Shown here: positions 1 through 64,000 of the stretch, in pieces
Layout: each line of letters starts with the position of its first letter
Numbering within the stretch: position 1 is the stretch's first letter
Assembly: GCA_035653615.1 (NCBI GenBank)
Contig: DASRBN010000015.1
Span: 124,001-188,000, forward strand
Reading direction: 5' to 3'
Source: Ktedonobacteraceae bacterium
Lineage (GTDB): Bacteria; Chloroflexota; Ktedonobacteria; Ktedonobacterales; Ktedonobacteraceae
DNA: 64,000 nucleotides
Notes under the pieces: generated by a model
Database searches by the model: none
What the model was told of the DNA's origin: nothing
The model's input: the letters and a program-made list of their open reading frames with translations, nothing else
Position numbers and translations under genes: made by a program

Positions 1-771
1 CAGGTACCAGTCGCCGAATCCCGGCAGGATTTTGTTCCCCTGGATCACGATCACCGTCGAGAGGCCAATGAACATCTGCCGGCGGTAGTGGTCGGCGAGA
101 TAGGTGATCGCATCGGCGATGATCTCCGGCTGGTAGATCGGCGGCACGGGCTGCGCCTTGTGAGGCAGCCGGCTCTTGACCCAGCCAAACTGGGGTGTGT
201 TCACCGCCGGCAACTGCACCATGCTGATCTTCACATTGCTCTTATCGTGAATCAGCTCGCAGCGTACTGACTCCGTAAAGCCCTGAATGGCGTGCTTCGA
301 ACCGCAGTAGGCCGATTGCAGTGGTATGCCGCGATAGGCCAGCGCCGAGCCGACATTGATAATTCTGCCCGAATCACGGGGCAGCATGCGTTTCAGAGCC
401 GCCAGCGTGCCATAGACCTGTCCCAGGTAGGTCACTTCGGTAACGCGCTTGTACTCTTCCGGCTTCATCTCCTTAGCCGGTGAGAAGACCGAGGCCATCG
501 CCACATTGACCCAGATGTCAATGGGGCCAAACGCCTGCTCAACCTTTGCCGCGGCATTTTCGACCTGCTCGGCATCGGCCACATCGGTCTCTACGATCAG
601 CGCCTTGCCGCCCAGGCGCTCGACATCTTTTTTCGCGCCCTCTAATCCATCGATGCCGCGGGCCAGCAGTCCAATATGCGCGCCCCGTTTCGCGAAAGCT
701 CGTACCGTGGCACGCCCTACACCGGCGGATGCGCCGGTGATAACTACAACTTGTGGTTTATTTGATTGCAT
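1..771 (-). CDS. SDR family oxidoreductase, 3' end beyond the window
   Basis: The reverse strand reads open for 257 codons from an ATG at 771 down to base 1 with no stop, so the C-terminus lies outside the window. The protein begins MQSNKPQVVVITGASAGVG, which carries the TGxxxGxG dinucleotide-binding motif of classical short-chain dehydrogenases. Further on come the NVGSA strand and the YCGSK catalytic Tyr-Lys pair. These are the Ser-Tyr-Lys residues that drive NAD(P)-dependent oxidation or reduction of a hydroxyl or carbonyl group. The substrate cannot be told. After the catalytic site the chain continues about 90 residues, as in SDRs that have a C-terminal membrane-associated tail. Several short plus-strand open frames in this stretch are its shadows. 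Family call secure; specific reaction unknown. Confidence 0.88.
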   Translation of the reverse strand, partial: MQSNKPQVVVITGASAGVGRATVRAFAKRGAHIGLLARGIDGLEGAKKDVERLGGKALIVETDVADAEQVENAAAKVEQAFGPIDIWVNVAMASVFSPAKEMKPEEYKRVTEVTYLGQVYGTLAALKRMLPRDSGRIINVGSALAYRGIPLQSAYCGSKHAIQGFTESVRCELIHDKSNVKISMVQLPAVNTPQFGWVKSRLPHKAQPVPPIYQPEIIADAITYLADHYRRQMFIGLSTVIVIQGNKILPGFGDWYL

Positions 772-843
772 GGTAAAAAATCCTGTTTCTAGCACCCTGT
801 CAGGTGATACTACTTCATTTCTCCATTTTTCGGGATGAAAAGT

Positions 844-3063
844 TCATCTTTCCGGCTCATCCTCAACCGCAATCATATCCTTTTTATCTGTCCCTTTCCT
901 GGCTTCCATATCCACTACCTCCCAGCGCGAGTTTCCATCTTCGCGCCAGAAGCGAATGGTGACGGAACAGGGGCCGACCTGCATATGCTGTAACTCGATG
1001 GAAGGTATCCAGTCGGGCAGCGTTGGTTTCACGTACAGGCGTTTATTGGGCGCGTCGGCGCGCAGGCCCAGCATCGTGCGAATCATGTGGAAAATGCTGC
1101 CCGTCGCCCAGGCCTGCGGTATATTGGCACCGCCCGGATAGAGCACCGGAAAATCTTCGGCGCCCTCGCGGTGCGTTCCGGCGAATACCTCCGGCGGTCG
1201 AAACGACTCGAAGCGATCGATGGCGTCGAAAATGCCGCGAATCACTTTATTCGCCTCGTCAACCAATCCATAGCGCTTGAAACCCGCGGCAATGATGCCA
1301 TTATCCTGCGGCCACACCGATCCCAGCTGGTACAGGTACGGATTATAGGCCGGATTTTTAGCCGACAGCGTGCGGATGCCCCAGCCCGACCACATATCTT
1401 CTTCTAACAGTCTGTGCGCCGTCCGTTCCGCCTTCTCAGGGTCAGCAATGCCGCTCCACAACAACTGGCCGGCATTCGAGGCAATAGAAGTGACCAGCTT
1501 CTTATGCGGGTCAAGCGCGTAAGCAAAACAGCCCTCATCCTCCATCCAATACACCTGGTTGAACTTGTGTTTGAGCTCATCGGCCTGCTGTTGTAAAGCT
1601 TTGGCCCGCTCATCATCGCCCAGCACCGCGAAAATTTCGGACATACGCGTTTTGGCATCATACACATACCCCTGCAATTCGCAGGTGCCCTTGGGCTGTT
1701 TCACCTGGCTACCGTCGGCATAGACCACCGCGTTTCCGGCATCCTTCCAGGAAAGGTTCTCGTAACCAAGCGAGGAGAAGGTTTTGTATTCCTGGAATCC
1801 ATCCCCATCCAGGTCGCCATAGTGATCGATCCAGTTCAGGCAGCCCTCGACAGTCTTGCGCAATTTTTTCACCAGGTCCAGGTCGCCTGTCCAGCGATAA
1901 TATTCGGAAAGCACGATCAGGTACAGGATCGTGGCATCCGCCGTGCCATAATAGGGATAAAAAGGAATTTTATGAAAGTGCGATAATTCGCCGGAGCGTA
2001 GTTCATGCATGATCTTACCTGGCTGCGCGTCGCGCCAGTCATCGCGTTCCTGTGCCTGGTGCTGTGCCAGGCGTTCCAGCGCCCCGCGCGCGAAATCGGC
2101 AGAGACGGCCATGTTCTGATAAGAAACCGTCAGGCTGTCGCGCCCAAAGAGCGTCACGAACCAGGGCACACCCGCGGCAGGCACCCAGGCATCCGGTGAA
2201 ACATCCATGTCATAGATGCGCAGCGCCCCCATATCGTCTACCGCCTGGCGATACGTCTTGTAGAGGTCATCGTTGGGAGTCGCGATATCGGTAACCGAAT
2301 CTTGCCAGTGCTTTTGCCGTTCGTCGTAGTCGCTGCGCTCCTGGCTCTTGGTTGGTGGCGTCGCGCCTGCCGAGGATGAGCCTTTTTGCCCAAAACTGCA
2401 ACTTTTCGGATTCGGCTTGCTGACATGCTGCCCATGCTCAAGGATAAAATCACCGCACACCTGCCACTTCTCATATTGCTTCAACTCAATCTCGAAGTAG
2501 ATACGCCCGTTCGCGTATCCAACCGCTGAGTTCGTGTTCATTATCTGGTAAATCAGCCCGCGGTGGAAATCCTCGTGATCGTAGTTGGTCCTGAGCTGCA
2601 GTTTTTTCTCATCCCATACCGTGCGTTGTTTGCCGCGCTGCACGATATCCTTATTCTTCACCTCAAAGATGTCCGCGAAATCGGAGCGGATGCCCAGTTC
2701 TAGCAGAAATTTCACCTGCTTCCCGCTATAATTCACAAGCTCCAGTTCCTCGTGGATGCCCTCGCTAACAGTGCGATTGATCGTCAAGCCCAGGGTATGC
2801 GCGCCAATTGTGCCTCCCTCAGTATCAATAATGGGATTAGTCAGGTGAAAACGCGAGGCATAGAAAACGATCTGACTTGAATTGATCACTTCCCACGGCA
2901 CGCGGTTGATATAGATTTTGTAAAAGCTAATAAAACGTGTATCAAGGGCATACACCCCCTGATCGCTGTCGGTATTGATATAGCCATGTTTATCGGTGAC
3001 CATAAAGGTCCGCCCCTGGCTGATCGTAATAACCGGAGGCCCTACTTTTATCTCGATGGTCAT
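844..3063 (-). CDS. Amylo-alpha-1,6-glucosidase / glycogen-debranching-like protein
   Basis: A 739-residue protein with the two-part layout of bacterial debranching-type enzymes. Residues about 1-210 form an N-terminal beta domain (GRTFMVTDKHG, YALDTRFIS) like the GDE N-terminal family. From about 270 there is an (alpha/alpha)6 catalytic barrel, with VPWFVTLFGRDSL early in it and RPPEVFAGTHREG and GGANIPQAWATGS late. Family members hydrolyse alpha-1,6 branch points or related alpha-glucosides in the cytoplasm; no signal peptide is seen. Its ATG overlaps the TGA of the upstream NADH dehydrogenase gene by four bases (ATGA), so the two are translationally coupled, although a metabolic link is not obvious. 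The exact substrate (glycogen, trehalose-like or other oligosaccharide) is inferred only from family. Confidence 0.85.
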   Translation of the reverse strand: MTIEIKVGPPVITISQGRTFMVTDKHGYINTDSDQGVYALDTRFISFYKIYINRVPWEVINSSQIVFYASRFHLTNPIIDTEGGTIGAHTLGLTINRTVSEGIHEELELVNYSGKQVKFLLELGIRSDFADIFEVKNKDIVQRGKQRTVWDEKKLQLRTNYDHEDFHRGLIYQIMNTNSAVGYANGRIYFEIELKQYEKWQVCGDFILEHGQHVSKPNPKSCSFGQKGSSSAGATPPTKSQERSDYDERQKHWQDSVTDIATPNDDLYKTYRQAVDDMGALRIYDMDVSPDAWVPAAGVPWFVTLFGRDSLTVSYQNMAVSADFARGALERLAQHQAQERDDWRDAQPGKIMHELRSGELSHFHKIPFYPYYGTADATILYLIVLSEYYRWTGDLDLVKKLRKTVEGCLNWIDHYGDLDGDGFQEYKTFSSLGYENLSWKDAGNAVVYADGSQVKQPKGTCELQGYVYDAKTRMSEIFAVLGDDERAKALQQQADELKHKFNQVYWMEDEGCFAYALDPHKKLVTSIASNAGQLLWSGIADPEKAERTAHRLLEEDMWSGWGIRTLSAKNPAYNPYLYQLGSVWPQDNGIIAAGFKRYGLVDEANKVIRGIFDAIDRFESFRPPEVFAGTHREGAEDFPVLYPGGANIPQAWATGSIFHMIRTMLGLRADAPNKRLYVKPTLPDWIPSIELQHMQVGPCSVTIRFWREDGNSRWEVVDMEARKGTDKKDMIAVEDEPER

Positions 3064-4448
3064 TGTTGAGCAACCTTTCTCTTGCCCGCGGTCTGCGGAA
3101 GCGAATTTTGAATCTGTCCCGAGTCCAGGAGCCGCTGGCAGGCGGGACTTCCGATGATGATGCGAGAATTTTTCTGGAATGTGAGATAAATCCAGGCATA
3201 CTGGAGCAACACTAAAAGACGATTTCTAAAACCTATCAAAAAGTAGATGTGGACGAGCAGCCAGAAAAACCAGGCCAGCACCCCCGTAAAACGAATCATC
3301 CCGATATTGACCACTCCGAATGCTCGCCCTACGACCGCCAGGGTGCCCTTATCCACATAATGAAAGGGCCTGCCATACAGTTTTCCGCTCATCCTGTTCA
3401 CTATTTGCGACGCTACATATGTTGCTTCCTGAATGGCGACGGGAGCAACCCCAGGCAGGCGTTTGCCATTCTGTGTCACTGTTGCCGTATCACCTATCAC
3501 GAAGATGTTGGCATGGCCCGGCACGCTCAGGTCACGCTCGACTTTGACACGCCCATCGTGATCGGTGGGAGCATTGAGCCACTGACCGGCAGGTGAGGCC
3601 TTCACACCGGCGGTCCAGATCACATTTTCCACCGCGACACGTTCGTCGCCGATTTTCACACCATGCTCGTCAATTTCAGTGACATGGACGCCGGTGCGGA
3701 TTTCTACCCCCATCTCGCGCAATTTCGCGCTGACTTTGCGCGTGAGTGAGGTCGGGAATGAAGGCATGATCCTGCCTTCACCCTCAACGAGGATGATGCG
3801 CGCCGATGACGGACGAATATGGCGGAAATTGCCTGACATCGTCATGTGCATCAAATCCGCCATGGCTCCCGCCAGCTCAACTCCCGTAGGCCCGCCCCCG
3901 ACCAGCACAAATGTCAGGTGCTGCCTTCGTTTCTCCAGGTCGGCTTCGCGCTCGGCGGCCTCGAACGCTGCCAGGATCGTATCGCGAATCCCCACTGCCT
4001 GCTCTAACGTTTTCAGGCCAGGGGCAAGCCGTCTCCATTCTTCGTGCCCGAAGTAATTGTTCGTAGCGCCCGTGGCCACGATCAGGTAATCATAGGGAAC
4101 AGACTCGTCACCCATCAGGACGTGCTGTCCCTCTATATCGATGCCCGTCACTTCTGCCATCAGTACCTCTGTATTCGCCTGGTACTTGAGAATATCGCGA
4201 ATGGGCGAGGAAATGTCATCAGGAGCCAGGCCGGCCGTGGCGGCCTGGTAGAGCATCGGCTGAAAGAGGTGATAATTATTGCGGTCAATGACCGTTACAT
4301 GAACGGGCGCATTTGCAAGTGCCTTTGCCGCCTGTAACCCTCCAAATCCGGCGCCCACAATCACGACTCGCGGTCGTGATCGGGCTGGCTCTTGTGGCTC
4401 ACCGGCATTGGTATTTGCCTGCGTTGATCCTATCATATTCACTCCCAT
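3060..4448 (-). CDS. Type II NADH:quinone oxidoreductase-like flavoprotein (NDH-2)
   Basis: A two-dinucleotide-fold flavoprotein of about 462 residues. The FAD motif VVIVGAGFGGLQAAKAL is near the N-terminus, the NADH motif VLVGGGPTGVELAGAM is mid-protein, and a FAD-contact segment (NIFVIGDTA) follows. The C-terminal AWFFWLLVHIYFLIGF stretch is the membrane-associating region typical of NDH-2, which passes electrons from NADH to quinone without pumping protons. The start at 4448 is chosen because GGAAG lies just upstream and because the chain then begins near the Rossmann fold; a longer frame to 4535 has no conserved sequence. GTPase-like or pumping domains are absent. It is followed by the overlapping debranching gene. 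An alternative is a related ferredoxin or sulfide:quinone reductase, but the redox-active cysteines expected of SQR are not seen. Confidence 0.87.
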   Translation of the reverse strand: MGVNMIGSTQANTNAGEPQEPARSRPRVVIVGAGFGGLQAAKALANAPVHVTVIDRNNYHLFQPMLYQAATAGLAPDDISSPIRDILKYQANTEVLMAEVTGIDIEGQHVLMGDESVPYDYLIVATGATNNYFGHEEWRRLAPGLKTLEQAVGIRDTILAAFEAAEREADLEKRRQHLTFVLVGGGPTGVELAGAMADLMHMTMSGNFRHIRPSSARIILVEGEGRIMPSFPTSLTRKVSAKLREMGVEIRTGVHVTEIDEHGVKIGDERVAVENVIWTAGVKASPAGQWLNAPTDHDGRVKVERDLSVPGHANIFVIGDTATVTQNGKRLPGVAPVAIQEATYVASQIVNRMSGKLYGRPFHYVDKGTLAVVGRAFGVVNIGMIRFTGVLAWFFWLLVHIYFLIGFRNRLLVLLQYAWIYLTFQKNSRIIIGSPACQRLLDSGQIQNSLPQTAGKRKVAQQ

Positions 4449-4547
4449 ATATTCTTCCCACTGTATAGAAAAGGTTAATACGTGTATAAACTGTCCATAA
4501 GGCCGATCATGTGTTTTCGCAAATACATCCGGCAATAGTTGGTTTCC

Positions 4548-4575
4548 CGCGGGGGCCGATAAATCGGCCCCCGCG
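4548..4575. terminator. GGGGCCGAT/ATCGGCCCC palindrome (repeat family C)
   Basis: A 13-bp perfect inverted repeat closes on itself with a two-base centre downstream of the minus-strand SDR gene (4664-5434). A near-identical palindrome stands at 14031-14054, and degenerate copies are near 30411-30446 and 37820-37850. It can act as a hairpin terminator in either direction, but no U-tract follows, so the terminator role is an inference. Confidence 0.55.
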
Positions 4576-4663
4576 CGGTTCCCTAACCAATTAATCGAGC
4601 CCGATAATGTTTAACAACCCTTTACCGGTTAGAAAAATTCATCAGGCTATTGCTTCGCTCGTC

Positions 4664-5434
4664 CTACAACGCCCCCGTATTGACCGATAGTCCGCCATCG
4701 ATAATATAGGTCGAACCTGTCACATACGATGCCGCGTCTGACGCCAGGTAGACCGCCAGCCTGCCGACTTCCCAGGGCTGTCCCATGCGATGCAGCGGAA
4801 TTTCGTCGAGCAACGCCTGCATCTTCTTGGGGTCGGCCTTGACATCGGCATCAATCGGCGTATCGATCGCGCCCGGCCCGATATTATTGACCGTAATGCC
4901 GTAGGGCGCCAGTTCCAGGCAAATCGTGCGCATCAGCATGCGCAGCCCGCCCTTCGCGCAGCAATACGGCACGTTTTGTGGCATCGCCAGGTCTTCATGA
5001 ACCGAAGAGATGTTGATGATGCGCCCGGGTATCTTGTTCTTGATCATCTCGCGCGCCGCGGCCTGGGCGCAGAAAAACGCGCCTTTCAGATCAATACTCA
5101 CCACCTTGTCGAACATCTCCTCCGTCACATCCACGAAAGGACTATGTATCTCCATGCCGGCATTATTGACCATAATGTCGAGCCGCCCAAAATGCTCGAC
5201 CGTCTGCTGTACCAGGCTCATGCACTGCTGGTACTGCGAAACATCGGCCTGGATCACGAACGCCTTGCCCCCGCTCTGTTCGATGGTGTTGAGGACTTCC
5301 TGGGCCGCCTTCTGGTTGTGCGCGTAGTTAACGACCACGCTTGCCCCCTCTTTCGCGAACTCAATCGCAATGCCGCGACCAATACCGCTATCCGAGCCGG
5401 TAACAAGGGCCACTTTTCCGTCTAACATTCCCAT
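4664..5434 (-). CDS. SDR family oxidoreductase, glucose 1-dehydrogenase-like
   Basis: A 256-residue classical short-chain dehydrogenase. TGSDSGIGRGIA is the cofactor loop, NNAG and NISSV carry the structural Asn and catalytic Ser, and YCCAKGG holds the catalytic Tyr and Lys. The end SYVTGSTYIIDGG is the usual closing motif. Overall it resembles the glucose 1-dehydrogenase / 3-oxoacyl-ACP reductase branch, so NAD(P)-dependent oxidation of a sugar or similar alcohol is likely, but the substrate is not fixed by sequence. It stands alone, with a palindromic hairpin downstream. Start alternatives are the ATG at 5434 or the ATG two codons later. Confidence 0.88.
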   Translation of the reverse strand: MGMLDGKVALVTGSDSGIGRGIAIEFAKEGASVVVNYAHNQKAAQEVLNTIEQSGGKAFVIQADVSQYQQCMSLVQQTVEHFGRLDIMVNNAGMEIHSPFVDVTEEMFDKVVSIDLKGAFFCAQAAAREMIKNKIPGRIINISSVHEDLAMPQNVPYCCAKGGLRMLMRTICLELAPYGITVNNIGPGAIDTPIDADVKADPKKMQALLDEIPLHRMGQPWEVGRLAVYLASDAASYVTGSTYIIDGGLSVNTGAL

Positions 5435-5506
5435 TTGAAACGAATCCTTCCTTTCCTTTTTTTAAGGATAGTATTAAAGAATGCATGCCTTGCATCCTCA
5501 GCACTA

Positions 5507-6727
5507 TCATGACACAACCAGCCAGTCTAAATCACGCGGAATCATCTTCGACAGCACTTCATTCCCATCGCTCCTCACCAGCACATTATCATTGAGACGG
5601 ATACCGCCTTTCCCTTCCAGGTAGACCGCGGGTTCCATGTTATGGACCATGCCGCCCCGCAACACCGCGTTCGAGGCGGGATGCAGCACGGGCGCGGCAG
5701 CATGATTGATAGCCTGGAAGCCGAAACCATGTCCCAGGCCATGTTTAAAGGCTGCCCCAAAGCCAGCCTTTTCCATCACATTTCGCGCGGCTCCATCTAC
5801 GGCACGGGCGGCAGCGCCGTCGCGGATACTCTGCAAAGCGGCATCCTGCGCTGCGATACACGCCTCGTGCGCTCGACGCCATTCATCGCTGATGCTTCCG
5901 GCGAAAAATGAGCGCGTGAGCTCTGCCCAGTAGCCATTGATGCAGACCTCCATCTGCACGGTAACAGTATCGCCCCCCGCTATCGTATAATTTGATGTCA
6001 GGTTGAACGCCCGGTAAGCGAGCGCCGCGCGCGGGCCTGCCATCACATGCACGTGGGGCAACACGTGATTCGCCCCCGGCGCAGCGTACCCCGCGCGTAG
6101 GAGCGCGGCATAGGTTGCAGCCGCCACATCCGCTTCCGTCGCGCCTATGCGGATGGCATCGCGCGCCGCCTTGAACCCCTCGTATGCCACCTGCTCGCAG
6201 CGCCGGATAGCCTCTATTTCATCCTCCGTTTTAATTGCCGCCAGCTCATCGAGCATGTCTGAAACATCGCGCAGGTAGCCGCCCAGGAAAAGCTGGTGCA
6301 GCAGTTCGAGCGTGGCCGGGCCTGGAACTCCCACCTGCGTATAGGCGGGGGCTATGGGTGAATAGATGCCCTCGTGTCCGATTACCGCATTTTCGTTGAT
6401 CCCCGCCGAGCGGATCAGTTCCGCCAGTGGTTCGCGAACCGCCTCAATCGTATTATCGATGTAGCGCATCGTCTCTTCAGCATAGGTCTTCACCTCGACT
6501 GCCGTGCCGGGCGGCACAAAATCTTTTTCATCGGCAGGCAGTGCCAGGCGAATTTGCACCTCTTTCGTCGCCGCGTCTACTGTTACAAGACAAAAGGTAT
6601 TACCGAGAATCGGCTGGTAGCCGGTCAGCATCACCACGTTTTGTGGCAGGCGACAGATCAGCGCGTGAAAGTCTTCGCCTCTGTTAAGAAACATCTCTAC
6701 AATGCGTTGTTTGCGAGCAGTATCCAT
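5507..6727 (-). CDS. M24 (creatinase/aminopeptidase-fold) protein with degenerate metal site
   Basis: A 406-residue pita-bread-fold protein with a creatinase-like N-terminal domain (about 1-150) and an M24 domain. Active M24 aminopeptidases bind two metals through Asp, Asp, His, Glu, Glu. Here the first Asp region reads GDTVTVQMEVCINGY, where Gln/Met replace the Asp; the second Asp is Glu in AELTR. The His in HGLGHG and the Glu in NMEPAVY are present, but the last Glu is Asn in GIRLNDNVLV. Three of five ligands are therefore changed. This points to a metal-independent creatinase-like hydrolase or a non-catalytic relative rather than a Xaa-Pro aminopeptidase. It is a single gene with no clear operon partner. 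Confidence 0.82.
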   Translation of the reverse strand: MDTARKQRIVEMFLNRGEDFHALICRLPQNVVMLTGYQPILGNTFCLVTVDAATKEVQIRLALPADEKDFVPPGTAVEVKTYAEETMRYIDNTIEAVREPLAELIRSAGINENAVIGHEGIYSPIAPAYTQVGVPGPATLELLHQLFLGGYLRDVSDMLDELAAIKTEDEIEAIRRCEQVAYEGFKAARDAIRIGATEADVAAATYAALLRAGYAAPGANHVLPHVHVMAGPRAALAYRAFNLTSNYTIAGGDTVTVQMEVCINGYWAELTRSFFAGSISDEWRRAHEACIAAQDAALQSIRDGAAARAVDGAARNVMEKAGFGAAFKHGLGHGFGFQAINHAAAPVLHPASNAVLRGGMVHNMEPAVYLEGKGGIRLNDNVLVRSDGNEVLSKMIPRDLDWLVVS

Positions 6728-6803
6728 TATTTCCCTCCGTTTCTAACGCTACAGGGCTAAACAAAACAGCCCGTGCGGGTTGCCGATTCGGTTGTTCAAG
6801 TGC

Positions 6804-6832
6804 AGTAGGGACAGCGGCCTGTCCCTGTCCCC
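6804..6832. repeat. TAGGGACAG...CTGTCCC palindromic repeat (family A)
   Basis: A short imperfect palindrome (TAGGGACAG, centre, CTGTCCC) lies in the gap between the M24 and GMC genes. Copies of the same unit occur at about ten other gaps in this window (see findings). The rest of the 6728-6954 gap shows nothing else. Confidence 0.7.
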
Positions 6833-6954
6833 GCATTTCCTCTTTCGGTTAGCCCCATTCACCAGGCAGAGCAAATTATGTTATCTTGCTCTAGTGCAAG
6901 AATCTGGGAACCTGGATATGCATGTTATCTTTGTGTTCTCCAGGTCGCGCCCTT

Positions 6955-8724
6955 TTATGCGTGGGTGTGCTCCTTACGCCGGGACTTGATACGCGGCATG
7001 CCGCGTCCCGACGTTCCACGCGGCGAAAGGTTATGCCGCACGGGTGGCTCCTCAACATTCACAACACGTGGCTGGCGCATCAAAACATCTGGCCCATTCG
7101 AGATCAGGAAGTCGGCGGTGCGCGCCGCCAGGGCCTGGATGGTCAATCCGGGATTGGCCGACCCCTGCGTCGGTAACAGGCTGCCGTCGCAAACAAACAG
7201 GTTCGGAATATCATGCGTGCGCCCCCACTTATCCGTCACCGATGTACGCGGATCATTGCCCATGCGCGCGCCTCCCACCAGGTGAGCGTAACGCGCCTCC
7301 TCCACTACCTCCTCGGCCCCTGCCGCGTACAGGATTTCGGTCGTCTTCTCGACGCCTGCCTTCGCAATCTTCTTATCGTTCTCATGCAGGCTGAACGTGA
7401 TCTTTGCCACCGGAATACCGAAGCGGTCGGTTTCTTGAGCAACCTCTACGCGATTATCCTCCCAGGGCAGGATCTCGCCCAGCACGCCCAGCGCCGCCCA
7501 GTGGTTGTAGTCCATCATCACCCGCCGCAGGCCCCAGCCCCAGGCTCCCTTGGCAACCATCATCTGTTTCGCGAAAGCGATTGGCAGCGGCCCTACCGTC
7601 TGAATCGCGAAGCCGCGCACGTAATCGTTTTTCGGATTCGTCTCGTAGAATTCCTCGGTCAGCGCGTGGGCCGGTGGTGCTTTGTACATACGCACCAGGC
7701 CAGGGAAGCGCCCCGCTACGACGTTGCCGATCTGCACCATCAGGTACTTGCCTACCGTGCCGCTGGAATTGGCCAGCCCGTTTTCGAAGCCCGGACAGGC
7801 CGAGTTCAAGAGCAGGCGCGGCGTCTCAATCGCGTAACCGGAGACGATCACTACCTTTGCCTTCTGCTCTCGCTCAACACCGTGCGCATCAAAATAGGTC
7901 ACTCCGGTCACAATACCGTTCTTGTTCATATTGATGCGCGAGACCATACTATTAGCACGAATCTCCGCTCCATGACGAATAGCGTCGGGCACATGGCTCA
8001 CCAGCGTACTCTGCTTGGCGCCGACTTTACAGCCCTGAATGCAGAATCCGCGATAAATGCAGTGCGGGCGGTCGGCGTGCGAACCCGAAGTGATAGCAAC
8101 CGGCCCTCCGGCAACGGAGCGAATGCCCAGTTTCGAGCACCCCTTCACCAGCACATCACCAACACCTCCCAGCGGGTGCGCGCCATACGTATAGCCATGC
8201 GGATCGCCCCAGGGATAATAAGCCGGGCCTGCGACGGGAATCTCCTTCTCCAGCAACTCGTAATATGGTTTGAGTTCATCGTAGGTCATAGGCCAGTCCG
8301 CGCCCACGCCATCTTCGGAATAGACGCGGAAGTCCGATGGATGAAAGCGCGGCGTAAAACCGGCCCAGTGTACGGAGCCTCCTCCGACACCCTGCCCGCT
8401 ATTGTTGGCTCCTAGCGTAATCGGGTCCGAGCCGCCGGTGATGCGCAGCTCGTTCCAGTAGAGCTTGTGCGAACCCGCCTCATCGCTTACCCAATCCCGC
8501 TCTGTATCCCAGAAAGGCCCCGATTCTATGCCGAGAACCTTAAAACCGGCGCGCGCCAGGCGCTGCACCAGCACTCCTCCCGCCGATCCGACGCCGATGA
8601 TGCAAAAATCAACCTCCTCGTTGTGATCGTATGTACGCATCGGCACATCAATCTTCTGAATCGGCCCAAGCATATGCTCCCCAGCTTTGGGGCCTTCAAA
8701 TTCACCAAAAATTGGACTTTGCAT
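6955..8724 (-). CDS. GMC family oxidoreductase (gluconate 2-dehydrogenase large-subunit type)
   Basis: A 589-residue FAD enzyme of the glucose-methanol-choline type. The N-terminal FCIIGVGSAGGVLVQRLARAG is the ADP-binding fold, and NNSGQGVGGGSVHWAGFTPR is the covalent-or-tight FAD contact region of membrane sugar-acid dehydrogenases. HLVGGARMGNDPRTSV and CDGSLLPTQGSANPGLTIQALAAR-like sequence close the C-terminal domain. Relatives oxidise sugars or sugar acids (gluconate, fructose, sorbitol) and give electrons to a respiratory chain. No Tat signal is visible. Its start overlaps the upstream small-subunit gene by one base, so the two subunits are co-translated. No cytochrome c subunit, the usual third partner, is encoded nearby. 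Confidence 0.88.
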   Translation of the reverse strand: MQSPIFGEFEGPKAGEHMLGPIQKIDVPMRTYDHNEEVDFCIIGVGSAGGVLVQRLARAGFKVLGIESGPFWDTERDWVSDEAGSHKLYWNELRITGGSDPITLGANNSGQGVGGGSVHWAGFTPRFHPSDFRVYSEDGVGADWPMTYDELKPYYELLEKEIPVAGPAYYPWGDPHGYTYGAHPLGGVGDVLVKGCSKLGIRSVAGGPVAITSGSHADRPHCIYRGFCIQGCKVGAKQSTLVSHVPDAIRHGAEIRANSMVSRINMNKNGIVTGVTYFDAHGVEREQKAKVVIVSGYAIETPRLLLNSACPGFENGLANSSGTVGKYLMVQIGNVVAGRFPGLVRMYKAPPAHALTEEFYETNPKNDYVRGFAIQTVGPLPIAFAKQMMVAKGAWGWGLRRVMMDYNHWAALGVLGEILPWEDNRVEVAQETDRFGIPVAKITFSLHENDKKIAKAGVEKTTEILYAAGAEEVVEEARYAHLVGGARMGNDPRTSVTDKWGRTHDIPNLFVCDGSLLPTQGSANPGLTIQALAARTADFLISNGPDVLMRQPRVVNVEEPPVRHNLSPRGTSGRGMPRIKSRRKEHTHA

Positions 8725-9554
8725 TAGTGCGTTCCCTCCTGCCCTGGCGTCTGGTTTTCATGATGGTGCTTTGGCCCACCTATCGGCTCGTAGCGGTCAG
8801 AAAGCGAGCCGGCAGGCGCCTCCCATTCATAGCGTTTCTCGTCCACTTCCCATGGCTCTGGCCTTCCACCCTCCAGGCGCATGTAGCCACGCGGATAGGC
8901 CGGGCCGCCAAAGCCAATCTCATCCCAGGCATAAGGATGAGCGTAGTACACCTCCACCGCGTCCTGTAGCAGCAACATCCAGAAGTGCTGGATCGACATC
9001 TTTTGCCAGATTTCGTGCGCCCCTACTGGAGTCGCATCGTGAATAGATTTGAGGATCGTATCTTGCTCCGTCTGGTTCAACTCGGTGAAAGACCTTCCGT
9101 ACATCTCCTTCGACATCTGCTCAATCGCCTGCAGGCCCAATCGATGCGCTTCATGATCGGGCGGCATGTCCTCGAAGCGATAGCCATCGATGCGCCGCTC
9201 GTACAGGCGCTCGTCAATGTAGTTGACCATCGGTATTTTATGCGCCTCATCGCGGTCATCCTGGGGCAGCAAACGGTCACAGACCGCCTGCATCAGATAC
9301 GCCTCTTCGGTCGTAAAAAAGCGGATTGGCGGCACGTTATTCATGCGATCAAGCACCACTTTTCTTGTGGCTTCGTCCCAGAATTCCTGCTGGCTCAGCG
9401 TTGAGAAACCAGGATAGTAGCCCGGTTGTGCCACCGGTTGAATAGGTTTGCCCGTTTTAGGATTCACCGGTAAATGGTCTTCGCGTACCGACATGGTTTT
9501 ATCGACTTCAAAGACTTGTGAGTGAGGAGCTTTAGGGTTGCGTTGCACTTTCAT
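8724..9554 (-). CDS. Gluconate 2-dehydrogenase subunit 3-like protein
   Basis: A 276-residue protein whose middle (RFFTTEEAYLMQAVCDRLLPQ, then many short helices) matches the small subunit 3 family that pairs with GMC dehydrogenases. In known complexes this subunit stabilises or exports the flavoprotein with a Tat signal; here the N-terminus is hydrophilic and has no twin-arginine signal, so the complex may stay cytoplasmic or at the inner face of the membrane. The C-terminal third carries Tyr/Trp-rich sequence (YAHPYAWDEIGFGGPAYPRGY) and ends in a His-rich tail. It ends one base into the GMC gene and follows the duplicated membrane protein gene by one base, making a tight three-gene unit. 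Confidence 0.82.
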   Translation of the reverse strand: MKVQRNPKAPHSQVFEVDKTMSVREDHLPVNPKTGKPIQPVAQPGYYPGFSTLSQQEFWDEATRKVVLDRMNNVPPIRFFTTEEAYLMQAVCDRLLPQDDRDEAHKIPMVNYIDERLYERRIDGYRFEDMPPDHEAHRLGLQAIEQMSKEMYGRSFTELNQTEQDTILKSIHDATPVGAHEIWQKMSIQHFWMLLLQDAVEVYYAHPYAWDEIGFGGPAYPRGYMRLEGGRPEPWEVDEKRYEWEAPAGSLSDRYEPIGGPKHHHENQTPGQEGTH

Positions 9555-9555
9555 A

Positions 9556-10710
9556 TTATTTCTCTCTCCTTAACAGGCTTGCCAGCACTCCCAGGAATCC
9601 AGAGGCGGCAAACAGTAGTGGTGCGAATATAGGCGGACCATAAATGATGTTGTACAGGAGTTTGCTGCTACCGGCAGGTCGCCGCAATATACCGCGCAGG
9701 TGATAGAAGAAGCCAATGCCACCATTGAGCAGCGCCAGGATCGAGGCCACCGGCAGCAGTGTGCGCGCTATCGCCCGGCTCCACAGGGTGCCAAAACCGG
9801 CAATCATCAAGACCGGCGTCAAAAGGATGGGCGTCCATTGTATGCGATAGGTGAAATTATTCTTGTAATGGGAATAGAGCGACTCGAAGCCACTGAAGAA
9901 CGCGGAGACCGCCGTCGCCACTCCCAACATGCGTTGAAAGCGTCCCTCACGGATATCCTGCTCAAACACCAGTCCCTCGTGCGTGATGCTATGTGGCAGC
10001 AGGTGCATCCATGTAGAGCGAGGCTTCACCAGCCCACCGAATGTAGGAAACTCAGGCGCGTCCTCTCGGCGTAAAAAGGCCGTAATCAAACCCAGGAAGC
10101 CGCTGAGGCCAAACAGCAAGGGCGCAAACAGCGGCGGCCCCATAATCAGGTTGAACACCGGAATGCGCCATCCTCCCGGTTTGCGATGGATGCCGCGAAT
10201 GTGATAGAAGAAGCCGACCAGCCCATCGAGCATCATCACCAGCGAAACAATCGGTAACACGACACGCGCCGCGAACCGGCTGAAGACTGCCCAGATCGCC
10301 GCGATACATATCACAGGAGACAACAGCACCGGACTATACATGATGCGCTGGCTATAGCTGCCCCGGTAGTGTTCATAGGTCACTTCCAATCCTGCCAGCA
10401 AGCCCGAGAAAGCGGTAATCAACGCCAGGCTGCGCTGGAAGCGTCCCTCGCGAATGTGCTGCTCCAGAACCACTCCCTCGTGCGTGATCTGGCGCGGCAG
10501 CATATCCAACAGCGTTGACTGTCGTGGTTGACCCTTGCGGCTCAACGAGCGCCAGAGCCGGACGACTGCAATCGCACCACTCAAAATAGTACCGATGGGC
10601 AAGCGGCCTCGCGATGACGTACGTGACGGTGTTCCAACATGCATTGCTTGCTGAAGCGCCTTGCGCGTACTTCCATTTTGTGCAAGATCAATCGGTATTT
10701 TAACGGCCAT
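9556..10710 (-). CDS. Internally duplicated multi-pass membrane protein of unknown function
   Basis: A 384-residue protein made of two homologous halves of roughly 150 residues. Each begins L(P)xxITHEGxVxEQxIREGRFQR, runs through about four hydrophobic segments, contains GFFYHxRGIxRxP, and ends with GPPxFAPLLFxxSGFLGxxxxxLRRE. This gives about eight predicted membrane helices. The first 60 residues are basic and not duplicated. I do not recognise the family. Because it is packed one base from the subunit 3 gene and then the GMC dehydrogenase, it may be the membrane anchor or quinone-docking partner that replaces the missing cytochrome subunit. That role is an inference from position only. The conserved His in ITHEG and FYH in both halves are candidate functional residues. 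Confidence 0.8.
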   Translation of the reverse strand: MAVKIPIDLAQNGSTRKALQQAMHVGTPSRTSSRGRLPIGTILSGAIAVVRLWRSLSRKGQPRQSTLLDMLPRQITHEGVVLEQHIREGRFQRSLALITAFSGLLAGLEVTYEHYRGSYSQRIMYSPVLLSPVICIAAIWAVFSRFAARVVLPIVSLVMMLDGLVGFFYHIRGIHRKPGGWRIPVFNLIMGPPLFAPLLFGLSGFLGLITAFLRREDAPEFPTFGGLVKPRSTWMHLLPHSITHEGLVFEQDIREGRFQRMLGVATAVSAFFSGFESLYSHYKNNFTYRIQWTPILLTPVLMIAGFGTLWSRAIARTLLPVASILALLNGGIGFFYHLRGILRRPAGSSKLLYNIIYGPPIFAPLLFAASGFLGVLASLLRREK

Positions 10711-10808
10711 AATAGTTTTCCTTCTCTTCTATGTAGCGATAATCTCCACCTGGGGCCGATAATGAACTTTTATAACCAGAACAGAGCCGATTTGGTCATG
10801 AAACTTCA

Positions 10809-13800
10809 TTATTGGCCTTTCGTCTCATCCTGATCTCCCTGTAACAATTTCCAAATCCATATACCCGTGCCGCCTACCAGCATTACGCCTGCTCCAATGA
10901 AAGTGGCAGCGCGTATTTTTGATAGCGACGACGAGGGACTCTTCGTAAACTCCTCTTCGGGATAGGTGCGGCCCACAAACTCACCCTTCTCCTTCTCCAT
11001 CGCCATCTTCAAGACCTGGGCCATGTGCAGCGCCTTGCGGTCCGTACATTGCTCGATCTGTTCGCGACAGCTGAATCCGTCGGCGATAATCAGCGTTTCT
11101 TTGTCGGCATCCCGCACGGCAGGCAGCAACACGCGCTCGCCAGCCTTGATGGAGACCTCATAGTGACTATTCTCAAAGCCAAAAGCGCCCGCCATGCCGC
11201 AGCAGCCGGAATCCAGCATCTGGAAGTCGAGACCCATCTGCTTGAGCAGCGCCTCCTCGTCTTTCATCTTCATAATGGCCTTATGGTGGCAATGCCCATG
11301 CACGACCGCTTTGCGATTCAGCTTGGGTGGCCGGTAATGCTCCGCCTTCTTGTTCAGAAATTCGCTCAGCAGGAACGATTGTTTGGCGAGCCGTTTCGCG
11401 TCCTCGTCGTCGGGGAAGAGGTTGACCAGTTCGTCGCGAAAGACGGAGACGCAGCTCGGTTCGAGGCCAACAATGGGCATACCGGCGCGAATCTGCGGGC
11501 GCAACGTATCGAGTATTTGCCGCAGCAGCTTTTCCGCCAGGTCGAGGAAGCCGAAATCGTAGAGCGGGCGACCGCAGCACAACGACTCTTCAGGCACCAT
11601 CACCTGGTAGCCGGCCGCTTCAAGCACCTCGACGGCGGCGATGGCGGTCTCCGGGTGGAAATGATTATTGAACGTGTCGGGCCACAGCAAGACCTGCTGC
11701 TGGCCCACGTTTTTCGGTTCGCGCTGCCTGAACCACTGCTTGAACGTCATAGGCGCGAATTTCGGCATGGCCCGCTTCTGAGAGATACCGCCCATAGCTT
11801 TGACAATATTGCTCAGAACAGGCGCCTGCATGAAGAAATTGACCACCTCCGGCGCGTAAGCCGCGAGCCGCGCCCACCAGTAGATCAGGCCCATGGCATA
11901 GCCCGAAGGCGATCTTAACTTGCCTTCGTAATAATGCGAGAGGAATTCCGCTTTGTACGTCGCCATATCGACATTCACCGGGCAATCGCCCTTGCAGCCC
12001 TTGCAGGCCAGGCAGAGATCGAGCGCATCCTTCACCGCCTCGCTGTGCCAGCCTTCTTCAACCGGATTGCCTTGTAGCATCTCAAAGAGCAATCGCGCCC
12101 GCCCGCGTGTTGTATCGGCCTCCTCGCGCGTCACCATGAAGCTCGGACACATGGTACCTCCGCCCATCCGCCGGCATTTGCCCACGCCGATGCAGCGTGT
12201 CGTTGCTCGTGCGAAGCTGCCATCCTCGGGAAACTTGAAATGCGTCTGTACTACCGGAAGCTGGTGGAAGTCACGCAGGCGCAGGTTGTCGTCCATGCGA
12301 TATGCGTTAACCATCTTCCCCGGATTCATTTTCCACTCCGGGTCCCAGATGGTCTTGAATTCGCGGAATGCCTGGATCAGTTCATCTCCATACATCTTCG
12401 GCAGTAATTCTGCTCGCGCCTGCCCATCGCCATGTTCGCCCGAAAGCGAGCCACCATATTTGACAACCAGGTCCGCCGCGTCGTTCATAAATGCGCGAAA
12501 TTGAGCGATGCCCTCGCTGGTTTCCAGGTCGAAACTGATGCGCGTGTGGATGCAGCCCTGCCCAAAGTGCCCATAGAAAGCCCAGCGATAATCATAGCGT
12601 TTCAGCAGGTCACGCAGGTCGCGCAAATAAGCGCCCACTTTATCGGGTGGAACGGCCGAATCTTCCCAACCGGGCCAGCTATCTTTCTCGCCTGGTACGC
12701 GCCCGGTTGCTCCCAGCGCCGACTCGCGCACCAGCCAGATTTTCTCTTCATCCTCGCGTTTGTCGAAGAGCTTCATATCGGGCGGATTATTTTTCTTCTT
12801 CAGTTCCTCCATCAACCCATTGGCCTGGTCGCGCGCCTCCTGAATCGTATCGCGGCCAAACTCGACCAGCAGCCAGCCACCTCCAGATGGCAGGAGTGAA
12901 ACATCGCCGGGGAGCAGATTCTTCTTTTTGGCGTCCTCGATCATCAAGCCATCCATGCCCTCCAGGGCGATGGGCTTATGCGCCAGGATTTCCATGATAT
13001 GATCGGTGGCGCTATAGATATCTGGATAGCCGAGTACAAGCAACACGCGTGCCGGGGGACTGTTTACCAGGCGCGCCTTTGCCTCCAGCACAGTAACGCA
13101 GGTGCTTTCCGTACCAACCAGCGCCCCTGCCACATTGAAGCCGTTTTCGGGCAGCAATTGATCGAGGTTGTAGCCTGAGACACGGCGCGGGATTTTGGGA
13201 AAGCGCTCGCGGATCAGGTCGGCGTATTTGTCGCGCAATGCCTTCAGGCGAGCATAAATCTCGCCCCTCCTCCCGCCCTCCGCGATGATGCGTTCGAGTT
13301 CCTCGTCGCTTGTCTTACCCACACGCATCCGCAGGCCATCATAGGTGAGGATATCAAGCTCGTCGATATTATCGACGGTCTTCCCAGCCATCACGGAGTG
13401 CGTTCCACAGGAGTCGTTGCCGATCATGCCGCCAAGGGTGCAGTGATTATGTGTGGCCGGGTCTGGTCCGAAGGTCAGTTTGTAATGCTCTGCCTGATGC
13501 CGCAAATCGTCAAGGATCGTGCCTGGCTGCACGCGGGCCTGCTTTTTGTCCGGGTCTATCTCGATCACCCTGTTCATATACTTCGACATGTCGATGACCA
13601 CGGCGACGTTGCAGCACTGCCCGGCCAGGCTGGTGCCACCGCCACGCGAAAAAAGAGGGGCGCCATAGCGACGGCAGATTCCTACCGTTTTGATGACATC
13701 ATCCACGTTCCTGGGAATCACAACACCTATCGGTATCTGGCGATAGTTCGAGGCGTCGGTTGAATACAACGCGCGACTGCCAGCATCGAAACGAACCTCC

Positions 13801-13934
13801 CCGCTGACGGCGGCCCGCAAATCGCGTTCCAGACTCCCAACGTCTATGACCGAGGTGGTCATCTGTCCACCACGTACATTGCTATTTTTGAGATGCGTGT
13901 TGATATTCTCGTTTGCGACGACTTCTTGTTTCAT
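10809..13934 (-). CDS. FAD-binding and Fe-S (CCG-domain) dehydrogenase, D-lactate/D-2-hydroxyglutarate type
   Basis: A protein of about 1,041 residues combining a GlcD-like flavin half with a GlpC-like iron-sulfur half, as in YdiJ and D-2-hydroxyacid dehydrogenases. FAD residues are in FSRGGGTSLAGQ and GGMIGNDSCGTHS. Two cluster motifs follow, one around CIGVGKCR...MCPS and the other CLACKGCKGDCPVN, then the CCG motifs ESLCCGRPLYDFG and DSGCCGMAGAFG. The likely role is oxidising a D-2-hydroxy acid with electrons passed to the respiratory chain. Unusually, the C-terminus ends in a hydrophobic segment (FIGAGVMLVGGTGIWIWKLL), a probable tail anchor. The ATG at 13934 is preferred over the upstream TTG codons because AAGGA lies eight bases before it. 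Confidence 0.86.
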   Translation of the reverse strand: MKQEVVANENINTHLKNSNVRGGQMTTSVIDVGSLERDLRAAVSGEVRFDAGSRALYSTDASNYRQIPIGVVIPRNVDDVIKTVGICRRYGAPLFSRGGGTSLAGQCCNVAVVIDMSKYMNRVIEIDPDKKQARVQPGTILDDLRHQAEHYKLTFGPDPATHNHCTLGGMIGNDSCGTHSVMAGKTVDNIDELDILTYDGLRMRVGKTSDEELERIIAEGGRRGEIYARLKALRDKYADLIRERFPKIPRRVSGYNLDQLLPENGFNVAGALVGTESTCVTVLEAKARLVNSPPARVLLVLGYPDIYSATDHIMEILAHKPIALEGMDGLMIEDAKKKNLLPGDVSLLPSGGGWLLVEFGRDTIQEARDQANGLMEELKKKNNPPDMKLFDKREDEEKIWLVRESALGATGRVPGEKDSWPGWEDSAVPPDKVGAYLRDLRDLLKRYDYRWAFYGHFGQGCIHTRISFDLETSEGIAQFRAFMNDAADLVVKYGGSLSGEHGDGQARAELLPKMYGDELIQAFREFKTIWDPEWKMNPGKMVNAYRMDDNLRLRDFHQLPVVQTHFKFPEDGSFARATTRCIGVGKCRRMGGGTMCPSFMVTREEADTTRGRARLLFEMLQGNPVEEGWHSEAVKDALDLCLACKGCKGDCPVNVDMATYKAEFLSHYYEGKLRSPSGYAMGLIYWWARLAAYAPEVVNFFMQAPVLSNIVKAMGGISQKRAMPKFAPMTFKQWFRQREPKNVGQQQVLLWPDTFNNHFHPETAIAAVEVLEAAGYQVMVPEESLCCGRPLYDFGFLDLAEKLLRQILDTLRPQIRAGMPIVGLEPSCVSVFRDELVNLFPDDEDAKRLAKQSFLLSEFLNKKAEHYRPPKLNRKAVVHGHCHHKAIMKMKDEEALLKQMGLDFQMLDSGCCGMAGAFGFENSHYEVSIKAGERVLLPAVRDADKETLIIADGFSCREQIEQCTDRKALHMAQVLKMAMEKEKGEFVGRTYPEEEFTKSPSSSLSKIRAATFIGAGVMLVGGTGIWIWKLLQGDQDETKGQ

Positions 13935-14030
13935 CAACAAAATCCTTCGTAGGGTAAAATATTCGGGATGAGCATATGCATTAGTGCGGGGGTCGGGGAT
14001 GATTTTTCACAAATGTATTGCGGCTACCAC

Positions 14031-14054
14031 GCGGGGCCGATTTATCGGCCCCGC
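14031..14054. terminator. Family C palindrome, candidate terminator
   Basis: A perfect GCGGGGCCGAT/ATCGGCCCCGC inverted repeat with two central bases lies in the gap between the large dehydrogenase and the enolase-superfamily gene, downstream of the latter. It is nearly the same as the hairpin at 4548-4575. Nothing else is seen in 13935-14155. Confidence 0.55.
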
Positions 14055-14155
14055 GCCCATTGACAGAATATTTTGTCGAGAATCATAATCAGCCTCCGTA
14101 CCCCTTGCCATATGCATTTGTTAAACCCCATTACCGGCCCTGCGGCTATACCCTC

Positions 14156-15277
14156 TTAAAAAGACACCCTGTACTTCTCCGCGTCCGCGTGCTTGAACTC
14201 CAGGCCCATGCCTGGTCGCGACAAATCCGGCCACAGGGCGCCCTTAACCGGCGTCAGCGCCCCATCGAAAAGCATATGTTCGATGCGCGCGTGATCGTGG
14301 AAGTATTCCAGGTGCCGGTACGAGTTGATGGCGCAGCATGGATGCGCGTGAATGGATGGCCCGCAATGCGCCGAAAGCTGCATCGAGCGTGCCTCCACCA
14401 GCGCGTCGGTTCGCATGAAACCGGTGATGCCCGCGCAGCGCGTGGCATCCGCCTGCAACACGTCCACAGCCCCGGCTTCCAGCATGCGCCGGAAGTACCA
14501 TAGATCATAGCCATATTCCCCGGCGGCAATATCCATACCCGCCGGCGCGCGGTCGCGAATCAGGCGCAATCCCTCCAGATCATCCGACGAGACCGGTTCC
14601 TCGAACCACGTGACCCCGTATTCAGCGGCAAACAGTTCCGCGAAAGCCAGCGCCTGTTTGCGGCTGTACGCCCCGTTCGCGTCGACGAACAGTTCGGTAT
14701 CGGGTCCAATGGCCTCGCGCGCCTCGGCTACCCGCCTGGGATCAGCATCCGGGTCTGTGCCAATCTTCATTTTCACGCGCGGAATGCCCATCTCTACCCA
14801 GCCGCTCAGCTGGCCCTGTAGCTGCTGCTTAGAGTAAGATGTAAAACCGCCACTGCCATACACAGCCGCGCACTCGCGTTTTTGCCCCAGCAGCGTCACC
14901 AGCGGCAGATCGAGCAGGCGCGCCTTCAGGTCCCATAGCGAGTTATCGACGGCGGAAATCGCCATTGAGCTGATACCCGGACGCCCAAGATTGCGAATGG
15001 CATGCACCATGTCAAACCAGGTGCCGGGAATAGACATGGCGTCGCGTTGTAGCACGATAGGCGCCAGTAAATCCTTAATCAGTCTTGCCGTCGCGGTATC
15101 GGCGTATGAATACCCGACGCTCTTTTTCCCTCCGGCGGTTATTTCAACCAGTACGAGCGTCGTGCTATCCCACTTGATCGTGCCGTCCGATTCAGGAGAA
15201 TCGGTCGGCACTTTATAAGCGGAAACATCAAGTCGCTCGATGGGAACCCCGCTGTTGCCAAATCGTGTGCCAGTCAT
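14156..15277 (-). CDS. Enolase-superfamily (mandelate racemase/muconate lactonizing) enzyme
   Basis: A 373-residue protein with the capping domain first and then a TIM barrel. Ligand and acid/base positions are visible: KMKIG (the KxK base), VDANGAY (first metal Asp), EEP (second ligand), GEYGY (third ligand), QADATRCAG, and HCGPSIHAH near the end with the general base His. This places it in the MR/MLE group that abstracts a proton next to a carboxylate, giving racemisation, dehydration or cycloisomerisation. A sugar-acid dehydratase is a fair guess, since it is six bases downstream of a ThDP enzyme and near sugar-type dehydrogenases. The exact substrate cannot be read from sequence. Confidence 0.85.
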   Translation of the reverse strand: MTGTRFGNSGVPIERLDVSAYKVPTDSPESDGTIKWDSTTLVLVEITAGGKKSVGYSYADTATARLIKDLLAPIVLQRDAMSIPGTWFDMVHAIRNLGRPGISSMAISAVDNSLWDLKARLLDLPLVTLLGQKRECAAVYGSGGFTSYSKQQLQGQLSGWVEMGIPRVKMKIGTDPDADPRRVAEAREAIGPDTELFVDANGAYSRKQALAFAELFAAEYGVTWFEEPVSSDDLEGLRLIRDRAPAGMDIAAGEYGYDLWYFRRMLEAGAVDVLQADATRCAGITGFMRTDALVEARSMQLSAHCGPSIHAHPCCAINSYRHLEYFHDHARIEHMLFDGALTPVKGALWPDLSRPGMGLEFKHADAEKYRVSF

Positions 15278-15283
15278 TTTCGC

Positions 15284-17074
15284 CTATCCTTTGTGTGGGA
15301 TAATGCCCTCAACGACGCTCTTGACAGACTCCACGATGATCGGCCCCTCTTCGGGATCGCCCTTCAACAGCGCTGTGCTGTAGTTCTTCGCCTGCTGGAA
15401 TGTAATATGCGGCGGCAGTGTGGGCACATTGGGATCGGTGTACACGTCCAGCACCACAGGGCGGCTGGAAGAAAGCGCCTCGTCAAGCGCCGGCCCCACG
15501 TCTTCCGGCTTGTCCACACGAATGCCTTTCAACCCAATAGAATCTGCGAAATTGGCGTAGGGGAAGTCGGGAATGGCCTGCGTCAGCGGAAGTCGAGGAT
15601 CGCCGCCCTCGATGCGCAGTTCCCACGTCACCTGGTTAAGATCTCTGTTGTTCAGCACAATGAAGATGATGCGTGGGTCGCTCCAATTCTTCCAGTACTT
15701 CTCAACCGTAATCAATTCGTTCAGGCCATTCATCTGCATCGCACCATCACCGGTGAAAGCGATGGAAACGCGGTCGGGATAGGCGAATTTTGCCGCGATA
15801 GCATACGGGACGGCCGCGCCCATCGAGGCCAGGCTGCCCGACACCGAGCCTTTCATGCCCCTGCGGAACTTCATCGTGCGCCCATACCAGTTGGCCGTCG
15901 TGCCAGAATCCGCGCTGACGATACAGTTATCGGGCAGGCGAGGCGAAAGTTCCCAGGCCACGTATTCCGGGTTGATCGGGTTCGCGCTCTCTTTAGCGCG
16001 TGCCTCGACCACTTTCCACCAGTCACGAATGTCTGACTCGATCTTTTCGCGCCACGAGCGGTCGGTTTTGCGCTTCAGCAGGGGAATGAGCGCCCGCAGC
16101 GACTGCTTGCTATCGCCGATCAAATTCAGTTCCATCGGATAGCGAATGCCAACCAGCCGCCCATCAATATCGATCTGGATACCACGCGCCTGCCCCTCCT
16201 TCGGCAAGAACTCGGCATAAGGGAAGTTGGAGCCGACCATCAGCAGCGTGTCGCAGTCCATCATCATGTTCCAGCTGGGCGTGGTTCCGAGCAGGCCGAG
16301 TCCGCCGGTCACAAATGGCAGTGTATCGGGTACCGACTCCTTACCGAGCAGTGCCTTAGCAACTCCGCAGCCCAACAAATCGCACACCTCAATGATCTCG
16401 TCGGTGGCGTGTTTGGCCCCAGCGCCCACCAGGAAAGCAACTTTCTTGCCCTCGTTGAGGATATCGGCGGCTTTCTGCAAGTCTTCCTTAGATGGGATGA
16501 TATAGGGGGCGGAATAACCAATCCCTGTGTGTACCGAATTATGTACATGTGGCGGCTTCTTCACAGCGTCCAGGTCCTGCACATCCTTGGGCATAATGAT
16601 GCAGGTCACCGTGCGCTCCGCTATCGCAATGCGCATCGCGCGGTCAACCAGTTGCCGCATCTGCACAGCATCGGTACAGGTATGCACATACTCACCTGCC
16701 ACATCTTTGAACAGGCTCATCAGATCGACTTCCTGCTGGTAGCTACCGCCAAGAGCAGGACGGGCCGATTGACCGACAATCGCCAGCACCGGCTGGTGAT
16801 CCATCTTGGCATCATAGAGACCATTCAAGAGGTGAATCGCTCCTGGTCCCGAAGTTGCCATGCACACACCTACTTCACCCGTATACTTCGCGTGCGCGCT
16901 GGCCATAAACGCGGCCATCTCTTCATGACGCACCTGCACAAACTCGAACAGATCTTTGTTCCGTTCTAAAGCCCCCAGGATGCCTAGAATACCATCACCG
17001 GGAAAGCCGAAAATACGCTTCACACCCCATTCCGAGAGGCGCTGTAATAAAAAATCACTGACTTTTTCTGCCAT
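15284..17074 (-). CDS. Thiamine diphosphate-dependent enzyme (pyruvate oxidase/acetolactate synthase family)
   Basis: About 596 residues with the three-domain arrangement of the POX/AHAS family. The pyrimidine-binding domain has FGFPGDGILG and the activating Glu in VRHEEMAAFMA. The middle domain has FLVGAGAKHA. The PP domain has the GDGAMQMNG...NN ThDP/Mg motif. It could decarboxylate a 2-oxo acid oxidatively or condense it; pyruvate oxidase-like proteins feed acetyl phosphate or acetate production. It is first in a two-gene unit with the enolase-superfamily gene. ATG 17074 is preferred (AAAGGA about ten bases upstream); a GTG at 17080 is possible but too close. Its leader holds a tandem copy of a family A repeat. 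Confidence 0.85.
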   Translation of the reverse strand: MAEKVSDFLLQRLSEWGVKRIFGFPGDGILGILGALERNKDLFEFVQVRHEEMAAFMASAHAKYTGEVGVCMATSGPGAIHLLNGLYDAKMDHQPVLAIVGQSARPALGGSYQQEVDLMSLFKDVAGEYVHTCTDAVQMRQLVDRAMRIAIAERTVTCIIMPKDVQDLDAVKKPPHVHNSVHTGIGYSAPYIIPSKEDLQKAADILNEGKKVAFLVGAGAKHATDEIIEVCDLLGCGVAKALLGKESVPDTLPFVTGGLGLLGTTPSWNMMMDCDTLLMVGSNFPYAEFLPKEGQARGIQIDIDGRLVGIRYPMELNLIGDSKQSLRALIPLLKRKTDRSWREKIESDIRDWWKVVEARAKESANPINPEYVAWELSPRLPDNCIVSADSGTTANWYGRTMKFRRGMKGSVSGSLASMGAAVPYAIAAKFAYPDRVSIAFTGDGAMQMNGLNELITVEKYWKNWSDPRIIFIVLNNRDLNQVTWELRIEGGDPRLPLTQAIPDFPYANFADSIGLKGIRVDKPEDVGPALDEALSSSRPVVLDVYTDPNVPTLPPHITFQQAKNYSTALLKGDPEEGPIIVESVKSVVEGIIPHKG

Positions 17075-17082
17075 GAACACAA

Positions 17083-17198
17083 TTTCCTTTCTTTATAGAA
17101 GCAACAAACTGTAGGGACAGTACCTTGTGCCTGTCCTGCAATCTTTCCTTTCTTTCGAAGCAACAAACTGTAGGGACAGTGCCTTGTGCCTGTCCTGC
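17083..17198. repeat. Tandem duplication of a family A repeat in the leader of the ThDP gene
   Basis: Two near-identical copies of about 56 bases (17083-17139 and 17144-17198) both hold TTTCCTTTCTTT, CAACAAACTG and the TAGGGACAG...CTGTCC hairpin. On the minus strand each copy ends with the AAAGGAAA ribosome-binding sequence, so the duplication has doubled the leader including the RBS. Confidence 0.75.
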
Positions 17199-17276
17199 GA
17201 CACACAAAATTCCCGTTTCCAAAAACTTGCTGGATAGTAGAGAAATGTCTGAACCTGGCAACTGATCCTGTCTCCC

Positions 17277-17392
17277 ACGGTATTCGTACCTATCTCGGTT
17301 ACGTTTGAAAAACCAAAAAGGTCGCAGCAATGGCTAGATAGCCAGGTAACATAGATTGCCGGTATTCCTACCTACTTCAGTCACGTTTAAAC
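17277..17392. repeat. Imperfect 34-bp direct repeat upstream of the ThDP operon
   Basis: The sequence CGGTATTC(G/C)TACCTA followed by a CACGTTT(G/A)AA-like end occurs at about 17277-17311 and again at about 17359-17392. It lies 200-320 bases upstream of the ThDP gene in a gap without genes. It could be a pair of regulator sites. No family is assigned. Confidence 0.45.
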
Positions 17393-17621
17393 AGAGAGAA
17401 TTGATACTCTACAGTTAGAAATAAATAGTAGAAGAGCTTTTCATTATAGTTATAGGCACTTCTACAGGTAACTCCGCAAAAAAAGCCCCGCTACATTTGA
17501 TACTGCCTGCAATGAGAAACTCTGCTAACCGTCACCAGACCGCGATATCTACCTGATTCTAAACTACCCTATCGAGGTTAAAGCATGGTAAGCGTAGGCT
17601 TAGAGCCTTCTTAAGCAACAC

Positions 17622-17865
17622 TTAGAAAATGATAAGATAGGTATTTCCGTAGCACGCCTGTACTTTCTCTTGAAGAGAGTACCGGCGCCAGATTGCATAG
17701 TGTGATAGAGCGACGAGTACTCTATCACACTACACAACGACTAGAGAGGAGGAGAAATGGTTTGGCTTGTCTGTTTGCTCTGTTTCTAATCCCTTACTTG
17801 TCTCTGTTCTTAGTGTACCAGCGATAAGTAAACGCTTTGTAAAAGCAGGATTAGAAAATGATAAG
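17622..17865. other. Short segment flanked by 15-bp direct repeats with hairpin and tiny ORF
   Basis: TTAGAAAATGATAAG is repeated exactly at 17622-17636 and 17851-17865. Between the copies are a 12-bp perfect inverted repeat (17699-17710 with 17720-17731, AGTGTGATAGAG), a strong Shine-Dalgarno sequence and a ten-codon ORF. The remaining bases of 17081-17899 have no gene. This could be a small RNA or a minute non-autonomous element. Confidence 0.4.
17757..17789 (+). CDS. Possible 10-residue peptide (MVWLVCLLCF)
   Basis: The ATG at 17757 is preceded by GAGGAGGAGAA, an unusually good ribosome-binding sequence for this window, and the frame stops after ten codons. The peptide is wholly hydrophobic with two Cys. 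A perfect hairpin ends 25 bases upstream. Such a short frame can occur by chance. If translated it would be a membrane microprotein or a leader peptide, but no plus-strand gene follows for it to control. Confidence 0.25.
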   Translation: MVWLVCLLCF

Positions 17866-17878
17866 GGAATTGAAAGCC

Positions 17879-17904
17879 AGTAGGGACAGGCCGCTGTCCC
17901 TACT
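17879..17904. terminator. Family A palindrome containing the histidine kinase stop codon
   Basis: AGTAGGGACAG / CTGTCCCTACT form 11-bp arms around GCCG. The kinase stop TAG (17900-17902, minus strand) is inside the right arm, so the repeat supplies the end of the reading frame and can form a terminator-like hairpin. Confidence 0.6.
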
Positions 17905-19516
17905 GACGAGGGACGTTGGGGCCATCGAAAGCAGTAGGGACATAGTTGGTTGGTAGCCAGACATAGAAGCAGGTTTCTTTCCCCGGTTCGCTCTCTACAG
18001 TGATGTAGCCCCCGTGAGCCTCAGCAATCATTTTCACAATGGAGAGACCAAGGCCAGCACCCGTTTTGCCGCTTCTTTCTGTCTTCCTGGACCGGTAGTA
18101 ACGTTCGAAGATATGTGGCAGGTCCTCCGCAGCGATACCAGGCCCTGTATCACAGATGCTGAGCACAGCCCATTCGATCTGGCTGAGGGCTATTGCCTGC
18201 CCCGCGGGTAGGTTTTCCTTGTGCCTGCGAGTCAGTGAAACTGAAACCTGTCCCTCTGGCGCTGAATAGGCGATAGCGTTATCTACCAGGTTAAGCAATA
18301 ACTGCTTGAGCAAATCGGCGTCGCCAGGAATCTGTATTTGTTCAAGTTCCCCAATCCGCACAAGGTCCTTGCCCGGCTGTTCGCGTCTATGGTAGAGAAA
18401 ACCGGCCTCGCGTACAACATCTATCACCAGCGAATCCAGTTCAACCATCTGAACGCCATGCACAAAAGGCTGCGGTGGCATACCTGCCTCCTCACGCGCT
18501 GAGGTCAGTAAATTGGTTACCAGGTGAGAGAGCCGCCTCACTTCGGTGCGGATATCCTGCAAATACTGGCGCATGCCGTCTTTTAGTTCAGGATCGATCA
18601 GCAGCACATCCACCTGCCCCATGATCGCGGTTAAGGGTGTCCTCATCTCGTGTGAGATGGTCGCGATGAAGTTCCTTTGCAGAGCAAAACTTGTTTGCAG
18701 GCGATCAAGCATCGCATTGAAAGCCTCGGTTAGCTGTATCACCTCGATAGTCAAAATGTGAGGATGGTAACGGACCTCATTCAGGCGCCCCGCGTCCAGG
18801 CGCTGCATCGTGCTGATAAGCAGGCGTAGGGGCCGCAATTCTCTTCTCGTTAACATCAGGCCAACCACATAGGCGATGGCGGTTGCTATAATACCTCCCG
18901 CCCCGAGTATGATCCCAAGTACCACCTGTAGTTGTTGAACAATTTGTAACGATTGAACCAGCATGGCCACGGCAACCAGCTTCGATGTTTTATCATGTAT
19001 CGGCACTACCAGAACATGCGCCTGGTTTCCGCTCCCATCGCTCATGCTACCGGTAATTTGATGTCCTTGTAGTGCCGATACAAAATCAGCGTGGCTCAAC
19101 GGTAGCAAAACCTGGCTCAGAAATGGTGAAAGCGCCAGCAGGCGGCCTGTGTGCGCGTCGTATATCTTAACGGAGAGGGAGACCGTAGAAAACTCATTGA
19201 TCGGTTTATCCTGCACGAACTGGTTCAAAAACGCACTATCGGATGGCCCACCGGTTGCCGTCCATTGCTGCGCTTTCGCCTCAATCCTTCTTCCTTGAGC
19301 ATTGAGTTGTGCATCCAGGTTGGCTATCACCGTGTAGATTACGAGCTGGTACACCACCAGTTCTATTAAGGCCAGCGCGATGAACAGCACCAGCGCATTC
19401 CACTGTGCAAGTTTGCTGCCAAGTGATCGAGGCCCCTTAAACCATGCCTTAAACCCGCGCAAGCCGCTTTCGGGTTCATGTGTGCGTCGCTGCGGACTCT
19501 GAATAATTTCTAACAT
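17900..19516 (-). CDS. Sensor histidine kinase of a two-component system
   Basis: About 538 residues. A first membrane helix (ALVLFIALALIELVVYQLVIY) is followed by an extracytoplasmic sensing domain of roughly 130 residues, a second helix (IILGAGGIIATAIAYVVGLML), a HAMP linker, the phospho-acceptor HEMRTPLTAI, and an ATPase with NLVDNAIAYS (N box), DTGPGI (G1) and GAGLGLSI (G2). This is a CstA/PhoR-type membrane kinase; the signal is unknown. The start at 19516 is chosen because GGAGG lies six bases upstream; a longer frame overlaps the response regulator stop at 19561. It is co-transcribed downstream of that regulator, which it presumably phosphorylates. Confidence 0.9.
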   Translation of the reverse strand: MLEIIQSPQRRTHEPESGLRGFKAWFKGPRSLGSKLAQWNALVLFIALALIELVVYQLVIYTVIANLDAQLNAQGRRIEAKAQQWTATGGPSDSAFLNQFVQDKPINEFSTVSLSVKIYDAHTGRLLALSPFLSQVLLPLSHADFVSALQGHQITGSMSDGSGNQAHVLVVPIHDKTSKLVAVAMLVQSLQIVQQLQVVLGIILGAGGIIATAIAYVVGLMLTRRELRPLRLLISTMQRLDAGRLNEVRYHPHILTIEVIQLTEAFNAMLDRLQTSFALQRNFIATISHEMRTPLTAIMGQVDVLLIDPELKDGMRQYLQDIRTEVRRLSHLVTNLLTSAREEAGMPPQPFVHGVQMVELDSLVIDVVREAGFLYHRREQPGKDLVRIGELEQIQIPGDADLLKQLLLNLVDNAIAYSAPEGQVSVSLTRRHKENLPAGQAIALSQIEWAVLSICDTGPGIAAEDLPHIFERYYRSRKTERSGKTGAGLGLSIVKMIAEAHGGYITVESEPGKETCFYVWLPTNYVPTAFDGPNVPRQ

Positions 19517-19560
19517 AATCAGCCTCCATGCGTTAGGAGATAGGCACAGGCACCAGGCCA

Positions 19561-20250
19561 TCAGGGCTTCAACATATAACCAACCCCACGCACAGTATGA
19601 ATGATATCCCGTTTGCCCCCAATGTTGAGCTTGGCGCGTAGATAATTGATATAGACCTTGATGATATCTAAGCCGGCCTCATTATCGTATCCCCAGATGC
19701 GTTCAAAGATACTGTCTTTCGTCAGGACATGACCGGCATTCTGCGCCAACAGCTCCAGCAGGTCATATTCGCGCATCGTAAGCTCGATAGGGATGCCTTC
19801 CCGTGTCACCTGGCGCGCCGCTGTATCAATAACCAGGTCTCCCACTATAATCTGCGAAGTATGACGGCCCTTCGCCTCCACTCGTCTCAACCCGGCCCGG
19901 ATACGCGCCAGCAACTCCTCGAAGGCGAATGGTTTCGTAATGTAGTCATCTGCTCCACTGTCCAGCCCAATAATTTTATCCGAAAGCTCGTCCCTTGCCG
20001 TCAGCATCAGGATAGGTAAAGACTCATCACCGGTCGCGCGCATGTAGCGACATACCTGGTAACCGTCTATATCTGGTAACTTGATGTCCAGTATCACCAG
20101 GTCCGGTGGCGTGGTCTGAAATAGCTGCAATGCCTCATGACCATCGTGCGCGGCAAGCACATCAAAACCCTTGTAGCCCAGCCCGCGTTTCAGCAAATCC
20201 AGGATTTGTGGCTCGTCTTCAACGATAAGAATGCGCTTTCTCTCCTCCAT
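19561..20250 (-). CDS. OmpR/PhoB-family response regulator
   Basis: A 229-residue regulator. The receiver domain has EDEP at the acidic pocket, the phospho-acceptor Asp in VILDIKLPD, the Thr in MLTARDE and Lys in YITKPFAFEEL. The C-terminal winged helix (ELTMREYDLLELLAQN ... VRGVGYMLKP) is the OmpR type that binds direct repeats near promoters. It is first in the operon with the sensor kinase. The 460-base gap up to the divergent SDR gene should hold the promoter, but I see no clear site in it. Confidence 0.93.
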   Translation of the reverse strand: MEERKRILIVEDEPQILDLLKRGLGYKGFDVLAAHDGHEALQLFQTTPPDLVILDIKLPDIDGYQVCRYMRATGDESLPILMLTARDELSDKIIGLDSGADDYITKPFAFEELLARIRAGLRRVEAKGRHTSQIIVGDLVIDTAARQVTREGIPIELTMREYDLLELLAQNAGHVLTKDSIFERIWGYDNEAGLDIIKVYINYLRAKLNIGGKRDIIHTVRGVGYMLKP

Positions 20251-20711
20251 TTTTCATCCCTGCCTTCTGAGATAATGCGTGATAAATGGACTCTCTCTCC
20301 TGTTCACTCATGAACACGATTGAAAGTCGTGAATATGATACCTTCTATTATTATCTCATTCCGGCTGCGGCGATTGTATGGTTTGTATGGAGAAAAAGGC
20401 ACCCGGTCAGGCTTCTGCCACCTGCTGCTGCCAGCACTCCTCCCCAGCCGAAGGCCTGAAGTTATGGACGAGGAGAAGCTACAGCAGCGAGCCATCGTAC
20501 CTTCTCCTCCATAATCTCGTGCCATACTAAAGCAAGTTGGAACGTATTGATCTGACATCTGTAGAACGGCATTGGAGAGGAAACCGTTTCGATAGCCGCT
20601 TCTTTCACTGTACCAAAGTGCAGGAGAAAACTGGCCTTTCGTCTGAGGCCGCGCACGGCTTTGAGGGTATACTATAGGATAAGATCAAATTGATTGGAAC
20701 GGAGACCGAAA

Positions 20712-21413
20712 ATGACAACACAAACAACTCGAACTGCTCTCATTACCGGCGCATCCCGTGGGCTTGGCCTGGCGCTTGCCCGCCAACTCGCTGCCCTGAG
20801 GTGGCAGCTCATCATAGATGCACGCGGTGCGGATGCCCTCGAAACTGCCCGCGCGGAACTTGCGCGGCAGACGCGCGTGATTGCTATTCCAGGTGATGTA
20901 ACGGATGCTGCCCATCGCCGTGCCCTTGTGCAGGCTGCGCAGCAACTGGGTGGATTGGACGCGCTTGTGAATAATGCCAGCATCCTTGGCCTAAGCCCGC
21001 AACCCAACCTGCTGGCCTACCCGCTCGACGTGCTTGGTCGCGTCTACCAGACCAATGTCATCGCCCCGCTGGCTCTGATTCAAGAGCTGCAACACGAATT
21101 GAAGCCGGGGGCCTGCTTAGTGAACGTCACCAGCGATGCCGGTGTCGAGGCTTACGCGGGCTGGGGTGGCTATGGATCGAGCAAGGCCGCACTCGAACAA
21201 CTTTCAAATATTCTTGCCGCCGAAAACCCTGAACTGCGTGTCTACTGGGTTGATCCCGGCGATATGCGCACGCAGATGCACCAGGAGGCATTCCCTGGCG
21301 AAGATATTAGCGACCGCCCATTGCCAGAGGAGAGCGTGCCGGGCTTGATTGAGCTGATTACAGGCAAGTACCCAAGCGGACGCTATTCGGCCCGATCTCT
21401 TCAGTCAACGTAG
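20712..21413 (+). CDS. SDR family oxidoreductase
   Basis: A 233-residue short-chain dehydrogenase with TGASRGLGLALARQL at the cofactor site, NNAS, NVTSDAG carrying the catalytic Ser, and YGSSKAAL with Tyr and Lys. It is shorter at the C-terminus than SDRs with a substrate lid and ends VPGLIELITGKYPSGRYSARSLQ. The ATG at 20712 has GGAG seven bases upstream; a TTG six codons earlier is less likely. The next gene, a QueA-like protein, starts about 90 bases downstream on the same strand, so a shared transcript is possible. The substrate is unknown. Confidence 0.85.
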   Translation: MTTQTTRTALITGASRGLGLALARQLAALRWQLIIDARGADALETARAELARQTRVIAIPGDVTDAAHRRALVQAAQQLGGLDALVNNASILGLSPQPNLLAYPLDVLGRVYQTNVIAPLALIQELQHELKPGACLVNVTSDAGVEAYAGWGGYGSSKAALEQLSNILAAENPELRVYWVDPGDMRTQMHQEAFPGEDISDRPLPEESVPGLIELITGKYPSGRYSARSLQST

Positions 21414-21500
21414 GAGCGAGGGCCGCTGTGGATGTGGGGAGGGGCCTCTTGTGGTCGCCCACGTGGGGTTCCATCAAGCACGATTACTAGAGAATTCATT

Positions 21501-22574
21501 ATGCCATACGATTTTGAACTTCCAACCGAACTTGAGGCAGGTGAGCCACCGGAGGAGCGCGGCCTGGCGCGTGACGAGGTGCGCCTGATGGTCTCATACC
21601 TGGCGAACAACCGCGTGGTGCATACGCAATTTCGCGAACTTCCAGATTTCCTGGAAGCCGGCGACCTGCTGGTAATCAATACCAGTGGCACGATGAACGC
21701 GGCTTTGCACGCCACACGCAGGGACGGTACTCCTTTTGAACTGCATCTCTCGACCCACCTTCCGGCGGATATGTGGATCGTCGAAGTGCGCCAGCCCGGC
21801 GCAACCGGCACCAGGCCTTTCTACGATGCCAGGGCGGGTGAGACACTGCAACTGCCAGGCAAGGCGGCAGTGACGCTGCACGTACCCTATTCTTCGGATC
21901 GAGCAGGCAAACCACTTGCCGGGAATAACGCGCAAACTCGCACACGCCTGTGGATTGCCACCTTGCAACTACCATATCCCTTGCAGGATTACCTTGCGCG
22001 CTACGGATTCCCCATCCGCTATAGCTACGTAAAGCAGGAATGGCCCTCGAACTATTACCAGACGGTCTATGCAACCGAAATGGGCAGCGCGGAGATGCCT
22101 TCCGCCGGGCGCGCCTTTACCCCCGAATTGATTACGCGGCTGGTTGCGCGCGGTGTTCAGATAGCCCCCCTGATTTTGCACACCGGAGTTGCCAGCCTGG
22201 AGGATCACGAACCGCCTTACGAGGAATATTATCGTGTACCCCTGGAGACAGCTCAGCGTGTAAACACAGCCCATTTGACGGGCAAGCGCGTCATCGCCGT
22301 CGGGACGACCGTAGTACGCGCCCTGGAGACGGTTACTGATAGCGAGGGAACCATACATCCAGGGGAGGGCTGGACCTCTGTGATAGTGACACCGCGGCGC
22401 GGCATCCGGGCCGTAAATGGCATGCTCACAGGCCTGCACGAGCCGCGAGCTTCCCACCTCTCTATGCTAGAGGCTCTTGCGGGGCTGGAACATTTGAAAG
22501 TGACCTATGCCGAAGCGCTGCGCGAGCATTACCTCTGGCATGAATTCGGAGATTTGCACCTGATTTTGCCCTGA
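21501..22574 (+). CDS. Divergent QueA-like S-adenosylmethionine:tRNA ribosyltransferase-isomerase family protein
   Basis: About 357 residues aligned to QueA in order: DFELPxEL at the start, LEAGDLLVINTSGTMNAAL (QueA has NNTRV), YQTVYA, a SAGRAFTPEL segment where QueA has TAGLHFT, RVNTAHLTGKRVIAVGTTVVRALE, and TGLHEPRASHLSMLEALAG where QueA has TNFHLPxSTLLM. The fold and the GTTxVRxLE core are kept, yet the residues around the substrate loops differ. No queuosine genes (tgt, queC-F) are in the window. It may act on another nucleoside or SAM-like substrate. The ATG at 21501 is preferred; the longer frame from 21432 runs through a dispersed repeat (family D). Confidence 0.75.
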   Translation: MPYDFELPTELEAGEPPEERGLARDEVRLMVSYLANNRVVHTQFRELPDFLEAGDLLVINTSGTMNAALHATRRDGTPFELHLSTHLPADMWIVEVRQPGATGTRPFYDARAGETLQLPGKAAVTLHVPYSSDRAGKPLAGNNAQTRTRLWIATLQLPYPLQDYLARYGFPIRYSYVKQEWPSNYYQTVYATEMGSAEMPSAGRAFTPELITRLVARGVQIAPLILHTGVASLEDHEPPYEEYYRVPLETAQRVNTAHLTGKRVIAVGTTVVRALETVTDSEGTIHPGEGWTSVIVTPRRGIRAVNGMLTGLHEPRASHLSMLEALAGLEHLKVTYAEALREHYLWHEFGDLHLILP

Positions 22575-22585
22575 TAGAGGCAATC

Positions 22586-22653
22586 ATGAGGCGAGAGAAA
22601 TACATCCGGCCAGGCCCCTACAGACCTGGCCGGATGTATTTCTCTCGCCTCAT
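22586..22653. terminator. Perfect 29-bp hairpin after the QueA-like gene
   Basis: Arms 22586-22614 and 22625-22653 are exact reverse complements with a ten-base loop. It begins 12 bases after the stop at 22574. The stem is far longer than an ordinary rho-independent terminator and there is no U-tract. Similar long perfect hairpins follow other genes here. Confidence 0.7.
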
Positions 22654-22864
22654 CGTATACTTATACATATGAACTGAGGCGTATAATAACATGACAATGA
22701 GGCGTACTAAACCGTACCCTCGTGTCTAAAATTTCAATTCCCATCGGGAAGTCGGAAAAGGCTCAGTTCCTGCCGCTTCTCTGTTGGGAGAGTACACTGG
22801 CAAACTCGAAAAAGTCAAATGGAAAGGTACCTGGATACCAGCCCCTGGAAAAGGAGTGCATCGC

Positions 22865-23917
22865 ATGCAGCAACAGGAACAGAAATCAGTGAAACCGGCA
22901 CAGGAGCAAGGGAAATTGCTGCCCGCTCAACAGCAGGAACTACGCACAATCGCCTGGAGAAACGGCCAGCTTAGCACAGACATCCCACTTGAAACGTTAC
23001 CTGAAATCCTGCTTGATCCACACACGTTAGTATGGCTCGATATCACCGGCGATTGTAGCGACTGTGAGGCTCAACTCTGTGACATATTCAAGCTCGAACC
23101 TATCATTGTCAAAACAATGTGCGAAGAACACGAGCGGGCCAAATTTCTGGAAAGAGACAACTACTTCTACCTGGTTGTGCATGGAATGACTTTTGACTCC
23201 GCAACCGGGGAGGCCGTTACCCCTAAACTGGACGTGATCTTCGCAAAAAATTCTATCATCACCTCGCATCGCGTCTCTTTCGAATGGATGGATAAGTTGC
23301 AACACGAAGCGCGGGAAAAAGATGCGGGAGAGCATATCATGGGTCGTGGTATGCCATTTCTCTTATATACTATGCTTGATGCGCTGGTGGATAGCTACTT
23401 CCCCGTCATCGATGTCATCGATGATATCATTGATGATCTTGAGGACGAGGCGGTAAGTAGTGGTTCCAACGATGTACAGGTGCGTATTTTCCGCATGAAA
23501 AGAACCCTGGCACAGCTGAGAAGAGTCATCAGTCCGCAGATAGAGGTTGCTAATGCGTTAATAGCGCGTACCGGGAAACTGATTCCGGCAAAAGCCGAGC
23601 CTTATTTTGCCGATGTGCATGACCATCTCGTGCGCGCCTTTGAAATACTGGATTCTTATCGCGACTTGATGAGCGGCATGCTGGATGTTTACCTGACGAC
23701 CGTATCGAATCGACTGAACGTGGTCATGAAACAACTGGCCATAATAGCGACAATATTTATGCCCATCACCTTTATCACAGGTGTTTTTGGACAGAATTTT
23801 GGTCACCTGCCGCAGGTTGAATACGATAATGGCTACCTGTTCTGGTATGTGCTGGCGGGAATGGCAGTTATTACCGCTATCCAGATCATCTACTTCAAAC
23901 GCCGTGGTTGGCTCTGA
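22865..23917 (+). CDS. CorA-family divalent cation transporter with GQN in place of GMN
   Basis: About 350 residues. The large N-terminal cytoplasmic alpha/beta domain is followed by the long stalk helix and two C-terminal membrane helices (LAIIATIFMPITFITGVFG and YVLAGMAVITAIQIIYF), ending in the basic tail FKRRGWL. CorA pentamers carry Mg2+, Co2+ or Ni2+, and the loop after TM1 normally reads GMN, the selectivity signature; here it reads GQN (ITGVFGQNFGHLP). Relatives with GIN or GVN (ZntB and others) differ in ion choice, so transport specificity may be altered. The ATG at 22865 has AGGAG eight bases upstream. The longer frame from 22784 lacks conserved sequence. Confidence 0.86.
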   Translation: MQQQEQKSVKPAQEQGKLLPAQQQELRTIAWRNGQLSTDIPLETLPEILLDPHTLVWLDITGDCSDCEAQLCDIFKLEPIIVKTMCEEHERAKFLERDNYFYLVVHGMTFDSATGEAVTPKLDVIFAKNSIITSHRVSFEWMDKLQHEAREKDAGEHIMGRGMPFLLYTMLDALVDSYFPVIDVIDDIIDDLEDEAVSSGSNDVQVRIFRMKRTLAQLRRVISPQIEVANALIARTGKLIPAKAEPYFADVHDHLVRAFEILDSYRDLMSGMLDVYLTTVSNRLNVVMKQLAIIATIFMPITFITGVFGQNFGHLPQVEYDNGYLFWYVLAGMAVITAIQIIYFKRRGWL

Positions 23918-23940
23918 TATGTTCGTTTGAACCTGTTCTG

Positions 23941-23966
23941 CAAGGGACAGCGACTTGTCCCTGTCC
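23941..23966. repeat. Family A repeat
   Basis: AGGGACAG...CTTGTCCCTGTCC lies 24 bases after the CorA stop, between CorA and the lipoprotein gene. Confidence 0.6.
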
Positions 23967-24072
23967 GCATCCCCCGGCCAGGGCAGCCACATCGGCCGAT
24001 TCTTACGCAGTTTTTACCAGCAGTTCGTGTCCCTATTAACAGGTGAAAGATCAGAGGGAAAGGGGAAAAGCT

Positions 24073-24555
24073 GTGAAGAATCGCGTTGTTTTTGGTATCG
24101 TCCTGCTTATAATCGTGGCTATCGTAACGGCCTGTGGTGGATCAAAAAGCTCAGAAAGCGGCACGAATACAACGACGAAGACGCCGGTTCCAACGTATAC
24201 ATCCTCGCGACAGGTGAGGGTAATGATCACCGATAAAAGTATCAGCTCTTCTATGAGGACCTTCCAGGCCGGCGTGCCGTATTTTTTCGTCGTAACGAAT
24301 AACGGGAGTTCCAGCCATAACTTTATCATCAAAGAAAACCCACCCAATTCAGAGCCGGGCAGCCCGCAATCGCAGGAAGGAGTTATCTATTCAGTCGGTA
24401 ATATACCGCCGGGAGCAACCCACACCTTTACCTACCAGTTTCCAATAGTCGCCCCGAATACACATTTGCAATTCGCCAGCCAGCTGAATGGACCCGGCGG
24501 CCATGAAATATATGTTCCGGTACAGGTAAGACAGGGTGGCAATACCATTCCATAA
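24073..24555 (+). CDS. Small cupredoxin-like lipoprotein
   Basis: About 160 residues starting at a GTG with AAGGGG seven bases upstream. The N-terminal hydrophobic stretch ends VTAC-GGS, a lipobox, so the mature protein is tethered outside the membrane by Cys. After a Ser/Thr linker comes a beta-sandwich that resembles plastocyanin-like domains: FVVTNNGSSSHNFIIKE, PPGATHTFTY, GGHEIYVPVQV. A type 1 copper site needs Cys between the two His-bearing loops, and no Cys is seen there, so this is probably a copper-free cupredoxin fold or one with unusual ligands. It is followed closely by the convergent lyase gene. Confidence 0.7.
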   Translation: MKNRVVFGIVLLIIVAIVTACGGSKSSESGTNTTTKTPVPTYTSSRQVRVMITDKSISSSMRTFQAGVPYFFVVTNNGSSSHNFIIKENPPNSEPGSPQSQEGVIYSVGNIPPGATHTFTYQFPIVAPNTHLQFASQLNGPGGHEIYVPVQVRQGGNTIP

Positions 24556-24565
24556 GAGATGGTCG

Positions 24566-25405
24566 TTAGAACAAAGCGTGCAGTTCGCTTCCTGTAAGCA
24601 TCTCCCCGGCCATACTCACGTAAGTCCCCTGCTCAAGCAATTCGCGGGCGATGTTTCGCAGGCGACCCAGCACCGCGCGCATCTGCCCGGAGCCGAAACT
24701 GACCCGCGCCACTCCCAGTTGAGCCAGTTCTGGTATCGTAGGAGTATTGGGACCCGCAAGGATATTGATCGGCCCACTGATTTCCCTTGTTAAACTGCCA
24801 ATTGTTTGTGCGTCGCTCACAGTGATTGGGAAAAAGCAATCAGCTCCTGCCTGTAGATAAGCATTTCCGCGCCGTACAGCCTCTTCCAGTCGCGTAGCAG
24901 GTGACTCATCCGAAGGCAAAAGATACACATCCGTGCGCGCGTTGATAACTAGCGGTACATCCATGCTTGCGGAGAGTGCTGAAATAGCCTGAAGCAGTTC
25001 GACTTGATAGGAGATATCCAGCAGTTTCTTTTCCGAGCCTTTCGTCGAATCCTCGATATTTATCCCTACCGCCCCGGCTTCAATGATCGCCTTGATAGTC
25101 TGTAAAACTTCTTCGATACTCTCTCCATAACCAGACTCGATATCGACCGTAACAGGACAGCTAACCACTCGTGTAATGTGTCGCACAACCTCGATCAGCA
25201 TATCCCGGCGAATGTGCTGCCCATCGCGATATCCCAATGCCGCGGCCACGCCAGAACTGGTAGTGGCAACGGCACGAAATCCTGCCTGCTCAAAGATACG
25301 CGCGCTTGCCGCATCCCAGGCATTCCCCAGAACGAGAATGGGCGAACCCGAGTGCATATCGCGGAACTGGACAGCCCTGGCTTTTTGAGTGGGTGATGGC
25401 ATCAT
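24566..25405 (-). CDS. Isocitrate lyase / PEP mutase family protein
   Basis: About 279 residues of the PEP mutase/isocitrate lyase TIM-barrel superfamily. LVLGNAWDAASARIFEQAGF opens the barrel, VTVDIESGYG carries the Mg-binding Asp/Glu, and NIEDSTKGS and INARTDVYLL follow. It lacks the KKCGH catalytic Cys loop of isocitrate lyase, so it is more like oxaloacetate decarboxylase or carboxyphosphonoenolpyruvate mutase-type members that cleave or rearrange 2-oxo acids. The start at 25405 has AAGGAG six bases upstream and places the protein in register with family members; a longer frame to 25525 is less likely. It ends 11 bases from the convergent lipoprotein gene. Confidence 0.8.
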   Translation of the reverse strand: MMPSPTQKARAVQFRDMHSGSPILVLGNAWDAASARIFEQAGFRAVATTSSGVAAALGYRDGQHIRRDMLIEVVRHITRVVSCPVTVDIESGYGESIEEVLQTIKAIIEAGAVGINIEDSTKGSEKKLLDISYQVELLQAISALSASMDVPLVINARTDVYLLPSDESPATRLEEAVRRGNAYLQAGADCFFPITVSDAQTIGSLTREISGPINILAGPNTPTIPELAQLGVARVSFGSGQMRAVLGRLRNIARELLEQGTYVSMAGEMLTGSELHALF

Positions 25406-25629
25406 CAAATGCTCCTTCATCATTCTCTTCCTTAAGAAGTAATATGCTGGCTCCAATTGTGATGGACAAATATACGATAACATAACTTTGCAGCCGGGGT
25501 TACGGCCAATCCAGCGAACGAACACCGGCTAATGTCATTTATGCCTGCCGGGGGCAACATTCTTGATATCGAACTCGAAACAAGTCTCTTTGATTCGTAT
25601 CAATAACCAGAAGAAATATAATAAATAAC

Positions 25630-25658
25630 TTGAAAGAATAAATAAAATATGATAATGT
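25630..25658 (+). promoter_or_regulatory. Candidate promoter for the sulfur-type block
   Basis: TTGAAA (25630-25635) and TAATGT (25653-25658) are 17 bases apart in an AT-rich stretch about 160 bases upstream of the Fe-S/NrfD gene. It fits a housekeeping sigma promoter, with the -10 weak. The rest of 25526-25814 has no gene. Confidence 0.4.
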
Positions 25659-25814
25659 TGGCATTAGAGGGCAGGGAAAGGGTCATAGGGAAAATGATCA
25701 TCAGTAAGGATTCATAGAAGTTTCCAAAGAAATCGACTAGACAAGCGCGTATTTCTCTCTTACACTATCATCAAGAGTAATACCCTTGTTCAATGACGAA
25801 AAGGATGAGTACTC

Positions 25815-27443
25815 ATGACGAAATATGCCTTTGTCATCGACCAGCGCAAGTGTATCGGTTGCCATGCCTGCACCGTCGCGTGTAAGGCGGAACACGACGT
25901 GCCTATCGGCGTCTACCGCACCTGGGTCAAATACATCGAGAAAGGCGAGTTTCCCAACTCCCGTCGTTACTTCCTTGTCAATCGCTGCAACCACTGTGAT
26001 GACGCTCCCTGCGTTGCCATCTGCCCCACACAAGCCCTCTATAAGCGTAAGGATGGCATCGTAGACTTTGACTCTTCGCGCTGCATCGGCTGCAAATCGT
26101 GCATGCAGGCTTGCCCCTATGACGCGCTCTACATCGATCCCGATACCCATACCGCCGCCAAGTGCAACTATTGCGCTCACCGTACCGAGTTGGGACTGGA
26201 ACCCGCCTGCGTGGTTGTCTGTCCAGAGCATGCCATCATCGCCGGTGACATGCACAATCCGCGGAGCGAAATTGTCGGTCTGCTCGCTCATGAAGCGGTA
26301 CGCACGCGCAAACCCGAACAGGGAACCGGCCCTAACGTCTATTATATAGGAGCGGATGAAGCGGCCCTTAACCCGGAATTAGCCACAGAAGCGCTGCCGC
26401 ATATGACGATGTGGAGTACCCTGCTCAAACCCGGTCATGAAGATGAAAACAATATCGATAAAACTGCCTCGCTCCGCACACTAAAAACCATCAATCCGCT
26501 CAAACCTTATGCGCCACCATCCGAGACGAAGGACGGAAAACCCACGGCGCAAATCGTCTATGATACGCCCAAAAATAGCGCGCCCTGGGGCTGGAAAGTC
26601 TCAACCTACCTGTGTACGAAATCCATCGGAGCCGGCACGATGATCGTAGCGGCTCTGGCCCTGGCGCTCTTTGGACTAAACGGAGCTTTTAACGGTGTCA
26701 TGAACGCCTTGCTCGGCATTGGTGCCCCTGTCATTGGCGGTTCTTTCATTGCGCTCACATTGCTATTACTGGTGGCCGACCTCAAGCGACCCGACCGCGC
26801 GCTATTTCTCGTGACGAAGGCTAATCCCACTTCCTGGCTCGTCTGGGGCGGCCTTATACTCGCCATCTTCGGCCTGCTCGAAGCAGCATGGTTTCTGGCA
26901 GCTATCACCGGCTTCACTAATGCCCTGCTCTGGCTGCTCATTCCGACCGCGCTCTTTGGCATTGGAGCGGCTTGCTACACGGCTTTCCTCTTCGGGCAGG
27001 CCGAGGGACGCGACTTCTGGCAAGGCCCGCTTTTGCTGCCCATCCTGTTTGTGCAGGCTTTCCTGGCCGGTTCTGCCGCGTTGAGCCTGCTCGCCTGGGC
27101 GCTCCATCCCGGCAGTTCAATCGGCACATTCCTCACCGTCACCCTGCTCGTTGCCATCATCGTCCATGTGCTGCTCATCTTATTAGAAGTCTTCGGCCCG
27201 CATGCTAATAGCCACGTTGCCCTGGCGGCTCGTTTCATGAGCCGGGGTGGCCTGCAAGATATTTTCTGGAGTCAGTTCTTCGTCATTGGCTCGATTCTTC
27301 CTATAGTCATGCTCATCGTCGCCCTGTTCGTCCCGGTTGCCCAACCCGCGCTCATGGGTGTCGCATCGCTATTTGCCCTGATCGGCCTTTTTGCATATGA
27401 ACATTGTTTTGTAGTTGCCGGACAAATTGTCCCACTGAGTTAA
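25815..27443 (+). CDS. Fused four-cluster ferredoxin and NrfD-type membrane subunit (SoeBC/PsrBC-like)
   Basis: A 542-residue fusion. Residues 1-190 hold sixteen cysteines for four [4Fe-4S] clusters: CIGCHACTVAC, CNHCDDAPCVAIC, CIGCKSCMQAC and CNYC...CVVVC. A linker of about 80 residues leads to a region of roughly eight to nine membrane helices (about 272-540) like the NrfD/PsrC/DmsC quinone-binding anchor. In most complex iron-sulfur molybdoenzymes these are two proteins. It should carry electrons between the molybdenum subunit encoded next and the quinone pool. There is no signal peptide, and the Fe-S half faces the same side as the N-terminus. The molybdoprotein gene begins 38 bases downstream in the same operon. 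Confidence 0.87.
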   Translation: MTKYAFVIDQRKCIGCHACTVACKAEHDVPIGVYRTWVKYIEKGEFPNSRRYFLVNRCNHCDDAPCVAICPTQALYKRKDGIVDFDSSRCIGCKSCMQACPYDALYIDPDTHTAAKCNYCAHRTELGLEPACVVVCPEHAIIAGDMHNPRSEIVGLLAHEAVRTRKPEQGTGPNVYYIGADEAALNPELATEALPHMTMWSTLLKPGHEDENNIDKTASLRTLKTINPLKPYAPPSETKDGKPTAQIVYDTPKNSAPWGWKVSTYLCTKSIGAGTMIVAALALALFGLNGAFNGVMNALLGIGAPVIGGSFIALTLLLLVADLKRPDRALFLVTKANPTSWLVWGGLILAIFGLLEAAWFLAAITGFTNALLWLLIPTALFGIGAACYTAFLFGQAEGRDFWQGPLLLPILFVQAFLAGSAALSLLAWALHPGSSIGTFLTVTLLVAIIVHVLLILLEVFGPHANSHVALAARFMSRGGLQDIFWSQFFVIGSILPIVMLIVALFVPVAQPALMGVASLFALIGLFAYEHCFVVAGQIVPLS

Positions 27444-27481
27444 TGTAAGGGTGGTCGCCCTTTACCCATACGGAGAGACAT

Positions 27482-30301
27482 ATGGTCGAAATTCCTTTGC
27501 AACAACACCTTGCTCCCAGCGGCGAGCAGATGACCGTGCGCGATCTCGCTTCCTGCCCGCCGCCGGAGAAATGGGATGATTGGATCGAATACGATGCGAA
27601 AGCCTGGCCGCGCAAGGTCGAGAAACACTACACCATCATCCCGACCATCTGTTTCAACTGTGAGGCGGCCTGTGGCCTGCTCGCCTATATTGATAAAGAG
27701 AGCGGGTGTGTCAAAAAATTCGAGGGCAATCCCTACCATCCAGGCAGTCGCGGGCGGAATTGCGCCAAGGGCCCTGCCACCATCAACCAGGTCAACGATC
27801 CCGGACGCGTCCTCTATCCCCTCAAGCGCGCGGGCAGGCGCGGCGAAGGCAAATGGGAGCGCACGACCTGGAACGAGGTGCTGGAAACATTCGCGACGAA
27901 GATTCGCGCCGCCATCGTCGAGGGCCGCCGTGATGAAGTGATGTATCATGTCGGGCGGCCCGGGCATGATGGCTACATGGAGCGCGTGCTGGGCGCCTGG
28001 GGCGTAGATGGTCACAACAGCCATACCAACGTCTGCTCCTCTGCCGCCCGTTTCGGCTACCAGCTCTGGTGTGGGGCCGACCGTCCCTCGCCCGATCACG
28101 CCAATGCTCGCTTCATCCTGCTCATCAGCTCGCACCTGGAAACCGGTCATTATTTCAACCCGCAGGCGCAGCGCATCATCGAGGGGAAGATGCAGGGCGC
28201 TAAGCTCGCCGTTATGGACCCTCGCCTCTCCAATACTGCCAGCATGGCCGATTACTGGCTCCCAACCTGGCCCGGCTCGGAAGCGGCGGTACTGCTGGCG
28301 ATGGCGCGCATCCTGCTGGTGGAAAACCTCTTCAATCGCGAATATGTGCGCCGCTGGGTTAACTGGCAGCAATACATGGCCGCCGAACATCCTGGCGAGC
28401 CACAAACATTTGAGCGCTTCATCGAACTGCTGATCGATCTTTACGCAGAGTACACGCCCGCCTTCGCCGCTCGTGAAAGCGGACTGCCCGCGGAAACGAT
28501 CATCACCATTGCCCGCCAGATAGGTGAGGCCGGAACAGCCTTTGCCGCTCATACCTGGCGCGCCGCCTGCGCCGGAAACCTGGGCGGCTGGCAGGTCGCT
28601 CGCGCCCTCTGGTTCCTCTCCGTTCTTACCGGCAGCATCGGCACTCCTGGCGGCACCGCGCCCAATAGCTGGAACAAATTTGTGCCCGCGCCATTTCTCA
28701 AACCGCGTCCCTCGGAGGCCTGGAATGAGCTGCTCTTCCCGCCCGAATATCCCCTCGCCAACTACGAAATGAGCATCCTGCTGCCCTACTTCTTGCGCGA
28801 AGGGCGCGGCAAGGTCGCTGCCTACTTTACGCGTGTCTACAATCCCGTCTGGACAAACCCCGACGGCACCGCCTGGATCGAGATGCTGGCGGACGAACAG
28901 CAGGTCGAACTGCATGCCTCCCTCACGCCTGTCTGGAGTGAGACCGCCTGGTACGCCGACTACGTTTTGCCAATGGGCCTCGGCAGCGAGCGCCATGACC
29001 TGATGAGCCAGGAGACACATGCCGCTCGCTGGATCGGCTATCGCCAGCCCGTGCTGCGCGTCTACAGGGAACGTAATGGCGAGCCTGTTCGCTACACGTA
29101 CGAGGCCAATCCAGGCGAGGTATGGGAAGAGGATGAATTCTGGATCGAGCTTTCCTGGCGTATCGACCCCGACGGCAGCCTCGGCATTCGCCGCTACTTC
29201 GAATCGCCCTACTGTCCAGGAACGAAGCTTACTATCGAAGAATATTACCGCTGGATTTTTGAGAACAGCGTGCCTGGCTTGCCAGAAGCCGCCGCGCGCG
29301 AGCATCTCTCACCGCTGGAATACATGCAAAAGTATGGGGCTTTTGAGATTCCCCAGCACAAGGCTCCCGTTTTCACCTTGAATGAGCGGAAGCTGGCCCC
29401 ATCCGACCTGCAAGATGCCCAGGTAGATGAGACGAGCGGGAAAATCACGCGCGATGGCACTCCCACCGGTGTGATGATCGATAGCGAGGCTTTCGAAGGC
29501 TTTCCAACTCCTTCGCGCAAACTGGAATTTTACTCGGCTACCATGAAGGAATGGGGCTGGCCCGAATACGCCATTCCCGGCTATATTCGTAGCCATGTGC
29601 ATCGTTCCGCAATCGATCCCGAACGCGGCGAATACCTGCTCATCCCCACATTTCGCCTGCCCACGCTCGTCCATACACGCTCCGGCAATGCCAGGTGGCT
29701 GTACGAAATATCGAACAACAATCCCGTCTGGATACATCCGGTCGATGCCGGGCGCATCGGCGTGGAAACCGGAGACCTGGTGCGCGTTACAACTGAGATT
29801 GGCTATTTCGTCAATCGCGCCTGGGTCACTGAAAGCATCCATCCAGGCATCGTCGCCTGCTCTCACCATCTTGGACGCTGGCGCTTGCATACAGATCAGG
29901 GTACAGACCGTTGGGCCTCGGCCCAGGTCGAATTGAAACGCGAGGCCGATGGCAGGTGGCACATGCGCCAGTTGCAGGGCATTATGCCTTTTGAAAGCGA
30001 TGATCCCGACTCGGCGCGCATCTTCTGGCGCGAAGGCGGTGTTCACCAGAATCTCACCTTCCCCGTCCATCCCGATCCTATTAGCGGCATGCATTGCTGG
30101 CACCAGAAGGTGACGGTTGAAGCTGCTCGCTCTGAAGACGCGTATGGAGATGTATACGTCGACCCACGTAAAGCATATCAAGTATACCAGGAGTGGCTGG
30201 CAATGACTCGCCCGCAAACCAATCGACCCGACGGTCTGCGCCGCCCCCTCTGGATGATCCGTCCCTATCGTCCCGCCGCGAGCGCCTTCAAACGCCCATA
30301 G
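27482..30301 (+). CDS. Molybdopterin oxidoreductase catalytic subunit without Tat signal (SoeA/PsrA-like)
   Basis: A 939-residue bis-MGD enzyme. The N-terminal Fe-S motif is CFNCEAAC with a fourth Cys in RGRNCAKG (Cys 57, 60, 64, 94). The likely molybdenum ligand is Cys 185 in HTNVCSSAARFG, as in polysulfide/thiosulfate reductases and the sulfite-oxidising SoeA, rather than Ser or Asp. The C-terminal molydopterin dinucleotide-binding domain lies in about 650-840. The first 50 residues are hydrophilic and have no twin-arginine signal, so the active site should be cytoplasmic. Psr/Phs enzymes are exported; SoeA is not. With the neighbouring persulfide dioxygenase-like protein and TauE exporter, sulfite oxidation is the best guess; formate or tetrathionate chemistry is not excluded. 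Confidence 0.85.
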   Translation: MVEIPLQQHLAPSGEQMTVRDLASCPPPEKWDDWIEYDAKAWPRKVEKHYTIIPTICFNCEAACGLLAYIDKESGCVKKFEGNPYHPGSRGRNCAKGPATINQVNDPGRVLYPLKRAGRRGEGKWERTTWNEVLETFATKIRAAIVEGRRDEVMYHVGRPGHDGYMERVLGAWGVDGHNSHTNVCSSAARFGYQLWCGADRPSPDHANARFILLISSHLETGHYFNPQAQRIIEGKMQGAKLAVMDPRLSNTASMADYWLPTWPGSEAAVLLAMARILLVENLFNREYVRRWVNWQQYMAAEHPGEPQTFERFIELLIDLYAEYTPAFAARESGLPAETIITIARQIGEAGTAFAAHTWRAACAGNLGGWQVARALWFLSVLTGSIGTPGGTAPNSWNKFVPAPFLKPRPSEAWNELLFPPEYPLANYEMSILLPYFLREGRGKVAAYFTRVYNPVWTNPDGTAWIEMLADEQQVELHASLTPVWSETAWYADYVLPMGLGSERHDLMSQETHAARWIGYRQPVLRVYRERNGEPVRYTYEANPGEVWEEDEFWIELSWRIDPDGSLGIRRYFESPYCPGTKLTIEEYYRWIFENSVPGLPEAAAREHLSPLEYMQKYGAFEIPQHKAPVFTLNERKLAPSDLQDAQVDETSGKITRDGTPTGVMIDSEAFEGFPTPSRKLEFYSATMKEWGWPEYAIPGYIRSHVHRSAIDPERGEYLLIPTFRLPTLVHTRSGNARWLYEISNNNPVWIHPVDAGRIGVETGDLVRVTTEIGYFVNRAWVTESIHPGIVACSHHLGRWRLHTDQGTDRWASAQVELKREADGRWHMRQLQGIMPFESDDPDSARIFWREGGVHQNLTFPVHPDPISGMHCWHQKVTVEAARSEDAYGDVYVDPRKAYQVYQEWLAMTRPQTNRPDGLRRPLWMIRPYRPAASAFKRP

Positions 30302-30410
30302 GCCGACCATGCAATGTAACAAATGAATTCAGAAATAGCATATCCAGTTGCGAAGCCGCATCACAAACCAATACATCCGAAAAAGAAATACCCCGCGGTG
30401 CAGCCGCGTA

Positions 30411-30446
30411 GGGGCCGATTCATCGTGCCCATCGCCGATTGATCGG
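30411..30446. repeat. Degenerate family C repeats before the metallo-beta-lactamase gene
   Basis: Two overlapping GGCCGATT.ATCG.GCCC-like palindromes lie in the 160-base gap, just ahead of the AAGGAG ribosome-binding site of the next gene. Confidence 0.5.
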
Positions 30447-30463
30447 CCCAGGAAGGAGACCCC

Positions 30464-31834
30464 ATGTACTTCAAACAACTTGTCAAAGAAGACTTAGGCT
30501 GTGCCAGCTATATCGTTGGCTGCACCAGCGCCGGCGTTTGTGCTGTCGTTGATCCTCGTCTCGACATGGTTGACGACATCCTGGCGCTGGCGGAAGCAAA
30601 AGGTATGCAGGTAACCGCCATCATCGAGACGCACAATCACGCCGATCACGTTTCCGGCCATGGCGAAATTGCGCGCCGCACCGGTGCCGAGATCTATGTG
30701 CATGAACTGGCAGGTGTGGTCTATCCGCATCGAAACCTCAAAGATGGGGACGAACTGCGCTTTGGCGTCGCCAGGTTGCGCGTCATCCACACACCCGGCC
30801 ATCGCCCGGAGCATATCGCCCTGGCCGTCTCCGACACCAGCCGTAGCGATGACCCCTGGCTCGTATTGACCGGCGATTCTCTCTTCATCGGCGACGTAGC
30901 TCGCCCCGATCTCGCCGTGCCGGGAGAACAGGGTGCCGCTGCCCTCTACGACAGCATCTTCGAACGCCTGCTCAAGCTTGAAGACGGCGTGGAAGTCTAT
31001 CCCGCGCACGTGTCAGGCTCGCTCTGCGGGCGCGGCATGAACGCGAAAACCAGTTCAACCATCGGCTTCGAGCGCAAGCACAATCCCGCCATCGCCCCGC
31101 GAACCCGCGCCGAGTTCATCCGCGCCATGAACGAAAATCTGCCACAGCGCCCGCCCAACATGTCCAATATCGTGGTCCGCAACTGCGCCGACTATCTCCA
31201 TGCCGAGGCCCCGTTAGACCCGCGACCACTCGACCTGCGCACCTTCCAGCATGAGATGGCCCGCGGCGCGCTGGTAATTGATACCCGTTCGCCCCACCAG
31301 TTCGCCGAAGGTCACATTCCAGGAGCCATCGGCGTCTTCCTGCACGGCTCCGCCTTTCCCACTCGCGTCGGCTTTGTCGTTCCGCCTGAAAGCCGCCTGC
31401 TGCTGGTCGTCAAAGATGAACGCGACCTGGTCGAAGCGACGACAGAACTCGCGGTCGTCGGCTTCGACTCCGTTCTCGGCTACCTCGATGGCGGCATGGA
31501 GGCCTGGCGCGAGGCAGAGTTACCCTTGCAGGCATTAGGCCAGATCACGGTTGAAGATCTACACAGCCTGCGACACGACCTGCAAGTATTGGATGTGCGC
31601 GACCCCAACGAATGGCAGGAAGGGCACATCAAGGGCGCCGTTCACATTCCTTATTATGATATCGAGCAGCGCCTGCCAGCATTGAATCCTGCCCAGCCGG
31701 TGGCCGTCGTCTGTGGCAGCGGCCAGCGCAGCACCATTGCCTGCTCGCTCTTGCAACGCCACGGCTTTACGCAGTTGTTCAATGTCGTCGGTGGCATGGA
31801 GGCCTGGGACGAAGCGGGCTTTGAGAAGGTGTAG
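30464..31834 (+). CDS. Metallo-beta-lactamase with two rhodanese domains (persulfide dioxygenase-like)
   Basis: A 456-residue three-domain protein. Residues 1-240 are a metallo-beta-lactamase fold with THNHADH, HTPGHRPEH, TGDSLFIGDVARPD and YPAHVSGSLCG, the pattern of persulfide dioxygenases that oxidise a thiol persulfide to sulfite. Residues about 250-350 are a rhodanese domain whose active Cys is replaced (VVKDERD). Residues about 360-456 are a second rhodanese with Cys in VVCGSGQRST, able to hand sulfur between carriers. The fusion suggests sulfur transfer into the dioxygenase. It is the third gene of the sulfur-type run and would supply sulfite to the molybdoenzyme. AAGGAG lies six bases before the ATG. 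Confidence 0.85.
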   Translation: MYFKQLVKEDLGCASYIVGCTSAGVCAVVDPRLDMVDDILALAEAKGMQVTAIIETHNHADHVSGHGEIARRTGAEIYVHELAGVVYPHRNLKDGDELRFGVARLRVIHTPGHRPEHIALAVSDTSRSDDPWLVLTGDSLFIGDVARPDLAVPGEQGAAALYDSIFERLLKLEDGVEVYPAHVSGSLCGRGMNAKTSSTIGFERKHNPAIAPRTRAEFIRAMNENLPQRPPNMSNIVVRNCADYLHAEAPLDPRPLDLRTFQHEMARGALVIDTRSPHQFAEGHIPGAIGVFLHGSAFPTRVGFVVPPESRLLLVVKDERDLVEATTELAVVGFDSVLGYLDGGMEAWREAELPLQALGQITVEDLHSLRHDLQVLDVRDPNEWQEGHIKGAVHIPYYDIEQRLPALNPAQPVAVVCGSGQRSTIACSLLQRHGFTQLFNVVGGMEAWDEAGFEKV

Positions 31835-31899
31835 AGGAGCTTCTTGCATCTATTCACATTTCTAGTACGTGATACAAGCAGTCAACCTATAGTTGCTCC

Positions 31900-31928
31900 T
31901 GTAGGGACAGTGCCTGGTGCCTGTCCTT
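31900..31928. repeat. Family A repeat
   Basis: TGTAGGGACAG...CCTGTCC lies between the dioxygenase-like and the stress-protein gene, 38 bases before the latter's start. Confidence 0.65.
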
Positions 31929-31965
31929 GTCGGGATCGGAGTTCGCATTGACAAGGAGGAACCAT

Positions 31966-32355
31966 ATGACGATGATCGTAGGGTCTAAAGTCCTGGGCGT
32001 CCTTACAGAAAGCCAGCAGCTGGATCAGGCTATAGATGAACTGCAGCGTTCTGGCTTTAACAACATCGATTTTGCCCATCCCGGTGAAACGGCGAGCAGC
32101 TTTAACGCGCGCAGCGGCTTAACGGGCTTTATACGAGCCGTCTTTTCACCAAATGAAGGGGACATAAGGGGTAATATTGTCTCCGATCTTACCAAAATCG
32201 GTGTACCGGATGAGGAAGCCCGTAATTACCAGCGCGAGTTCGAGCTTGGTCGCAGCATCATTATCGTCGATGCTCCCGGTCGCCAGGAGCAGGCACTTGC
32301 CATCCTGCGCCAGCACGGAGCATTTGATCCCGCAACCCGTTCTGCAAACGGATGA
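31966..32355 (+). CDS. General stress protein, YflT/17M-like domain
   Basis: A 129-residue cytoplasmic protein. VLGVLTESQQLDQAIDELQ opens a ferredoxin-like half-fold like the heat-induced YflT stress domain: the cofactor-free protein has an alpha/beta repeat in which the segment DFAHPGE and a second one (IIIVDAPGRQEQALAIL) form the sheet. The function in the family is unknown, but it is induced by general stress in Bacillus. AAGGAGG lies six bases before the ATG at 31966. Transcription probably runs on from the sulfur-type genes or from its own promoter; a hairpin follows the stop. Confidence 0.75.
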   Translation: MTMIVGSKVLGVLTESQQLDQAIDELQRSGFNNIDFAHPGETASSFNARSGLTGFIRAVFSPNEGDIRGNIVSDLTKIGVPDEEARNYQREFELGRSIIIVDAPGRQEQALAILRQHGAFDPATRSANG

Positions 32356-32368
32356 TACCCAGAGAGGG

Positions 32369-32394
32369 TAGGGGCGGCCTCAAGGGCCGCCCTA
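32369..32394. terminator. Bidirectional hairpin between convergent genes
   Basis: GGGCGGCC (32372-32379) pairs with GGCCGCCC (32385-32392) around TCAAG, with A/T-rich ends on both sides. It lies between the stress-protein and AAA ATPase stop codons. Confidence 0.6.
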
Positions 32395-32410
32395 AAGAGG
32401 TCGCGGCTCC

Positions 32411-33796
32411 TCAAAACGCTGGCCCACCCTGGAAAACATAGCGCGTTACCGGGCGCCGGAACCTTGGTACCGATTCGCCCGCGCTTTCGGCAGGCTGTTG
32501 AGCGGCCAGGGCATTCGCGCTTACCATCTGCTCGCGCAGCACTTCCACTTGCGCGGCCATGATTTGCTCCATCGTCTCCTGGCCGGTCCGGTTGATCCAG
32601 CGCATCATAGAGGAGAGAAACAGTTCTTTCAGGTAGGCGAATGAAAAGCCCTCGGTCTGCTCCGCCAGTTGCGCCAGCGCATTACCGGAGATCTGGAGCG
32701 CATCCTGTAGAGAGTTGTTCCACATCGTGATATATGCCTGTCGCTCCTCTAACGCGGGGAGATCAAAAGGATACTTGCGGTCGAAGCGGCTGGGACGGTC
32801 CAGAATGGCCGGGTCCAGGCGCTCCGGGTGATTGGTAGTGGCCAGGGTGACGATGCCGGTATTTGCCGCGAAGCCGTCCAGCTCATTCAGGAAAAACGAA
32901 CGATTATCTGAAGTCACCAGCGAGTCCAGGTCTTCCAGTACCAGGATGCAAGGAGCCGATTTACGCGCGCGGTCGAATACTATACGAATATTGTCTTCGT
33001 CGGTGCGGTACTCAGCTTTGAAGCTCTTCACATACAGGCAAGGCTGCTGGATGGCATTAATGATGGCTTTGACGGCGTGCGTTTTGCCATTTCCGGGCGA
33101 GCCAACGAAAATGATGCCTCTTTTCCATGGTATGCCGTAGCTCTCATACGTCTCGCGGGACGCGAAAAACTGCACAAGGTCGTCGTAAATTTCCTGCTTG
33201 AGATTGCCGCGTAAGATCAGGTTGTCGAGCGTGACTCCCTTAATCGATTTGAAAAGCTGCCGGTCTTTTTTCCAGCAGCCGCCATCAAACACCAGCACCT
33301 CACCACGCACTTCGATGTTCCAGGCGCACACTGCCACGAGAAAGCTTTCTGCAATCTCTTTGCTATCGGCCAGAATCCAGAAGTGATAGGCCGTCTGTAT
33401 TCCATCCAGGTACCAGTGCATGACAATCACATCAAGTTTTGCACCTTGCCATTCCACCTCGAACCAGGCGTTCTTAGCAAAATGTTGCGCCTCTCTTTCG
33501 ACCCATTGCGACGGAGCCCTTGGAGCCCTGCTGCTGAGCCACATCACATTCCGGTTCCAGTCCATGATGCCCGTCTCCGGGCCTCGCCAGAAGGTAATGT
33601 TCTGATTATCAACAACGGTCTTCAATTCGAGCTTACATTGCCCGGCATGTGCGTATTCTTCTATATTAAACAGGGTATCCGCGCCCTCAATAAATATTTT
33701 GCCGGGAAAGAATTTCTTCAAATGCTGGCCCACATGGTAATCAATGGCGCTGATGGGCAGGCAAAGCGCCTCGCTGATAAGCTGTTCCAGGTCCAT
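32411..33796 (-). CDS. AAA+ ATPase with unique N-terminal domain
   Basis: A 461-residue protein. About 1-185 is a domain I do not recognise, rich in Trp and aromatic residues. From about 190 comes a AAA+ module: FVGSPGNGKTHAVKA (Walker A), CILVLEDLDSL (Walker B with acidic pair), TTNHPERLDPAILDRPSRFDRKYPF (sensor 1 and arginine-finger region) and a lid domain to about 400. The remainder is a Pro/Ala-rich tail. This matches single-AAA, BCS1- or ClpX-like remodelling ATPases, hydrolysing ATP to unfold or move a partner. No partner is encoded beside it. It is the only gene on its strand between the sulfur block and the TauE gene. Confidence 0.8.
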   Translation of the reverse strand: MDLEQLISEALCLPISAIDYHVGQHLKKFFPGKIFIEGADTLFNIEEYAHAGQCKLELKTVVDNQNITFWRGPETGIMDWNRNVMWLSSRAPRAPSQWVEREAQHFAKNAWFEVEWQGAKLDVIVMHWYLDGIQTAYHFWILADSKEIAESFLVAVCAWNIEVRGEVLVFDGGCWKKDRQLFKSIKGVTLDNLILRGNLKQEIYDDLVQFFASRETYESYGIPWKRGIIFVGSPGNGKTHAVKAIINAIQQPCLYVKSFKAEYRTDEDNIRIVFDRARKSAPCILVLEDLDSLVTSDNRSFFLNELDGFAANTGIVTLATTNHPERLDPAILDRPSRFDRKYPFDLPALEERQAYITMWNNSLQDALQISGNALAQLAEQTEGFSFAYLKELFLSSMMRWINRTGQETMEQIMAAQVEVLREQMVSANALAAQQPAESAGESVPRFRRPVTRYVFQGGPAF

Positions 33797-33936
33797 AGCA
33801 TCTCCCTCGATAGATGAATAGAGTATCTCTCGAATAATAAGCCCACAGATTTATACGATCTTCTCATGAAGAGGTTGCAGCGAGTTTCAAGACGGTAGTA
33901 TAGCGGCAGAGTCGGTTGGCGCGCAAGACCCCGTCG

Positions 33937-33988
33937 CTGGCAACGATAAGGCACGCCTCACACGAGAGGCGTGCCTTATCGTTGCCAG
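33937..33988. terminator. Perfect 23-bp hairpin after the TauE/SafE gene
   Basis: Arms 33937-33959 and 33966-33988 are exact reverse complements with a six-base loop. It lies about 30 bases beyond the stop of the minus-strand exporter gene and upstream of the AAA ATPase. The rest of 33797-34020 shows nothing further. Confidence 0.7.
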
Positions 33989-34020
33989 CCGGAAAATCTC
34001 CCCATATGTAGACAGCCTGG

Positions 34021-35355
34021 CTAAAACGGCCCCACTCCCAGCCCATGTAACATCATCTCGATGGCCGCCGCCACAATCACCGGCAGGAAGATCAGGCGCA
34101 GCGTGCGATTACTCAGGTGCAGCAGCAGGCGTGCCCCTGCCAGCGCGCCGATCAAAATGCCCAGGGCTACCGGAGCCGCGATCATCGGCGGTATATCGCC
34201 GCGTGAGAAGTAGATGCCCGCGCTGGCCGCGGCTGTTACGCCGATCATGAAATTGCTCGTCGTCGTCGAAACCTTCATTGGCAATCGCATAATCGTATCA
34301 AGCGCCAGCACCTTGAACGTGCCGCTGCCGATGCCCAGCAGGCCAGAAATCAGGCCCGCGATGTACATCATCGCCATCCCCAGCGGGGTGCGCGTCACCG
34401 AGTAGGAAACCTCACGCCCCAGGTGCGCATCAGGATAGGTGCTATTGAGGCGCAGCCAGGTGGCCCAGCGATCATTCTTCACACCTTTCGGCAATTCTTC
34501 GCCCAGCTTGAAAAGGATCGGCGCCGCCGAAACCAGCAGGATGATGCCAAAGATCACCGCCAGAATTCCCGGCGCCAGCAGCCCGGCCACAAACGCGCCA
34601 CAGATCGCGCCCGCCGTCGTCGCAAGCTCAAGAAACATGCCTACACGCAGGTTGGTCAGGCGATCTCGCACGTAGGCCGCCGCCGCGCCACTCGAGGTGG
34701 CAATCACTGAAATGATGCTCGCGCCAATCGCGAAGTAAATCGGAAAACCAAAAGCCAGCGTCAGCAAGGGCACGATCAGTACCCCGCCGCCTAAACCTAC
34801 CAGCGAACCCAGCAGGCCCGCCGCGATTGCTCCCACGAAAATCAATATGATCGTCAGATATGAAAAGTGCAGTTGCGAAATTGTTGTTCCATGGCCATGT
34901 GTCACCATATTTCCAACCACGAAAATGCTCACCAACAAGATTGCCAGCACCCCCAGCGTAATCACCACATAGCGCCGGTCGCGCTCCAACGCAAAAGCCA
35001 CCACCGACACTGCCACTCGCAGCACCGGCGTCGCGATCAGCAACAAAAGACCCAGCGTAATGACTGCCTGTGGCCGCAGCACCAACAACTCTGCCCATAG
35101 CCCACTCAGCGTTTCAGGAAAAGCCAGCAGCCGCTCAGTCGAAAATCCCCCAGGGCGGAATGGAAACAGGATGAGTCCAAACAAAATTACTGCCGCGCTG
35201 AGCATCACACCGCCCTGAAGTATCCAGCCGATGATGGCATTGATCTTATCTGATTCGGGTGGGATTTGACGTACCGGAAGCCTGGAGGGAGCTAACAATT
35301 GCGAACCCGCCTCTTGCGGGCGGGTCAAAGTTCGTGATTCAAGTTCTGTTTTCAT
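34021..35355 (-). CDS. TauE/SafE (TSUP) sulfite/sulfonate exporter family protein
   Basis: A 444-residue membrane protein. An N-terminal region with about four helices (IIGWILQGGVMLSAAVILFG ... ALERDRRYVVITLGVLAILLVSIFVVG) precedes the TSUP core. The core contains the duplicated GLVGLGGGVLIVPLL and GLLGIGSGTFKVLAL motifs of the family, with about eight helices. Members move sulfite, sulfoacetate or other organosulfur anions. Its placement on the far side of the sulfur-type genes is why a sulfite export role is attractive. The extra N-terminal helices are longer than usual. It is divergent from a hydrolase, with an AT-rich gap of about 390 bases between. Confidence 0.83.
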   Translation of the reverse strand: MKTELESRTLTRPQEAGSQLLAPSRLPVRQIPPESDKINAIIGWILQGGVMLSAAVILFGLILFPFRPGGFSTERLLAFPETLSGLWAELLVLRPQAVITLGLLLLIATPVLRVAVSVVAFALERDRRYVVITLGVLAILLVSIFVVGNMVTHGHGTTISQLHFSYLTIILIFVGAIAAGLLGSLVGLGGGVLIVPLLTLAFGFPIYFAIGASIISVIATSSGAAAAYVRDRLTNLRVGMFLELATTAGAICGAFVAGLLAPGILAVIFGIILLVSAAPILFKLGEELPKGVKNDRWATWLRLNSTYPDAHLGREVSYSVTRTPLGMAMMYIAGLISGLLGIGSGTFKVLALDTIMRLPMKVSTTTSNFMIGVTAAASAGIYFSRGDIPPMIAAPVALGILIGALAGARLLLHLSNRTLRLIFLPVIVAAAIEMMLHGLGVGPF

Positions 35356-35416
35356 ATGCTTTTCATCTCTTTCTTAAGGGAGCAGGCAATGATACCAGGC
35401 CAGCCCTGGTTGGAGA

Positions 35417-35443
35417 GGGATTCTTCGCGCAGCGAAGAATCCC
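35417..35443. repeat. Short family B hairpin
   Basis: GGGATTCTTCG / CGAAGAATCCC with a five-base loop (CGCAG) lies 60 bases upstream of the exporter start. The core TTCTTCGC..GCGAAGAA is the inner part of the family B repeat. Beyond it the gap 35444-35743 is AT-rich with no gene seen. Confidence 0.55.
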
Positions 35444-35743
35444 TTATACCCCTTCCCACCCACTAAAAACAAACCAGTTGATATATCAAGAGAATAAATG
35501 ATATAGGATGAAGTCCTATAAATTATTATATTCCGCCGCTTGTTATAATTCCAATATATAATTCTTATGTTTTTCATAGCTTTATGGAATGATAATTTGG
35601 GCCGAGGCGAAGCCGGTGATCAACAACGAGCCGCTTGATACGTATATATAGTAGGGCATAAATTTGCTGCTCTTGACGTTATAAATTAATGAATAGAATT
35701 GTCCTCCTATGCCGGTCAAATACTAGAAAGGTCAGCAACTTCT

Positions 35744-36775
35744 ATGCTTCAGTTGCAAAATATACGACTTTTCCGTCCTCCGTTGAAGCGAATAGTGATC
35801 GGTGGAGTTGGTGGCAGTATTGGTTTGATAGGAATTTTGTTTGGTGTAGCGGTCTATCTTGTAGAATCTCTCACCCGTCCTAAACGAAGCACTCCATTTG
35901 ATAGCTATACGTTCAGTCCATATGAACTCGGTTTGCCTGCCGAAGTCGTTACGTTCTCCCCGCTCAGTGGAGATCATAAGGTAAGAGGCTGGTATATTGC
36001 CGACGAGGAAGCGGCCACCACAATCCTGGTTTGTCCTGGCTATCGCAGCGGCATGGCCGATGTACTCGGCATCTCCGCGCATCTCTGGAAGGCCGGCCAT
36101 AACGTCCTGGTATTTGAGTATCACGGGCATGGCTCAGAGGTTGGCGCCCAGGTTACCCTTGGCTACCGCGAGATCAATGACTTTCTTGGTGCGGTCGCCT
36201 ATGCCAGAGAGCGCGCTCCCCACACGCGCATCGGCGTTATTGCTTATTCCATGGGAGCTGCGGTCGCCATCATGGCCGCTGCTCGAAATGAAAACGTTGA
36301 GGCAGTGGTGGCCGATGGTGCTTTCGCCACCCAATGGGGCGTCATCGATTACAATTTCCGCCGTGCCGTGCGCGTCCCCTCGGCCCCATTTACCTGGGTC
36401 GCCGATTACCTGCTAGGATGGCGTGCCGGTTATCATTTTCACCAGGTTGAACCCCTGCGTGAAATTGCTCGCATCGCCCCCCGTCCCATCCTGATTATCC
36501 ACGGCGACAAAGACTCCATCGTCGATCCGCGCGATGCCACTCTGCTCTACAACGCCGCCGGTGAGCCGAAGGAATTATGGATAGGACCGGGTGCCGATCA
36601 TTGTGGCGTCTACTTTCAAGACCGCATCGCCTACGTCAAGAAGGTCACGGAATTTTTTGATCGCTACCTCAAGCATTCTCGCTCGCGTTTGCAACTACTA
36701 GAGCCTTTCGATGAACAAGAAATCACTGTAGATGATGAGCGAAACGAGGGAACTGACCTCTCGGAAGCGAGTTAA
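35744..36775 (+). CDS. Membrane-anchored alpha/beta hydrolase
   Basis: About 343 residues. The N-terminus holds one hydrophobic helix (VIGGVGGSIGLIGILFGVAVYLV), likely an anchor with the catalytic domain outside. The alpha/beta-hydrolase fold follows, with the nucleophile Ser in IAYSMGAA, the acid in IHGDKDSIVDP and the His in GADHCGVYF. It resembles the BAAT/acyl-CoA or YqiA-type esterase-like hydrolases; the substrate is unknown. The start at 35744 is a guess, since upstream ribosome-binding sequences are weak. Its 3' end overlaps the convergent RNase Z gene by four bases. Confidence 0.8.
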   Translation: MLQLQNIRLFRPPLKRIVIGGVGGSIGLIGILFGVAVYLVESLTRPKRSTPFDSYTFSPYELGLPAEVVTFSPLSGDHKVRGWYIADEEAATTILVCPGYRSGMADVLGISAHLWKAGHNVLVFEYHGHGSEVGAQVTLGYREINDFLGAVAYARERAPHTRIGVIAYSMGAAVAIMAAARNENVEAVVADGAFATQWGVIDYNFRRAVRVPSAPFTWVADYLLGWRAGYHFHQVEPLREIARIAPRPILIIHGDKDSIVDPRDATLLYNAAGEPKELWIGPGADHCGVYFQDRIAYVKKVTEFFDRYLKHSRSRLQLLEPFDEQEITVDDERNEGTDLSEAS

Positions 36776-37680
36776 GAGGGGAAATCAAGCGTCACGATCA
36801 TTCCATCTTTCGCGGCACGAGCGTTCGCGAATACACGCTGTGCCGCTTTTTGTGCCGGCAATGTATCAGTAATCTTCGGGCTAAAATGCGTCAGCAGCAG
36901 GGCATGAGCTTGCGCTGCCTTTGCGATACCGGCTGACTCCTGGGCCAGCATATGCGCGTGCGCCTTTGCCAGTGGCAAATCCTCGGGATCATCGTACATA
37001 CTTTCGCAGATCAGCAAATCTACATCATGTGCAAACGCGGCCAGCTGCTGTGTTGGGCGAGTATCCGTAATGTAGGCTAGCGAAATGCCGCGGCGTGGAG
37101 GTCCCAGCACCTGTTCAGGTGTCACTGTTTGCCCTTCGTATGCTACCGTCTCGCCATGTTGCAGCCGTGACCACAACTGCACCGGCAGCCCCAACGCTCG
37201 CGCCTGCTCCGGCAGGAAGGGCCGGTTGCGTGCCAGTTCCAGCCGGTAAGCCAGGCAGGGCACGTTATGCGCCGCTAACGCACAGGAACCACGCAATCCA
37301 CCAGGTAGTGAAAATTGCTCTCCGCCCCTCAACTCGTGAATGCGCACCGGAAAAGGCAATTCAGCCGCGATACGCCGCAGTCCATCCACAACATAAGCTG
37401 TGCCAGGGGGGCCATAGATATCCAGCGGCTCTGTTCGCTCCGCGTGGGCGACCATAAACAACACCCCTGGCAAGCCTGCTACATGATCGGCATGCATATG
37501 CGAAAAGCAGATCGCTCCCAGCTGGCGAAAGCCCCAGCCGAGAGCCTTCCATGGAATCTGTGTTCCCTCTCCGCAATCCAGCAAGGTCAGTGCCGGCCCG
37601 CAACGCACCAGCGCGCATGACAGCCAGCGTCCCGGCATCGGCATCATCCCACACGTCCCTAACATACAGATATCAATCAT
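36772..37680 (-). CDS. rnz: Ribonuclease Z
   Basis: A 302-residue metallo-beta-lactamase-fold nuclease with the RNase Z pattern: LGTCGMMPMPGRW at the N-terminus, DCGEGTQIPWKALG, FSHMHADHVAGLPG (zinc His/Asp), YITDTRP, ESMYDD and LTHFSPKI. It removes 3' trailers from tRNA precursors. That matters here because the tRNA-Arg gene in this window lacks an encoded CCA, so 3' maturation needs this kind of enzyme. It is a single gene; its end overlaps the hydrolase by four bases on the other strand. The symbol is used on family ground only. Confidence 0.85.
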   Translation of the reverse strand: MIDICMLGTCGMMPMPGRWLSCALVRCGPALTLLDCGEGTQIPWKALGWGFRQLGAICFSHMHADHVAGLPGVLFMVAHAERTEPLDIYGPPGTAYVVDGLRRIAAELPFPVRIHELRGGEQFSLPGGLRGSCALAAHNVPCLAYRLELARNRPFLPEQARALGLPVQLWSRLQHGETVAYEGQTVTPEQVLGPPRRGISLAYITDTRPTQQLAAFAHDVDLLICESMYDDPEDLPLAKAHAHMLAQESAGIAKAAQAHALLLTHFSPKITDTLPAQKAAQRVFANARAAKDGMIVTLDFPS

Positions 37681-37890
37681 TTTTGATCCTTTAACTTCAA
37701 TTGACGGGGAACCTGTAGGGGTGTACCACCTGCTAGATCCATCTGCACTCTACAATGGTCGCCCGCCCTCATACGGCAATTATACCAGACGCGGCAGAAA
37801 TGATACATCACGAGGAGTAGGGCCGATTGATCGCGCCCACCGCCGATTAAGAAATTCCACGATCAAAACCAGCAATCGGAGTGATCTTAG

Positions 37891-37966
37891 CCGTGTCATT
37901 CTGAGCGCAGCGAAGAATCTCTGGACCGACGGACACGGATTCTTCGCTGCGCTCAGAATGACACGG
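37891..37966. repeat. Family B inverted pair: perfect 29-bp arms
   Basis: Two copies of GTCATTCTGAGCGCAGC... face each other at 37891-37919 and 37938-37966 and match exactly. It lies in the gap 37681-38208 upstream of the kinase gene. The same inverted pair recurs at 53536-53621. Confidence 0.8.
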
Positions 37967-38121
37967 CCTGGGGGCTTCCCGATTTTGCTGGTAAAAATTC
38001 GTCATCGGCCATCCATTCCCACTATATTTTATGGAACTGCATTATCACGTCCGGTCCGGGATGGCACTGTCGGCGGATCGCCGCTCACCCCGCAGGATGC
38101 AGACCCCTTTATTATTACGCA

Positions 38122-38149
38122 TTGACATGAATTTACAACAGTGTATACT
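38122..38149 (+). promoter_or_regulatory. Promoter of the Ser/Thr kinase gene
   Basis: TTGACA (38122-38127) and TATACT (38144-38149) are 16 bases apart, a near-consensus housekeeping promoter. The start would be near 38156, which places a family A repeat (38154-38180) at the very 5' end of the transcript. Confidence 0.65.
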
Positions 38150-38153
38150 AATG

Positions 38154-38180
38154 GAGGGACAGCGCCTGGTGCCTGTCCTG
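38154..38180. repeat. Family A repeat at the transcript start of the kinase gene
   Basis: GGAGGGACAG...CCTGTCCTG can fold as a hairpin in the predicted 5' leader. Confidence 0.6.
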
Positions 38181-38208
38181 ATTCAATAACCGGAAAGTTA
38201 CATCATTT

Positions 38209-40692
38209 ATGAGCATTACGCCACGCCGGCTCGGTAAATATGAACTACAGGAACGCCTGGGGAGAGGTGGGATGGCCGAGGTATGGAAAGCCCTGGATAC
38301 ACAGTTGCAGCGTTACGTTGCCATCAAGCTACTCCAGGCGAATTTGCGCGAAGACCCCAATTTTGTCACCCGTTTTACACGAGAAGCACAGGTCGTCGCC
38401 TCCTTGCGTCACCCCAACATCGTCCAGATCCATGACTTCTATAGCTCTGAGAACAGCGCAATGGGAAGTCCAGGATCGGAAGCAATCGCCTACATGATAA
38501 TGGAGTATATTCCCGGCCCCACCCTCGCCGATTATGTCCGCAGTACCTCGCGCCAGGGGCGTATCCCTCCCGCTGAGGATATCATTCGCCTTTTTACGCC
38601 CATCAGCCTTGCTATTGACTACGCCCACCGGCGAGGCATGATCCACCGCGACATCAAACCCGCCAACATCCTGCTCGACTCGCGCAACACCACACACAAT
38701 GCCGCCGGCGAACCTATGCTCACCGATTTTGGCCTCGCCAAAGTCCTGGGCATCGCGGGCCAGACACTCACCAACTCCGTCATGGGCACCCCGCTCTACA
38801 TCTCGCCTGAACAGGTACAAAACGCTCCTGTCAGCCCGCAGACCGACCTCTACGCCCTCGGTGTCATGCTCTACGAGATATTCACAGGCACGCCACCTTT
38901 CAGAGGTGAAAGCGTCACCGGCATCATGATGCAACATCTCACAGCCACACCGGCCGATCCGTCTAAGATGAATCCTACTTTACCACCCCAGCTTTCAAAT
39001 GTCCTGCTCAAAAGCATGGCCAAAAACCCCCAGGAACGCTATTCCAGCGCCGCCACCATGATTGCGGACGTCGCTGCCACATTCAATCTCTCCCTGCCCG
39101 ACGACTTGAAGCGCGCACTTTCAAGGTCAGGTAGCACGAACCTGTCAACTGACCAGACCATCATCCCCACATCAGCAGCAGATAAAACGCCCTCCTCACC
39201 CGAAAATCGGGGCGTCAACCCCGGAAGAGATAAATCCGCTCAAAAGCCACCTGCGTCTCCAGATAGCGCAACCGTTGTAACCCAATATAGCGCGCCAGAA
39301 ATGATGCAAACAGCACAGGTACACTACCAGGATATGCCGGTCAGTTCATCAGATTCAGCCGGAAATTTGAACGAGCAGGTAAATAGTGATGCCGGCCTGG
39401 GAGCTAATGCGCAAGACGTGGGAGCCAGGGGTGGGAGCGCCAGACCGTCCACCGATCAGCGGCCTGCGGGCATACATGGGTCCACCCCGCCGCCGCTACT
39501 CAAACCGGCGCCGGTACAATCCCCGCCTCCCGCGTCCAAACGACGCGCAATTATCATCGCCAGCCTGATTATACTGCTAGTAGTAATCCTCGCAGGCTCA
39601 GGGCTGGGCGCTTTTTTCGTCTTCAACCATCATAGCCCAACCACTACAGTCACTACCGGCACTACTGTCGGACAGGCCATCTTCATAAGTACCGGCCAGG
39701 TAAATGAAACCACCAACGAGGGCAGCAACGACGAATTACAGATCACCCTGCGCAATATTCCAAACCCCACGCCCAATACAAACTATTACGCGTGGCTACT
39801 GCCAGATCTAAATCAGAGCGAAGAACCTCCGGTCTTTCTTGGCGCTCTCACCGTCAATCATGGCGCTATCAATTTCCTCTATAAAGGCGATAGCACCCAT
39901 ACCAACCTGCTCGCCGTCACCAGCCGCTTCCTGATCACCGAGGAAAGCTCAGAGGCGACACCCATCGTGCCCTCCCCTGACCTCAGCAAATGGCGCTACT
40001 ATGCCGAAATTCCGCAGACTCCTGTCCAGGGACAGACTTACACTCTGCTCGATCACCTGCGCCACCTGCTCGCGAGCGATCCAGAACTCGGACCATATCA
40101 CCTGCCCGGCGGCCTGGATATCTGGACCTACAGAAACACGCAAAAGGTCATGCAATTTGCCGGGGCTGCGCAGAAAGATTGGAATGCGCAAAATTATACC
40201 GCCGCGCGCCAGCAAATCATAGGTGCCCTCGATTACCTGGATGGCATCAAATTTGTTGGCCAGGATGTGCCCGCAGGCACTCCTATCACCGCGAATACCA
40301 CATTCGCTCAAATAGGATTGCTTGAATTGCACGCCGGGCAAAATCCCAATGGCTACCTTTATCACATTCAACTCCATTTGACCGGTGTCGTTTCTTCGCC
40401 GGGTGCCACGCGGGCTCAGCACCAGCTCGCCGCCCAGATCGATACGGCCATCACGACCATGCAGGGGTGGTTAGAAAAGGTACGCAGTGATGCCATGGAG
40501 CTGGAGCATATGGATGACGCTCACCTCGCCCAATCATCTTCCTCATCAATCTTGAACGACATGGTAACGCAGGCTACCTATGCTTTTATGGGTCACAATA
40601 ATCCTTCCTCCGGCAATCAAGAGGGTTTCTCACAAATTTATACAGATATACAGCACATGGCAACCTTTGAGGTAATGCCCTACAAATCATGA
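38209..40692 (+). CDS. Transmembrane Ser/Thr protein kinase
   Basis: An 827-residue eukaryotic-type kinase. Residues about 9-280 form the kinase domain: LGRGGMAEVWKALD (glycine loop), VAIKLL (Lys), HRDIKPANILL (catalytic loop), TDFGLAK (DFG) and GTPLYISPEQ (activation/P+1). A Pro/Ser/Thr-rich linker of about 160 residues follows, then one membrane helix (IIIASLIILLVVILAGSGLGAFFVF) and an extracytoplasmic part of about 350 residues that resembles RskA-type anti-sigma factor beta domains followed by a helical region. It should sense something outside and phosphorylate cytoplasmic targets. The next gene is convergent, so no substrate is suggested by context. Confidence 0.9.
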   Translation: MSITPRRLGKYELQERLGRGGMAEVWKALDTQLQRYVAIKLLQANLREDPNFVTRFTREAQVVASLRHPNIVQIHDFYSSENSAMGSPGSEAIAYMIMEYIPGPTLADYVRSTSRQGRIPPAEDIIRLFTPISLAIDYAHRRGMIHRDIKPANILLDSRNTTHNAAGEPMLTDFGLAKVLGIAGQTLTNSVMGTPLYISPEQVQNAPVSPQTDLYALGVMLYEIFTGTPPFRGESVTGIMMQHLTATPADPSKMNPTLPPQLSNVLLKSMAKNPQERYSSAATMIADVAATFNLSLPDDLKRALSRSGSTNLSTDQTIIPTSAADKTPSSPENRGVNPGRDKSAQKPPASPDSATVVTQYSAPEMMQTAQVHYQDMPVSSSDSAGNLNEQVNSDAGLGANAQDVGARGGSARPSTDQRPAGIHGSTPPPLLKPAPVQSPPPASKRRAIIIASLIILLVVILAGSGLGAFFVFNHHSPTTTVTTGTTVGQAIFISTGQVNETTNEGSNDELQITLRNIPNPTPNTNYYAWLLPDLNQSEEPPVFLGALTVNHGAINFLYKGDSTHTNLLAVTSRFLITEESSEATPIVPSPDLSKWRYYAEIPQTPVQGQTYTLLDHLRHLLASDPELGPYHLPGGLDIWTYRNTQKVMQFAGAAQKDWNAQNYTAARQQIIGALDYLDGIKFVGQDVPAGTPITANTTFAQIGLLELHAGQNPNGYLYHIQLHLTGVVSSPGATRAQHQLAAQIDTAITTMQGWLEKVRSDAMELEHMDDAHLAQSSSSSILNDMVTQATYAFMGHNNPSSGNQEGFSQIYTDIQHMATFEVMPYKS

Positions 40693-40720
40693 TCGGCAGG
40701 TTGTTCCCAGGAGAGATGTT

Positions 40721-41044
40721 TCACTGCTCTTGCGCAAACCGTGGGCAGTGGTTTACCGCATATTTATACCAGGTATTCCACTCATCTGGCGTAAGCGGAT
40801 CGCCGGGCTGTTCGTGTGCCTGGCGCATCAACCACTGGCAGAGCGCGTAAGAAATCTCAGAGTTTAATTTGATCGCGTTGTCGAAATCGGCGTAATCCAG
40901 GTAATCGGACTCCTTCCATCCCGCGATATCACGTTTCTTCGGCCTTGTGACTGCCCCGCCTCCTGGCCACGACCCCGTGGGATACATTGCATAGAAAACC
41001 TGCCCCGGCGAGACGCCAGGAGTTGTAGAACTATTAGATGACAT
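40721..41044 (-). CDS. Hypothetical protein, 107 residues
   Basis: A small soluble protein with no motif I recognise. The N-terminal 30 residues are Ser/Gly/Pro-rich and the C-terminal part is helical with aromatic residues (DYLDYADFDNAI, YALCQWLMRQA, WNTWYKYAVNHC). It has two Cys and no signal or membrane segment. Codon use looks like the neighbours. It is convergent to the kinase gene, 28 bases away, and upstream of the tRNA. Reality rests on the ORF length and sensible composition. Confidence 0.65.
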   Translation of the reverse strand: MSSNSSTTPGVSPGQVFYAMYPTGSWPGGGAVTRPKKRDIAGWKESDYLDYADFDNAIKLNSEISYALCQWLMRQAHEQPGDPLTPDEWNTWYKYAVNHCPRFAQEQ

Positions 41045-41225
41045 AATTCGAACCTCATTTTTGGGAATAGTTTCTCATTCGTTCACTTTCTGCACGGTAG
41101 CGCTTGTATACTCCGCGTCTGATACGTATACGTTTGAAAGCGGGTGGACGTACTCACCTGCGCGTGAGAGACCTCTATACCTCTTTCCAGCGCGTGCCTG
41201 CGTGAATTGAAGTTGACACCGGTGA

Positions 41226-41231
41226 TATAAT
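41226..41231 (+). promoter_or_regulatory. -10 element of the tRNA-Arg gene
   Basis: TATAAT lies eight bases before the tRNA, so transcription would begin almost at the mature 5' end. A TTGACA is seen only seven bases upstream, too near to be the -35; no -35 at the normal distance is clear. Confidence 0.4.
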
Positions 41232-41239
41232 TTTCCGAA

Positions 41240-41312
41240 GCACCCGTAGCTCAATGGATAGAGCGTCTGACTTCGGATCAGTAGGTTGCGGGTTCGAGTC
41301 CTGCCGGGTGCG
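41240..41312 (+). tRNA. tRNA-Arg (anticodon UCG)
   Basis: A complete cloverleaf. The acceptor GCACCCG pairs with CGGGTGC, the D arm is GCTC...GAGC, the anticodon loop CTTCGGA gives UCG, and the T arm GCGGG / CCTGC encloses TTCGAGT. The top pair of the anticodon stem is T-T, a mismatch. CCA is not encoded. The tRNA reads CGA codons. A short T-rich stretch follows. Confidence 0.95.
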
Positions 41313-41542
41313 CTTTTTTATGAGCCTATGGCTATTGAAAACTGTGAAAGCCGCCAGACCTCACTCCACTACTTCCCCTGATTTTCATACATCTCGATAT
41401 CCGCACGGCGCGGCCTTATATGGCCTATTCTGCCCGAACTCCTGCGCGGGCACAAAATGAGCGATGCTGTCGCCATCATCGGCAGCACCGATGTTGTCAT
41501 GGGCTGCGTTGATCGCTAAAAGATACCTTTCGCAGTTACTGC

Positions 41543-42256
41543 TCAATGGTCCGGCACATACATCACTCTATGCTCGCCGTTAGGTGCGAGACTGTAATTT
41601 CCCTGGCGATCATACACGTCAAAGCTGATGATAATTGGGCCGCGTGGCGCTCCGAGCGGTTTGATATTGACATCGCAGGCATAGACATCTTTGCGCGCCG
41701 GCCCCCGAATCACACACAGAATCTTCCACATACGTGGATCTACTCCCGGCCAGTACGCCGTAAAGTTCACATGGTCGATTTGCGGGTCTCCGTTGTTCGT
41801 CGGATAGGCATAGGCGGCAAAATGAATAACATCCCCTACCATCGTGCCCGTAGGACTGATCCATACTCCTCCAGGTTTAACGCGGAAGAGTGAGAAAGGG
41901 CGCACAACATAGACACCAAGTCCAGAAGTAATAATGAGTACAAGCAACATTCCGGCTATGGCAAGCAGGAAGCGCCTTTTTCTTGTATGCGGTACAGGTA
42001 TTGGGCTACTCTGCTTTTCGGCATCATCCAGGCAGCATTCAGAAGAATTTATCAGATCCAGGGCCTCGGCCCTGGTTTCAAAGAGTTCACAGAGCTTCTG
42101 AACATACACCGGATAGGGCATATGTTTGCCCCGTTCCCATTGTCCGACGGTATATTCGCTCACTCCAACTTGTTGAGCAACATAGCTTCGCGACCAACCC
42201 CTGCGTTCGCGCTCGCTCTGTAATTTGCTCTTCTTTCTTTGGGGTGGAGTCTGCAT
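41543..42256 (-). CDS. XRE-type HTH regulator with membrane helix and extracytoplasmic domain
   Basis: A 237-residue protein. Residues about 10-60 are an XRE-type DNA-binding domain (RGWSRSYVAQQVGVSEYTVGQWERGKHMP). A single membrane helix (RRFLLAIAGMLLVLIITSGLGVYVV) follows at about 93-117, then an outside domain of about 115 residues with beta-rich sequence (GDVIHFAAYAYPTNNG, YWPGVDPRMWKIL). Such one-component membrane regulators could link an outside signal directly to DNA. Nothing next to it tells its target. The gene is divergent from the second small HTH gene. Confidence 0.85.
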   Translation of the reverse strand: MQTPPQRKKSKLQSERERRGWSRSYVAQQVGVSEYTVGQWERGKHMPYPVYVQKLCELFETRAEALDLINSSECCLDDAEKQSSPIPVPHTRKRRFLLAIAGMLLVLIITSGLGVYVVRPFSLFRVKPGGVWISPTGTMVGDVIHFAAYAYPTNNGDPQIDHVNFTAYWPGVDPRMWKILCVIRGPARKDVYACDVNIKPLGAPRGPIIISFDVYDRQGNYSLAPNGEHRVMYVPDH

Positions 42257-42539
42257 AAAATCTTTACCTCCACATCCTCTTCTTTAGCAGGTAAAGGTAG
42301 TCGAGATGCATCTCTCACTTCACTGTGTGGCCCTTTTCTACCTGATAAAACGTCAAGAGAAAAGCCCACTAGCATACTTCATCACTAGAAAAAGACGTGT
42401 AAAAGCGCGTGCTATCAAGTTGCCATCAAGCAGCCACAAAGTCTTCACAGATGCTACTTCCATAAAGAGGACTATGAAATTATGCTTGACTCAGCGAAAA
42501 CAAGCATTCTGATACCAGGTTGCGATCTAAGACAAAACA

Positions 42540-42833
42540 ATGAAAGAAAGAGGAAACGAGTTGATTGAACAGGCTGCAGGACTGGTAAAACCGGAAGGAA
42601 GAGCAAACTTTGGCTGGCGTCTTCGTCGCGAGCGCGAATTACATAACTGGTCACAACAAGAACTTGTTAGACGAATCCTGGACCTATGTGCGAAGGACAA
42701 GGAGTATCGATCCCTTGATCCAAAAACCATAGGAAGGTGGGAGCGAGGAGAACATAAACCTTCACTCTACTACCGCAAACGTCTCTGCGAGGTATTTGGC
42801 AAGAATCCAATACAGCTGGGTTTTATTGAGTAA
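42540..42833 (+). CDS. Small XRE-like HTH protein
   Basis: A 97-residue protein dominated by one HTH: RRERELHNWSQQELVRRIL, then DPKTIGRWERGEHKPSLYYRKRLCEVFG. The layout is like the N-terminal part of the neighbouring membrane regulator but it ends soon after, without a membrane helix or sensor. It may be a stand-alone repressor or a truncated relative of large regulators. No good ribosome-binding site is seen at the ATG. Confidence 0.75.
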   Translation: MKERGNELIEQAAGLVKPEGRANFGWRLRRERELHNWSQQELVRRILDLCAKDKEYRSLDPKTIGRWERGEHKPSLYYRKRLCEVFGKNPIQLGFIE

Positions 42834-42856
42834 ATGCTCCATGTCCCTCTGCTGAG

Positions 42857-42900
42857 TTCGACATCCATCATCAAATGTCGTATAATATAGTTAGCCTAAC
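42857..42900 (+). promoter_or_regulatory. Promoter of the marR-MFS operon with candidate operator
   Basis: TTCGAC (42857-42862) and TATAAT (42881-42886) are 18 bases apart. The palindrome GTTAGCCTAAC (42890-42900) overlaps the expected start, a good position for repression by the MarR protein encoded next. Confidence 0.5.
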
Positions 42901-42995
42901 GAATTACTTCACAATTGAGGATTCAGTGGTAGGGTTTAAGCTGTACTTCGAATCTTCCTACCGGTCTCATAGATAAAACTATCCTCTACTTTTGC

Positions 42996-43499
42996 ATGGA
43001 GATAGATATTATGATTAAGAAATCATCCAGTACAGATTCTCCTCAGCAGCCCATTGCTGCCACCGCGGCCTTAGACGCGCTCACAGTTGCTAACCGGTTG
43101 CGTCCCGTGCTGCTGCGCCTGCATCGATTTTTACGCGGTGAAGCGCATGAGCTGGGCGTCACCAGCACTCAGGCCAGCCTGCTCGCCGCCATACAGCGTT
43201 CGCCGGGCATCGGCCTGGGTGAACTTGCCGCCCAGGAGCATATGAGCGCCCCCACCCTTGTGAACCATATTGACAGGCTTGAAACAGCGGGATTCGTTGA
43301 GCGCGCAAAAAGTAATCTTCAAGATCGCAGGCGCGTCGATCTCAATATCACGACGTCTGGCTGCCAGGTTTTGGAGACCCTGCGCGAGCGACGAACAGCC
43401 TGGCTTGCTACCCGCCTGGAAACCCTGACACCCGACGAACTTGCTGCAGTCGCGGCTGCCATTGAACCATTGCAGCAGCTAGTGAAGCGTGGGGAATGA
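42996..43499 (+). CDS. MarR family transcriptional regulator
   Basis: A 167-residue winged-helix protein. LTVANRLRPVLLRLHRFLR is the first dimer helix, GVTSTQASLLAAIQRSPGIGLGELAAQEHMSAPTLVNHIDRLE the HTH, and DRRRVDLNIT the wing. MarR proteins repress drug-efflux or stress genes and release DNA on binding small phenolics or oxidants. The MFS transporter overlaps its stop by four bases (ATGA), so it most likely controls its own operon. The candidate operator is GTTAGCCTAAC at 42890-42900. Confidence 0.9.
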   Translation: MEIDIMIKKSSSTDSPQQPIAATAALDALTVANRLRPVLLRLHRFLRGEAHELGVTSTQASLLAAIQRSPGIGLGELAAQEHMSAPTLVNHIDRLETAGFVERAKSNLQDRRRVDLNITTSGCQVLETLRERRTAWLATRLETLTPDELAAVAAAIEPLQQLVKRGE

Positions 43500-44758
43500 G
43501 AATATCTGTACGTAATCCTGGAGCATTTTTTAGCGGGCATACTTTCGCCAGCCTGCGCCGGCATCATAACTATCGGCTCTATTTTTCGGGCCAGTTTCTC
43601 TCTCAGATCGGCACCTGGCTGCAGAGCGCAGCCATGGCCTGGCTTGTTCTCGAACTGACCCACTCGGCATTCGCAGTCGGTATGCTGGCTTTCTGGCAAT
43701 TCGGCCCATATGTAATACTCGGCCTGTTCGGGGGAGCGATCAGCGACCGGCTCGATCATCGGACAACGCTGATTGCGACCCAGGTGGCCCTGGCATTATG
43801 CAGCGGTACAATGGCCGGACTGACGCTTTTGCATGTCGTCACTGTGTGGGAAGCCTACGCAATCGCGGCCCTGCGCGGACTCGTATTAATCATCAATAAT
43901 CCCAGCCGGCAGGCATTCATCTTCCAGATGGTTGGACGCGAAGAATTACCAAACGCCATCGCGCTGAATTCCAGTGTAGCCAACGCGACTCGCATCATCG
44001 GCCCCGGACTCGGCGGCCTGCTCATAGCTGCTTTTGGAGTCGGCATCTGTTTTAGCATTGACGCAATCAGCTATGTGGCTGTAATCATCGCCCTGCTGAT
44101 GATGAACGTCAACGAGCTGCTGCCGATTGAGCGGCATGGCAGGCCTACGATTCTGCGCGGAATTGGCGAGGGTCTTGACTATGCGCGCCGCACGACGACC
44201 GTCTGGCTGGCATTAACGATCTTCCTCTTCATCTGTACGGCAAGTATCAACTTCAACGTGCTGCTGCCACTCGTCGCCAGCAATACGCTGCGTTCAGGCG
44301 CCGAGATCTATGGCCTGCTGACGGCATGTTTTGGAGCCGGTGCGTTAATAGGCGCCTTGATTTCCGCCTCATTGGGCCGCGCAAACTGGCGTATCTTGCT
44401 AATGAGCGCAGGAGGGTTCGGCATAGGTGAACTGTTGCTCGCGCCACAGAATACCGTCGTTGGCGCAGTACTCCTACTGATTGCCACCGGCATTTGCTAT
44501 ACCCTCTACACCTCCAACACGAATGCCATCGTCCAACTTGCCACGCCTGGCTACCTGCAAGGGCGTGTGGCCGGGCTTTACAGCTACATATTCTCTGGCA
44601 CCAGCTCTTTCGGTGCGCTGCTGGCAGGTGGACTGGCCGACCTGGGCGGTACGCAACTCGCTTTCGTAGTGGCAGGTGGTACCGCGCTCGTCTTCGCCAC
44701 CTTTGGACTGGCCTTCCGCTGGCGCGAGTTTCATAAAGGGACCGTTAATGGAGCTTGA
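43496..44758 (+). CDS. MFS transporter
   Basis: A 420-residue twelve-helix transporter, with FSGQFLSQIGTWLQSAAMAWLVLELTHSA at the start, GGAISDRLDHRTTL as the conserved loop 2-3 motif, and FGAGALIGALISASLGRANWR in the second half. It belongs to the enterobactin-exporter/EntS-like branch of the major facilitator superfamily and is probably a proton-driven efflux pump. It is coupled to the MarR gene by a four-base overlap. Its last 14 bases overlap the convergent GH5 gene. Confidence 0.9.
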   Translation: MRISVRNPGAFFSGHTFASLRRHHNYRLYFSGQFLSQIGTWLQSAAMAWLVLELTHSAFAVGMLAFWQFGPYVILGLFGGAISDRLDHRTTLIATQVALALCSGTMAGLTLLHVVTVWEAYAIAALRGLVLIINNPSRQAFIFQMVGREELPNAIALNSSVANATRIIGPGLGGLLIAAFGVGICFSIDAISYVAVIIALLMMNVNELLPIERHGRPTILRGIGEGLDYARRTTTVWLALTIFLFICTASINFNVLLPLVASNTLRSGAEIYGLLTACFGAGALIGALISASLGRANWRILLMSAGGFGIGELLLAPQNTVVGAVLLLIATGICYTLYTSNTNAIVQLATPGYLQGRVAGLYSYIFSGTSSFGALLAGGLADLGGTQLAFVVAGGTALVFATFGLAFRWREFHKGTVNGA

Positions 44759-46625
44759 TCACCCGAATCTTATGTATCTCTCTCGCCTCCGTGTGCCGGT
44801 ATTCGACCACCTGCCGCTCGCGGTCTATCTCGTAGCTGCCGTCCGAGACCTCGACTGTGTATCCACGCGGATACTGGTAATTGGGCACAAACAACACCGT
44901 CGGCGCGCTAATCGAGGCATCATGGCGGAACTCGAACTCGAAGATCTTGCGCCGCATATCAAACCCCATCCGCAGCGGCTCGCCCGCCACTGCCCGCGCG
45001 TATGGCCGTACCACCGCCTGTAGCGCCCGTCCACCAGAATGAATATCCGCTGGATGCAGTTGCTGATCGCGGCTGAAAATCGACAGGTCCTCGTCATTCC
45101 ATTGATCGCCATACGCATTCGTATTGTCTGCCGTATAGTTCCACAGCGTGCAGCTCATCAGCGCGTCCTCTAACGCGCGCATGTTTCGATTCATCGCCCG
45201 TATCTGCTTGCTAAAATCACCGCTGCGATACGCCTTCTTCTTATCCAGGTCGAACGGTATACCAATCTCGCCAATAAGCACGGGCGCGCCACCCAGAAAT
45301 GCTGCCGCCTGCTGCCTGAACGTCGCCAATTGAGCGGCAAATGACCTGCGAATGCGGCCCGGCCCGAACACCAGCTTCCCGGTAAATATATTGAAGCCGA
45401 CCCATGGCGAGTACTGCTTCATGAACAGCACGAATGCATCGTACCAGTGCGGGGCGTAAACGATCTCCGGCGCATCCTCTGCCCTCCAATGGGGCGGTTT
45501 ATGGTTGATCTCACATTCCAGAAAGATCAGCGCTCCCGGGTGGACTGAGCGCATTTCGCGCGCGAAACGATTGGCAAATGGCCGGTAATAATCCTCACTG
45601 AAATCCACCTCTCGTCCATTTATCACAGCAAAATAATCGAGGCGCAGCAGGCGCGGTGTTCCGTCTGGCGTCACATCCCACACCCCATGCCGCTTCCAGA
45701 TGCACTCTATCCCATCGCGCCAGGCACGTATCATCTTGGCATTGACCGTGTGATGACCAACAAGTCTGGGGCCGCTCACACGCTGTTCCCACACCTCGAT
45801 CTCCTCTGGATATCCATCGCCGAGCAGCATCGTCTGAAACACGGTTGGACACTTGCCCATTTTGACCAGCCCGTTATACGTGTTGGCATCCTTGCAACCA
45901 ATATAGCCACTCAGCGGCTCGTTCATCGTATCGTAGCCAATCACGTTCGGCAATTCACGCACCCGCCGCGCTACCTGCTTTATCGCCTCGATATAATGCC
46001 GCTGCAGGTACTCCTGTACCGGCTCGCCATCCACATGTACCAGCGGAGCGAAATCATTGCCGCCGAAAAAGAGCGTACACATTGTCGCAGCCGCCAGTTT
46101 CGCCCCATTCGTAGGCCAGATCATACGCGGAAAAGGGCCATCCCAAAGCTGGTGAAGAATGGCAGCGCCCGTCTCCTGGAACTTTGTAATATCCAATCCC
46201 ACGGCCTCGAATGTCCAGCCGGGCGCTCCATCGCCCCCTGAAAAGCGGCTCCAGACATCCTGGTGCGGATCGATACACACGTGAAAACCATACTCTCCGG
46301 CCTTTTGGAGAATCGCGTAAATATAGTCCAGGTAATCTTCGTCATATATTCCCGGCCCCGCGTGCTCTATCGCCTCCCAGGTTATCAGGAAGCGCAGGAA
46401 GTTGAAGCCCCATTCCTTCAAACGCGAGAAGTGTTCATCGGCCTCCTCAAGCGGAAAAGGGCGTCCAACAAACGATATATCGCGGTGTTCAAAGAAGCCA
46501 TCGCGAATATGCGTAGCGCCATCCGGTTTGAACGGCACCTTAGAACTCCCACCCAGATTGATCCCCCGCAACAGCAGCGTTCGTCCCGCCTCATCCTGAA
46601 AATGAGAGCCTTTGATGGAGATCAT
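44745..46625 (-). CDS. GH5 glycosidase, glucosylceramidase/sterylglucosidase (GH5_12)-like
   Basis: About 626 residues. The TIM barrel of GH5 is clear: LLLRGINLGGSSKVPF, WEAIEHAGPG, DPHQDVWSRFSGGDGAPGWT, DTMNEP with the acid/base Glu and LIGEIGIPFD with the nucleophile Glu. A beta C-terminal domain of about 90 residues closes it. The HQDVWSR..GGDGAPGW segment is the pattern of fungal glucosylceramidases and sterylglucosidases, so the substrate is probably a glucoside on a lipid rather than a polysaccharide. No signal peptide is seen. It is the last gene of the CruF-acyltransferase/GT2 run. AGGAG lies eight bases before the ATG at 46625. Confidence 0.83.
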   Translation of the reverse strand: MISIKGSHFQDEAGRTLLLRGINLGGSSKVPFKPDGATHIRDGFFEHRDISFVGRPFPLEEADEHFSRLKEWGFNFLRFLITWEAIEHAGPGIYDEDYLDYIYAILQKAGEYGFHVCIDPHQDVWSRFSGGDGAPGWTFEAVGLDITKFQETGAAILHQLWDGPFPRMIWPTNGAKLAAATMCTLFFGGNDFAPLVHVDGEPVQEYLQRHYIEAIKQVARRVRELPNVIGYDTMNEPLSGYIGCKDANTYNGLVKMGKCPTVFQTMLLGDGYPEEIEVWEQRVSGPRLVGHHTVNAKMIRAWRDGIECIWKRHGVWDVTPDGTPRLLRLDYFAVINGREVDFSEDYYRPFANRFAREMRSVHPGALIFLECEINHKPPHWRAEDAPEIVYAPHWYDAFVLFMKQYSPWVGFNIFTGKLVFGPGRIRRSFAAQLATFRQQAAAFLGGAPVLIGEIGIPFDLDKKKAYRSGDFSKQIRAMNRNMRALEDALMSCTLWNYTADNTNAYGDQWNDEDLSIFSRDQQLHPADIHSGGRALQAVVRPYARAVAGEPLRMGFDMRRKIFEFEFRHDASISAPTVLFVPNYQYPRGYTVEVSDGSYEIDRERQVVEYRHTEAREIHKIRVIKLH

Positions 46626-46646
46626 GGAAAGTTCTCCTATATCCAC

Positions 46647-48218
46647 TTACCCTGAAAGGGCGGTTGGCGTCGTGTACGAGAGTGTACGCACATCTTGCTC
46701 AATAGCGCTCACCAGTTGTTCGATATCGTCAAAATCACTACGATAACGTGGCTCGCCAAAGCGCACCGTAGTGTGCCAACGCTTATCTTGCCCGCGTGTG
46801 TAACTCAGACCTGCCGGAACAATCGCCACCCGCGTTTTTCTATCCTTTTCTGCCAGCTCTACCAGCCTGGCGAAGCCGGGTTTGAAGGGCATAAAAGCCT
46901 CAAGGTCCGGCTTCGGCGTCGGATGCGGATCAATGTTGGGATAGCCCTCTGGAAAAATGACCATCATCTCCCCTGACCGGAACAGCCGCACCGCCGCCCG
47001 CGTCAATTGCCGCAGATATTGCCGGGTCTCAATGGGCGTATAGGCCCACTGCTTATCCGGCTCGTGTTCGTGAAACTGCTCGCTGCGCAGCACCACCGGC
47101 CAATCGGCCAGCAAACAGGCCAGCTCTATGACCAGGCGCAACTTTCGCGATGTCACCCAGTCCAGCGCCACAATCGTATGCAAGCGCCGGGGAATGGCCC
47201 GCACCAGGATAAACCCATCATAGAAGTAGTGGAAGTGGCGCGCGGCAACCAACACCGGCCCCGACTGTGGAACATGTTCAACTCCCTCGACCTGGATCAC
47301 CATTGTTCGCCAGCCGATTACCAGGCTCATACCTCGCATCACTAGCCACACAGATTGGCTCAGAGCCGCGCGCCCCCGGCCATCCTGCGAAGTCCGTATT
47401 TCATCATTGCCGGGAACAAGCACTAACGATTCAGGAAACAACACGAACACGATCAATAAAAACGGAGTGAACCACAGGCCGCTGCCGAGGCTCAAAATCA
47501 TCGCGAAGCCCGTATTCACCGTATAGACCCCAAACGGAACCCAGGTCGTCACTTGCCTCGTATCAAGATTGGAGCGCCACAGCAATCTGCATACGGTGAG
47601 CAGGATCAGAATATCAAGCGTCCAACCGGCAAGACTGCTCATCGGCAGACCAAAGTAAGAACCGTATTCCTGCCAGTGCCATATTTGTGTAGAAATGCGC
47701 TGGCTTGCCAGCGCAGCGCTGAGCGCCAGGTCCCAGGTCATCAAGAAATAAGTACCCAGGATCAGCGACCACAACGTCTGGCGATGCAATTCAAGTTTCG
47801 CCGCCAGTTTGCTCGCCAGCAAGTAGGATGTGAAGCCCATATAAAACCAGGTTAGCAGGATGGAATAGGAAACGAGTCCGGCCACTTTAATATCGGCAAG
47901 CGGCGTGGCAGAAGAAATGCCCGATGGGAAACCGATCCTCATATTGAGCAATTCAATGCCCATCGTGACAAGTACCGAAGCGGCAAAAAAGATCAGCGTC
48001 TTGCGCGGGCCGACGCCCAGTAGCCCGAAGAAAAACATCGTCGCCGCGCCAAAGATGATTTGCAGCGTCCCGGCGCTGCGCAGCACAAACTCAAAAATAG
48101 CCACCCCAACAGGATTTGTATCCCATACTTGCGGATGTGGCGCAATGATCAACAAGACCCCCAATCCACAAATCAGGGCCGCGAGATGGCAGGTGAAGAG
48201 TACTTTGACTATTCTCAT
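46647..48218 (-). CDS. CruF-like carotenoid hydratase domain fused to a PlsC-type acyltransferase
   Basis: A 523-residue fusion. Residues about 1-265 form seven or eight membrane helices with the pattern of the DUF422/CruF family that adds water across carotenoid ends: an ELLNMRIGFPSG segment, LTWFYMGFTSYLLA, TYFLMTWDLALSAAL and WHWQEYGSYFGLP followed by GW. Residues about 295-510 are a lysophospholipid-type acyltransferase with VLVAARHFHYFYDG (the His-Asp site, in an atypical spacing) and FPEGYPN as motif III. Other phototrophic Chloroflexi make glycosyl-carotenoid esters with separate hydratase, glycosyl- and acyltransferases. Here hydratase and acyltransferase are one protein next to a GT2 enzyme. 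The carotenoid role is inferred from the family pattern. Confidence 0.78.
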   Translation of the reverse strand: MRIVKVLFTCHLAALICGLGVLLIIAPHPQVWDTNPVGVAIFEFVLRSAGTLQIIFGAATMFFFGLLGVGPRKTLIFFAASVLVTMGIELLNMRIGFPSGISSATPLADIKVAGLVSYSILLTWFYMGFTSYLLASKLAAKLELHRQTLWSLILGTYFLMTWDLALSAALASQRISTQIWHWQEYGSYFGLPMSSLAGWTLDILILLTVCRLLWRSNLDTRQVTTWVPFGVYTVNTGFAMILSLGSGLWFTPFLLIVFVLFPESLVLVPGNDEIRTSQDGRGRAALSQSVWLVMRGMSLVIGWRTMVIQVEGVEHVPQSGPVLVAARHFHYFYDGFILVRAIPRRLHTIVALDWVTSRKLRLVIELACLLADWPVVLRSEQFHEHEPDKQWAYTPIETRQYLRQLTRAAVRLFRSGEMMVIFPEGYPNIDPHPTPKPDLEAFMPFKPGFARLVELAEKDRKTRVAIVPAGLSYTRGQDKRWHTTVRFGEPRYRSDFDDIEQLVSAIEQDVRTLSYTTPTALSG

Positions 48219-48274
48219 GAGACCTCCGCGTGTGAACGCATGGCCTTACATCTTCATATATTTTCGCACATGAA

Positions 48275-49687
48275 CTAATCGGCCAACCCCGTAGGGACAG
48301 CGCCTGGTGCCTGTCCTGGCTCCGGGGTGTGTCCTGTATCCGGGGCATATCCTGGTTCCTTCTGCTTATCCTGTATCCAGGGCATGTCATTCTGAGCAGT
48401 GAGCCGAAGCCCTGAGGAACGAAAGGGAAGAATTTCCGTTGACTTGCCCGGCGGCAACATTCTCTCCCGTATATGAATCTGCCGCCCTTTCCATTGCGCG
48501 CCATGCCCCGTCAATATCAAACGTGCCACGTCAAGCACCATGACGCCAAAAACAGCCCAGCTCAAAGGCGCCGCCAGAGACCAGGTTACCAGCAATCCAT
48601 GTTCGCGATCAAAGCAGCGTTTCGCGTCGATCTGCGCCAGCAGAGTAATGCCTGCCAGCAGCGCAGCGAGACGAGGCATTTTTCTCGTAAGGAGCGCATA
48701 GGCAAGCGTGCAAAGTGGTCCCAGACCATAAATAATCAACGCTAACCCGGCGTGCAGACCACCAAATGGCACGCGCGAACGAATGATTTCGCTATAACAA
48801 CTCTTCCCCCACCCCTGGCGGGCGCTTTTCCACGTCGTCCACTGCCGGTTCGCAATCAGGCCGCGTCCATTCACCAGCTCGACGCGCTTTCCAGCCCATT
48901 TGAACTGTTCAGCGAGCGCGAGATCGTCGATAAAGGTTGTGCGCATGTAGCTGGCCGCGTAGCCACCTGTCTCCACATACGCCTTGCGGCGCAGCAGAAT
49001 ATATTGCCCAAAGGCGAACGCGCGTGGGTGCGCAGGATCGCTAATCTCGCCCGGTGTCACACGATGGGCCAGGATCACCTCGCTCAAGGGCATCAGCAAG
49101 GGCATCGCCGTGCCACTCATATCCATCAGATTTGTGTACATGGTCAGTAAATCGATGTTCCGGCCCAACGCGTGCCCGACCATCAGGCGCAGCGTCTGTG
49201 GAGCATGCCGTGTATCGGCGTCCGTAAACAGCATCCATTCGCCATCTGTAAGGGTAGCTCCCGTATGCAGCGCGTGCGGCTTGCCCGCCCAATCAGGGGG
49301 CAGATCGTCAATCCGGTGTACCATGATACGCGGGTCGCGTCCTCTCCACTGATCCAGCAGGCAAGGAGTAGCGTCGGTTGAGCCATCATCGATAACCGTG
49401 ATACTGAAATTTGGATAATCCTGCGCCAGCAGCGATTTGAGGCAGGCATCAATATTCGCCTCCTCATTGCGTACCGGCAGGATAATCGAGACACGCGGTG
49501 CCGTTTCCGGCAAAGGAAGATCGTCCGGTGGATGTAGCTCTCGAACGGCGCGATGCGAACGATAACTCTGATACAGCGCAATCAGCGCCATGATGGAGAG
49601 TCCCCCCAGCATGAGGAAGTGCTGTAGGGACAGTGCCTGGTGCCTGTCCCGTTTCCCCATGTCACCTGTGGTTCGACCTGAAAACAT
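48275..49687 (-). CDS. GT2 glycosyltransferase, CruG-like, with ends encoded by dispersed repeats
   Basis: A 470-residue membrane glycosyltransferase. RVSIILPVRNEEANIDACL opens the GT-A domain, FTDADTRHAP holds the DxD, and FIDDLALAE and QWTTW belong to the acceptor region (EDxx and QxxRW equivalents). One helix precedes and three or four follow the catalytic domain. This is the CruG / 2'-O-glycosyltransferase layout. The ATG at 49687 has AGGAG five bases upstream, so the first 25 codons are real reading frame although they run through a family A repeat (RHQALSLQ). The last 45 codons run through a family B and another family A copy (LTAQNDM, GQAPGAVPTG). It precedes the CruF-acyltransferase gene by about 55 bases. 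Confidence 0.82.
   Translation of the reverse strand: MFSGRTTGDMGKRDRHQALSLQHFLMLGGLSIMALIALYQSYRSHRAVRELHPPDDLPLPETAPRVSIILPVRNEEANIDACLKSLLAQDYPNFSITVIDDGSTDATPCLLDQWRGRDPRIMVHRIDDLPPDWAGKPHALHTGATLTDGEWMLFTDADTRHAPQTLRLMVGHALGRNIDLLTMYTNLMDMSGTAMPLLMPLSEVILAHRVTPGEISDPAHPRAFAFGQYILLRRKAYVETGGYAASYMRTTFIDDLALAEQFKWAGKRVELVNGRGLIANRQWTTWKSARQGWGKSCYSEIIRSRVPFGGLHAGLALIIYGLGPLCTLAYALLTRKMPRLAALLAGITLLAQIDAKRCFDREHGLLVTWSLAAPLSWAVFGVMVLDVARLILTGHGAQWKGRQIHIRERMLPPGKSTEILPFRSSGLRLTAQNDMPWIQDKQKEPGYAPDTGHTPEPGQAPGAVPTGLAD
48291..48318. repeat. Family A repeat inside the 3' end of the glycosyltransferase gene
   Basis: GTAGGGACAG...CCTGTCCTGG lies between the stop and codons 455-465 of the gene and is translated. 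Confidence 0.7.
48385..48433. repeat. Family B long-form repeat inside the glycosyltransferase gene
   Basis: GTCATTCTGAGC, then GCCGAAGCCCTGAGGAA and AAGGGAAGAAT, the same arrangement as at 51829-51891. It is in frame and encodes ILPFRSSGLRLTAQNDM on the minus strand. Confidence 0.75.
49623..49650. repeat. Family A repeat inside the 5' end of the glycosyltransferase gene
   Basis: TAGGGACAG...CCTGTCCC is translated as DRHQALSLQ between the start and the first membrane helix. Confidence 0.75.
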
Positions 49688-49798
49688 AATAACTCCTGCT
49701 AGAAAAATTGATGAGTAGATTACTCAGGTTAATTATCGCATATAATGGGAAGATATAGAGAATGCTGGTGCCTGTCGACGCCCGCATTCGGCAATCTC

Positions 49799-49842
49799 GG
49801 TACGTTTTGTAGGGACAAGCAACTGTCCCTACAAAACGTACC
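49799..49842. terminator. Perfect 19-bp hairpin between the glycosyltransferase and methyltransferase genes
   Basis: GGTACGTTTTGTAGGGACA (49799-49817) pairs exactly with 49824-49842 around AGCAAC. Its inner part is a family A unit. It lies in the divergent gap, so it is not simply a terminator of either neighbour. Confidence 0.6.
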
Positions 49843-49961
49843 ACAATCAGGTCTCTAGATTTGGCTAACAGCAAGAAATAACATACAATAGTTTCATGCA
49901 ATCCCCGGCCAGAATCATAAATAAGGCGGGAAACACGGTATTAAAGGTGTATTCAGAGAAA

Positions 49962-51746
49962 ATGGGTAAATATAATCTGATCTTAGGCGATAGCTCCCAA
50001 CTCATTAAAACAATACCCGACCAATCCATTGACCTGATTCTAACAGACCCACCCTATAATCTAGGCCGTTACTCCACCGGCAACATCAAAATGTCCTGGC
50101 GAAAAGACTTTAATAACGACGTTGCCGAGTGGGATACCACCATCTTCAACCCCGCTGATTGGCTAAATGAGTTCAAACGCGTGCTGAAGCCAACAGGCAC
50201 CATCTTTGCTTTCACCAGCTATAACTTATTGGGCCAGTGGCACCAGGTGTTTGATCCTGCCTTCGATACCTTTCAGTTCATGGTGTGGCATAAGTGTCTT
50301 GCCGCAAGTACAAGGGTATACGCCAGGACTGCTGAAGGCGATGGCCCGCTGATGCTAAAAGACCTTGTGCGTATGGAGCCTTGTTCTGTAAAGCTTTGGA
50401 ATGGGCAGAAGTGGACGCAGGTACTATCGTGGGACAGGGCGCAACCAGGGAGCGAAGGACTTGAGATAGAGCTTCGCAGCGGTGAAAAAATTTCTGCCAC
50501 CAAGGAACATCGCTGGCCGACAGCGCGCGGGTTGGTTCCTACGCGAGATTTGCAGATTGGCGATATCATCCAGACAACAGTCATCCCAGAGCCTGATACT
50601 CCCGATTATCCTGCCTTTTTGCCTGACGAAGAAATCGGCTGGTTTGTGGGTATGTACCTGGCGGAAGGCAATATAGGTACTGATAACGACACGGTCTTTT
50701 TTGCGGCACATAGAAAAGAGACAGCAAGGTTTGATCGCATTGACCGTATAGCGAGAGCGCTGGGCTGTTCATCAGATACAAAATACTATGGTGATGGGGA
50801 TGGAGCTACCACCATTATCCGGGGGAAGATAGCAGTCGAGGTGATCAAAAAGTATATTGATGACACAAACGCAAAGACCAGGCATCTACGCATGACTTGC
50901 TGGCGAAGGTCGAACCGGTTTCTGGAATCATTGCTTGCCGGTTACTTAGAGGGTGATGGAAATTATGATGAGCAGAATGAACGCTGGCGACTGAGCTTTA
51001 CCTGCAATGATGCACTGGCGCGGGATATGCGAACGCTCTGCGCTCGTCTGGGATACCACCTGACGCTCAAGGTTGCTGATGGCCGGTTGAGGGATGTGCC
51101 ATTCCCCAAATACATGGGTACTATTCGCACGAGTCGCAATGGGCATAGTGATGAGAAGCAGAGGAGCGAAGTAATAGCTGTCAGGCCATCCATGTGTGAC
51201 ACATTCTGGGATGTAACGCTCGCGGATGATCCGCATGTCTTTGCCCTGGCTTCTGGTATTCTTACCCATAACACCAACCCGCCGCCAAAGCTCAGGCGAG
51301 CAGGCTTCCTCAATAGCTGCGAACTCATCGTATGCGTCTGGAACAAAGGGCACACCTGGAATTTTACCAGGCAGAAAGACATGCACAACTTCATAGAAAG
51401 CCCCATCTGTATGGGCAAGGAACGAGTAAAAAACCCTGTTCATCCAACTCAGAAGCCCATCAAGGTGTTGAGCAGACTGATAGAATTAGCCACCCATCCA
51501 GGCGACCTCGTGTTCGACCCCTTTATGGGAGTTGGTTCAACTGGAGTAGCTGCCTTGCAACTCAACCGGTGTTTTACCGGCATAGAAATCGATCCAGCCT
51601 ACTTCGCCGCAGCCGAGAAACGCATCCAGCTGGCCGCATTTACTCCCGAAGTGTTTGCACCTGAGTCAGAAGACCGGAAGAATAACGCCCGTGTCGATAA
51701 TCTCAATGAGGAGAGTCAAGAGCAGACACTTTTTGCATCGAATTAA
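49962..51746 (+). CDS. DNA adenine/cytosine methyltransferase (DPPY, beta order) interrupted by an intein
   Basis: The spliced protein is about 268 residues. Motif IV (LTDPPYNLG) comes early, and the AdoMet-binding motif I region (FDPFMGVGSTGVAAL, GIEIDPAYF) comes last, so this is the beta arrangement of N6-adenine or N4-cytosine methyltransferases. No restriction enzyme or specificity subunit is adjacent, so it looks like an orphan enzyme that marks DNA for regulation or defence escape. The intein splits the conserved W-H-K / T-N-P-P-P segment at 50295-51272, in the region that forms part of the active site, so the enzyme should be inactive until splicing. The start at 49962 (MGKYNLILGDSS) is preferred; an upstream ATG at 49896 has no ribosome-binding site. 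Confidence 0.88.
   Translation: MGKYNLILGDSSQLIKTIPDQSIDLILTDPPYNLGRYSTGNIKMSWRKDFNNDVAEWDTTIFNPADWLNEFKRVLKPTGTIFAFTSYNLLGQWHQVFDPAFDTFQFMVWHKCLAASTRVYARTAEGDGPLMLKDLVRMEPCSVKLWNGQKWTQVLSWDRAQPGSEGLEIELRSGEKISATKEHRWPTARGLVPTRDLQIGDIIQTTVIPEPDTPDYPAFLPDEEIGWFVGMYLAEGNIGTDNDTVFFAAHRKETARFDRIDRIARALGCSSDTKYYGDGDGATTIIRGKIAVEVIKKYIDDTNAKTRHLRMTCWRRSNRFLESLLAGYLEGDGNYDEQNERWRLSFTCNDALARDMRTLCARLGYHLTLKVADGRLRDVPFPKYMGTIRTSRNGHSDEKQRSEVIAVRPSMCDTFWDVTLADDPHVFALASGILTHNTNPPPKLRRAGFLNSCELIVCVWNKGHTWNFTRQKDMHNFIESPICMGKERVKNPVHPTQKPIKVLSRLIELATHPGDLVFDPFMGVGSTGVAALQLNRCFTGIEIDPAYFAAAEKRIQLAAFTPEVFAPESEDRKNNARVDNLNEESQEQTLFASN
50295..51272 (+). mobile_element. Intein with LAGLIDADG homing endonuclease motifs
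   Basis: A 326-residue in-frame insert. It begins with Cys (CLAASTRVYA), has the block B T-x-x-H (TKEH, 50499-50510), and ends with HN (51267-51272) followed by Thr as the +1 nucleophile. Between these, IGWFVGMYLAEG (50634 on) and LLAGYLEGDG (50931-50960) are the two LAGLIDADG-type helices of a dodecapeptide homing endonuclease, both with acidic residues. All residues known to be needed for protein splicing and endonuclease action are present, so it is probably a full-length active intein. Removing it restores an unbroken WHK-TNPPPK methyltransferase sequence, which supports the boundaries. Confidence 0.9.
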
Positions 51747-51789
51747 GCAGACCCATAATCCCTGCGCTTAGAATAACATGACCAGAATC

Positions 51790-51891
51790 ATGTCATTCTG
51801 AGCAAAGCGAAGAATCTCCTGGCCCCTGCATGTCATTCTGAGCGCAATAAGCCGAAGCCCTGAGGAATGAAAGGGGAAGAATCCTTCAAAT
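51790..51891. repeat. Two direct copies of family B repeats
   Basis: A short form (GTCATTCTGAGCAAAGCGAAGAATC, from about 51791) is followed by the long form (from about 51831, with GCCGAAGCCCTGAGGAA and AAGGGGAAGAATCC). It lies in the gap after the methyltransferase gene. Nothing else is seen in 51747-52028. Confidence 0.75.
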
Positions 51892-52028
51892 CGAAAATGT
51901 TAAATGAATGATAAATTTGCCAGTTCCCTTCAAGCGGCATTTTCAGCTATCCTGTGCAATCGGGGGTATTAGCCACGCAGATTGATAGGATATCTGCTCT
52001 TGTGACCCCAGAAGGAGCTATTGCTACC

Positions 52029-52244
52029 ATGTATGAGATTACCATTCGCGCCCAGATCGAAGCCTCTGTCGTTCCTTATGAGCTCAAAAATATCGAGCGA
52101 ACAGAAATGATGGTAGAAGGTGCTGTAAGCTTAACGCTCGAAAAGCTATTCGCGATTGTCAATATGAAAGGGGTAACCATAAGCCCATCTTCACGAGAGT
52201 TTGAACCGGACCTCGACGGCTTGCTTTCACAGGAACGCTACTAA
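52029..52244 (+). CDS. Hypothetical 71-residue protein
   Basis: A short acidic protein (MYEITIRAQIEASVVPYELKN) with alternating helices and strands and no motif I recognise. An ATG at 52029 with AAGGAG eleven bases upstream is the preferred start; the frame is open from 51954. It lies between the methyltransferase and a convergent beta-lactamase-fold gene. Codon use looks normal, but support is only the open frame. Confidence 0.5.
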   Translation: MYEITIRAQIEASVVPYELKNIERTEMMVEGAVSLTLEKLFAIVNMKGVTISPSSREFEPDLDGLLSQERY

Positions 52245-52275
52245 ACAGCACCGGTTCCGACAATCCCCCCCTGTC

Positions 52276-53469
52276 TTATACCATAGCGGCCAATGCCAGC
52301 CCCGTTCGCAACACATTTGTCGTCTCCAGGTTGCTCAGCACAACGACGACAAGATTGCTTTTGGGATAGAAGCCATTATATGTGAAGAATCCGTCAATAT
52401 GGCCGACATGATAGATCAATCTGCCCTGCGGCTCCGCGGCAATGAACCAGCCATAGCCGTATCCCAGGTCCGCGTGTTGCAAACAACCGCCCGGTCCAGG
52501 CGGCGGGCACGCGATATGTGGGGTGAACATCGCATCTAGCGCCTGCTGGGAAACCAGTTTATGCATCATCAGCGCCTGGTCCCATATGTTCAAATCTTCC
52601 ACGGTCGAATACAATGCCCCTGCCGCGTAGAGCACTGTGGGATCATAGGGCGCCGGTTTGATGTATCCCTGGTAATAGCCGGTGGCATGTTGTGGCAGCG
52701 CAGGGTAGGTCGTATCGTAGCCCGTATTGTACATCTTGAGCGGTGTAAAGATATTTTGCTGCAAAAACGCCGCATACGATTCACCGCTGACACGCTCGAT
52801 GATATAGCCCAGCAGGGTATAGCCCGAATTGCTGTACTTGAAACGCGAGCCGGGTGTAAATTCAAGCGGCAGGTCTTTAAAACGCGCAACCAGTTCTTCA
52901 GGAGTGGCAGGCTTAAGCCAGAACGATAGGAAATCAGGTGAGTTGATGTAATCAGGAATGCCGGAAGTATGTGTTAGCAGATTTTCGATAGTGATAGACT
53001 GCCAATCCTGCGGGCAGTCGGGAACATAGAGGCAGATGTGGTCCTGCACATGCAATTTGCCACGTTCCTGTAATAGAAGGATCGCCATCGCCGTAAACTG
53101 CTTGGTATTCGAGCCGATGCGGAAGCGTGTCTGCGGCGTATTAGGAATATTCGCGTCCTTATCTGCCAGCCCGTAGCCTTTCTCGAAGAGCATCCCATCA
53201 TGTGCTACAAGTACGGACCCGCTCAAAACGCCCTTCTGTTCCAGTCCCGTCAGGTAAGCATCGATTTGAGCCGCATTGGGAAAGGGTGTTGAAGCGGTTG
53301 GAACATTCAAGGTGGCAGTAGCAACGGGTTTTTTAGTGAGAGTAGTAACACCCGATGTTCCGCAACCAGCCACTAGCAAGATGAGCATAAGCATACAAAC
53401 AGAGAACCAGGCGCTATAGTAGGGGCGTACCCTTGTGGTCGCCCATTTTTCTACATTATCTTTTGACAC
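52276..53469 (-). CDS. Serine beta-lactamase-fold lipoprotein (class C-like hydrolase)
   Basis: A 397-residue hydrolase. The N-terminus has a hydrophobic stretch ending LLVAGC-GTSG, a lipobox, so it is likely tethered outside. The fold is the beta-lactamase/DD-peptidase type, with SNTK (SxxK) at the nucleophile, YSNSGY (YxN) and HVGHIDGF (HxG). Members act as beta-lactamases, esterases or D-aminopeptidases; nothing here selects among them. The GTG start at 53469 means the first 17 residues are read through a family D repeat (WATTRVRPYY); a start at 53394 (MLMLILLVAGC) would avoid it but lacks a ribosome-binding site and basic residues. It is a single gene on its strand. Confidence 0.83.
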   Translation of the reverse strand: MSKDNVEKWATTRVRPYYSAWFSVCMLMLILLVAGCGTSGVTTLTKKPVATATLNVPTASTPFPNAAQIDAYLTGLEQKGVLSGSVLVAHDGMLFEKGYGLADKDANIPNTPQTRFRIGSNTKQFTAMAILLLQERGKLHVQDHICLYVPDCPQDWQSITIENLLTHTSGIPDYINSPDFLSFWLKPATPEELVARFKDLPLEFTPGSRFKYSNSGYTLLGYIIERVSGESYAAFLQQNIFTPLKMYNTGYDTTYPALPQHATGYYQGYIKPAPYDPTVLYAAGALYSTVEDLNIWDQALMMHKLVSQQALDAMFTPHIACPPPGPGGCLQHADLGYGYGWFIAAEPQGRLIYHVGHIDGFFTYNGFYPKSNLVVVVLSNLETTNVLRTGLALAAMV

Positions 53470-53535
53470 CTTGTTTGCCTATCTCCATCATGGTATTCCT
53501 CTTTATCAGGTAGCTATGAAAAAGAGTTCCTTGCA

Positions 53536-53621
53536 TGTCATTCTGAGCGCAGCGAAGAATCTGAGGCAAGCACCTGACCGATCTGGCTCCTTTCAGATTC
53601 TTCGCTGCGCTCAGAATGACA
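53536..53621. repeat. Family B inverted pair with 29-bp arms
   Basis: 53536-53564 and 53593-53621 are exact reverse complements, both carrying the GTCATTCTGAGCGCAGC core. It lies upstream of the beta-lactamase-fold gene, in the 53470-53867 gap, where no other gene is seen. Confidence 0.8.
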
Positions 53622-53867
53622 CGTTCGAACTGGTTTTCAGTAGCTAGCCAGGTTTTTGCCCTCAACACACCCAGCATAACATGAAAAAACACGTGCGTCA
53701 TTCGCCAAAGGACGTATTGTGAATGATCTAGACGACAAATTATTCCGTACATTACGACAAATAGCACTACTGAAAGCTTCAGGCGGTGCTAGATAAAGGT
53801 AAAACGGTTATATATCGTCATCTTTGCTGATTATTCAGCAGGATCATTACGAAAGGAAATTACTTTA

Positions 53868-54269
53868 ATGAACAGCATTCGTTTTGTGCCCACATCGATT
53901 CATGGCATCTTCGACTACATCGGTGGTGTTGGACTGATCGCCGCTCCATTTGTTTTCGGTTTCTTCAACGTCGGTGGGATAGCCGTTATTCTGCCCATGG
54001 TACTTGGCGTCGTCCTCATCATCTATAGCCTGTTGACCAACTACGAGCGTGGCATTCCGGGCGTGCGCTTCCTGCCCATGACCTACCACCTGGTCATCGA
54101 CTTCCTGGCCGCCGCGTTTCTCGCCGTCTCGCCATTCCTGTTCGGATTTTACAAGGACGCTCCGAACGTCTGGCTGCCGCACCTGATCGCCGGTGTCACC
54201 GTCGTAATCCTGGTGCTGGTTTCACAGACAAAACCACGGACAGCAGCTATGGCCAAAGCTACGGCGTAA
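53868..54269 (+). CDS. Four-helix membrane protein, SPW-repeat-like
   Basis: A 133-residue protein with four hydrophobic segments (YIGGVGLIAAPFVFGFF, IAVILPMVLGVVLIIYSLL, HLVIDFLAAAFLAVSPFLFG and LPHLIAGVTVVILVLVSQ). The HGIFDYxGGxGLIAAPF and HLxxDFLAAxFLAVSPF segments are similar, indicating an internal duplication as in the SPW family of unknown function. AAAGGAA precedes the ATG. A 76-bp perfect palindrome follows the stop and separates it from the convergent arginase gene. Confidence 0.7.
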   Translation: MNSIRFVPTSIHGIFDYIGGVGLIAAPFVFGFFNVGGIAVILPMVLGVVLIIYSLLTNYERGIPGVRFLPMTYHLVIDFLAAAFLAVSPFLFGFYKDAPNVWLPHLIAGVTVVILVLVSQTKPRTAAMAKATA

Positions 54270-54279
54270 GTAATAACTC

Positions 54280-54355
54280 AGGTTTTTAGCAATAAGAGGA
54301 ACGCCAAAACCTCGCCCGGGCGAGGTTTTGGCGTTCCTCTTATTGCTAAAAACCT
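54280..54355. terminator. 76-bp perfect palindrome between convergent genes
   Basis: 54280-54317 and 54318-54355 are exact reverse complements with no spacer (centre GCCCGGGC). It starts 11 bases after the SPW-like stop and its last two bases are part of the arginase stop codon (54354-54356). It could terminate transcripts from both sides. Confidence 0.75.
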
Positions 54356-55247
54356 AATAAATGCGCTTCCCAAAAGCGGACAGTATCAGATCTACCGCCA
54401 TCATTGCCGTCCGGTTCTTGTTGTCGAGTAAAGGATTATCCTCAACCACATCCAGCGAGGTCATCTTGCCAGATGCCGCGATCTCTTCCATCACCACGCT
54501 GGCCTCGCGGTACGTCAGGCCGCCTCTGACCGGCGTACCCACACCGTGCGCCTCTCGCGGATCAAGCACATCGATATCAAAACTCACATGCAGGCCGCGT
54601 GTGCCATTTGTTGTAATTGCCAGCGCCTGCTCGATAACGGCGGCAATACCCATATGGTCGATATCTTTCATCGTAAAGACATGCACCTGGGCGGCGCGCA
54701 GCAGTTCCTTCTCACCCACATCGAGGTCGCGCACTCCCACAATAGCGATATGCGCCGGGTCCAGCTTTGGACTGAATCCGCCGAGGGAAACCAGCCGCTC
54801 ATCGCCGAAGCCTGCCAGCGCCGCCAGTGGCATACCGTGAATATGACCGGAGGGCGAAGTCTGATCGGTGTTGAAATCGCCATGCGCGTCAACCCATAAC
54901 AGGCCCAACGGCTTCTGAATCTTCGCGACTCCGGTAATCGACCCCAGCGCCAGGCTATGGTCACCGCCGATCACCAGCGGAAAATCACCCCCGGCCGCGA
55001 TGTCTTCTACACGCCTGGCCAACTCTGTACATACTTCCAGAATAGGCTCCAGATTTGTCAGCTTTGGTTCACCCGAAAGGGATGTTTCAGGGCCAGGAAC
55101 AGGCAGATTTCCCTCGTCAATAACCGTATAACCCAGCTGGCGTAGCTTTTTGTTCAGGTCGGCGTAACGAATTGCCGCCGGTCCTAAATCGGCCCCATGC
55201 CGGCCAGCGCCCAGGTCTATTGGGACTCCGATAACACGAATGTTCAC
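54354..55247 (-). CDS. rocF: Arginase
   Basis: A 297-residue arginase. The two-manganese site is intact: GGDHSLALGS (His/Asp), WVDAHGDFNT (Asp/His/Asp) and SFDIDVLDP (Asp/Asp). It hydrolyses arginine to urea and ornithine. The other arginine-linked genes nearby (RocB-like peptidase, arginyl-tRNA synthetase and tRNA-Arg) are not in one operon with it, so a shared control is unproven. It ends in the 76-bp palindrome. Agmatinase is an alternative, but the length and N-terminal residues suit arginase. Confidence 0.88.
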   Translation of the reverse strand: MNIRVIGVPIDLGAGRHGADLGPAAIRYADLNKKLRQLGYTVIDEGNLPVPGPETSLSGEPKLTNLEPILEVCTELARRVEDIAAGGDFPLVIGGDHSLALGSITGVAKIQKPLGLLWVDAHGDFNTDQTSPSGHIHGMPLAALAGFGDERLVSLGGFSPKLDPAHIAIVGVRDLDVGEKELLRAAQVHVFTMKDIDHMGIAAVIEQALAITTNGTRGLHVSFDIDVLDPREAHGVGTPVRGGLTYREASVVMEEIAASGKMTSLDVVEDNPLLDNKNRTAMMAVDLILSAFGKRIY

Positions 55248-55418
55248 AATCTTTCCTCGTCTCTTCTCTTCTCCATTGAACAGCGAAACTGCCGTCTATT
55301 GTAGCCCTACATTTCGTGCTTGTCCAGACGGTATGATCACTGGTGGCTTGACACATGGAATATGATTGAAGCTGATCTACAAGTGTGCTAAAGCGCTATG
55401 AGACTGGAGGATTTCCGC

Positions 55419-56228
55419 ATGTTTGGTCACCACGAGTCTGCCCAGGCAAAGGTTCTGTACGCCGAGATGGTGTTCGGCCGTTGGGAAGAAGAGCACCATG
55501 ACAAATTTGAGTTTGTGCTGGAGGTACACCCTGCAAACCGCCAGCCGTTCAGGGCGAAGACCACGCACCACTTTTACTCGTTTACCCCCCATCCCGAGGT
55601 GGGCGATACGGTGAATGTGAAGTATGATCCCAACAGCCTGGAAGTTGAGCTTGATCTATCTCATGATGACCGCTATGACTTGAAAGGAATGAAACATAGG
55701 CAGCAAGTCGAGCGGCAGGCAGAAAAGGTCAGGCGCGATGCGCTGCTCTCGGCACCGCCCGGAACACCTGCTTCGTCCGCTACCGGCGCTGGAAAGTACG
55801 GCCTGGACCCAGAATTGCAGGCCTTAATGGACCTGGAAGAAGCTGAGCGCCGGGCAGAACAGGCCAGTAGTAGGCAGCAGCGGACTATGCCCGGCGCTCA
55901 GCAGCCCGCTGGTTTCTCGGGCATGGCCGCCCAGGTTGATGCACAGGCGGCTCTGGCACTGGCAGAGGTGCAGATGCTGCATCATCAGCTAGAGAAAACT
56001 GGAGCTTCAGGGCAGGCGAGCATTCTGCGCAAACAGCAAGCAGGTGCTCCGATCCAGCGCTTCGCCCCGTTTTTTGTTGAGGTAGAGGTACAGCCGGATA
56101 ACATGGGGTTTCCTTTTCAAAGCTCCTTCACTACCTGGATCGATACCAGTAAGATAACGCTCACGGAAGGATTCACGTTTCCGGTCAAATACGACCCGCA
56201 AAACCCTTCGCGCATGGTGTTTGTCTGA
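55419..56228 (+). CDS. Hypothetical protein with two DUF3592-like beta domains
   Basis: About 269 residues. Residues about 10-90 and about 200-269 look like the same beta-barrel type (VGDTVNVKYDPNSLE and FTFPVKYDPQNPSRMVF), separated by an Ala/Gln/Glu-rich helical stretch (EEAERRAEQASSRQQRT). No membrane segment or signal is seen. Similar paired barrels occur in DUF3592-type proteins of unknown role. The start at 55419 has GGAGG eight bases upstream; an earlier ATG at 55398 has none. The RocB-like gene begins 46 bases downstream. Confidence 0.7.
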   Translation: MFGHHESAQAKVLYAEMVFGRWEEEHHDKFEFVLEVHPANRQPFRAKTTHHFYSFTPHPEVGDTVNVKYDPNSLEVELDLSHDDRYDLKGMKHRQQVERQAEKVRRDALLSAPPGTPASSATGAGKYGLDPELQALMDLEEAERRAEQASSRQQRTMPGAQQPAGFSGMAAQVDAQAALALAEVQMLHHQLEKTGASGQASILRKQQAGAPIQRFAPFFVEVEVQPDNMGFPFQSSFTTWIDTSKITLTEGFTFPVKYDPQNPSRMVFV

Positions 56229-56274
56229 TTGCATCCACGGAACGGCGCTGTCTGCTATATGAGGGAAAATTTCT

Positions 56275-57933
56275 TTGCAAAATAACTGGTATGATGTAGT
56301 GCGAGATTATACGCTACGCCTGGTAGGGATACGCAGCGTCAACTCGACCGGTGGCGAATTGCGCGTTGCTGAAGAGGTGCTGCACCTGCTTCGATCAGAT
56401 GGCCTGGAAAACGCCTATACCGCCACCGGGCTTGATCCGCTCCCCAATGACCCTTATGGACGCGCGAATGTCTATGCCTTCCTGCGCGGAAACAGCCATC
56501 GCACGCTCGTACTGCTCGGGCATATCGATACCGTAGATACAACGGACTATGGCCCGCTCGAACCATGGGCGCTCGATCCTCAAGGCCTCACGGAACGATT
56601 GGACATATTAACGAACTTAGCTCCCGGCCTCGCGGAAGACTTGCGAACTCACCCTGACGATTGGATGTTCGGGCGCGGTTCCGCGGATATGAAAAGTGGA
56701 GTTGCTGCCAACATCGCCGTCATGCGCCGCCTTGCTCAGTTGTCCCAGGAAGGCAGTCTGCCGCTCTCGGTCGTCATGCTGGCGGAAGCCGATGAAGAAA
56801 ACGCGTCGATGGGCGTTTTGCAGGCCGTGAACTTTCTCTTGCACCTGCGCAAAGAGTACGGGCTGGAATATCTTGGGACCATCAATACCGACTACACAAC
56901 CGCGCGCTATCCCGGTGATCCGCACCGCTATATCTACACCGGCACTGTAGGCAAACTCCTGCCCAGTTTCCTCATTATCGGACGCGAATCCCATGTCGGC
57001 CTGCCTTTCGACGGCCTCGATGCCAACCTGCTGGCGGCAGAGTTGATACGCAACCTCAGTATGAACCACGAGTTATGCGACATCGTGCGCGGGCAAATTA
57101 CACCACCGCCGGTCACCTTACACGCGACCGATCTCAAAACCCGCTACGATGTGCAGCTCCCCTTTATGGCCTATTTCTATCTGAACGTCCTGACCTACTC
57201 CACCACACCCGGCCAATTACTGGCGCGCTTGCAAGGCTTATCCGAAACGGTGCTGGATCAGACCCTACAACGCATTGATGAAGCAGAGCGCCGCTGGATG
57301 CAGGCTGCCGGCAATCCTTCACCGGATTCAGTATTGAAGCCCCGCGCCGGTTCAGTGCTGACCTTTGCCGGTCTTTATGCCGCTCTGGCGCAACAACTCG
57401 GCCAGCAGCGCCTGGATGGTGAACTCAATAGAGCCTGGGAAAGCTGCCCCCCTGACCTTGATGCTCGCGAACGCGCTCTTCACCTGGTGGGCAGCCTGTG
57501 GAAGCTCAGTGGTAGAGTCGGGCCGGCCATCATCATTTACTATTCACCGCCCTATTACCCACACGTGCCCGCAACTCCATGCGCGTTAGTTGACGCCGTT
57601 CAAACCGTAGCAGAGTCGCATCCCGAACTGCACCTGCTCGTCCAGGAATATTACCCCTATATTTCCGATATGAGTTACCTGCGCCTCGATCCAGGCACCG
57701 ATATCACAGCTTTGACAGCCAATATACCCACCTGGCAGCCAGCTGCTAAGAGCGCCCGCCCCGGTTCCTACAGCCTTCCTTTGCAGGCTATTGCGGACCT
57801 GGGCATGCCCGTGGTCAACCTTGGCCCATATGGGCGCGGCGTCCACCAATCCGGCGAAGGCGTGCTCATGTCCTACTCGTTCGGCGTGCTGCCGCAATTG
57901 ATCTACGAAGTGATTCAGAAACTGAAGGCATGA
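56275..57933 (+). CDS. M20 family peptidase, RocB-like
   Basis: A 552-residue M20-type protein, longer than common members and like RocB of the Bacillus arginine operon. LLGHIDTVDTTDYG carries the first metal ligands, GRGSADMKSGV the bridging Asp, EADEENASMG the Glu pair and DYTTARY a later ligand. It probably hydrolyses an amide or dipeptide-like substrate. The start is a TTG at 56275 with GAGGG eight bases upstream; no ATG fits. It is convergent to argS and its stop codon is inside a 28-bp perfect hairpin. The arginase gene lies two genes away. Confidence 0.8.
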   Translation: MQNNWYDVVRDYTLRLVGIRSVNSTGGELRVAEEVLHLLRSDGLENAYTATGLDPLPNDPYGRANVYAFLRGNSHRTLVLLGHIDTVDTTDYGPLEPWALDPQGLTERLDILTNLAPGLAEDLRTHPDDWMFGRGSADMKSGVAANIAVMRRLAQLSQEGSLPLSVVMLAEADEENASMGVLQAVNFLLHLRKEYGLEYLGTINTDYTTARYPGDPHRYIYTGTVGKLLPSFLIIGRESHVGLPFDGLDANLLAAELIRNLSMNHELCDIVRGQITPPPVTLHATDLKTRYDVQLPFMAYFYLNVLTYSTTPGQLLARLQGLSETVLDQTLQRIDEAERRWMQAAGNPSPDSVLKPRAGSVLTFAGLYAALAQQLGQQRLDGELNRAWESCPPDLDARERALHLVGSLWKLSGRVGPAIIIYYSPPYYPHVPATPCALVDAVQTVAESHPELHLLVQEYYPYISDMSYLRLDPGTDITALTANIPTWQPAAKSARPGSYSLPLQAIADLGMPVVNLGPYGRGVHQSGEGVLMSYSFGVLPQLIYEVIQKLKA

Positions 57934-57988
57934 GCAATGCCGGCCCCATATCAGCGCACGCGCTGATATGGGGCCGGCATTGCTCATG
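57929..57988. terminator. Perfect 28-bp hairpin spanning the RocB-like stop codon
   Basis: 57929-57956 pairs exactly with 57961-57988 around CACG. The TGA (57931-57933) is inside the left arm. The convergent argS gene ends 12 bases beyond the hairpin, so it serves both. Confidence 0.75.
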
Positions 57989-58000
57989 TAATTCACTTCA

Positions 58001-60034
58001 TCAAATGCTTTCCAACGGTACAAACCCCATCACCCGCAGCGCGTTGTCCATCGTCTGCACCGTCGCCTGCACCAGGCGCGCGCGGAATGCCTTCACCCGT
58101 TCATCATCTTCTCTCACGATTGGAGGCGTGTGTTCGTAGAAATCGCTGAAATGGGATGCCAGATCAAACACGTAGGAGGCCAGCATGTGAGGAGCGAGCT
58201 GCCGGCTTGCCTCTGCCAGGCTTCTTGGATAAGCGTCGATCTGGCGCAGCAGTTCCCACTCGCTCTGCTCAAGTTGATCGGGCAGAGCGTCCAATCGCTC
58301 GGGAATCTCATAGCCCGTCTCCTGTAAGCGTCGCGCAATGCTATTGGCTCGCGCATAGGCATATTGCAGGTAGACTCCCGTATCACCGTTCGCGCGCAAG
58401 GTCTCGTTGATATCCAGCGCGATGGTCTGTTGTAACCCGAAACGGATCATATAGTAGCGAATCGCCGACGCCGCCAGGGCAGTTGCTGTTTCAGCAGGCA
58501 GGTCTGGCTTTGTCTCTCGCATGCGTGCAACCGCCGCGTTCACCAGGTCATCGGCTTTTACCTCGATACCTTTGCGCCCGGAGAACGCGTACACCTCGCG
58601 CCCATCCGATGTATCTATGCCCAGCTGCGCAGCGGTAGCGGCAGAAAGCGCGACGATCTCATAAGCCAGGTGGATCGAATTCTCCGCCTGCTCCACGTAG
58701 CCCAGCCGTCGCAGGCTCTCGTATACTACCTGCTGTGGGTACGTTTGGCGCACATCGATCACAGTGATTACTCGTTTCGCGTGTCCGAAGCGTTTGGGAT
58801 TCGCCTCTATCTCCGGCTCGATACCCTCTGCTGTTCCGCGCATCGACCATAGCATACGCCCATCATGTTGCCGTCCCCACGGCACAAAATGGAAGTGGAC
58901 ATCCAGATCATCGGAGAGGCCGAATTTCCACAACTGGTAAGCAATATCCTTCCCCGTATACGTCGCCGTCCCATCGCTCTTCACTAGAATCTTATCGCTG
59001 CTGCGCTCGCCATCTTCTGTCTGCGCTTCTCCATCGCCAAAGGGGATTACCCAGCAGCCAGCCGCTTTGCCCGTCTCAGGATGCTCCAACACTCCCCTAT
59101 CGCGCAGCATTTCAAACGTGCGTTTCCACAGCCCCGCCGTCAGGATCGCGGATTCCCAGGTCAGCAGATCATATGAGACATTGAGCCGCCCCATCGTCTT
59201 CAAGTGGGCCTGCACGATTTTGTGCGAGAGGTCGGCTGCCATTTCCGCGTATGGTTCGTCGCGATGCTCGATGGCGCGCAAAACTTCCTTGCGCCGTTCG
59301 AGCAATTCGGGATGGTTTTCATATGCCTTACCCACGGCAACATAGAGGCGCGAACAATAGTAATCAAAAGATTCGCCCGGCAAGCGCTCGATACCCTCCG
59401 GTATATCCAGTATGCCCTCATTGAGCACGGTGAACGCCACGATCACATCTGCCACCTGTACGCCTGTGTCATCAATATAATTCTCGGCCTCGACCTGGTA
59501 GCCCTGCGAGCGCAGCATACGCACAACAGTATCGCCAATAGAGGCATTGCGGACATGGCCCACGTGCGCAGCCTTGTTGCTATTGATACTTGTATGCTCG
59601 ACAACCACCTTCGTACCAACACCTACATCGCTTTGACCAAAATCCGCCCCCGCTTCCAGCACGCGCTCGATAATCTGCTGCCCTACCTGCGGATGGCTCA
59701 GCCGGAAATTGATATACCCCGGTCTGGTGGCCGTAACCTCTTCAATGGCGGGAATATGCATCGCGTTCAGTAGCGCGGCCAGCGCCTCAGCAATCTCCAT
59801 GGGCGGGCGCCCCAGCTTGTTCTTCCCTGCCCAGGACATCACAGGCATAGAATAATCGCCAAAACTGGCCTGCGCCGAGAAGCCGAGGTTAAAAGGCAAT
59901 TGCTCAATATCGCAATCTATTTGCTCTTGAGCAAGATAGGTTCGAACCGCCTGTCGAATAATTCGCACAAGATATTCATAAAGATCTTCTGGTTGTGTTT
60001 CAGCAGTTTCCGCTTCCTGACTGGTTAATGACAT
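58001..60034 (-). CDS. argS: Arginyl-tRNA synthetase
   Basis: A 677-residue class Ia synthetase. The N-terminal additional domain (about 15-125) ends before EHTSINSNKAAHVGHVRNA, the HIGH signature (HVGH). The KMSKS-equivalent zone is at RKGIEVKADDL, and the C-terminal DALR anticodon-binding domain runs from about 560. It charges tRNA-Arg, one of which is in this window. Its length is somewhat above the usual 550-590, with an insert near residues 260-340. A housekeeping promoter is seen at 60114-60142. It is convergent to the RocB-like gene. Confidence 0.93.
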   Translation of the reverse strand: MSLTSQEAETAETQPEDLYEYLVRIIRQAVRTYLAQEQIDCDIEQLPFNLGFSAQASFGDYSMPVMSWAGKNKLGRPPMEIAEALAALLNAMHIPAIEEVTATRPGYINFRLSHPQVGQQIIERVLEAGADFGQSDVGVGTKVVVEHTSINSNKAAHVGHVRNASIGDTVVRMLRSQGYQVEAENYIDDTGVQVADVIVAFTVLNEGILDIPEGIERLPGESFDYYCSRLYVAVGKAYENHPELLERRKEVLRAIEHRDEPYAEMAADLSHKIVQAHLKTMGRLNVSYDLLTWESAILTAGLWKRTFEMLRDRGVLEHPETGKAAGCWVIPFGDGEAQTEDGERSSDKILVKSDGTATYTGKDIAYQLWKFGLSDDLDVHFHFVPWGRQHDGRMLWSMRGTAEGIEPEIEANPKRFGHAKRVITVIDVRQTYPQQVVYESLRRLGYVEQAENSIHLAYEIVALSAATAAQLGIDTSDGREVYAFSGRKGIEVKADDLVNAAVARMRETKPDLPAETATALAASAIRYYMIRFGLQQTIALDINETLRANGDTGVYLQYAYARANSIARRLQETGYEIPERLDALPDQLEQSEWELLRQIDAYPRSLAEASRQLAPHMLASYVFDLASHFSDFYEHTPPIVREDDERVKAFRARLVQATVQTMDNALRVMGFVPLESI

Positions 60035-60113
60035 TACTCCTCACTCTCTTTATCTCTTCATAGACAAACCGCTCATAATGAGAGATATTCCCTGACCGGT
60101 ATATGTTTTCCCC

Positions 60114-60142
60114 ACTATAACCTAATGTATCTGTCCGGTCAA
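60114..60142 (-). promoter_or_regulatory. Promoter of argS
   Basis: On the minus strand TTGACC (60142-60137) and TATAGT (60119-60114) are 17 bases apart, 80 bases upstream of the argS ATG. No T-box-like leader is seen between them. Confidence 0.6.
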
Positions 60143-60189
60143 GGATTTTTCCAGAGCGCCATTCCCAAATCCCCTTCAGGACTCCAACA

Positions 60190-60214
60190 AGGACAGGGAT
60201 GAGTCGCTGTCCCT
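60190..60214. repeat. Family A-like repeat
   Basis: AGGACAGGGA...CTGTCCCTAG lies between argS and the LOG gene. The rest of the 60035-60308 gap holds only the argS promoter. Confidence 0.5.
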
Positions 60215-60308
60215 AGAGAACGGTATTGCAAGGACGCGCTATACTACTGAATGGGGCTAACGTCTCACAACTAAGAGCATTCATCATATGTACTATAAGG
60301 AAAAAGTT

Positions 60309-60893
60309 ATGCAACGTATCTGTGTGTTCGCGGGATCAAATAAAGGCAATCGTCCAGAATACGAAGAGGCGGCTCGCGCCCTGGGCCAGGAACTGGCGAA
60401 GCGCGAACTCGGCCTCGTCTATGGAGGCGCAAGTGTCGGCTTGATGGGCATCGTTGCCAATACAGTTCTGGCCGCGGGAGGCGAAGCCATCGGCGTGCTG
60501 CCACGCGGATTATTTCGCCGCGAAATACCGCATAAGGGCCTGACTGAGATGCATGAAGTCGGCAGTATGCACGAGCGTAAAGCGTTAATGGCCGATCTCG
60601 CGGATGGCTTCATCGCCCTTCCCGGCGGTTTTGGCACATTCGACGAACTCTTCGAAATCATTACCTGGGCACAGCTTGGATTGCATAAGAAGCCGGTTGG
60701 CCTGGTGAATGTCGCCAATTATTTCGAGCCATTACTTGCCCTTGTTCGCCATGCCTCGACAGAAGGCTTCATTCCAGAGATTCACCTGTCACTGCTCATG
60801 CATGAAGAGCATCCTGCCCTCTTGCTGGATCGCTTTGCGCAATACAAACCACTCGATACATCTTCTAAATGGGCCGATCTTCCAGAGCGATAG
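60309..60893 (+). CDS. LOG family protein (nucleoside-5'-monophosphate phosphoribohydrolase-like)
   Basis: A 194-residue Rossmann-like protein. ICVFAGSNKGN opens it, GGASVGLMG and the PGGFGTFDELFE signature are those of LOG proteins, which split cytokinin or other nucleoside monophosphates into base and ribose phosphate. In bacteria the role is often purine-nucleotide housekeeping. AAGGA lies seven bases before the ATG at 60309; an ATG at 60288 is upstream but lacks a ribosome-binding site. The small basic protein gene follows 110 bases later. Confidence 0.88.
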   Translation: MQRICVFAGSNKGNRPEYEEAARALGQELAKRELGLVYGGASVGLMGIVANTVLAAGGEAIGVLPRGLFRREIPHKGLTEMHEVGSMHERKALMADLADGFIALPGGFGTFDELFEIITWAQLGLHKKPVGLVNVANYFEPLLALVRHASTEGFIPEIHLSLLMHEEHPALLLDRFAQYKPLDTSSKWADLPER

Positions 60894-61003
60894 GAGGGAA
60901 GAGATGCAGGAAGCGTAGACCCCACTTGAGTATATCTGGTACAATACGGGTATCAACATGATGTCGGCTTTCATCTAGTAAGCGTTCATCAAAGGAGGTT
61001 TTT

Positions 61004-61120
61004 GTGGCTAACAAAGAGCAGAAAAAAGTGCAAAAGGCGCCGCCCAAGTCCAATAAACAAAAGAAAGAGATGCAAAAAGAGAAAAAAGCGGCTAAATCAA
61101 GCAAACAATCCGGGCTATAA
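61004..61120 (+). CDS. 38-residue Lys/Gln-rich basic protein
   Basis: A GTG at 61004 has the strong AAAGGAGG sequence five bases upstream. The frame codes for MANKEQKKVQKAPPKSNKQK and continues with more Lys, Gln and Glu to SKQSGL, then TAA. Nothing hydrophobic is seen, and the composition suggests a nucleic-acid or ribosome-binding small protein, or a disordered stress peptide. A long hairpin follows the stop at once. The good ribosome-binding site, intact frame and terminator make a real gene likely despite its size. No function is known to me. Confidence 0.7.
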   Translation: MANKEQKKVQKAPPKSNKQKKEMQKEKKAAKSSKQSGL

Positions 61121-61125
61121 TTTAC

Positions 61126-61191
61126 GGGAAACCACAAGGATACGCCCCTACCCCATCCATGTGGGGTAGGAGCGTATCCTTGTGGTTTCCC
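61126..61191. terminator. 30-bp hairpin after the small basic protein gene
   Basis: 61126-61155 pairs with 61162-61191 around a six-base loop with one mismatch, starting six bases after the stop. A T-rich stretch (CTCTTTTCATTTT) follows. The ACCACAAGGATACGCCCCTAC part also marks a family D repeat. Confidence 0.7.
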
Positions 61192-61357
61192 TCTTTTCAT
61201 TTTCCCCGTTCCTCTCTCCAATTCATAGAGATCAACACTTTTCCTCTTCTCATTCGTTAATGCTAGTAGACAGGTAGAAGCCCGCTCGCTCTTGACAGGA
61301 TTGTTACAATGCGGAAAGAAAAGCCATCCAATGTTGTAGATAACCTGCTCAAAGCGC

Positions 61358-62950
61358 GTGGGCCTATTGCTCGGCCATCTCGCGACGAGCGGGACAAGCA
61401 GAAATGGGGGTATTGTGCAGTATAAGCCTCACGACGATGCAAACAAACGCGAGCAGACCCCACAGCAACGGCAAGGGATGGCTCCAGGAAAGCCGGACAT
61501 GTACCGGGAGCAGGAAGATCAATGGGCCGTACTCCGGCATGAGGTGGAGGAGGAGGATATGAGGAGGCAAGACGAGCCAGGCCGGCCAGTCTGGGATCAA
61601 CGAGATACAGAGGATGACGCGATCTCCTCTCAGGCATCTCTGGATGATATGCTTGCGGAAGCGCCCAACCAGGTAGATATTGTTGTCGCGGGCATTGGCG
61701 GAGCAGGTATGAATGCCGTCAACCGCATGATTACCCGGCGCGTGCGCGGGGTGCGTTTCGTTGCCATGAACACCGATGCCCAGGTGCTTTCCCTATCCGA
61801 AGCCCCCGCGCGTATCTGTCTGGGGCAGCACATTACGAAAGGTCTGGGCGCCGGCGGTAACGCTGCTGTCGGAGCGCGTGCCGCTGCCGAGAGCGAAGCG
61901 GAGATTCAAGAGGCGCTCAATGGCGCCAATCTCGTTTTCATCGCCGCCGGTATGGGTGGAGGAACCGGCACCGGAGGCGCGCCGGTAGTCGCCTCGATTG
62001 CCAAAAAACTGGGTGCCCTCACCGTCGGAATCGTCACGCTGCCTTTCGCTTTCGAAGGCAGGCGCCGGCGGAAAATCGCGGAAGATGGCCTGGCGGCCCT
62101 TGGTGCCGAGATCGACGCGCTCATCACCGTACCCAATGACCGGCTCCTTGCTGTGACGGGAAAAGATCGCAGCCTCGCCGATGCTTTCAGGCTCGCGGAT
62201 GATGTGTTGCGCCAGGGCGTGCAGGGGATCGCCGAAGTCATTAATGTGCCAGGACTGGTAAACGTAGACTTTGCCGATGTTCGCAGCGTCTTGCGCGAAG
62301 CAGGTACCGCGTTAATGAGTATTGGCCAGGGGAAAGGACGCAATCGCGCCCAACTCGCTGCCCAGGAAGCCATTGCCGGGGGTTTTCTCAATGTAACCAT
62401 TCGCGGCGCGCAGCGCGTACTGTTCAATATCAGCGGTGGAGAAGATATGACATTGTTCGAGGTCAACGAAGTGGCCGAATACATTGGCAACGCGATCGAC
62501 AACAGCGCCGATATCACTTTTGGAGCCGTCATCGACCCCGCCCTGGATGATGTCATTCGTGTGACGTTGATCGCGGCAGGTATGGAGGAACTGCGAACAA
62601 AGCGCATTCCGGCTCTCAATGTAGAGCAATCACACACATCTTTTGTGACATCGCCTCGTGCAGGAACCGCTTCACCTGGGCTTTCTACGCCCCAGCAGCC
62701 GCCTTACGCACAATCTGTAGGGAAAGCGCCCCAGCCATCATCAGCGCCAAAACCTCCCCTTGCCCGGCCTGTTGGCCCGGCAGCATCAGGGCGGCCACAG
62801 CGCAGCCTGGATGATTTGCGCGGCCTGCGCGATATGGGCCGTCGCCAGGGTCAAGAACCCTCACGAGGGAAACCCCGGCAAACAAATGACGGCGATCCGG
62901 CAGAAGATGTTGGTGTAGATGTCCCCCCTTTCATCAAAAAGTACCGCTAG
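61358..62950 (+). CDS. ftsZ: Cell division protein FtsZ with long N- and C-terminal extensions
   Basis: A tubulin-like GTPase. The core is intact: VDIVVAGIGGAGMNAVNRM, then the tubulin signature GGGTGTGGAP, and the T7 loop NVDFADVRSVL that completes GTP hydrolysis on the next subunit. The C-terminal peptide DVPPFIKKYR is the usual tether for partner proteins. The N-terminal extension of about 100 residues is charged and Gln/Glu/Arg-rich, and the C-terminal linker is Pro/Ala/Ser-rich. The start is uncertain: a GTG at 61358 opens the frame, and a GTG at 61415 has GGGGG four bases upstream. No other division genes are adjacent. Confidence 0.9.
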   Translation: MGLLLGHLATSGTSRNGGIVQYKPHDDANKREQTPQQRQGMAPGKPDMYREQEDQWAVLRHEVEEEDMRRQDEPGRPVWDQRDTEDDAISSQASLDDMLAEAPNQVDIVVAGIGGAGMNAVNRMITRRVRGVRFVAMNTDAQVLSLSEAPARICLGQHITKGLGAGGNAAVGARAAAESEAEIQEALNGANLVFIAAGMGGGTGTGGAPVVASIAKKLGALTVGIVTLPFAFEGRRRRKIAEDGLAALGAEIDALITVPNDRLLAVTGKDRSLADAFRLADDVLRQGVQGIAEVINVPGLVNVDFADVRSVLREAGTALMSIGQGKGRNRAQLAAQEAIAGGFLNVTIRGAQRVLFNISGGEDMTLFEVNEVAEYIGNAIDNSADITFGAVIDPALDDVIRVTLIAAGMEELRTKRIPALNVEQSHTSFVTSPRAGTASPGLSTPQQPPYAQSVGKAPQPSSAPKPPLARPVGPAASGRPQRSLDDLRGLRDMGRRQGQEPSRGKPRQTNDGDPAEDVGVDVPPFIKKYR

Positions 62951-63010
62951 TTGCATTTGTATATTCTCGAGGTGAGACAGGCCGGTAAAGGCCTGTCCCA
63001 CCCCGTGAAA

Positions 63011-63283
63011 CTACTCTTTATCAGCTGCGACAGCGCGACCGCGCTCTCCGCCTTTTTTCCCAATTTTAGAATAGAACTCGGAGCCTTGCTGGCGCTTCGT
63101 GGACTCGCCACCTTTCTTTCCAATCTCAGCATAAAATTGTGGCCCACGTTTCTCCTTGACCGTTTCGCCGCCTTTTTTGCCGATTCTGGAGTAGAACTCC
63201 GCACCGTACTTTTCACGTACGGCCTGGCCGCCTCGCTTCGCCTTTTGTGACCCAGGTTCTGGTCCGCGTTTGTTATTTGCCAT
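63011..63283 (-). CDS. KGG-repeat stress protein
   Basis: A 90-residue, very hydrophilic protein with repeats of FYxxIGKKGGE and GPxxAKRGGQ. IGKKGGE is seen three times and the first repeat is AKRGGQ. This is the stress-induced KGG motif (con-10-like) found in proteins made in desiccation, sporulation or acid stress. Likely disordered, possibly DNA- or membrane-protective. It sits just beside FtsZ, convergent to it, and upstream of the larB gene on its strand. AAGGGCGAAACTTCT lies before its ATG. Confidence 0.88.
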   Translation of the reverse strand: MANNKRGPEPGSQKAKRGGQAVREKYGAEFYSRIGKKGGETVKEKRGPQFYAEIGKKGGESTKRQQGSEFYSKIGKKGGERGRAVAADKE

Positions 63284-63367
63284 AGAAGTTTCGCCCTTCT
63301 TAAACTCAAACTACCACACCAAACAAAGCGGTGAGACATCCTGCTGCCAGAACATCCCGCTGCTTCC

Positions 63368-64000
63368 CTACTGCGCTTGATGTTCTCGCGCCTGTGCCAC
63401 GCGATTAGCAATAATCGCGGCGGTACTTCCCGCGCCTACGCCGTTGTCGATGTTGACCACAGAAAGACCCGGCACACACGTTTGTAACATCGAAAGCAAC
63501 GCGGCGACACCTTTGCCGCCCATACCATAGCCAATTGAGGTTGGCAAACCAATAACAGGGACAGGAACCAGTCCTGCCACTACTGACGGCAACGCACCAT
63601 CCATACCCGCTGCAACAATGATCACATCCACACCGTTGGAGAGGAGATTCCGCAAGGGCTCCATCAGGCGATGCAATCCTGCTACCCCCACATCATAGAT
63701 GCGCGTTACATGACAACCCATCTCTTCCGCAATCAGAGCCGCCTCCTCTGCCACCGGAATGTCAGACGTGCCAGCACTGATTACACCAACAAGCCCTCCC
63801 GTGCTCCGTCGCACATAGTCAGGCCTGTAAATAACTACTGCCCGAGCCTGTTCGCGAATACGAAATTCGTTTCCCTGAAACTCCTCACGCAGTACCTCTA
63901 CGATCCCAGGTTGGACGCGACTGATAATCGCACGTCCAGAAGCCGAAAGCAGGCTCCTGGCCATCGCTATGATTTGCCCCGGCTCTTTTGTCTCCCCCAA
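63368..64000 (-). CDS. larB: Nickel pincer cofactor biosynthesis protein LarB, N-terminus beyond the window
   Basis: The reverse frame is open from the right edge to a stop at 63368, giving 210 residues without a reliable start. The C-terminal two thirds match the AIR-carboxylase-like LarB domain: GVISAGTSDIPVAEEAALIAE, VGVAGLHR, VIIVAAGMDGALPSVVAGL, PTSIGYGMGGKGVAALLSML and VVNIDNGVGAGSTAA. LarB carboxylates nicotinic acid adenine dinucleotide, the first step to the nickel cofactor of lactate racemase. LarC, LarE and LarA are not in view and would lie beyond the edge if present. Confidence 0.85.
   Translation of the reverse strand: MGETKEPGQIIAMARSLLSASGRAIISRVQPGIVEVLREEFQGNEFRIREQARAVVIYRPDYVRRSTGGLVGVISAGTSDIPVAEEAALIAEEMGCHVTRIYDVGVAGLHRLMEPLRNLLSNGVDVIIVAAGMDGALPSVVAGLVPVPVIGLPTSIGYGMGGKGVAALLSMLQTCVPGLSVVNIDNGVGAGSTAAIIANRVAQAREHQAQ

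What the first reader, a model, noticed from the sequence alone, without database searches (positions are those of the whole stretch)
44745..49687. Glycolipid module: CruF-acyltransferase fusion, CruG-like GT2 and a lipid-type GH5 glycosidase
Three tightly spaced minus-strand genes encode a hydratase domain, an acyltransferase, a glycosyltransferase and a sterylglucosidase/glucosylceramidase-like hydrolase. Known Chloroflexi make glycosyl-carotenoid fatty esters using separate enzymes. Here hydration and acylation are one polypeptide, and the hydrolase that could undo the glucoside is in the same run. This suggests a self-contained synthesis and turnover unit for an acyl-glycosyl carotenoid or an isoprenoid lipid.
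Basis: partly seen in the sequence, partly recalled or inferred. Interest (0 to 1): 0.8.

Follow-up and report, generated by a model that had tools for sequence, protein, structure and literature searches.

The report
Paralogous glycolipid operon with degenerate CruF
Three co-oriented genes in a Chloroflexota genome encode a sugar transferase, a fused membrane-protein/acyltransferase and a sterol-glucosidase-like enzyme; the fusion is a known carotenoid architecture, but this duplicate copy has lost the residues typical of the hydrating half, so the cluster is more likely a side branch that decorates a membrane glycolipid than a complete pigment factory.

Summary
In detail: three minus-strand genes, each with its own ribosome-binding site, encode a GT2, a CruF(PF04240)-PlsC(PF01553) fusion and a GH5 of the fungal sterylglucosidase type. 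(1) The fusion is not new: Thermomicrobium roseum trd_1162 was described in 2009 as a 1,1'-hydroxylase with a C-terminal acyltransferase domain (PMC2615216). (2) This genome has the canonical operon elsewhere: crtB, CruG-type GT2, CruF-PlsC, crtI on contig 42. (3) The window fusion is a paralogue; with six orthologues in one related genus it forms a 100/100 clade. Its CruF half has lost residues conserved across PF04240 (an acidic residue present in 31/31 homologues is Ser here, Asn in the orthologues). It keeps 38/61 canonical invariants, the PlsC half 30/32, yet dN/dS in the orthologues is 0.05: probably a retained pseudo-hydratase, not a hydratase. (4) The GT2 scores closer to HpnB than CruG; its close relatives occur only beside this fusion. 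(5) GH5 occurs in 1 of 47 genomes of the class, has Anaerolineae relatives, and keeps the complete Sgl1 active site. Best reading: a duplicated, repurposed glycosylation/acylation module for an isoprenoid lipid, with a recently added glucosidase; substrate unknown.

The parts
48275..49687 (-). GT2 glycosyltransferase 'GT2-b' (470 aa), HpnB-like more than CruG-like; the last ~45 aa look repeat-derived
   Evidence: Pfam PF00535 4.2e-23; HpnB 153 vs CruG 126 bits; relatives of at least 50% identity only in the same 7 genomes, always beside the b-type fusion
47421..48218 (-). CruF (PF04240) domain, residues 1-266 of the fusion; hydrophobic membrane segments; lacks family-conserved residues (pseudo-hydratase candidate)
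   Evidence: PF04240 1.1e-30; 38/61 canonical invariants kept vs 92-100% for canonical members left out one at a time; hydropathy
47907..47954 (-). Degenerate motif 1, residues 89-104: canonical E-L-x-G-T-x-T-G-x-P-F-G-x-Y-x-Y reads ELLNMRIGFPSGISSA
   Evidence: alignments
47709..47732 (-). Degenerate motif 2, residues 163-170: canonical D-L-x-[LI]-[DE]-P-x-M reads DLALSAAL (acidic167 to Ser, P168 to Ala)
   Evidence: acidic residue and Pro present in 31/31 PF04240 members compared
46650..47348 (-). PlsC-type acyltransferase domain, residues 291-523; keeps 30/32 canonical invariants; motif RHFHYFYD (HX5D spacing) and FPEGYPNIDP
   Evidence: PF01553 6.8e-11
44745..46625 (-). GH5 glycoside hydrolase of the fungal sterylglucosidase (Sgl1/SglA) type; catalytic E243 and E460 (numbered from the GTG at 46646); no predicted signal peptide or TM segment by hydropathy
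   Evidence: model pLDDT 92, TM 0.93 to Sgl1 7lpp/7lpo
49799..49842 (.). Perfect 19-bp inverted repeat (6-nt loop) upstream of the GT2, carrying the TGTAGGGACA repeat

Best explanation
The locus is a duplicated and repurposed copy of the carotenoid glycosyl-ester tailoring unit. The genome keeps the original unit elsewhere (crtB, CruG-like GT2, CruF-PlsC, crtI, contig 42), which would hydrate, glycosylate and acylate an acyclic carotenoid. The window copy arose by duplication inside the class. It lost the residues typical of the hydratase but kept a hydrophobic CruF-like domain and a PlsC-type acyltransferase, and it became paired with its own GT2 subfamily. Most likely mechanism: GT2-b adds a sugar to a membrane isoprenoid lipid (a carotenol made by the contig-42 operon, or a hopanoid). 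The PlsC half then puts a fatty acyl chain on that sugar, with the CruF half holding the hydrophobic acceptor or anchoring the enzyme. In this genome alone a cytoplasmic sterylglucosidase-type GH5 was added behind it and could remove a single glucose from an un-acylated lipid glucoside. Shown: gene calls, the second operon, paralogy, residue loss, purifying selection in the orthologues, GT2 co-occurrence, intact GH5 active site. Inferred: co-transcription, the identity of the acceptor, acylation of the sugar, and a functional link of the GH5.
For: Second fusion in a crtB-GT2-CruF/PlsC-crtI operon on contig 42, 51% identical. Window copy plus six g3 copies monophyletic 100/100, nested inside the canonical fused clade of the class. 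CruF half: 38/61 canonical invariants kept (g3: 39-40) vs PlsC 30/32, Fisher p 0.001; canonical members left out one at a time keep 92-100%. Across 31 PF04240 members the acidic residue at 167, P168 and N195 are universal; window has S, A, S; g3 has N, A, N and also lacks E89. P168A is shared by all b-type copies. dN/dS of CruF-b among the six g3 copies is 0.051, PlsC-b 0.089. GT2 relatives of at least 50% only in the same 7 of 47 genomes, adjacent to the b-type fusion, three in tandem in g3. All Sgl1 glucose-contact residues and the cap Trp584 are kept, and the fold matches Sgl1 at TM 0.93.
Against: No chemistry was done. Which CruF residues are catalytic has not been published as far as I found; loss of conserved residues suggests, but does not prove, loss of hydration. 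E89 is still present in the window copy. The PlsC motif is HX5D (not HX4D) in the whole family, so acyltransferase activity is itself inferred. dN/dS was measured only in the g3 orthologues. The GH5 link rests on one genome. 'Isoprenoid acceptor' rests on homology to the canonical unit.
Confidence: 0.5

Rival explanations
1. One reading: a working bifunctional hydratase-acyltransferase with GT2 and a hydrolase, a complete synthesis and turnover unit for an acyl-glycosyl carotenoid.
For: PF04240 107 bits, PF01553, GT2 and GH5 in one run; carotenoid genes exist in the genome; T. roseum precedent for the fused enzyme and for acylated glycosyl carotenoids.
Against: Hydratase-typical residues lost in the window copy and in its six orthologues; CruF model scores halved; no crtB/crtI at the locus; the intact unit is elsewhere; GH5 absent from every other genome with the module.
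Confidence: 0.12
2. The module works on hopanoids rather than carotenoids: GT2-b glycosylates a hopanoid, PlsC acylates it, and the sterylglucosidase-like GH5 removes the glucose from a polycyclic triterpenoid.
For: The genome has squalene-hopene cyclase, HpnH and an HpnA-like gene in one cluster on contig 31. The window GT2 scores higher on HpnB than on CruG, the contig-42 GT2 the reverse. The GH5 matches enzymes with an enclosed sterol-sized pocket.
Against: HpnB-like GT2s of about 36-40% identity occur in nearly every genome of the class, so the score is weak evidence; the function of HpnB is itself not established. The locus is not near the hopanoid cluster, and the CruF domain points to carotenoid ancestry.
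Confidence: 0.2
3. The GH5 is a passenger: a horizontally acquired, free-standing glucosidase (for example for scavenged steryl glucosides) that happens to sit behind the fusion and has no link to GT2-b/PlsC-b. This can be true together with the best explanation for the other two genes.
For: GH5 in 1 of 47 genomes of the class; nearest relatives in Anaerolineae (68% identity); no CruF, PlsC or GT2-b neighbour at any of 80 relatives; six orthologous modules lack it.
Against: Only 21 nt separate its start from the stop of the fusion, with its own SD, so it is probably co-transcribed; it has no secretion signal by hydropathy, so it would have to act on intracellular lipid.
Confidence: 0.45
4. The CruF half has gained a new catalytic reaction on an isoprenoid rather than being inactive.
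For: Strong purifying selection on the domain in g3 (dN/dS 0.051) and residues fixed in all b-type copies but absent from canonical ones (A25I, P168A, M170L, M191L, V/A263E).
Against: No new set of polar residues common to all b-type copies is apparent; E89 is kept in the window copy but lost in g3, and N195 is the other way round, which fits relaxed active-site constraint better than a new shared active site.
Confidence: 0.12

Closest known systems
Thermomicrobium roseum trd_1162, 1,1'-hydroxylase with C-terminal acyltransferase domain (PMC2615216)
   Same: CruF-type domain fused to an acyltransferase domain; beside a GT2
   Different: trd_1162 sits with crtB, cruC and crtI; its equivalent here is the contig-42 protein. 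The window protein is a paralogue without crtB/crtI and with a degenerate CruF half. The trd_1162 sequence itself was not compared here.
CruF gamma-carotene 1'-hydroxylase / bisanhydrobacterioruberin hydratase (PF04240; NF045693; TIGR03460)
   Same: Same family and hydrophobic domain; E89, D163, W180 and W182 kept in the window copy
   Different: acidic167, P168, N195, F99, Y102, Y104 and P117 replaced; NF045693 155 bits vs 266-295 for two full-length canonical fused copies
Sgl1 / SglA fungal sterylglucosidases (7lpo, 8exd; GH5_12-type)
   Same: About 35-38% identity over the full length, all listed glucose-contact residues, cap Trp, two-domain fold (TM 0.93)
   Different: Bacterial, shorter, behind lipid-tailoring genes; aglycone unknown
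HpnB, hopene-associated GT2 (TIGR03469) and CruG 2'-O-glycosyltransferase (NF045692)
   Same: Same GT2 subfamily region, membrane segments
   Different: Far below both curated cut-offs (153 of 379; 126 of 600); acceptor unknown

Membership tests
CruF hydratase (PF04240) | Pfam domain score above gathering cut-off | tested here: met
   107.5 bits vs 25
CruF hydratase (PF04240) | Residues conserved across the family (acidic167-P168, N195, P-F-G-x-Y-x-Y motif) | tested here: not met
   acidic167 to S, P168 to A, N195 to S, F99 to S, Y102 to S, Y104 to A, while 30-31 of 31 others keep them
CruF hydratase (PF04240) | NCBIfam equivalog cut-off (NF045693, 400 bits; TIGR03460, 154.7) | tested here: not met
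   154.9 and 49.9 bits; canonical fused copies at 266-295 and 133-139 also fall short of the cut-offs, so only the drop is informative
CruF hydratase (PF04240) | Hydration of the psi end of a carotenoid | not testable with these tools
   needs expression in a carotenogenic host
PlsC/LPLAT acyltransferase (PF01553) | Pfam score and HX4D-type motif plus FPEG-type motif | tested here: inconclusive
   42.5 bits vs 23; motif is HX5D in all fused members; two models align there with one extra residue; FPEG/FPEA present
GH5 sterylglucosidase type (Sgl1/SglA) | Two catalytic Glu, K47/H142/N269/W570/E587 glucose contacts, cap W584 | tested here: met
   E243, E460, K36, H128, N242, W502, E519, W516
GH5 sterylglucosidase type (Sgl1/SglA) | Fold of Sgl1 over the full length, with C-terminal beta-sandwich | tested here: met
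   TM 0.93 to Sgl1 vs 0.54 to endoglycoceramidase
GH5 sterylglucosidase type (Sgl1/SglA) | Hydrolysis of steryl beta-glucoside | not testable with these tools
   enzyme assay needed
CruG glycosyltransferase | CruG model best and above cut-off, carotenoid operon context | tested here: not met
   HpnB scores higher; no crtB/crtI nearby
HpnB | Score above curated cut-off and hopanoid cluster context | tested here: not met
   153 of 379 bits; hopanoid cluster is on another contig

The most novel reading that the evidence does not exclude
A carotenoid hydratase domain has been turned into a non-hydrating, conserved lipid-binding partner of a fused acyltransferase, giving a new glycolipid-acylating enzyme that works with its own GT2 subfamily (three tandem copies in the related genus), and in one lineage with a sterylglucosidase that can reverse the glycosylation.
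Probability: 0.4. Interest if true: 0.55.

Novelty: new variant of a known kind. Interest (0 to 1): 0.4.

Why it matters
It separates a known architecture (CruF-acyltransferase fusion) from an apparently unreported paralogue in which the hydratase half looks inactive yet is under strong selection. If true, it would be a case of a carotenoid enzyme reused as a lipid-handling domain, and it points to an uncharacterised acyl-glycolipid in this class. It also warns that PF04240 hits with a PlsC domain should not all be annotated as hydratases.

Tried and rejected
Single-sequence AlphaFold2 of the fusion: pLDDT 39, unusable. PDB sequence search with the PlsC half: no match. A plasmid search was sent with a too-short query and not repeated. 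Shared flanking genes between the window and the g3 module: only weak hits (46% over ~54 aa) between DNA methylases, lying at different distances, taken as coincidence. Chance ORFs: rejected, since all three genes have family matches, SD sites and relatives. Pseudogene decay of the fusion: rejected by dN/dS 0.05 in g3 and open frames in 7 genomes. Lycopene cyclase: only weak PF05834 matches near the cut-off (27.4 and 23.6 bits vs 23.4, partial coverage), taken as generic FAD-domain hits, so an acyclic carotenoid is likely. GH5 neighbours in Anaerolineae: no shared context with the window apart from an MFS gene in 3 of 80 loci.

Full report
Observation. The three genes are there. One search gives ORFs 48275-49687, 46647-48218 and 44745-46646, all on the minus strand. 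Each start is preceded by a Shine-Dalgarno-like sequence. The GH5 probably starts at ATG 46625 (AGGAG just before it) rather than at the listed GTG, 21 nt after the stop of the fusion. Pfam places PF04240 (107 bits) and PF01553 (42 bits) on one 523-aa protein, GT2 domains on the 470-aa protein, and PF00150 plus PF18564 on the GH5. The best solved relatives of the GH5 are fungal sterylglucosidases SglA and Sgl1.

The fusion is already known. Wu et al. 2009 (PMC2615216) describe trd_1162 of Thermomicrobium roseum as a 1,1'-hydroxylase with a C-terminal acyltransferase domain, in a cluster with crtB, a GT2 (cruC) and crtI, together with acylated glycosyl carotenoids by HPLC and saponification. 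The premise that known Chloroflexi use separate enzymes is therefore wrong. A survey of 400 genomes of the phylum found the fused protein in about 20, mostly in the order crtB - GT2 - CruF/PlsC - crtI. The phylum is Chloroflexota: contig G104:C28 (229,723 bp, 'same phylum') has the length of Bellilinea caldifistulae contig NZ_LGHJ01000014.

The genome has the canonical operon elsewhere. PF04240 hits two places, contig 42 and the window. Contig 42 carries crtB (253370-254383), a CruG-like GT2 (319 bits CruG vs 106 HpnB), a CruF-PlsC fusion (51% identical to the window one) and crtI (TIGR02734 602 bits) in one run. No convincing lycopene cyclase was found.

The window copy is a paralogue. Six genomes of one related genus (g3) carry both the canonical operon and a second fusion 57% identical to the window one, followed by three tandem GT2s about 50% identical to the window GT2. 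In an ML tree the window and g3 copies form a 100/100 clade nested in the fused proteins of the same class. GT2s of at least 50% identity to the window GT2 exist only in these 7 of 47 genomes and always next to this fusion, so GT2-b and the b-type fusion form a conserved pair.

The CruF half has lost residues conserved through the family. Of 61 columns invariant in 13 canonical fused CruFs, the window keeps 38 and g3 keeps 39-40. Canonical members left out one at a time keep 92-100%. The PlsC half keeps 30 of 32 (Fisher p 0.001). With 18 stand-alone PF04240 proteins added, an acidic residue at position 167, P168 and N195 are present in all 31. The window has Ser, Ala, Ser; g3 has Asn, Ala, Asn and has also lost E89. 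The PFGxYxY motif is destroyed in both. P168A is shared by all seven, so part of the loss predates the split. Model scores fall in step: NF045693 155 and 149 bits for b-type against 266 and 295 for two full-length canonical copies. The domain is not decaying: among the g3 copies dN/dS is 0.051 for the CruF half and 0.089 for the PlsC half, lower than in the canonical copies (0.079, 0.182). I conclude that it most likely no longer hydrates carotenoids but keeps a selected role, such as binding or positioning a hydrophobic acceptor for the PlsC half. Which residues are catalytic in CruF has not been shown experimentally as far as I found (one search returned only a review and work on CrtC, a different hydratase), so this remains an inference.

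The GH5. It is a cytoplasmic protein by hydropathy. An AlphaFold model from 39 sequences (pLDDT 92) matches Sgl1 at TM 0.93 and SglA at 0.92, but endoglycoceramidases only at about 0.54. All Sgl1 residues reported to contact glucose, both catalytic glutamates and the Trp584 cap that limits the enzyme to one sugar (PMC8497620) are present and nearly invariant in 72 sequences. It is thus very likely a beta-glucosidase for a single glucose on a bulky hydrophobic aglycone. Its distribution argues against an old role in the module: 1 of 47 genomes of the class, nearest relatives in Anaerolineae at up to 68%, none of 80 relatives next to CruF, PlsC or GT2-b.

Which lipid. Carotenoid ancestry of the fusion favours a carotenol glycoside. 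The GT2's preference for the HpnB model, a hopanoid cluster in the genome (SHC 742 bits, HpnH 537 bits, both above cut-off) and a sterol-type glucosidase leave a hopanoid open. HpnB's function is not established (PMC12583986). I cannot decide between them with sequence alone.

Verdict. The known part is the fusion; the new part is a duplicated b-type module with a degenerate hydratase half and its own GT2, plus a single-genome addition of a sterylglucosidase-type GH5.

Noticed in passing
49896-51746 (+): A DNA N6/N4-methylase (PF01555) is split by about 270 aa that look like an intein (CLAASTRVYA ... ISATKEHRW ... HVFALASGILTHN), directly upstream of and divergent from the GT2.
   Followed up: no
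13 places in the window, e.g. 17110, 31900, 48290, 49623, 49808: The sequence TGTAGGGACAG (up to 1 mismatch) occurs 13 times against 0.72 expected. It lies in a perfect 19-bp inverted repeat upstream of the GT2 and inside the ends of the GT2 gene (peptide DRHQALSL), so the GT2 termini look repeat-derived.
   Followed up: partly
46650-47348 and all CruF-PlsC fusions: The acyltransferase motif is RHxHHxxD in canonical copies (RHFHYFYD in b-type), i.e. HX5D with one residue more than the usual HX4D, invariant in 14 canonical copies.
   Followed up: partly
L038-L043: In the related genus the paralogous fusion is followed by three tandem, mutually similar GT2 genes.
   Followed up: partly
L092 (G000:C31:197001-217000): Hopanoid cluster: squalene-hopene cyclase, HpnH, HpnA-like and a squalene synthase-like gene.
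   Followed up: no
L045 (G346:C1:8328001-8348000), 9046-10104: Another genome carries a 352-aa protein with the PlsC half and only a remnant of the CruF half.
   Followed up: no
52276-53469 (-): Serine beta-lactamase-type protein (PF00144, 258 bits) with a lipoprotein-like start.
   Followed up: no
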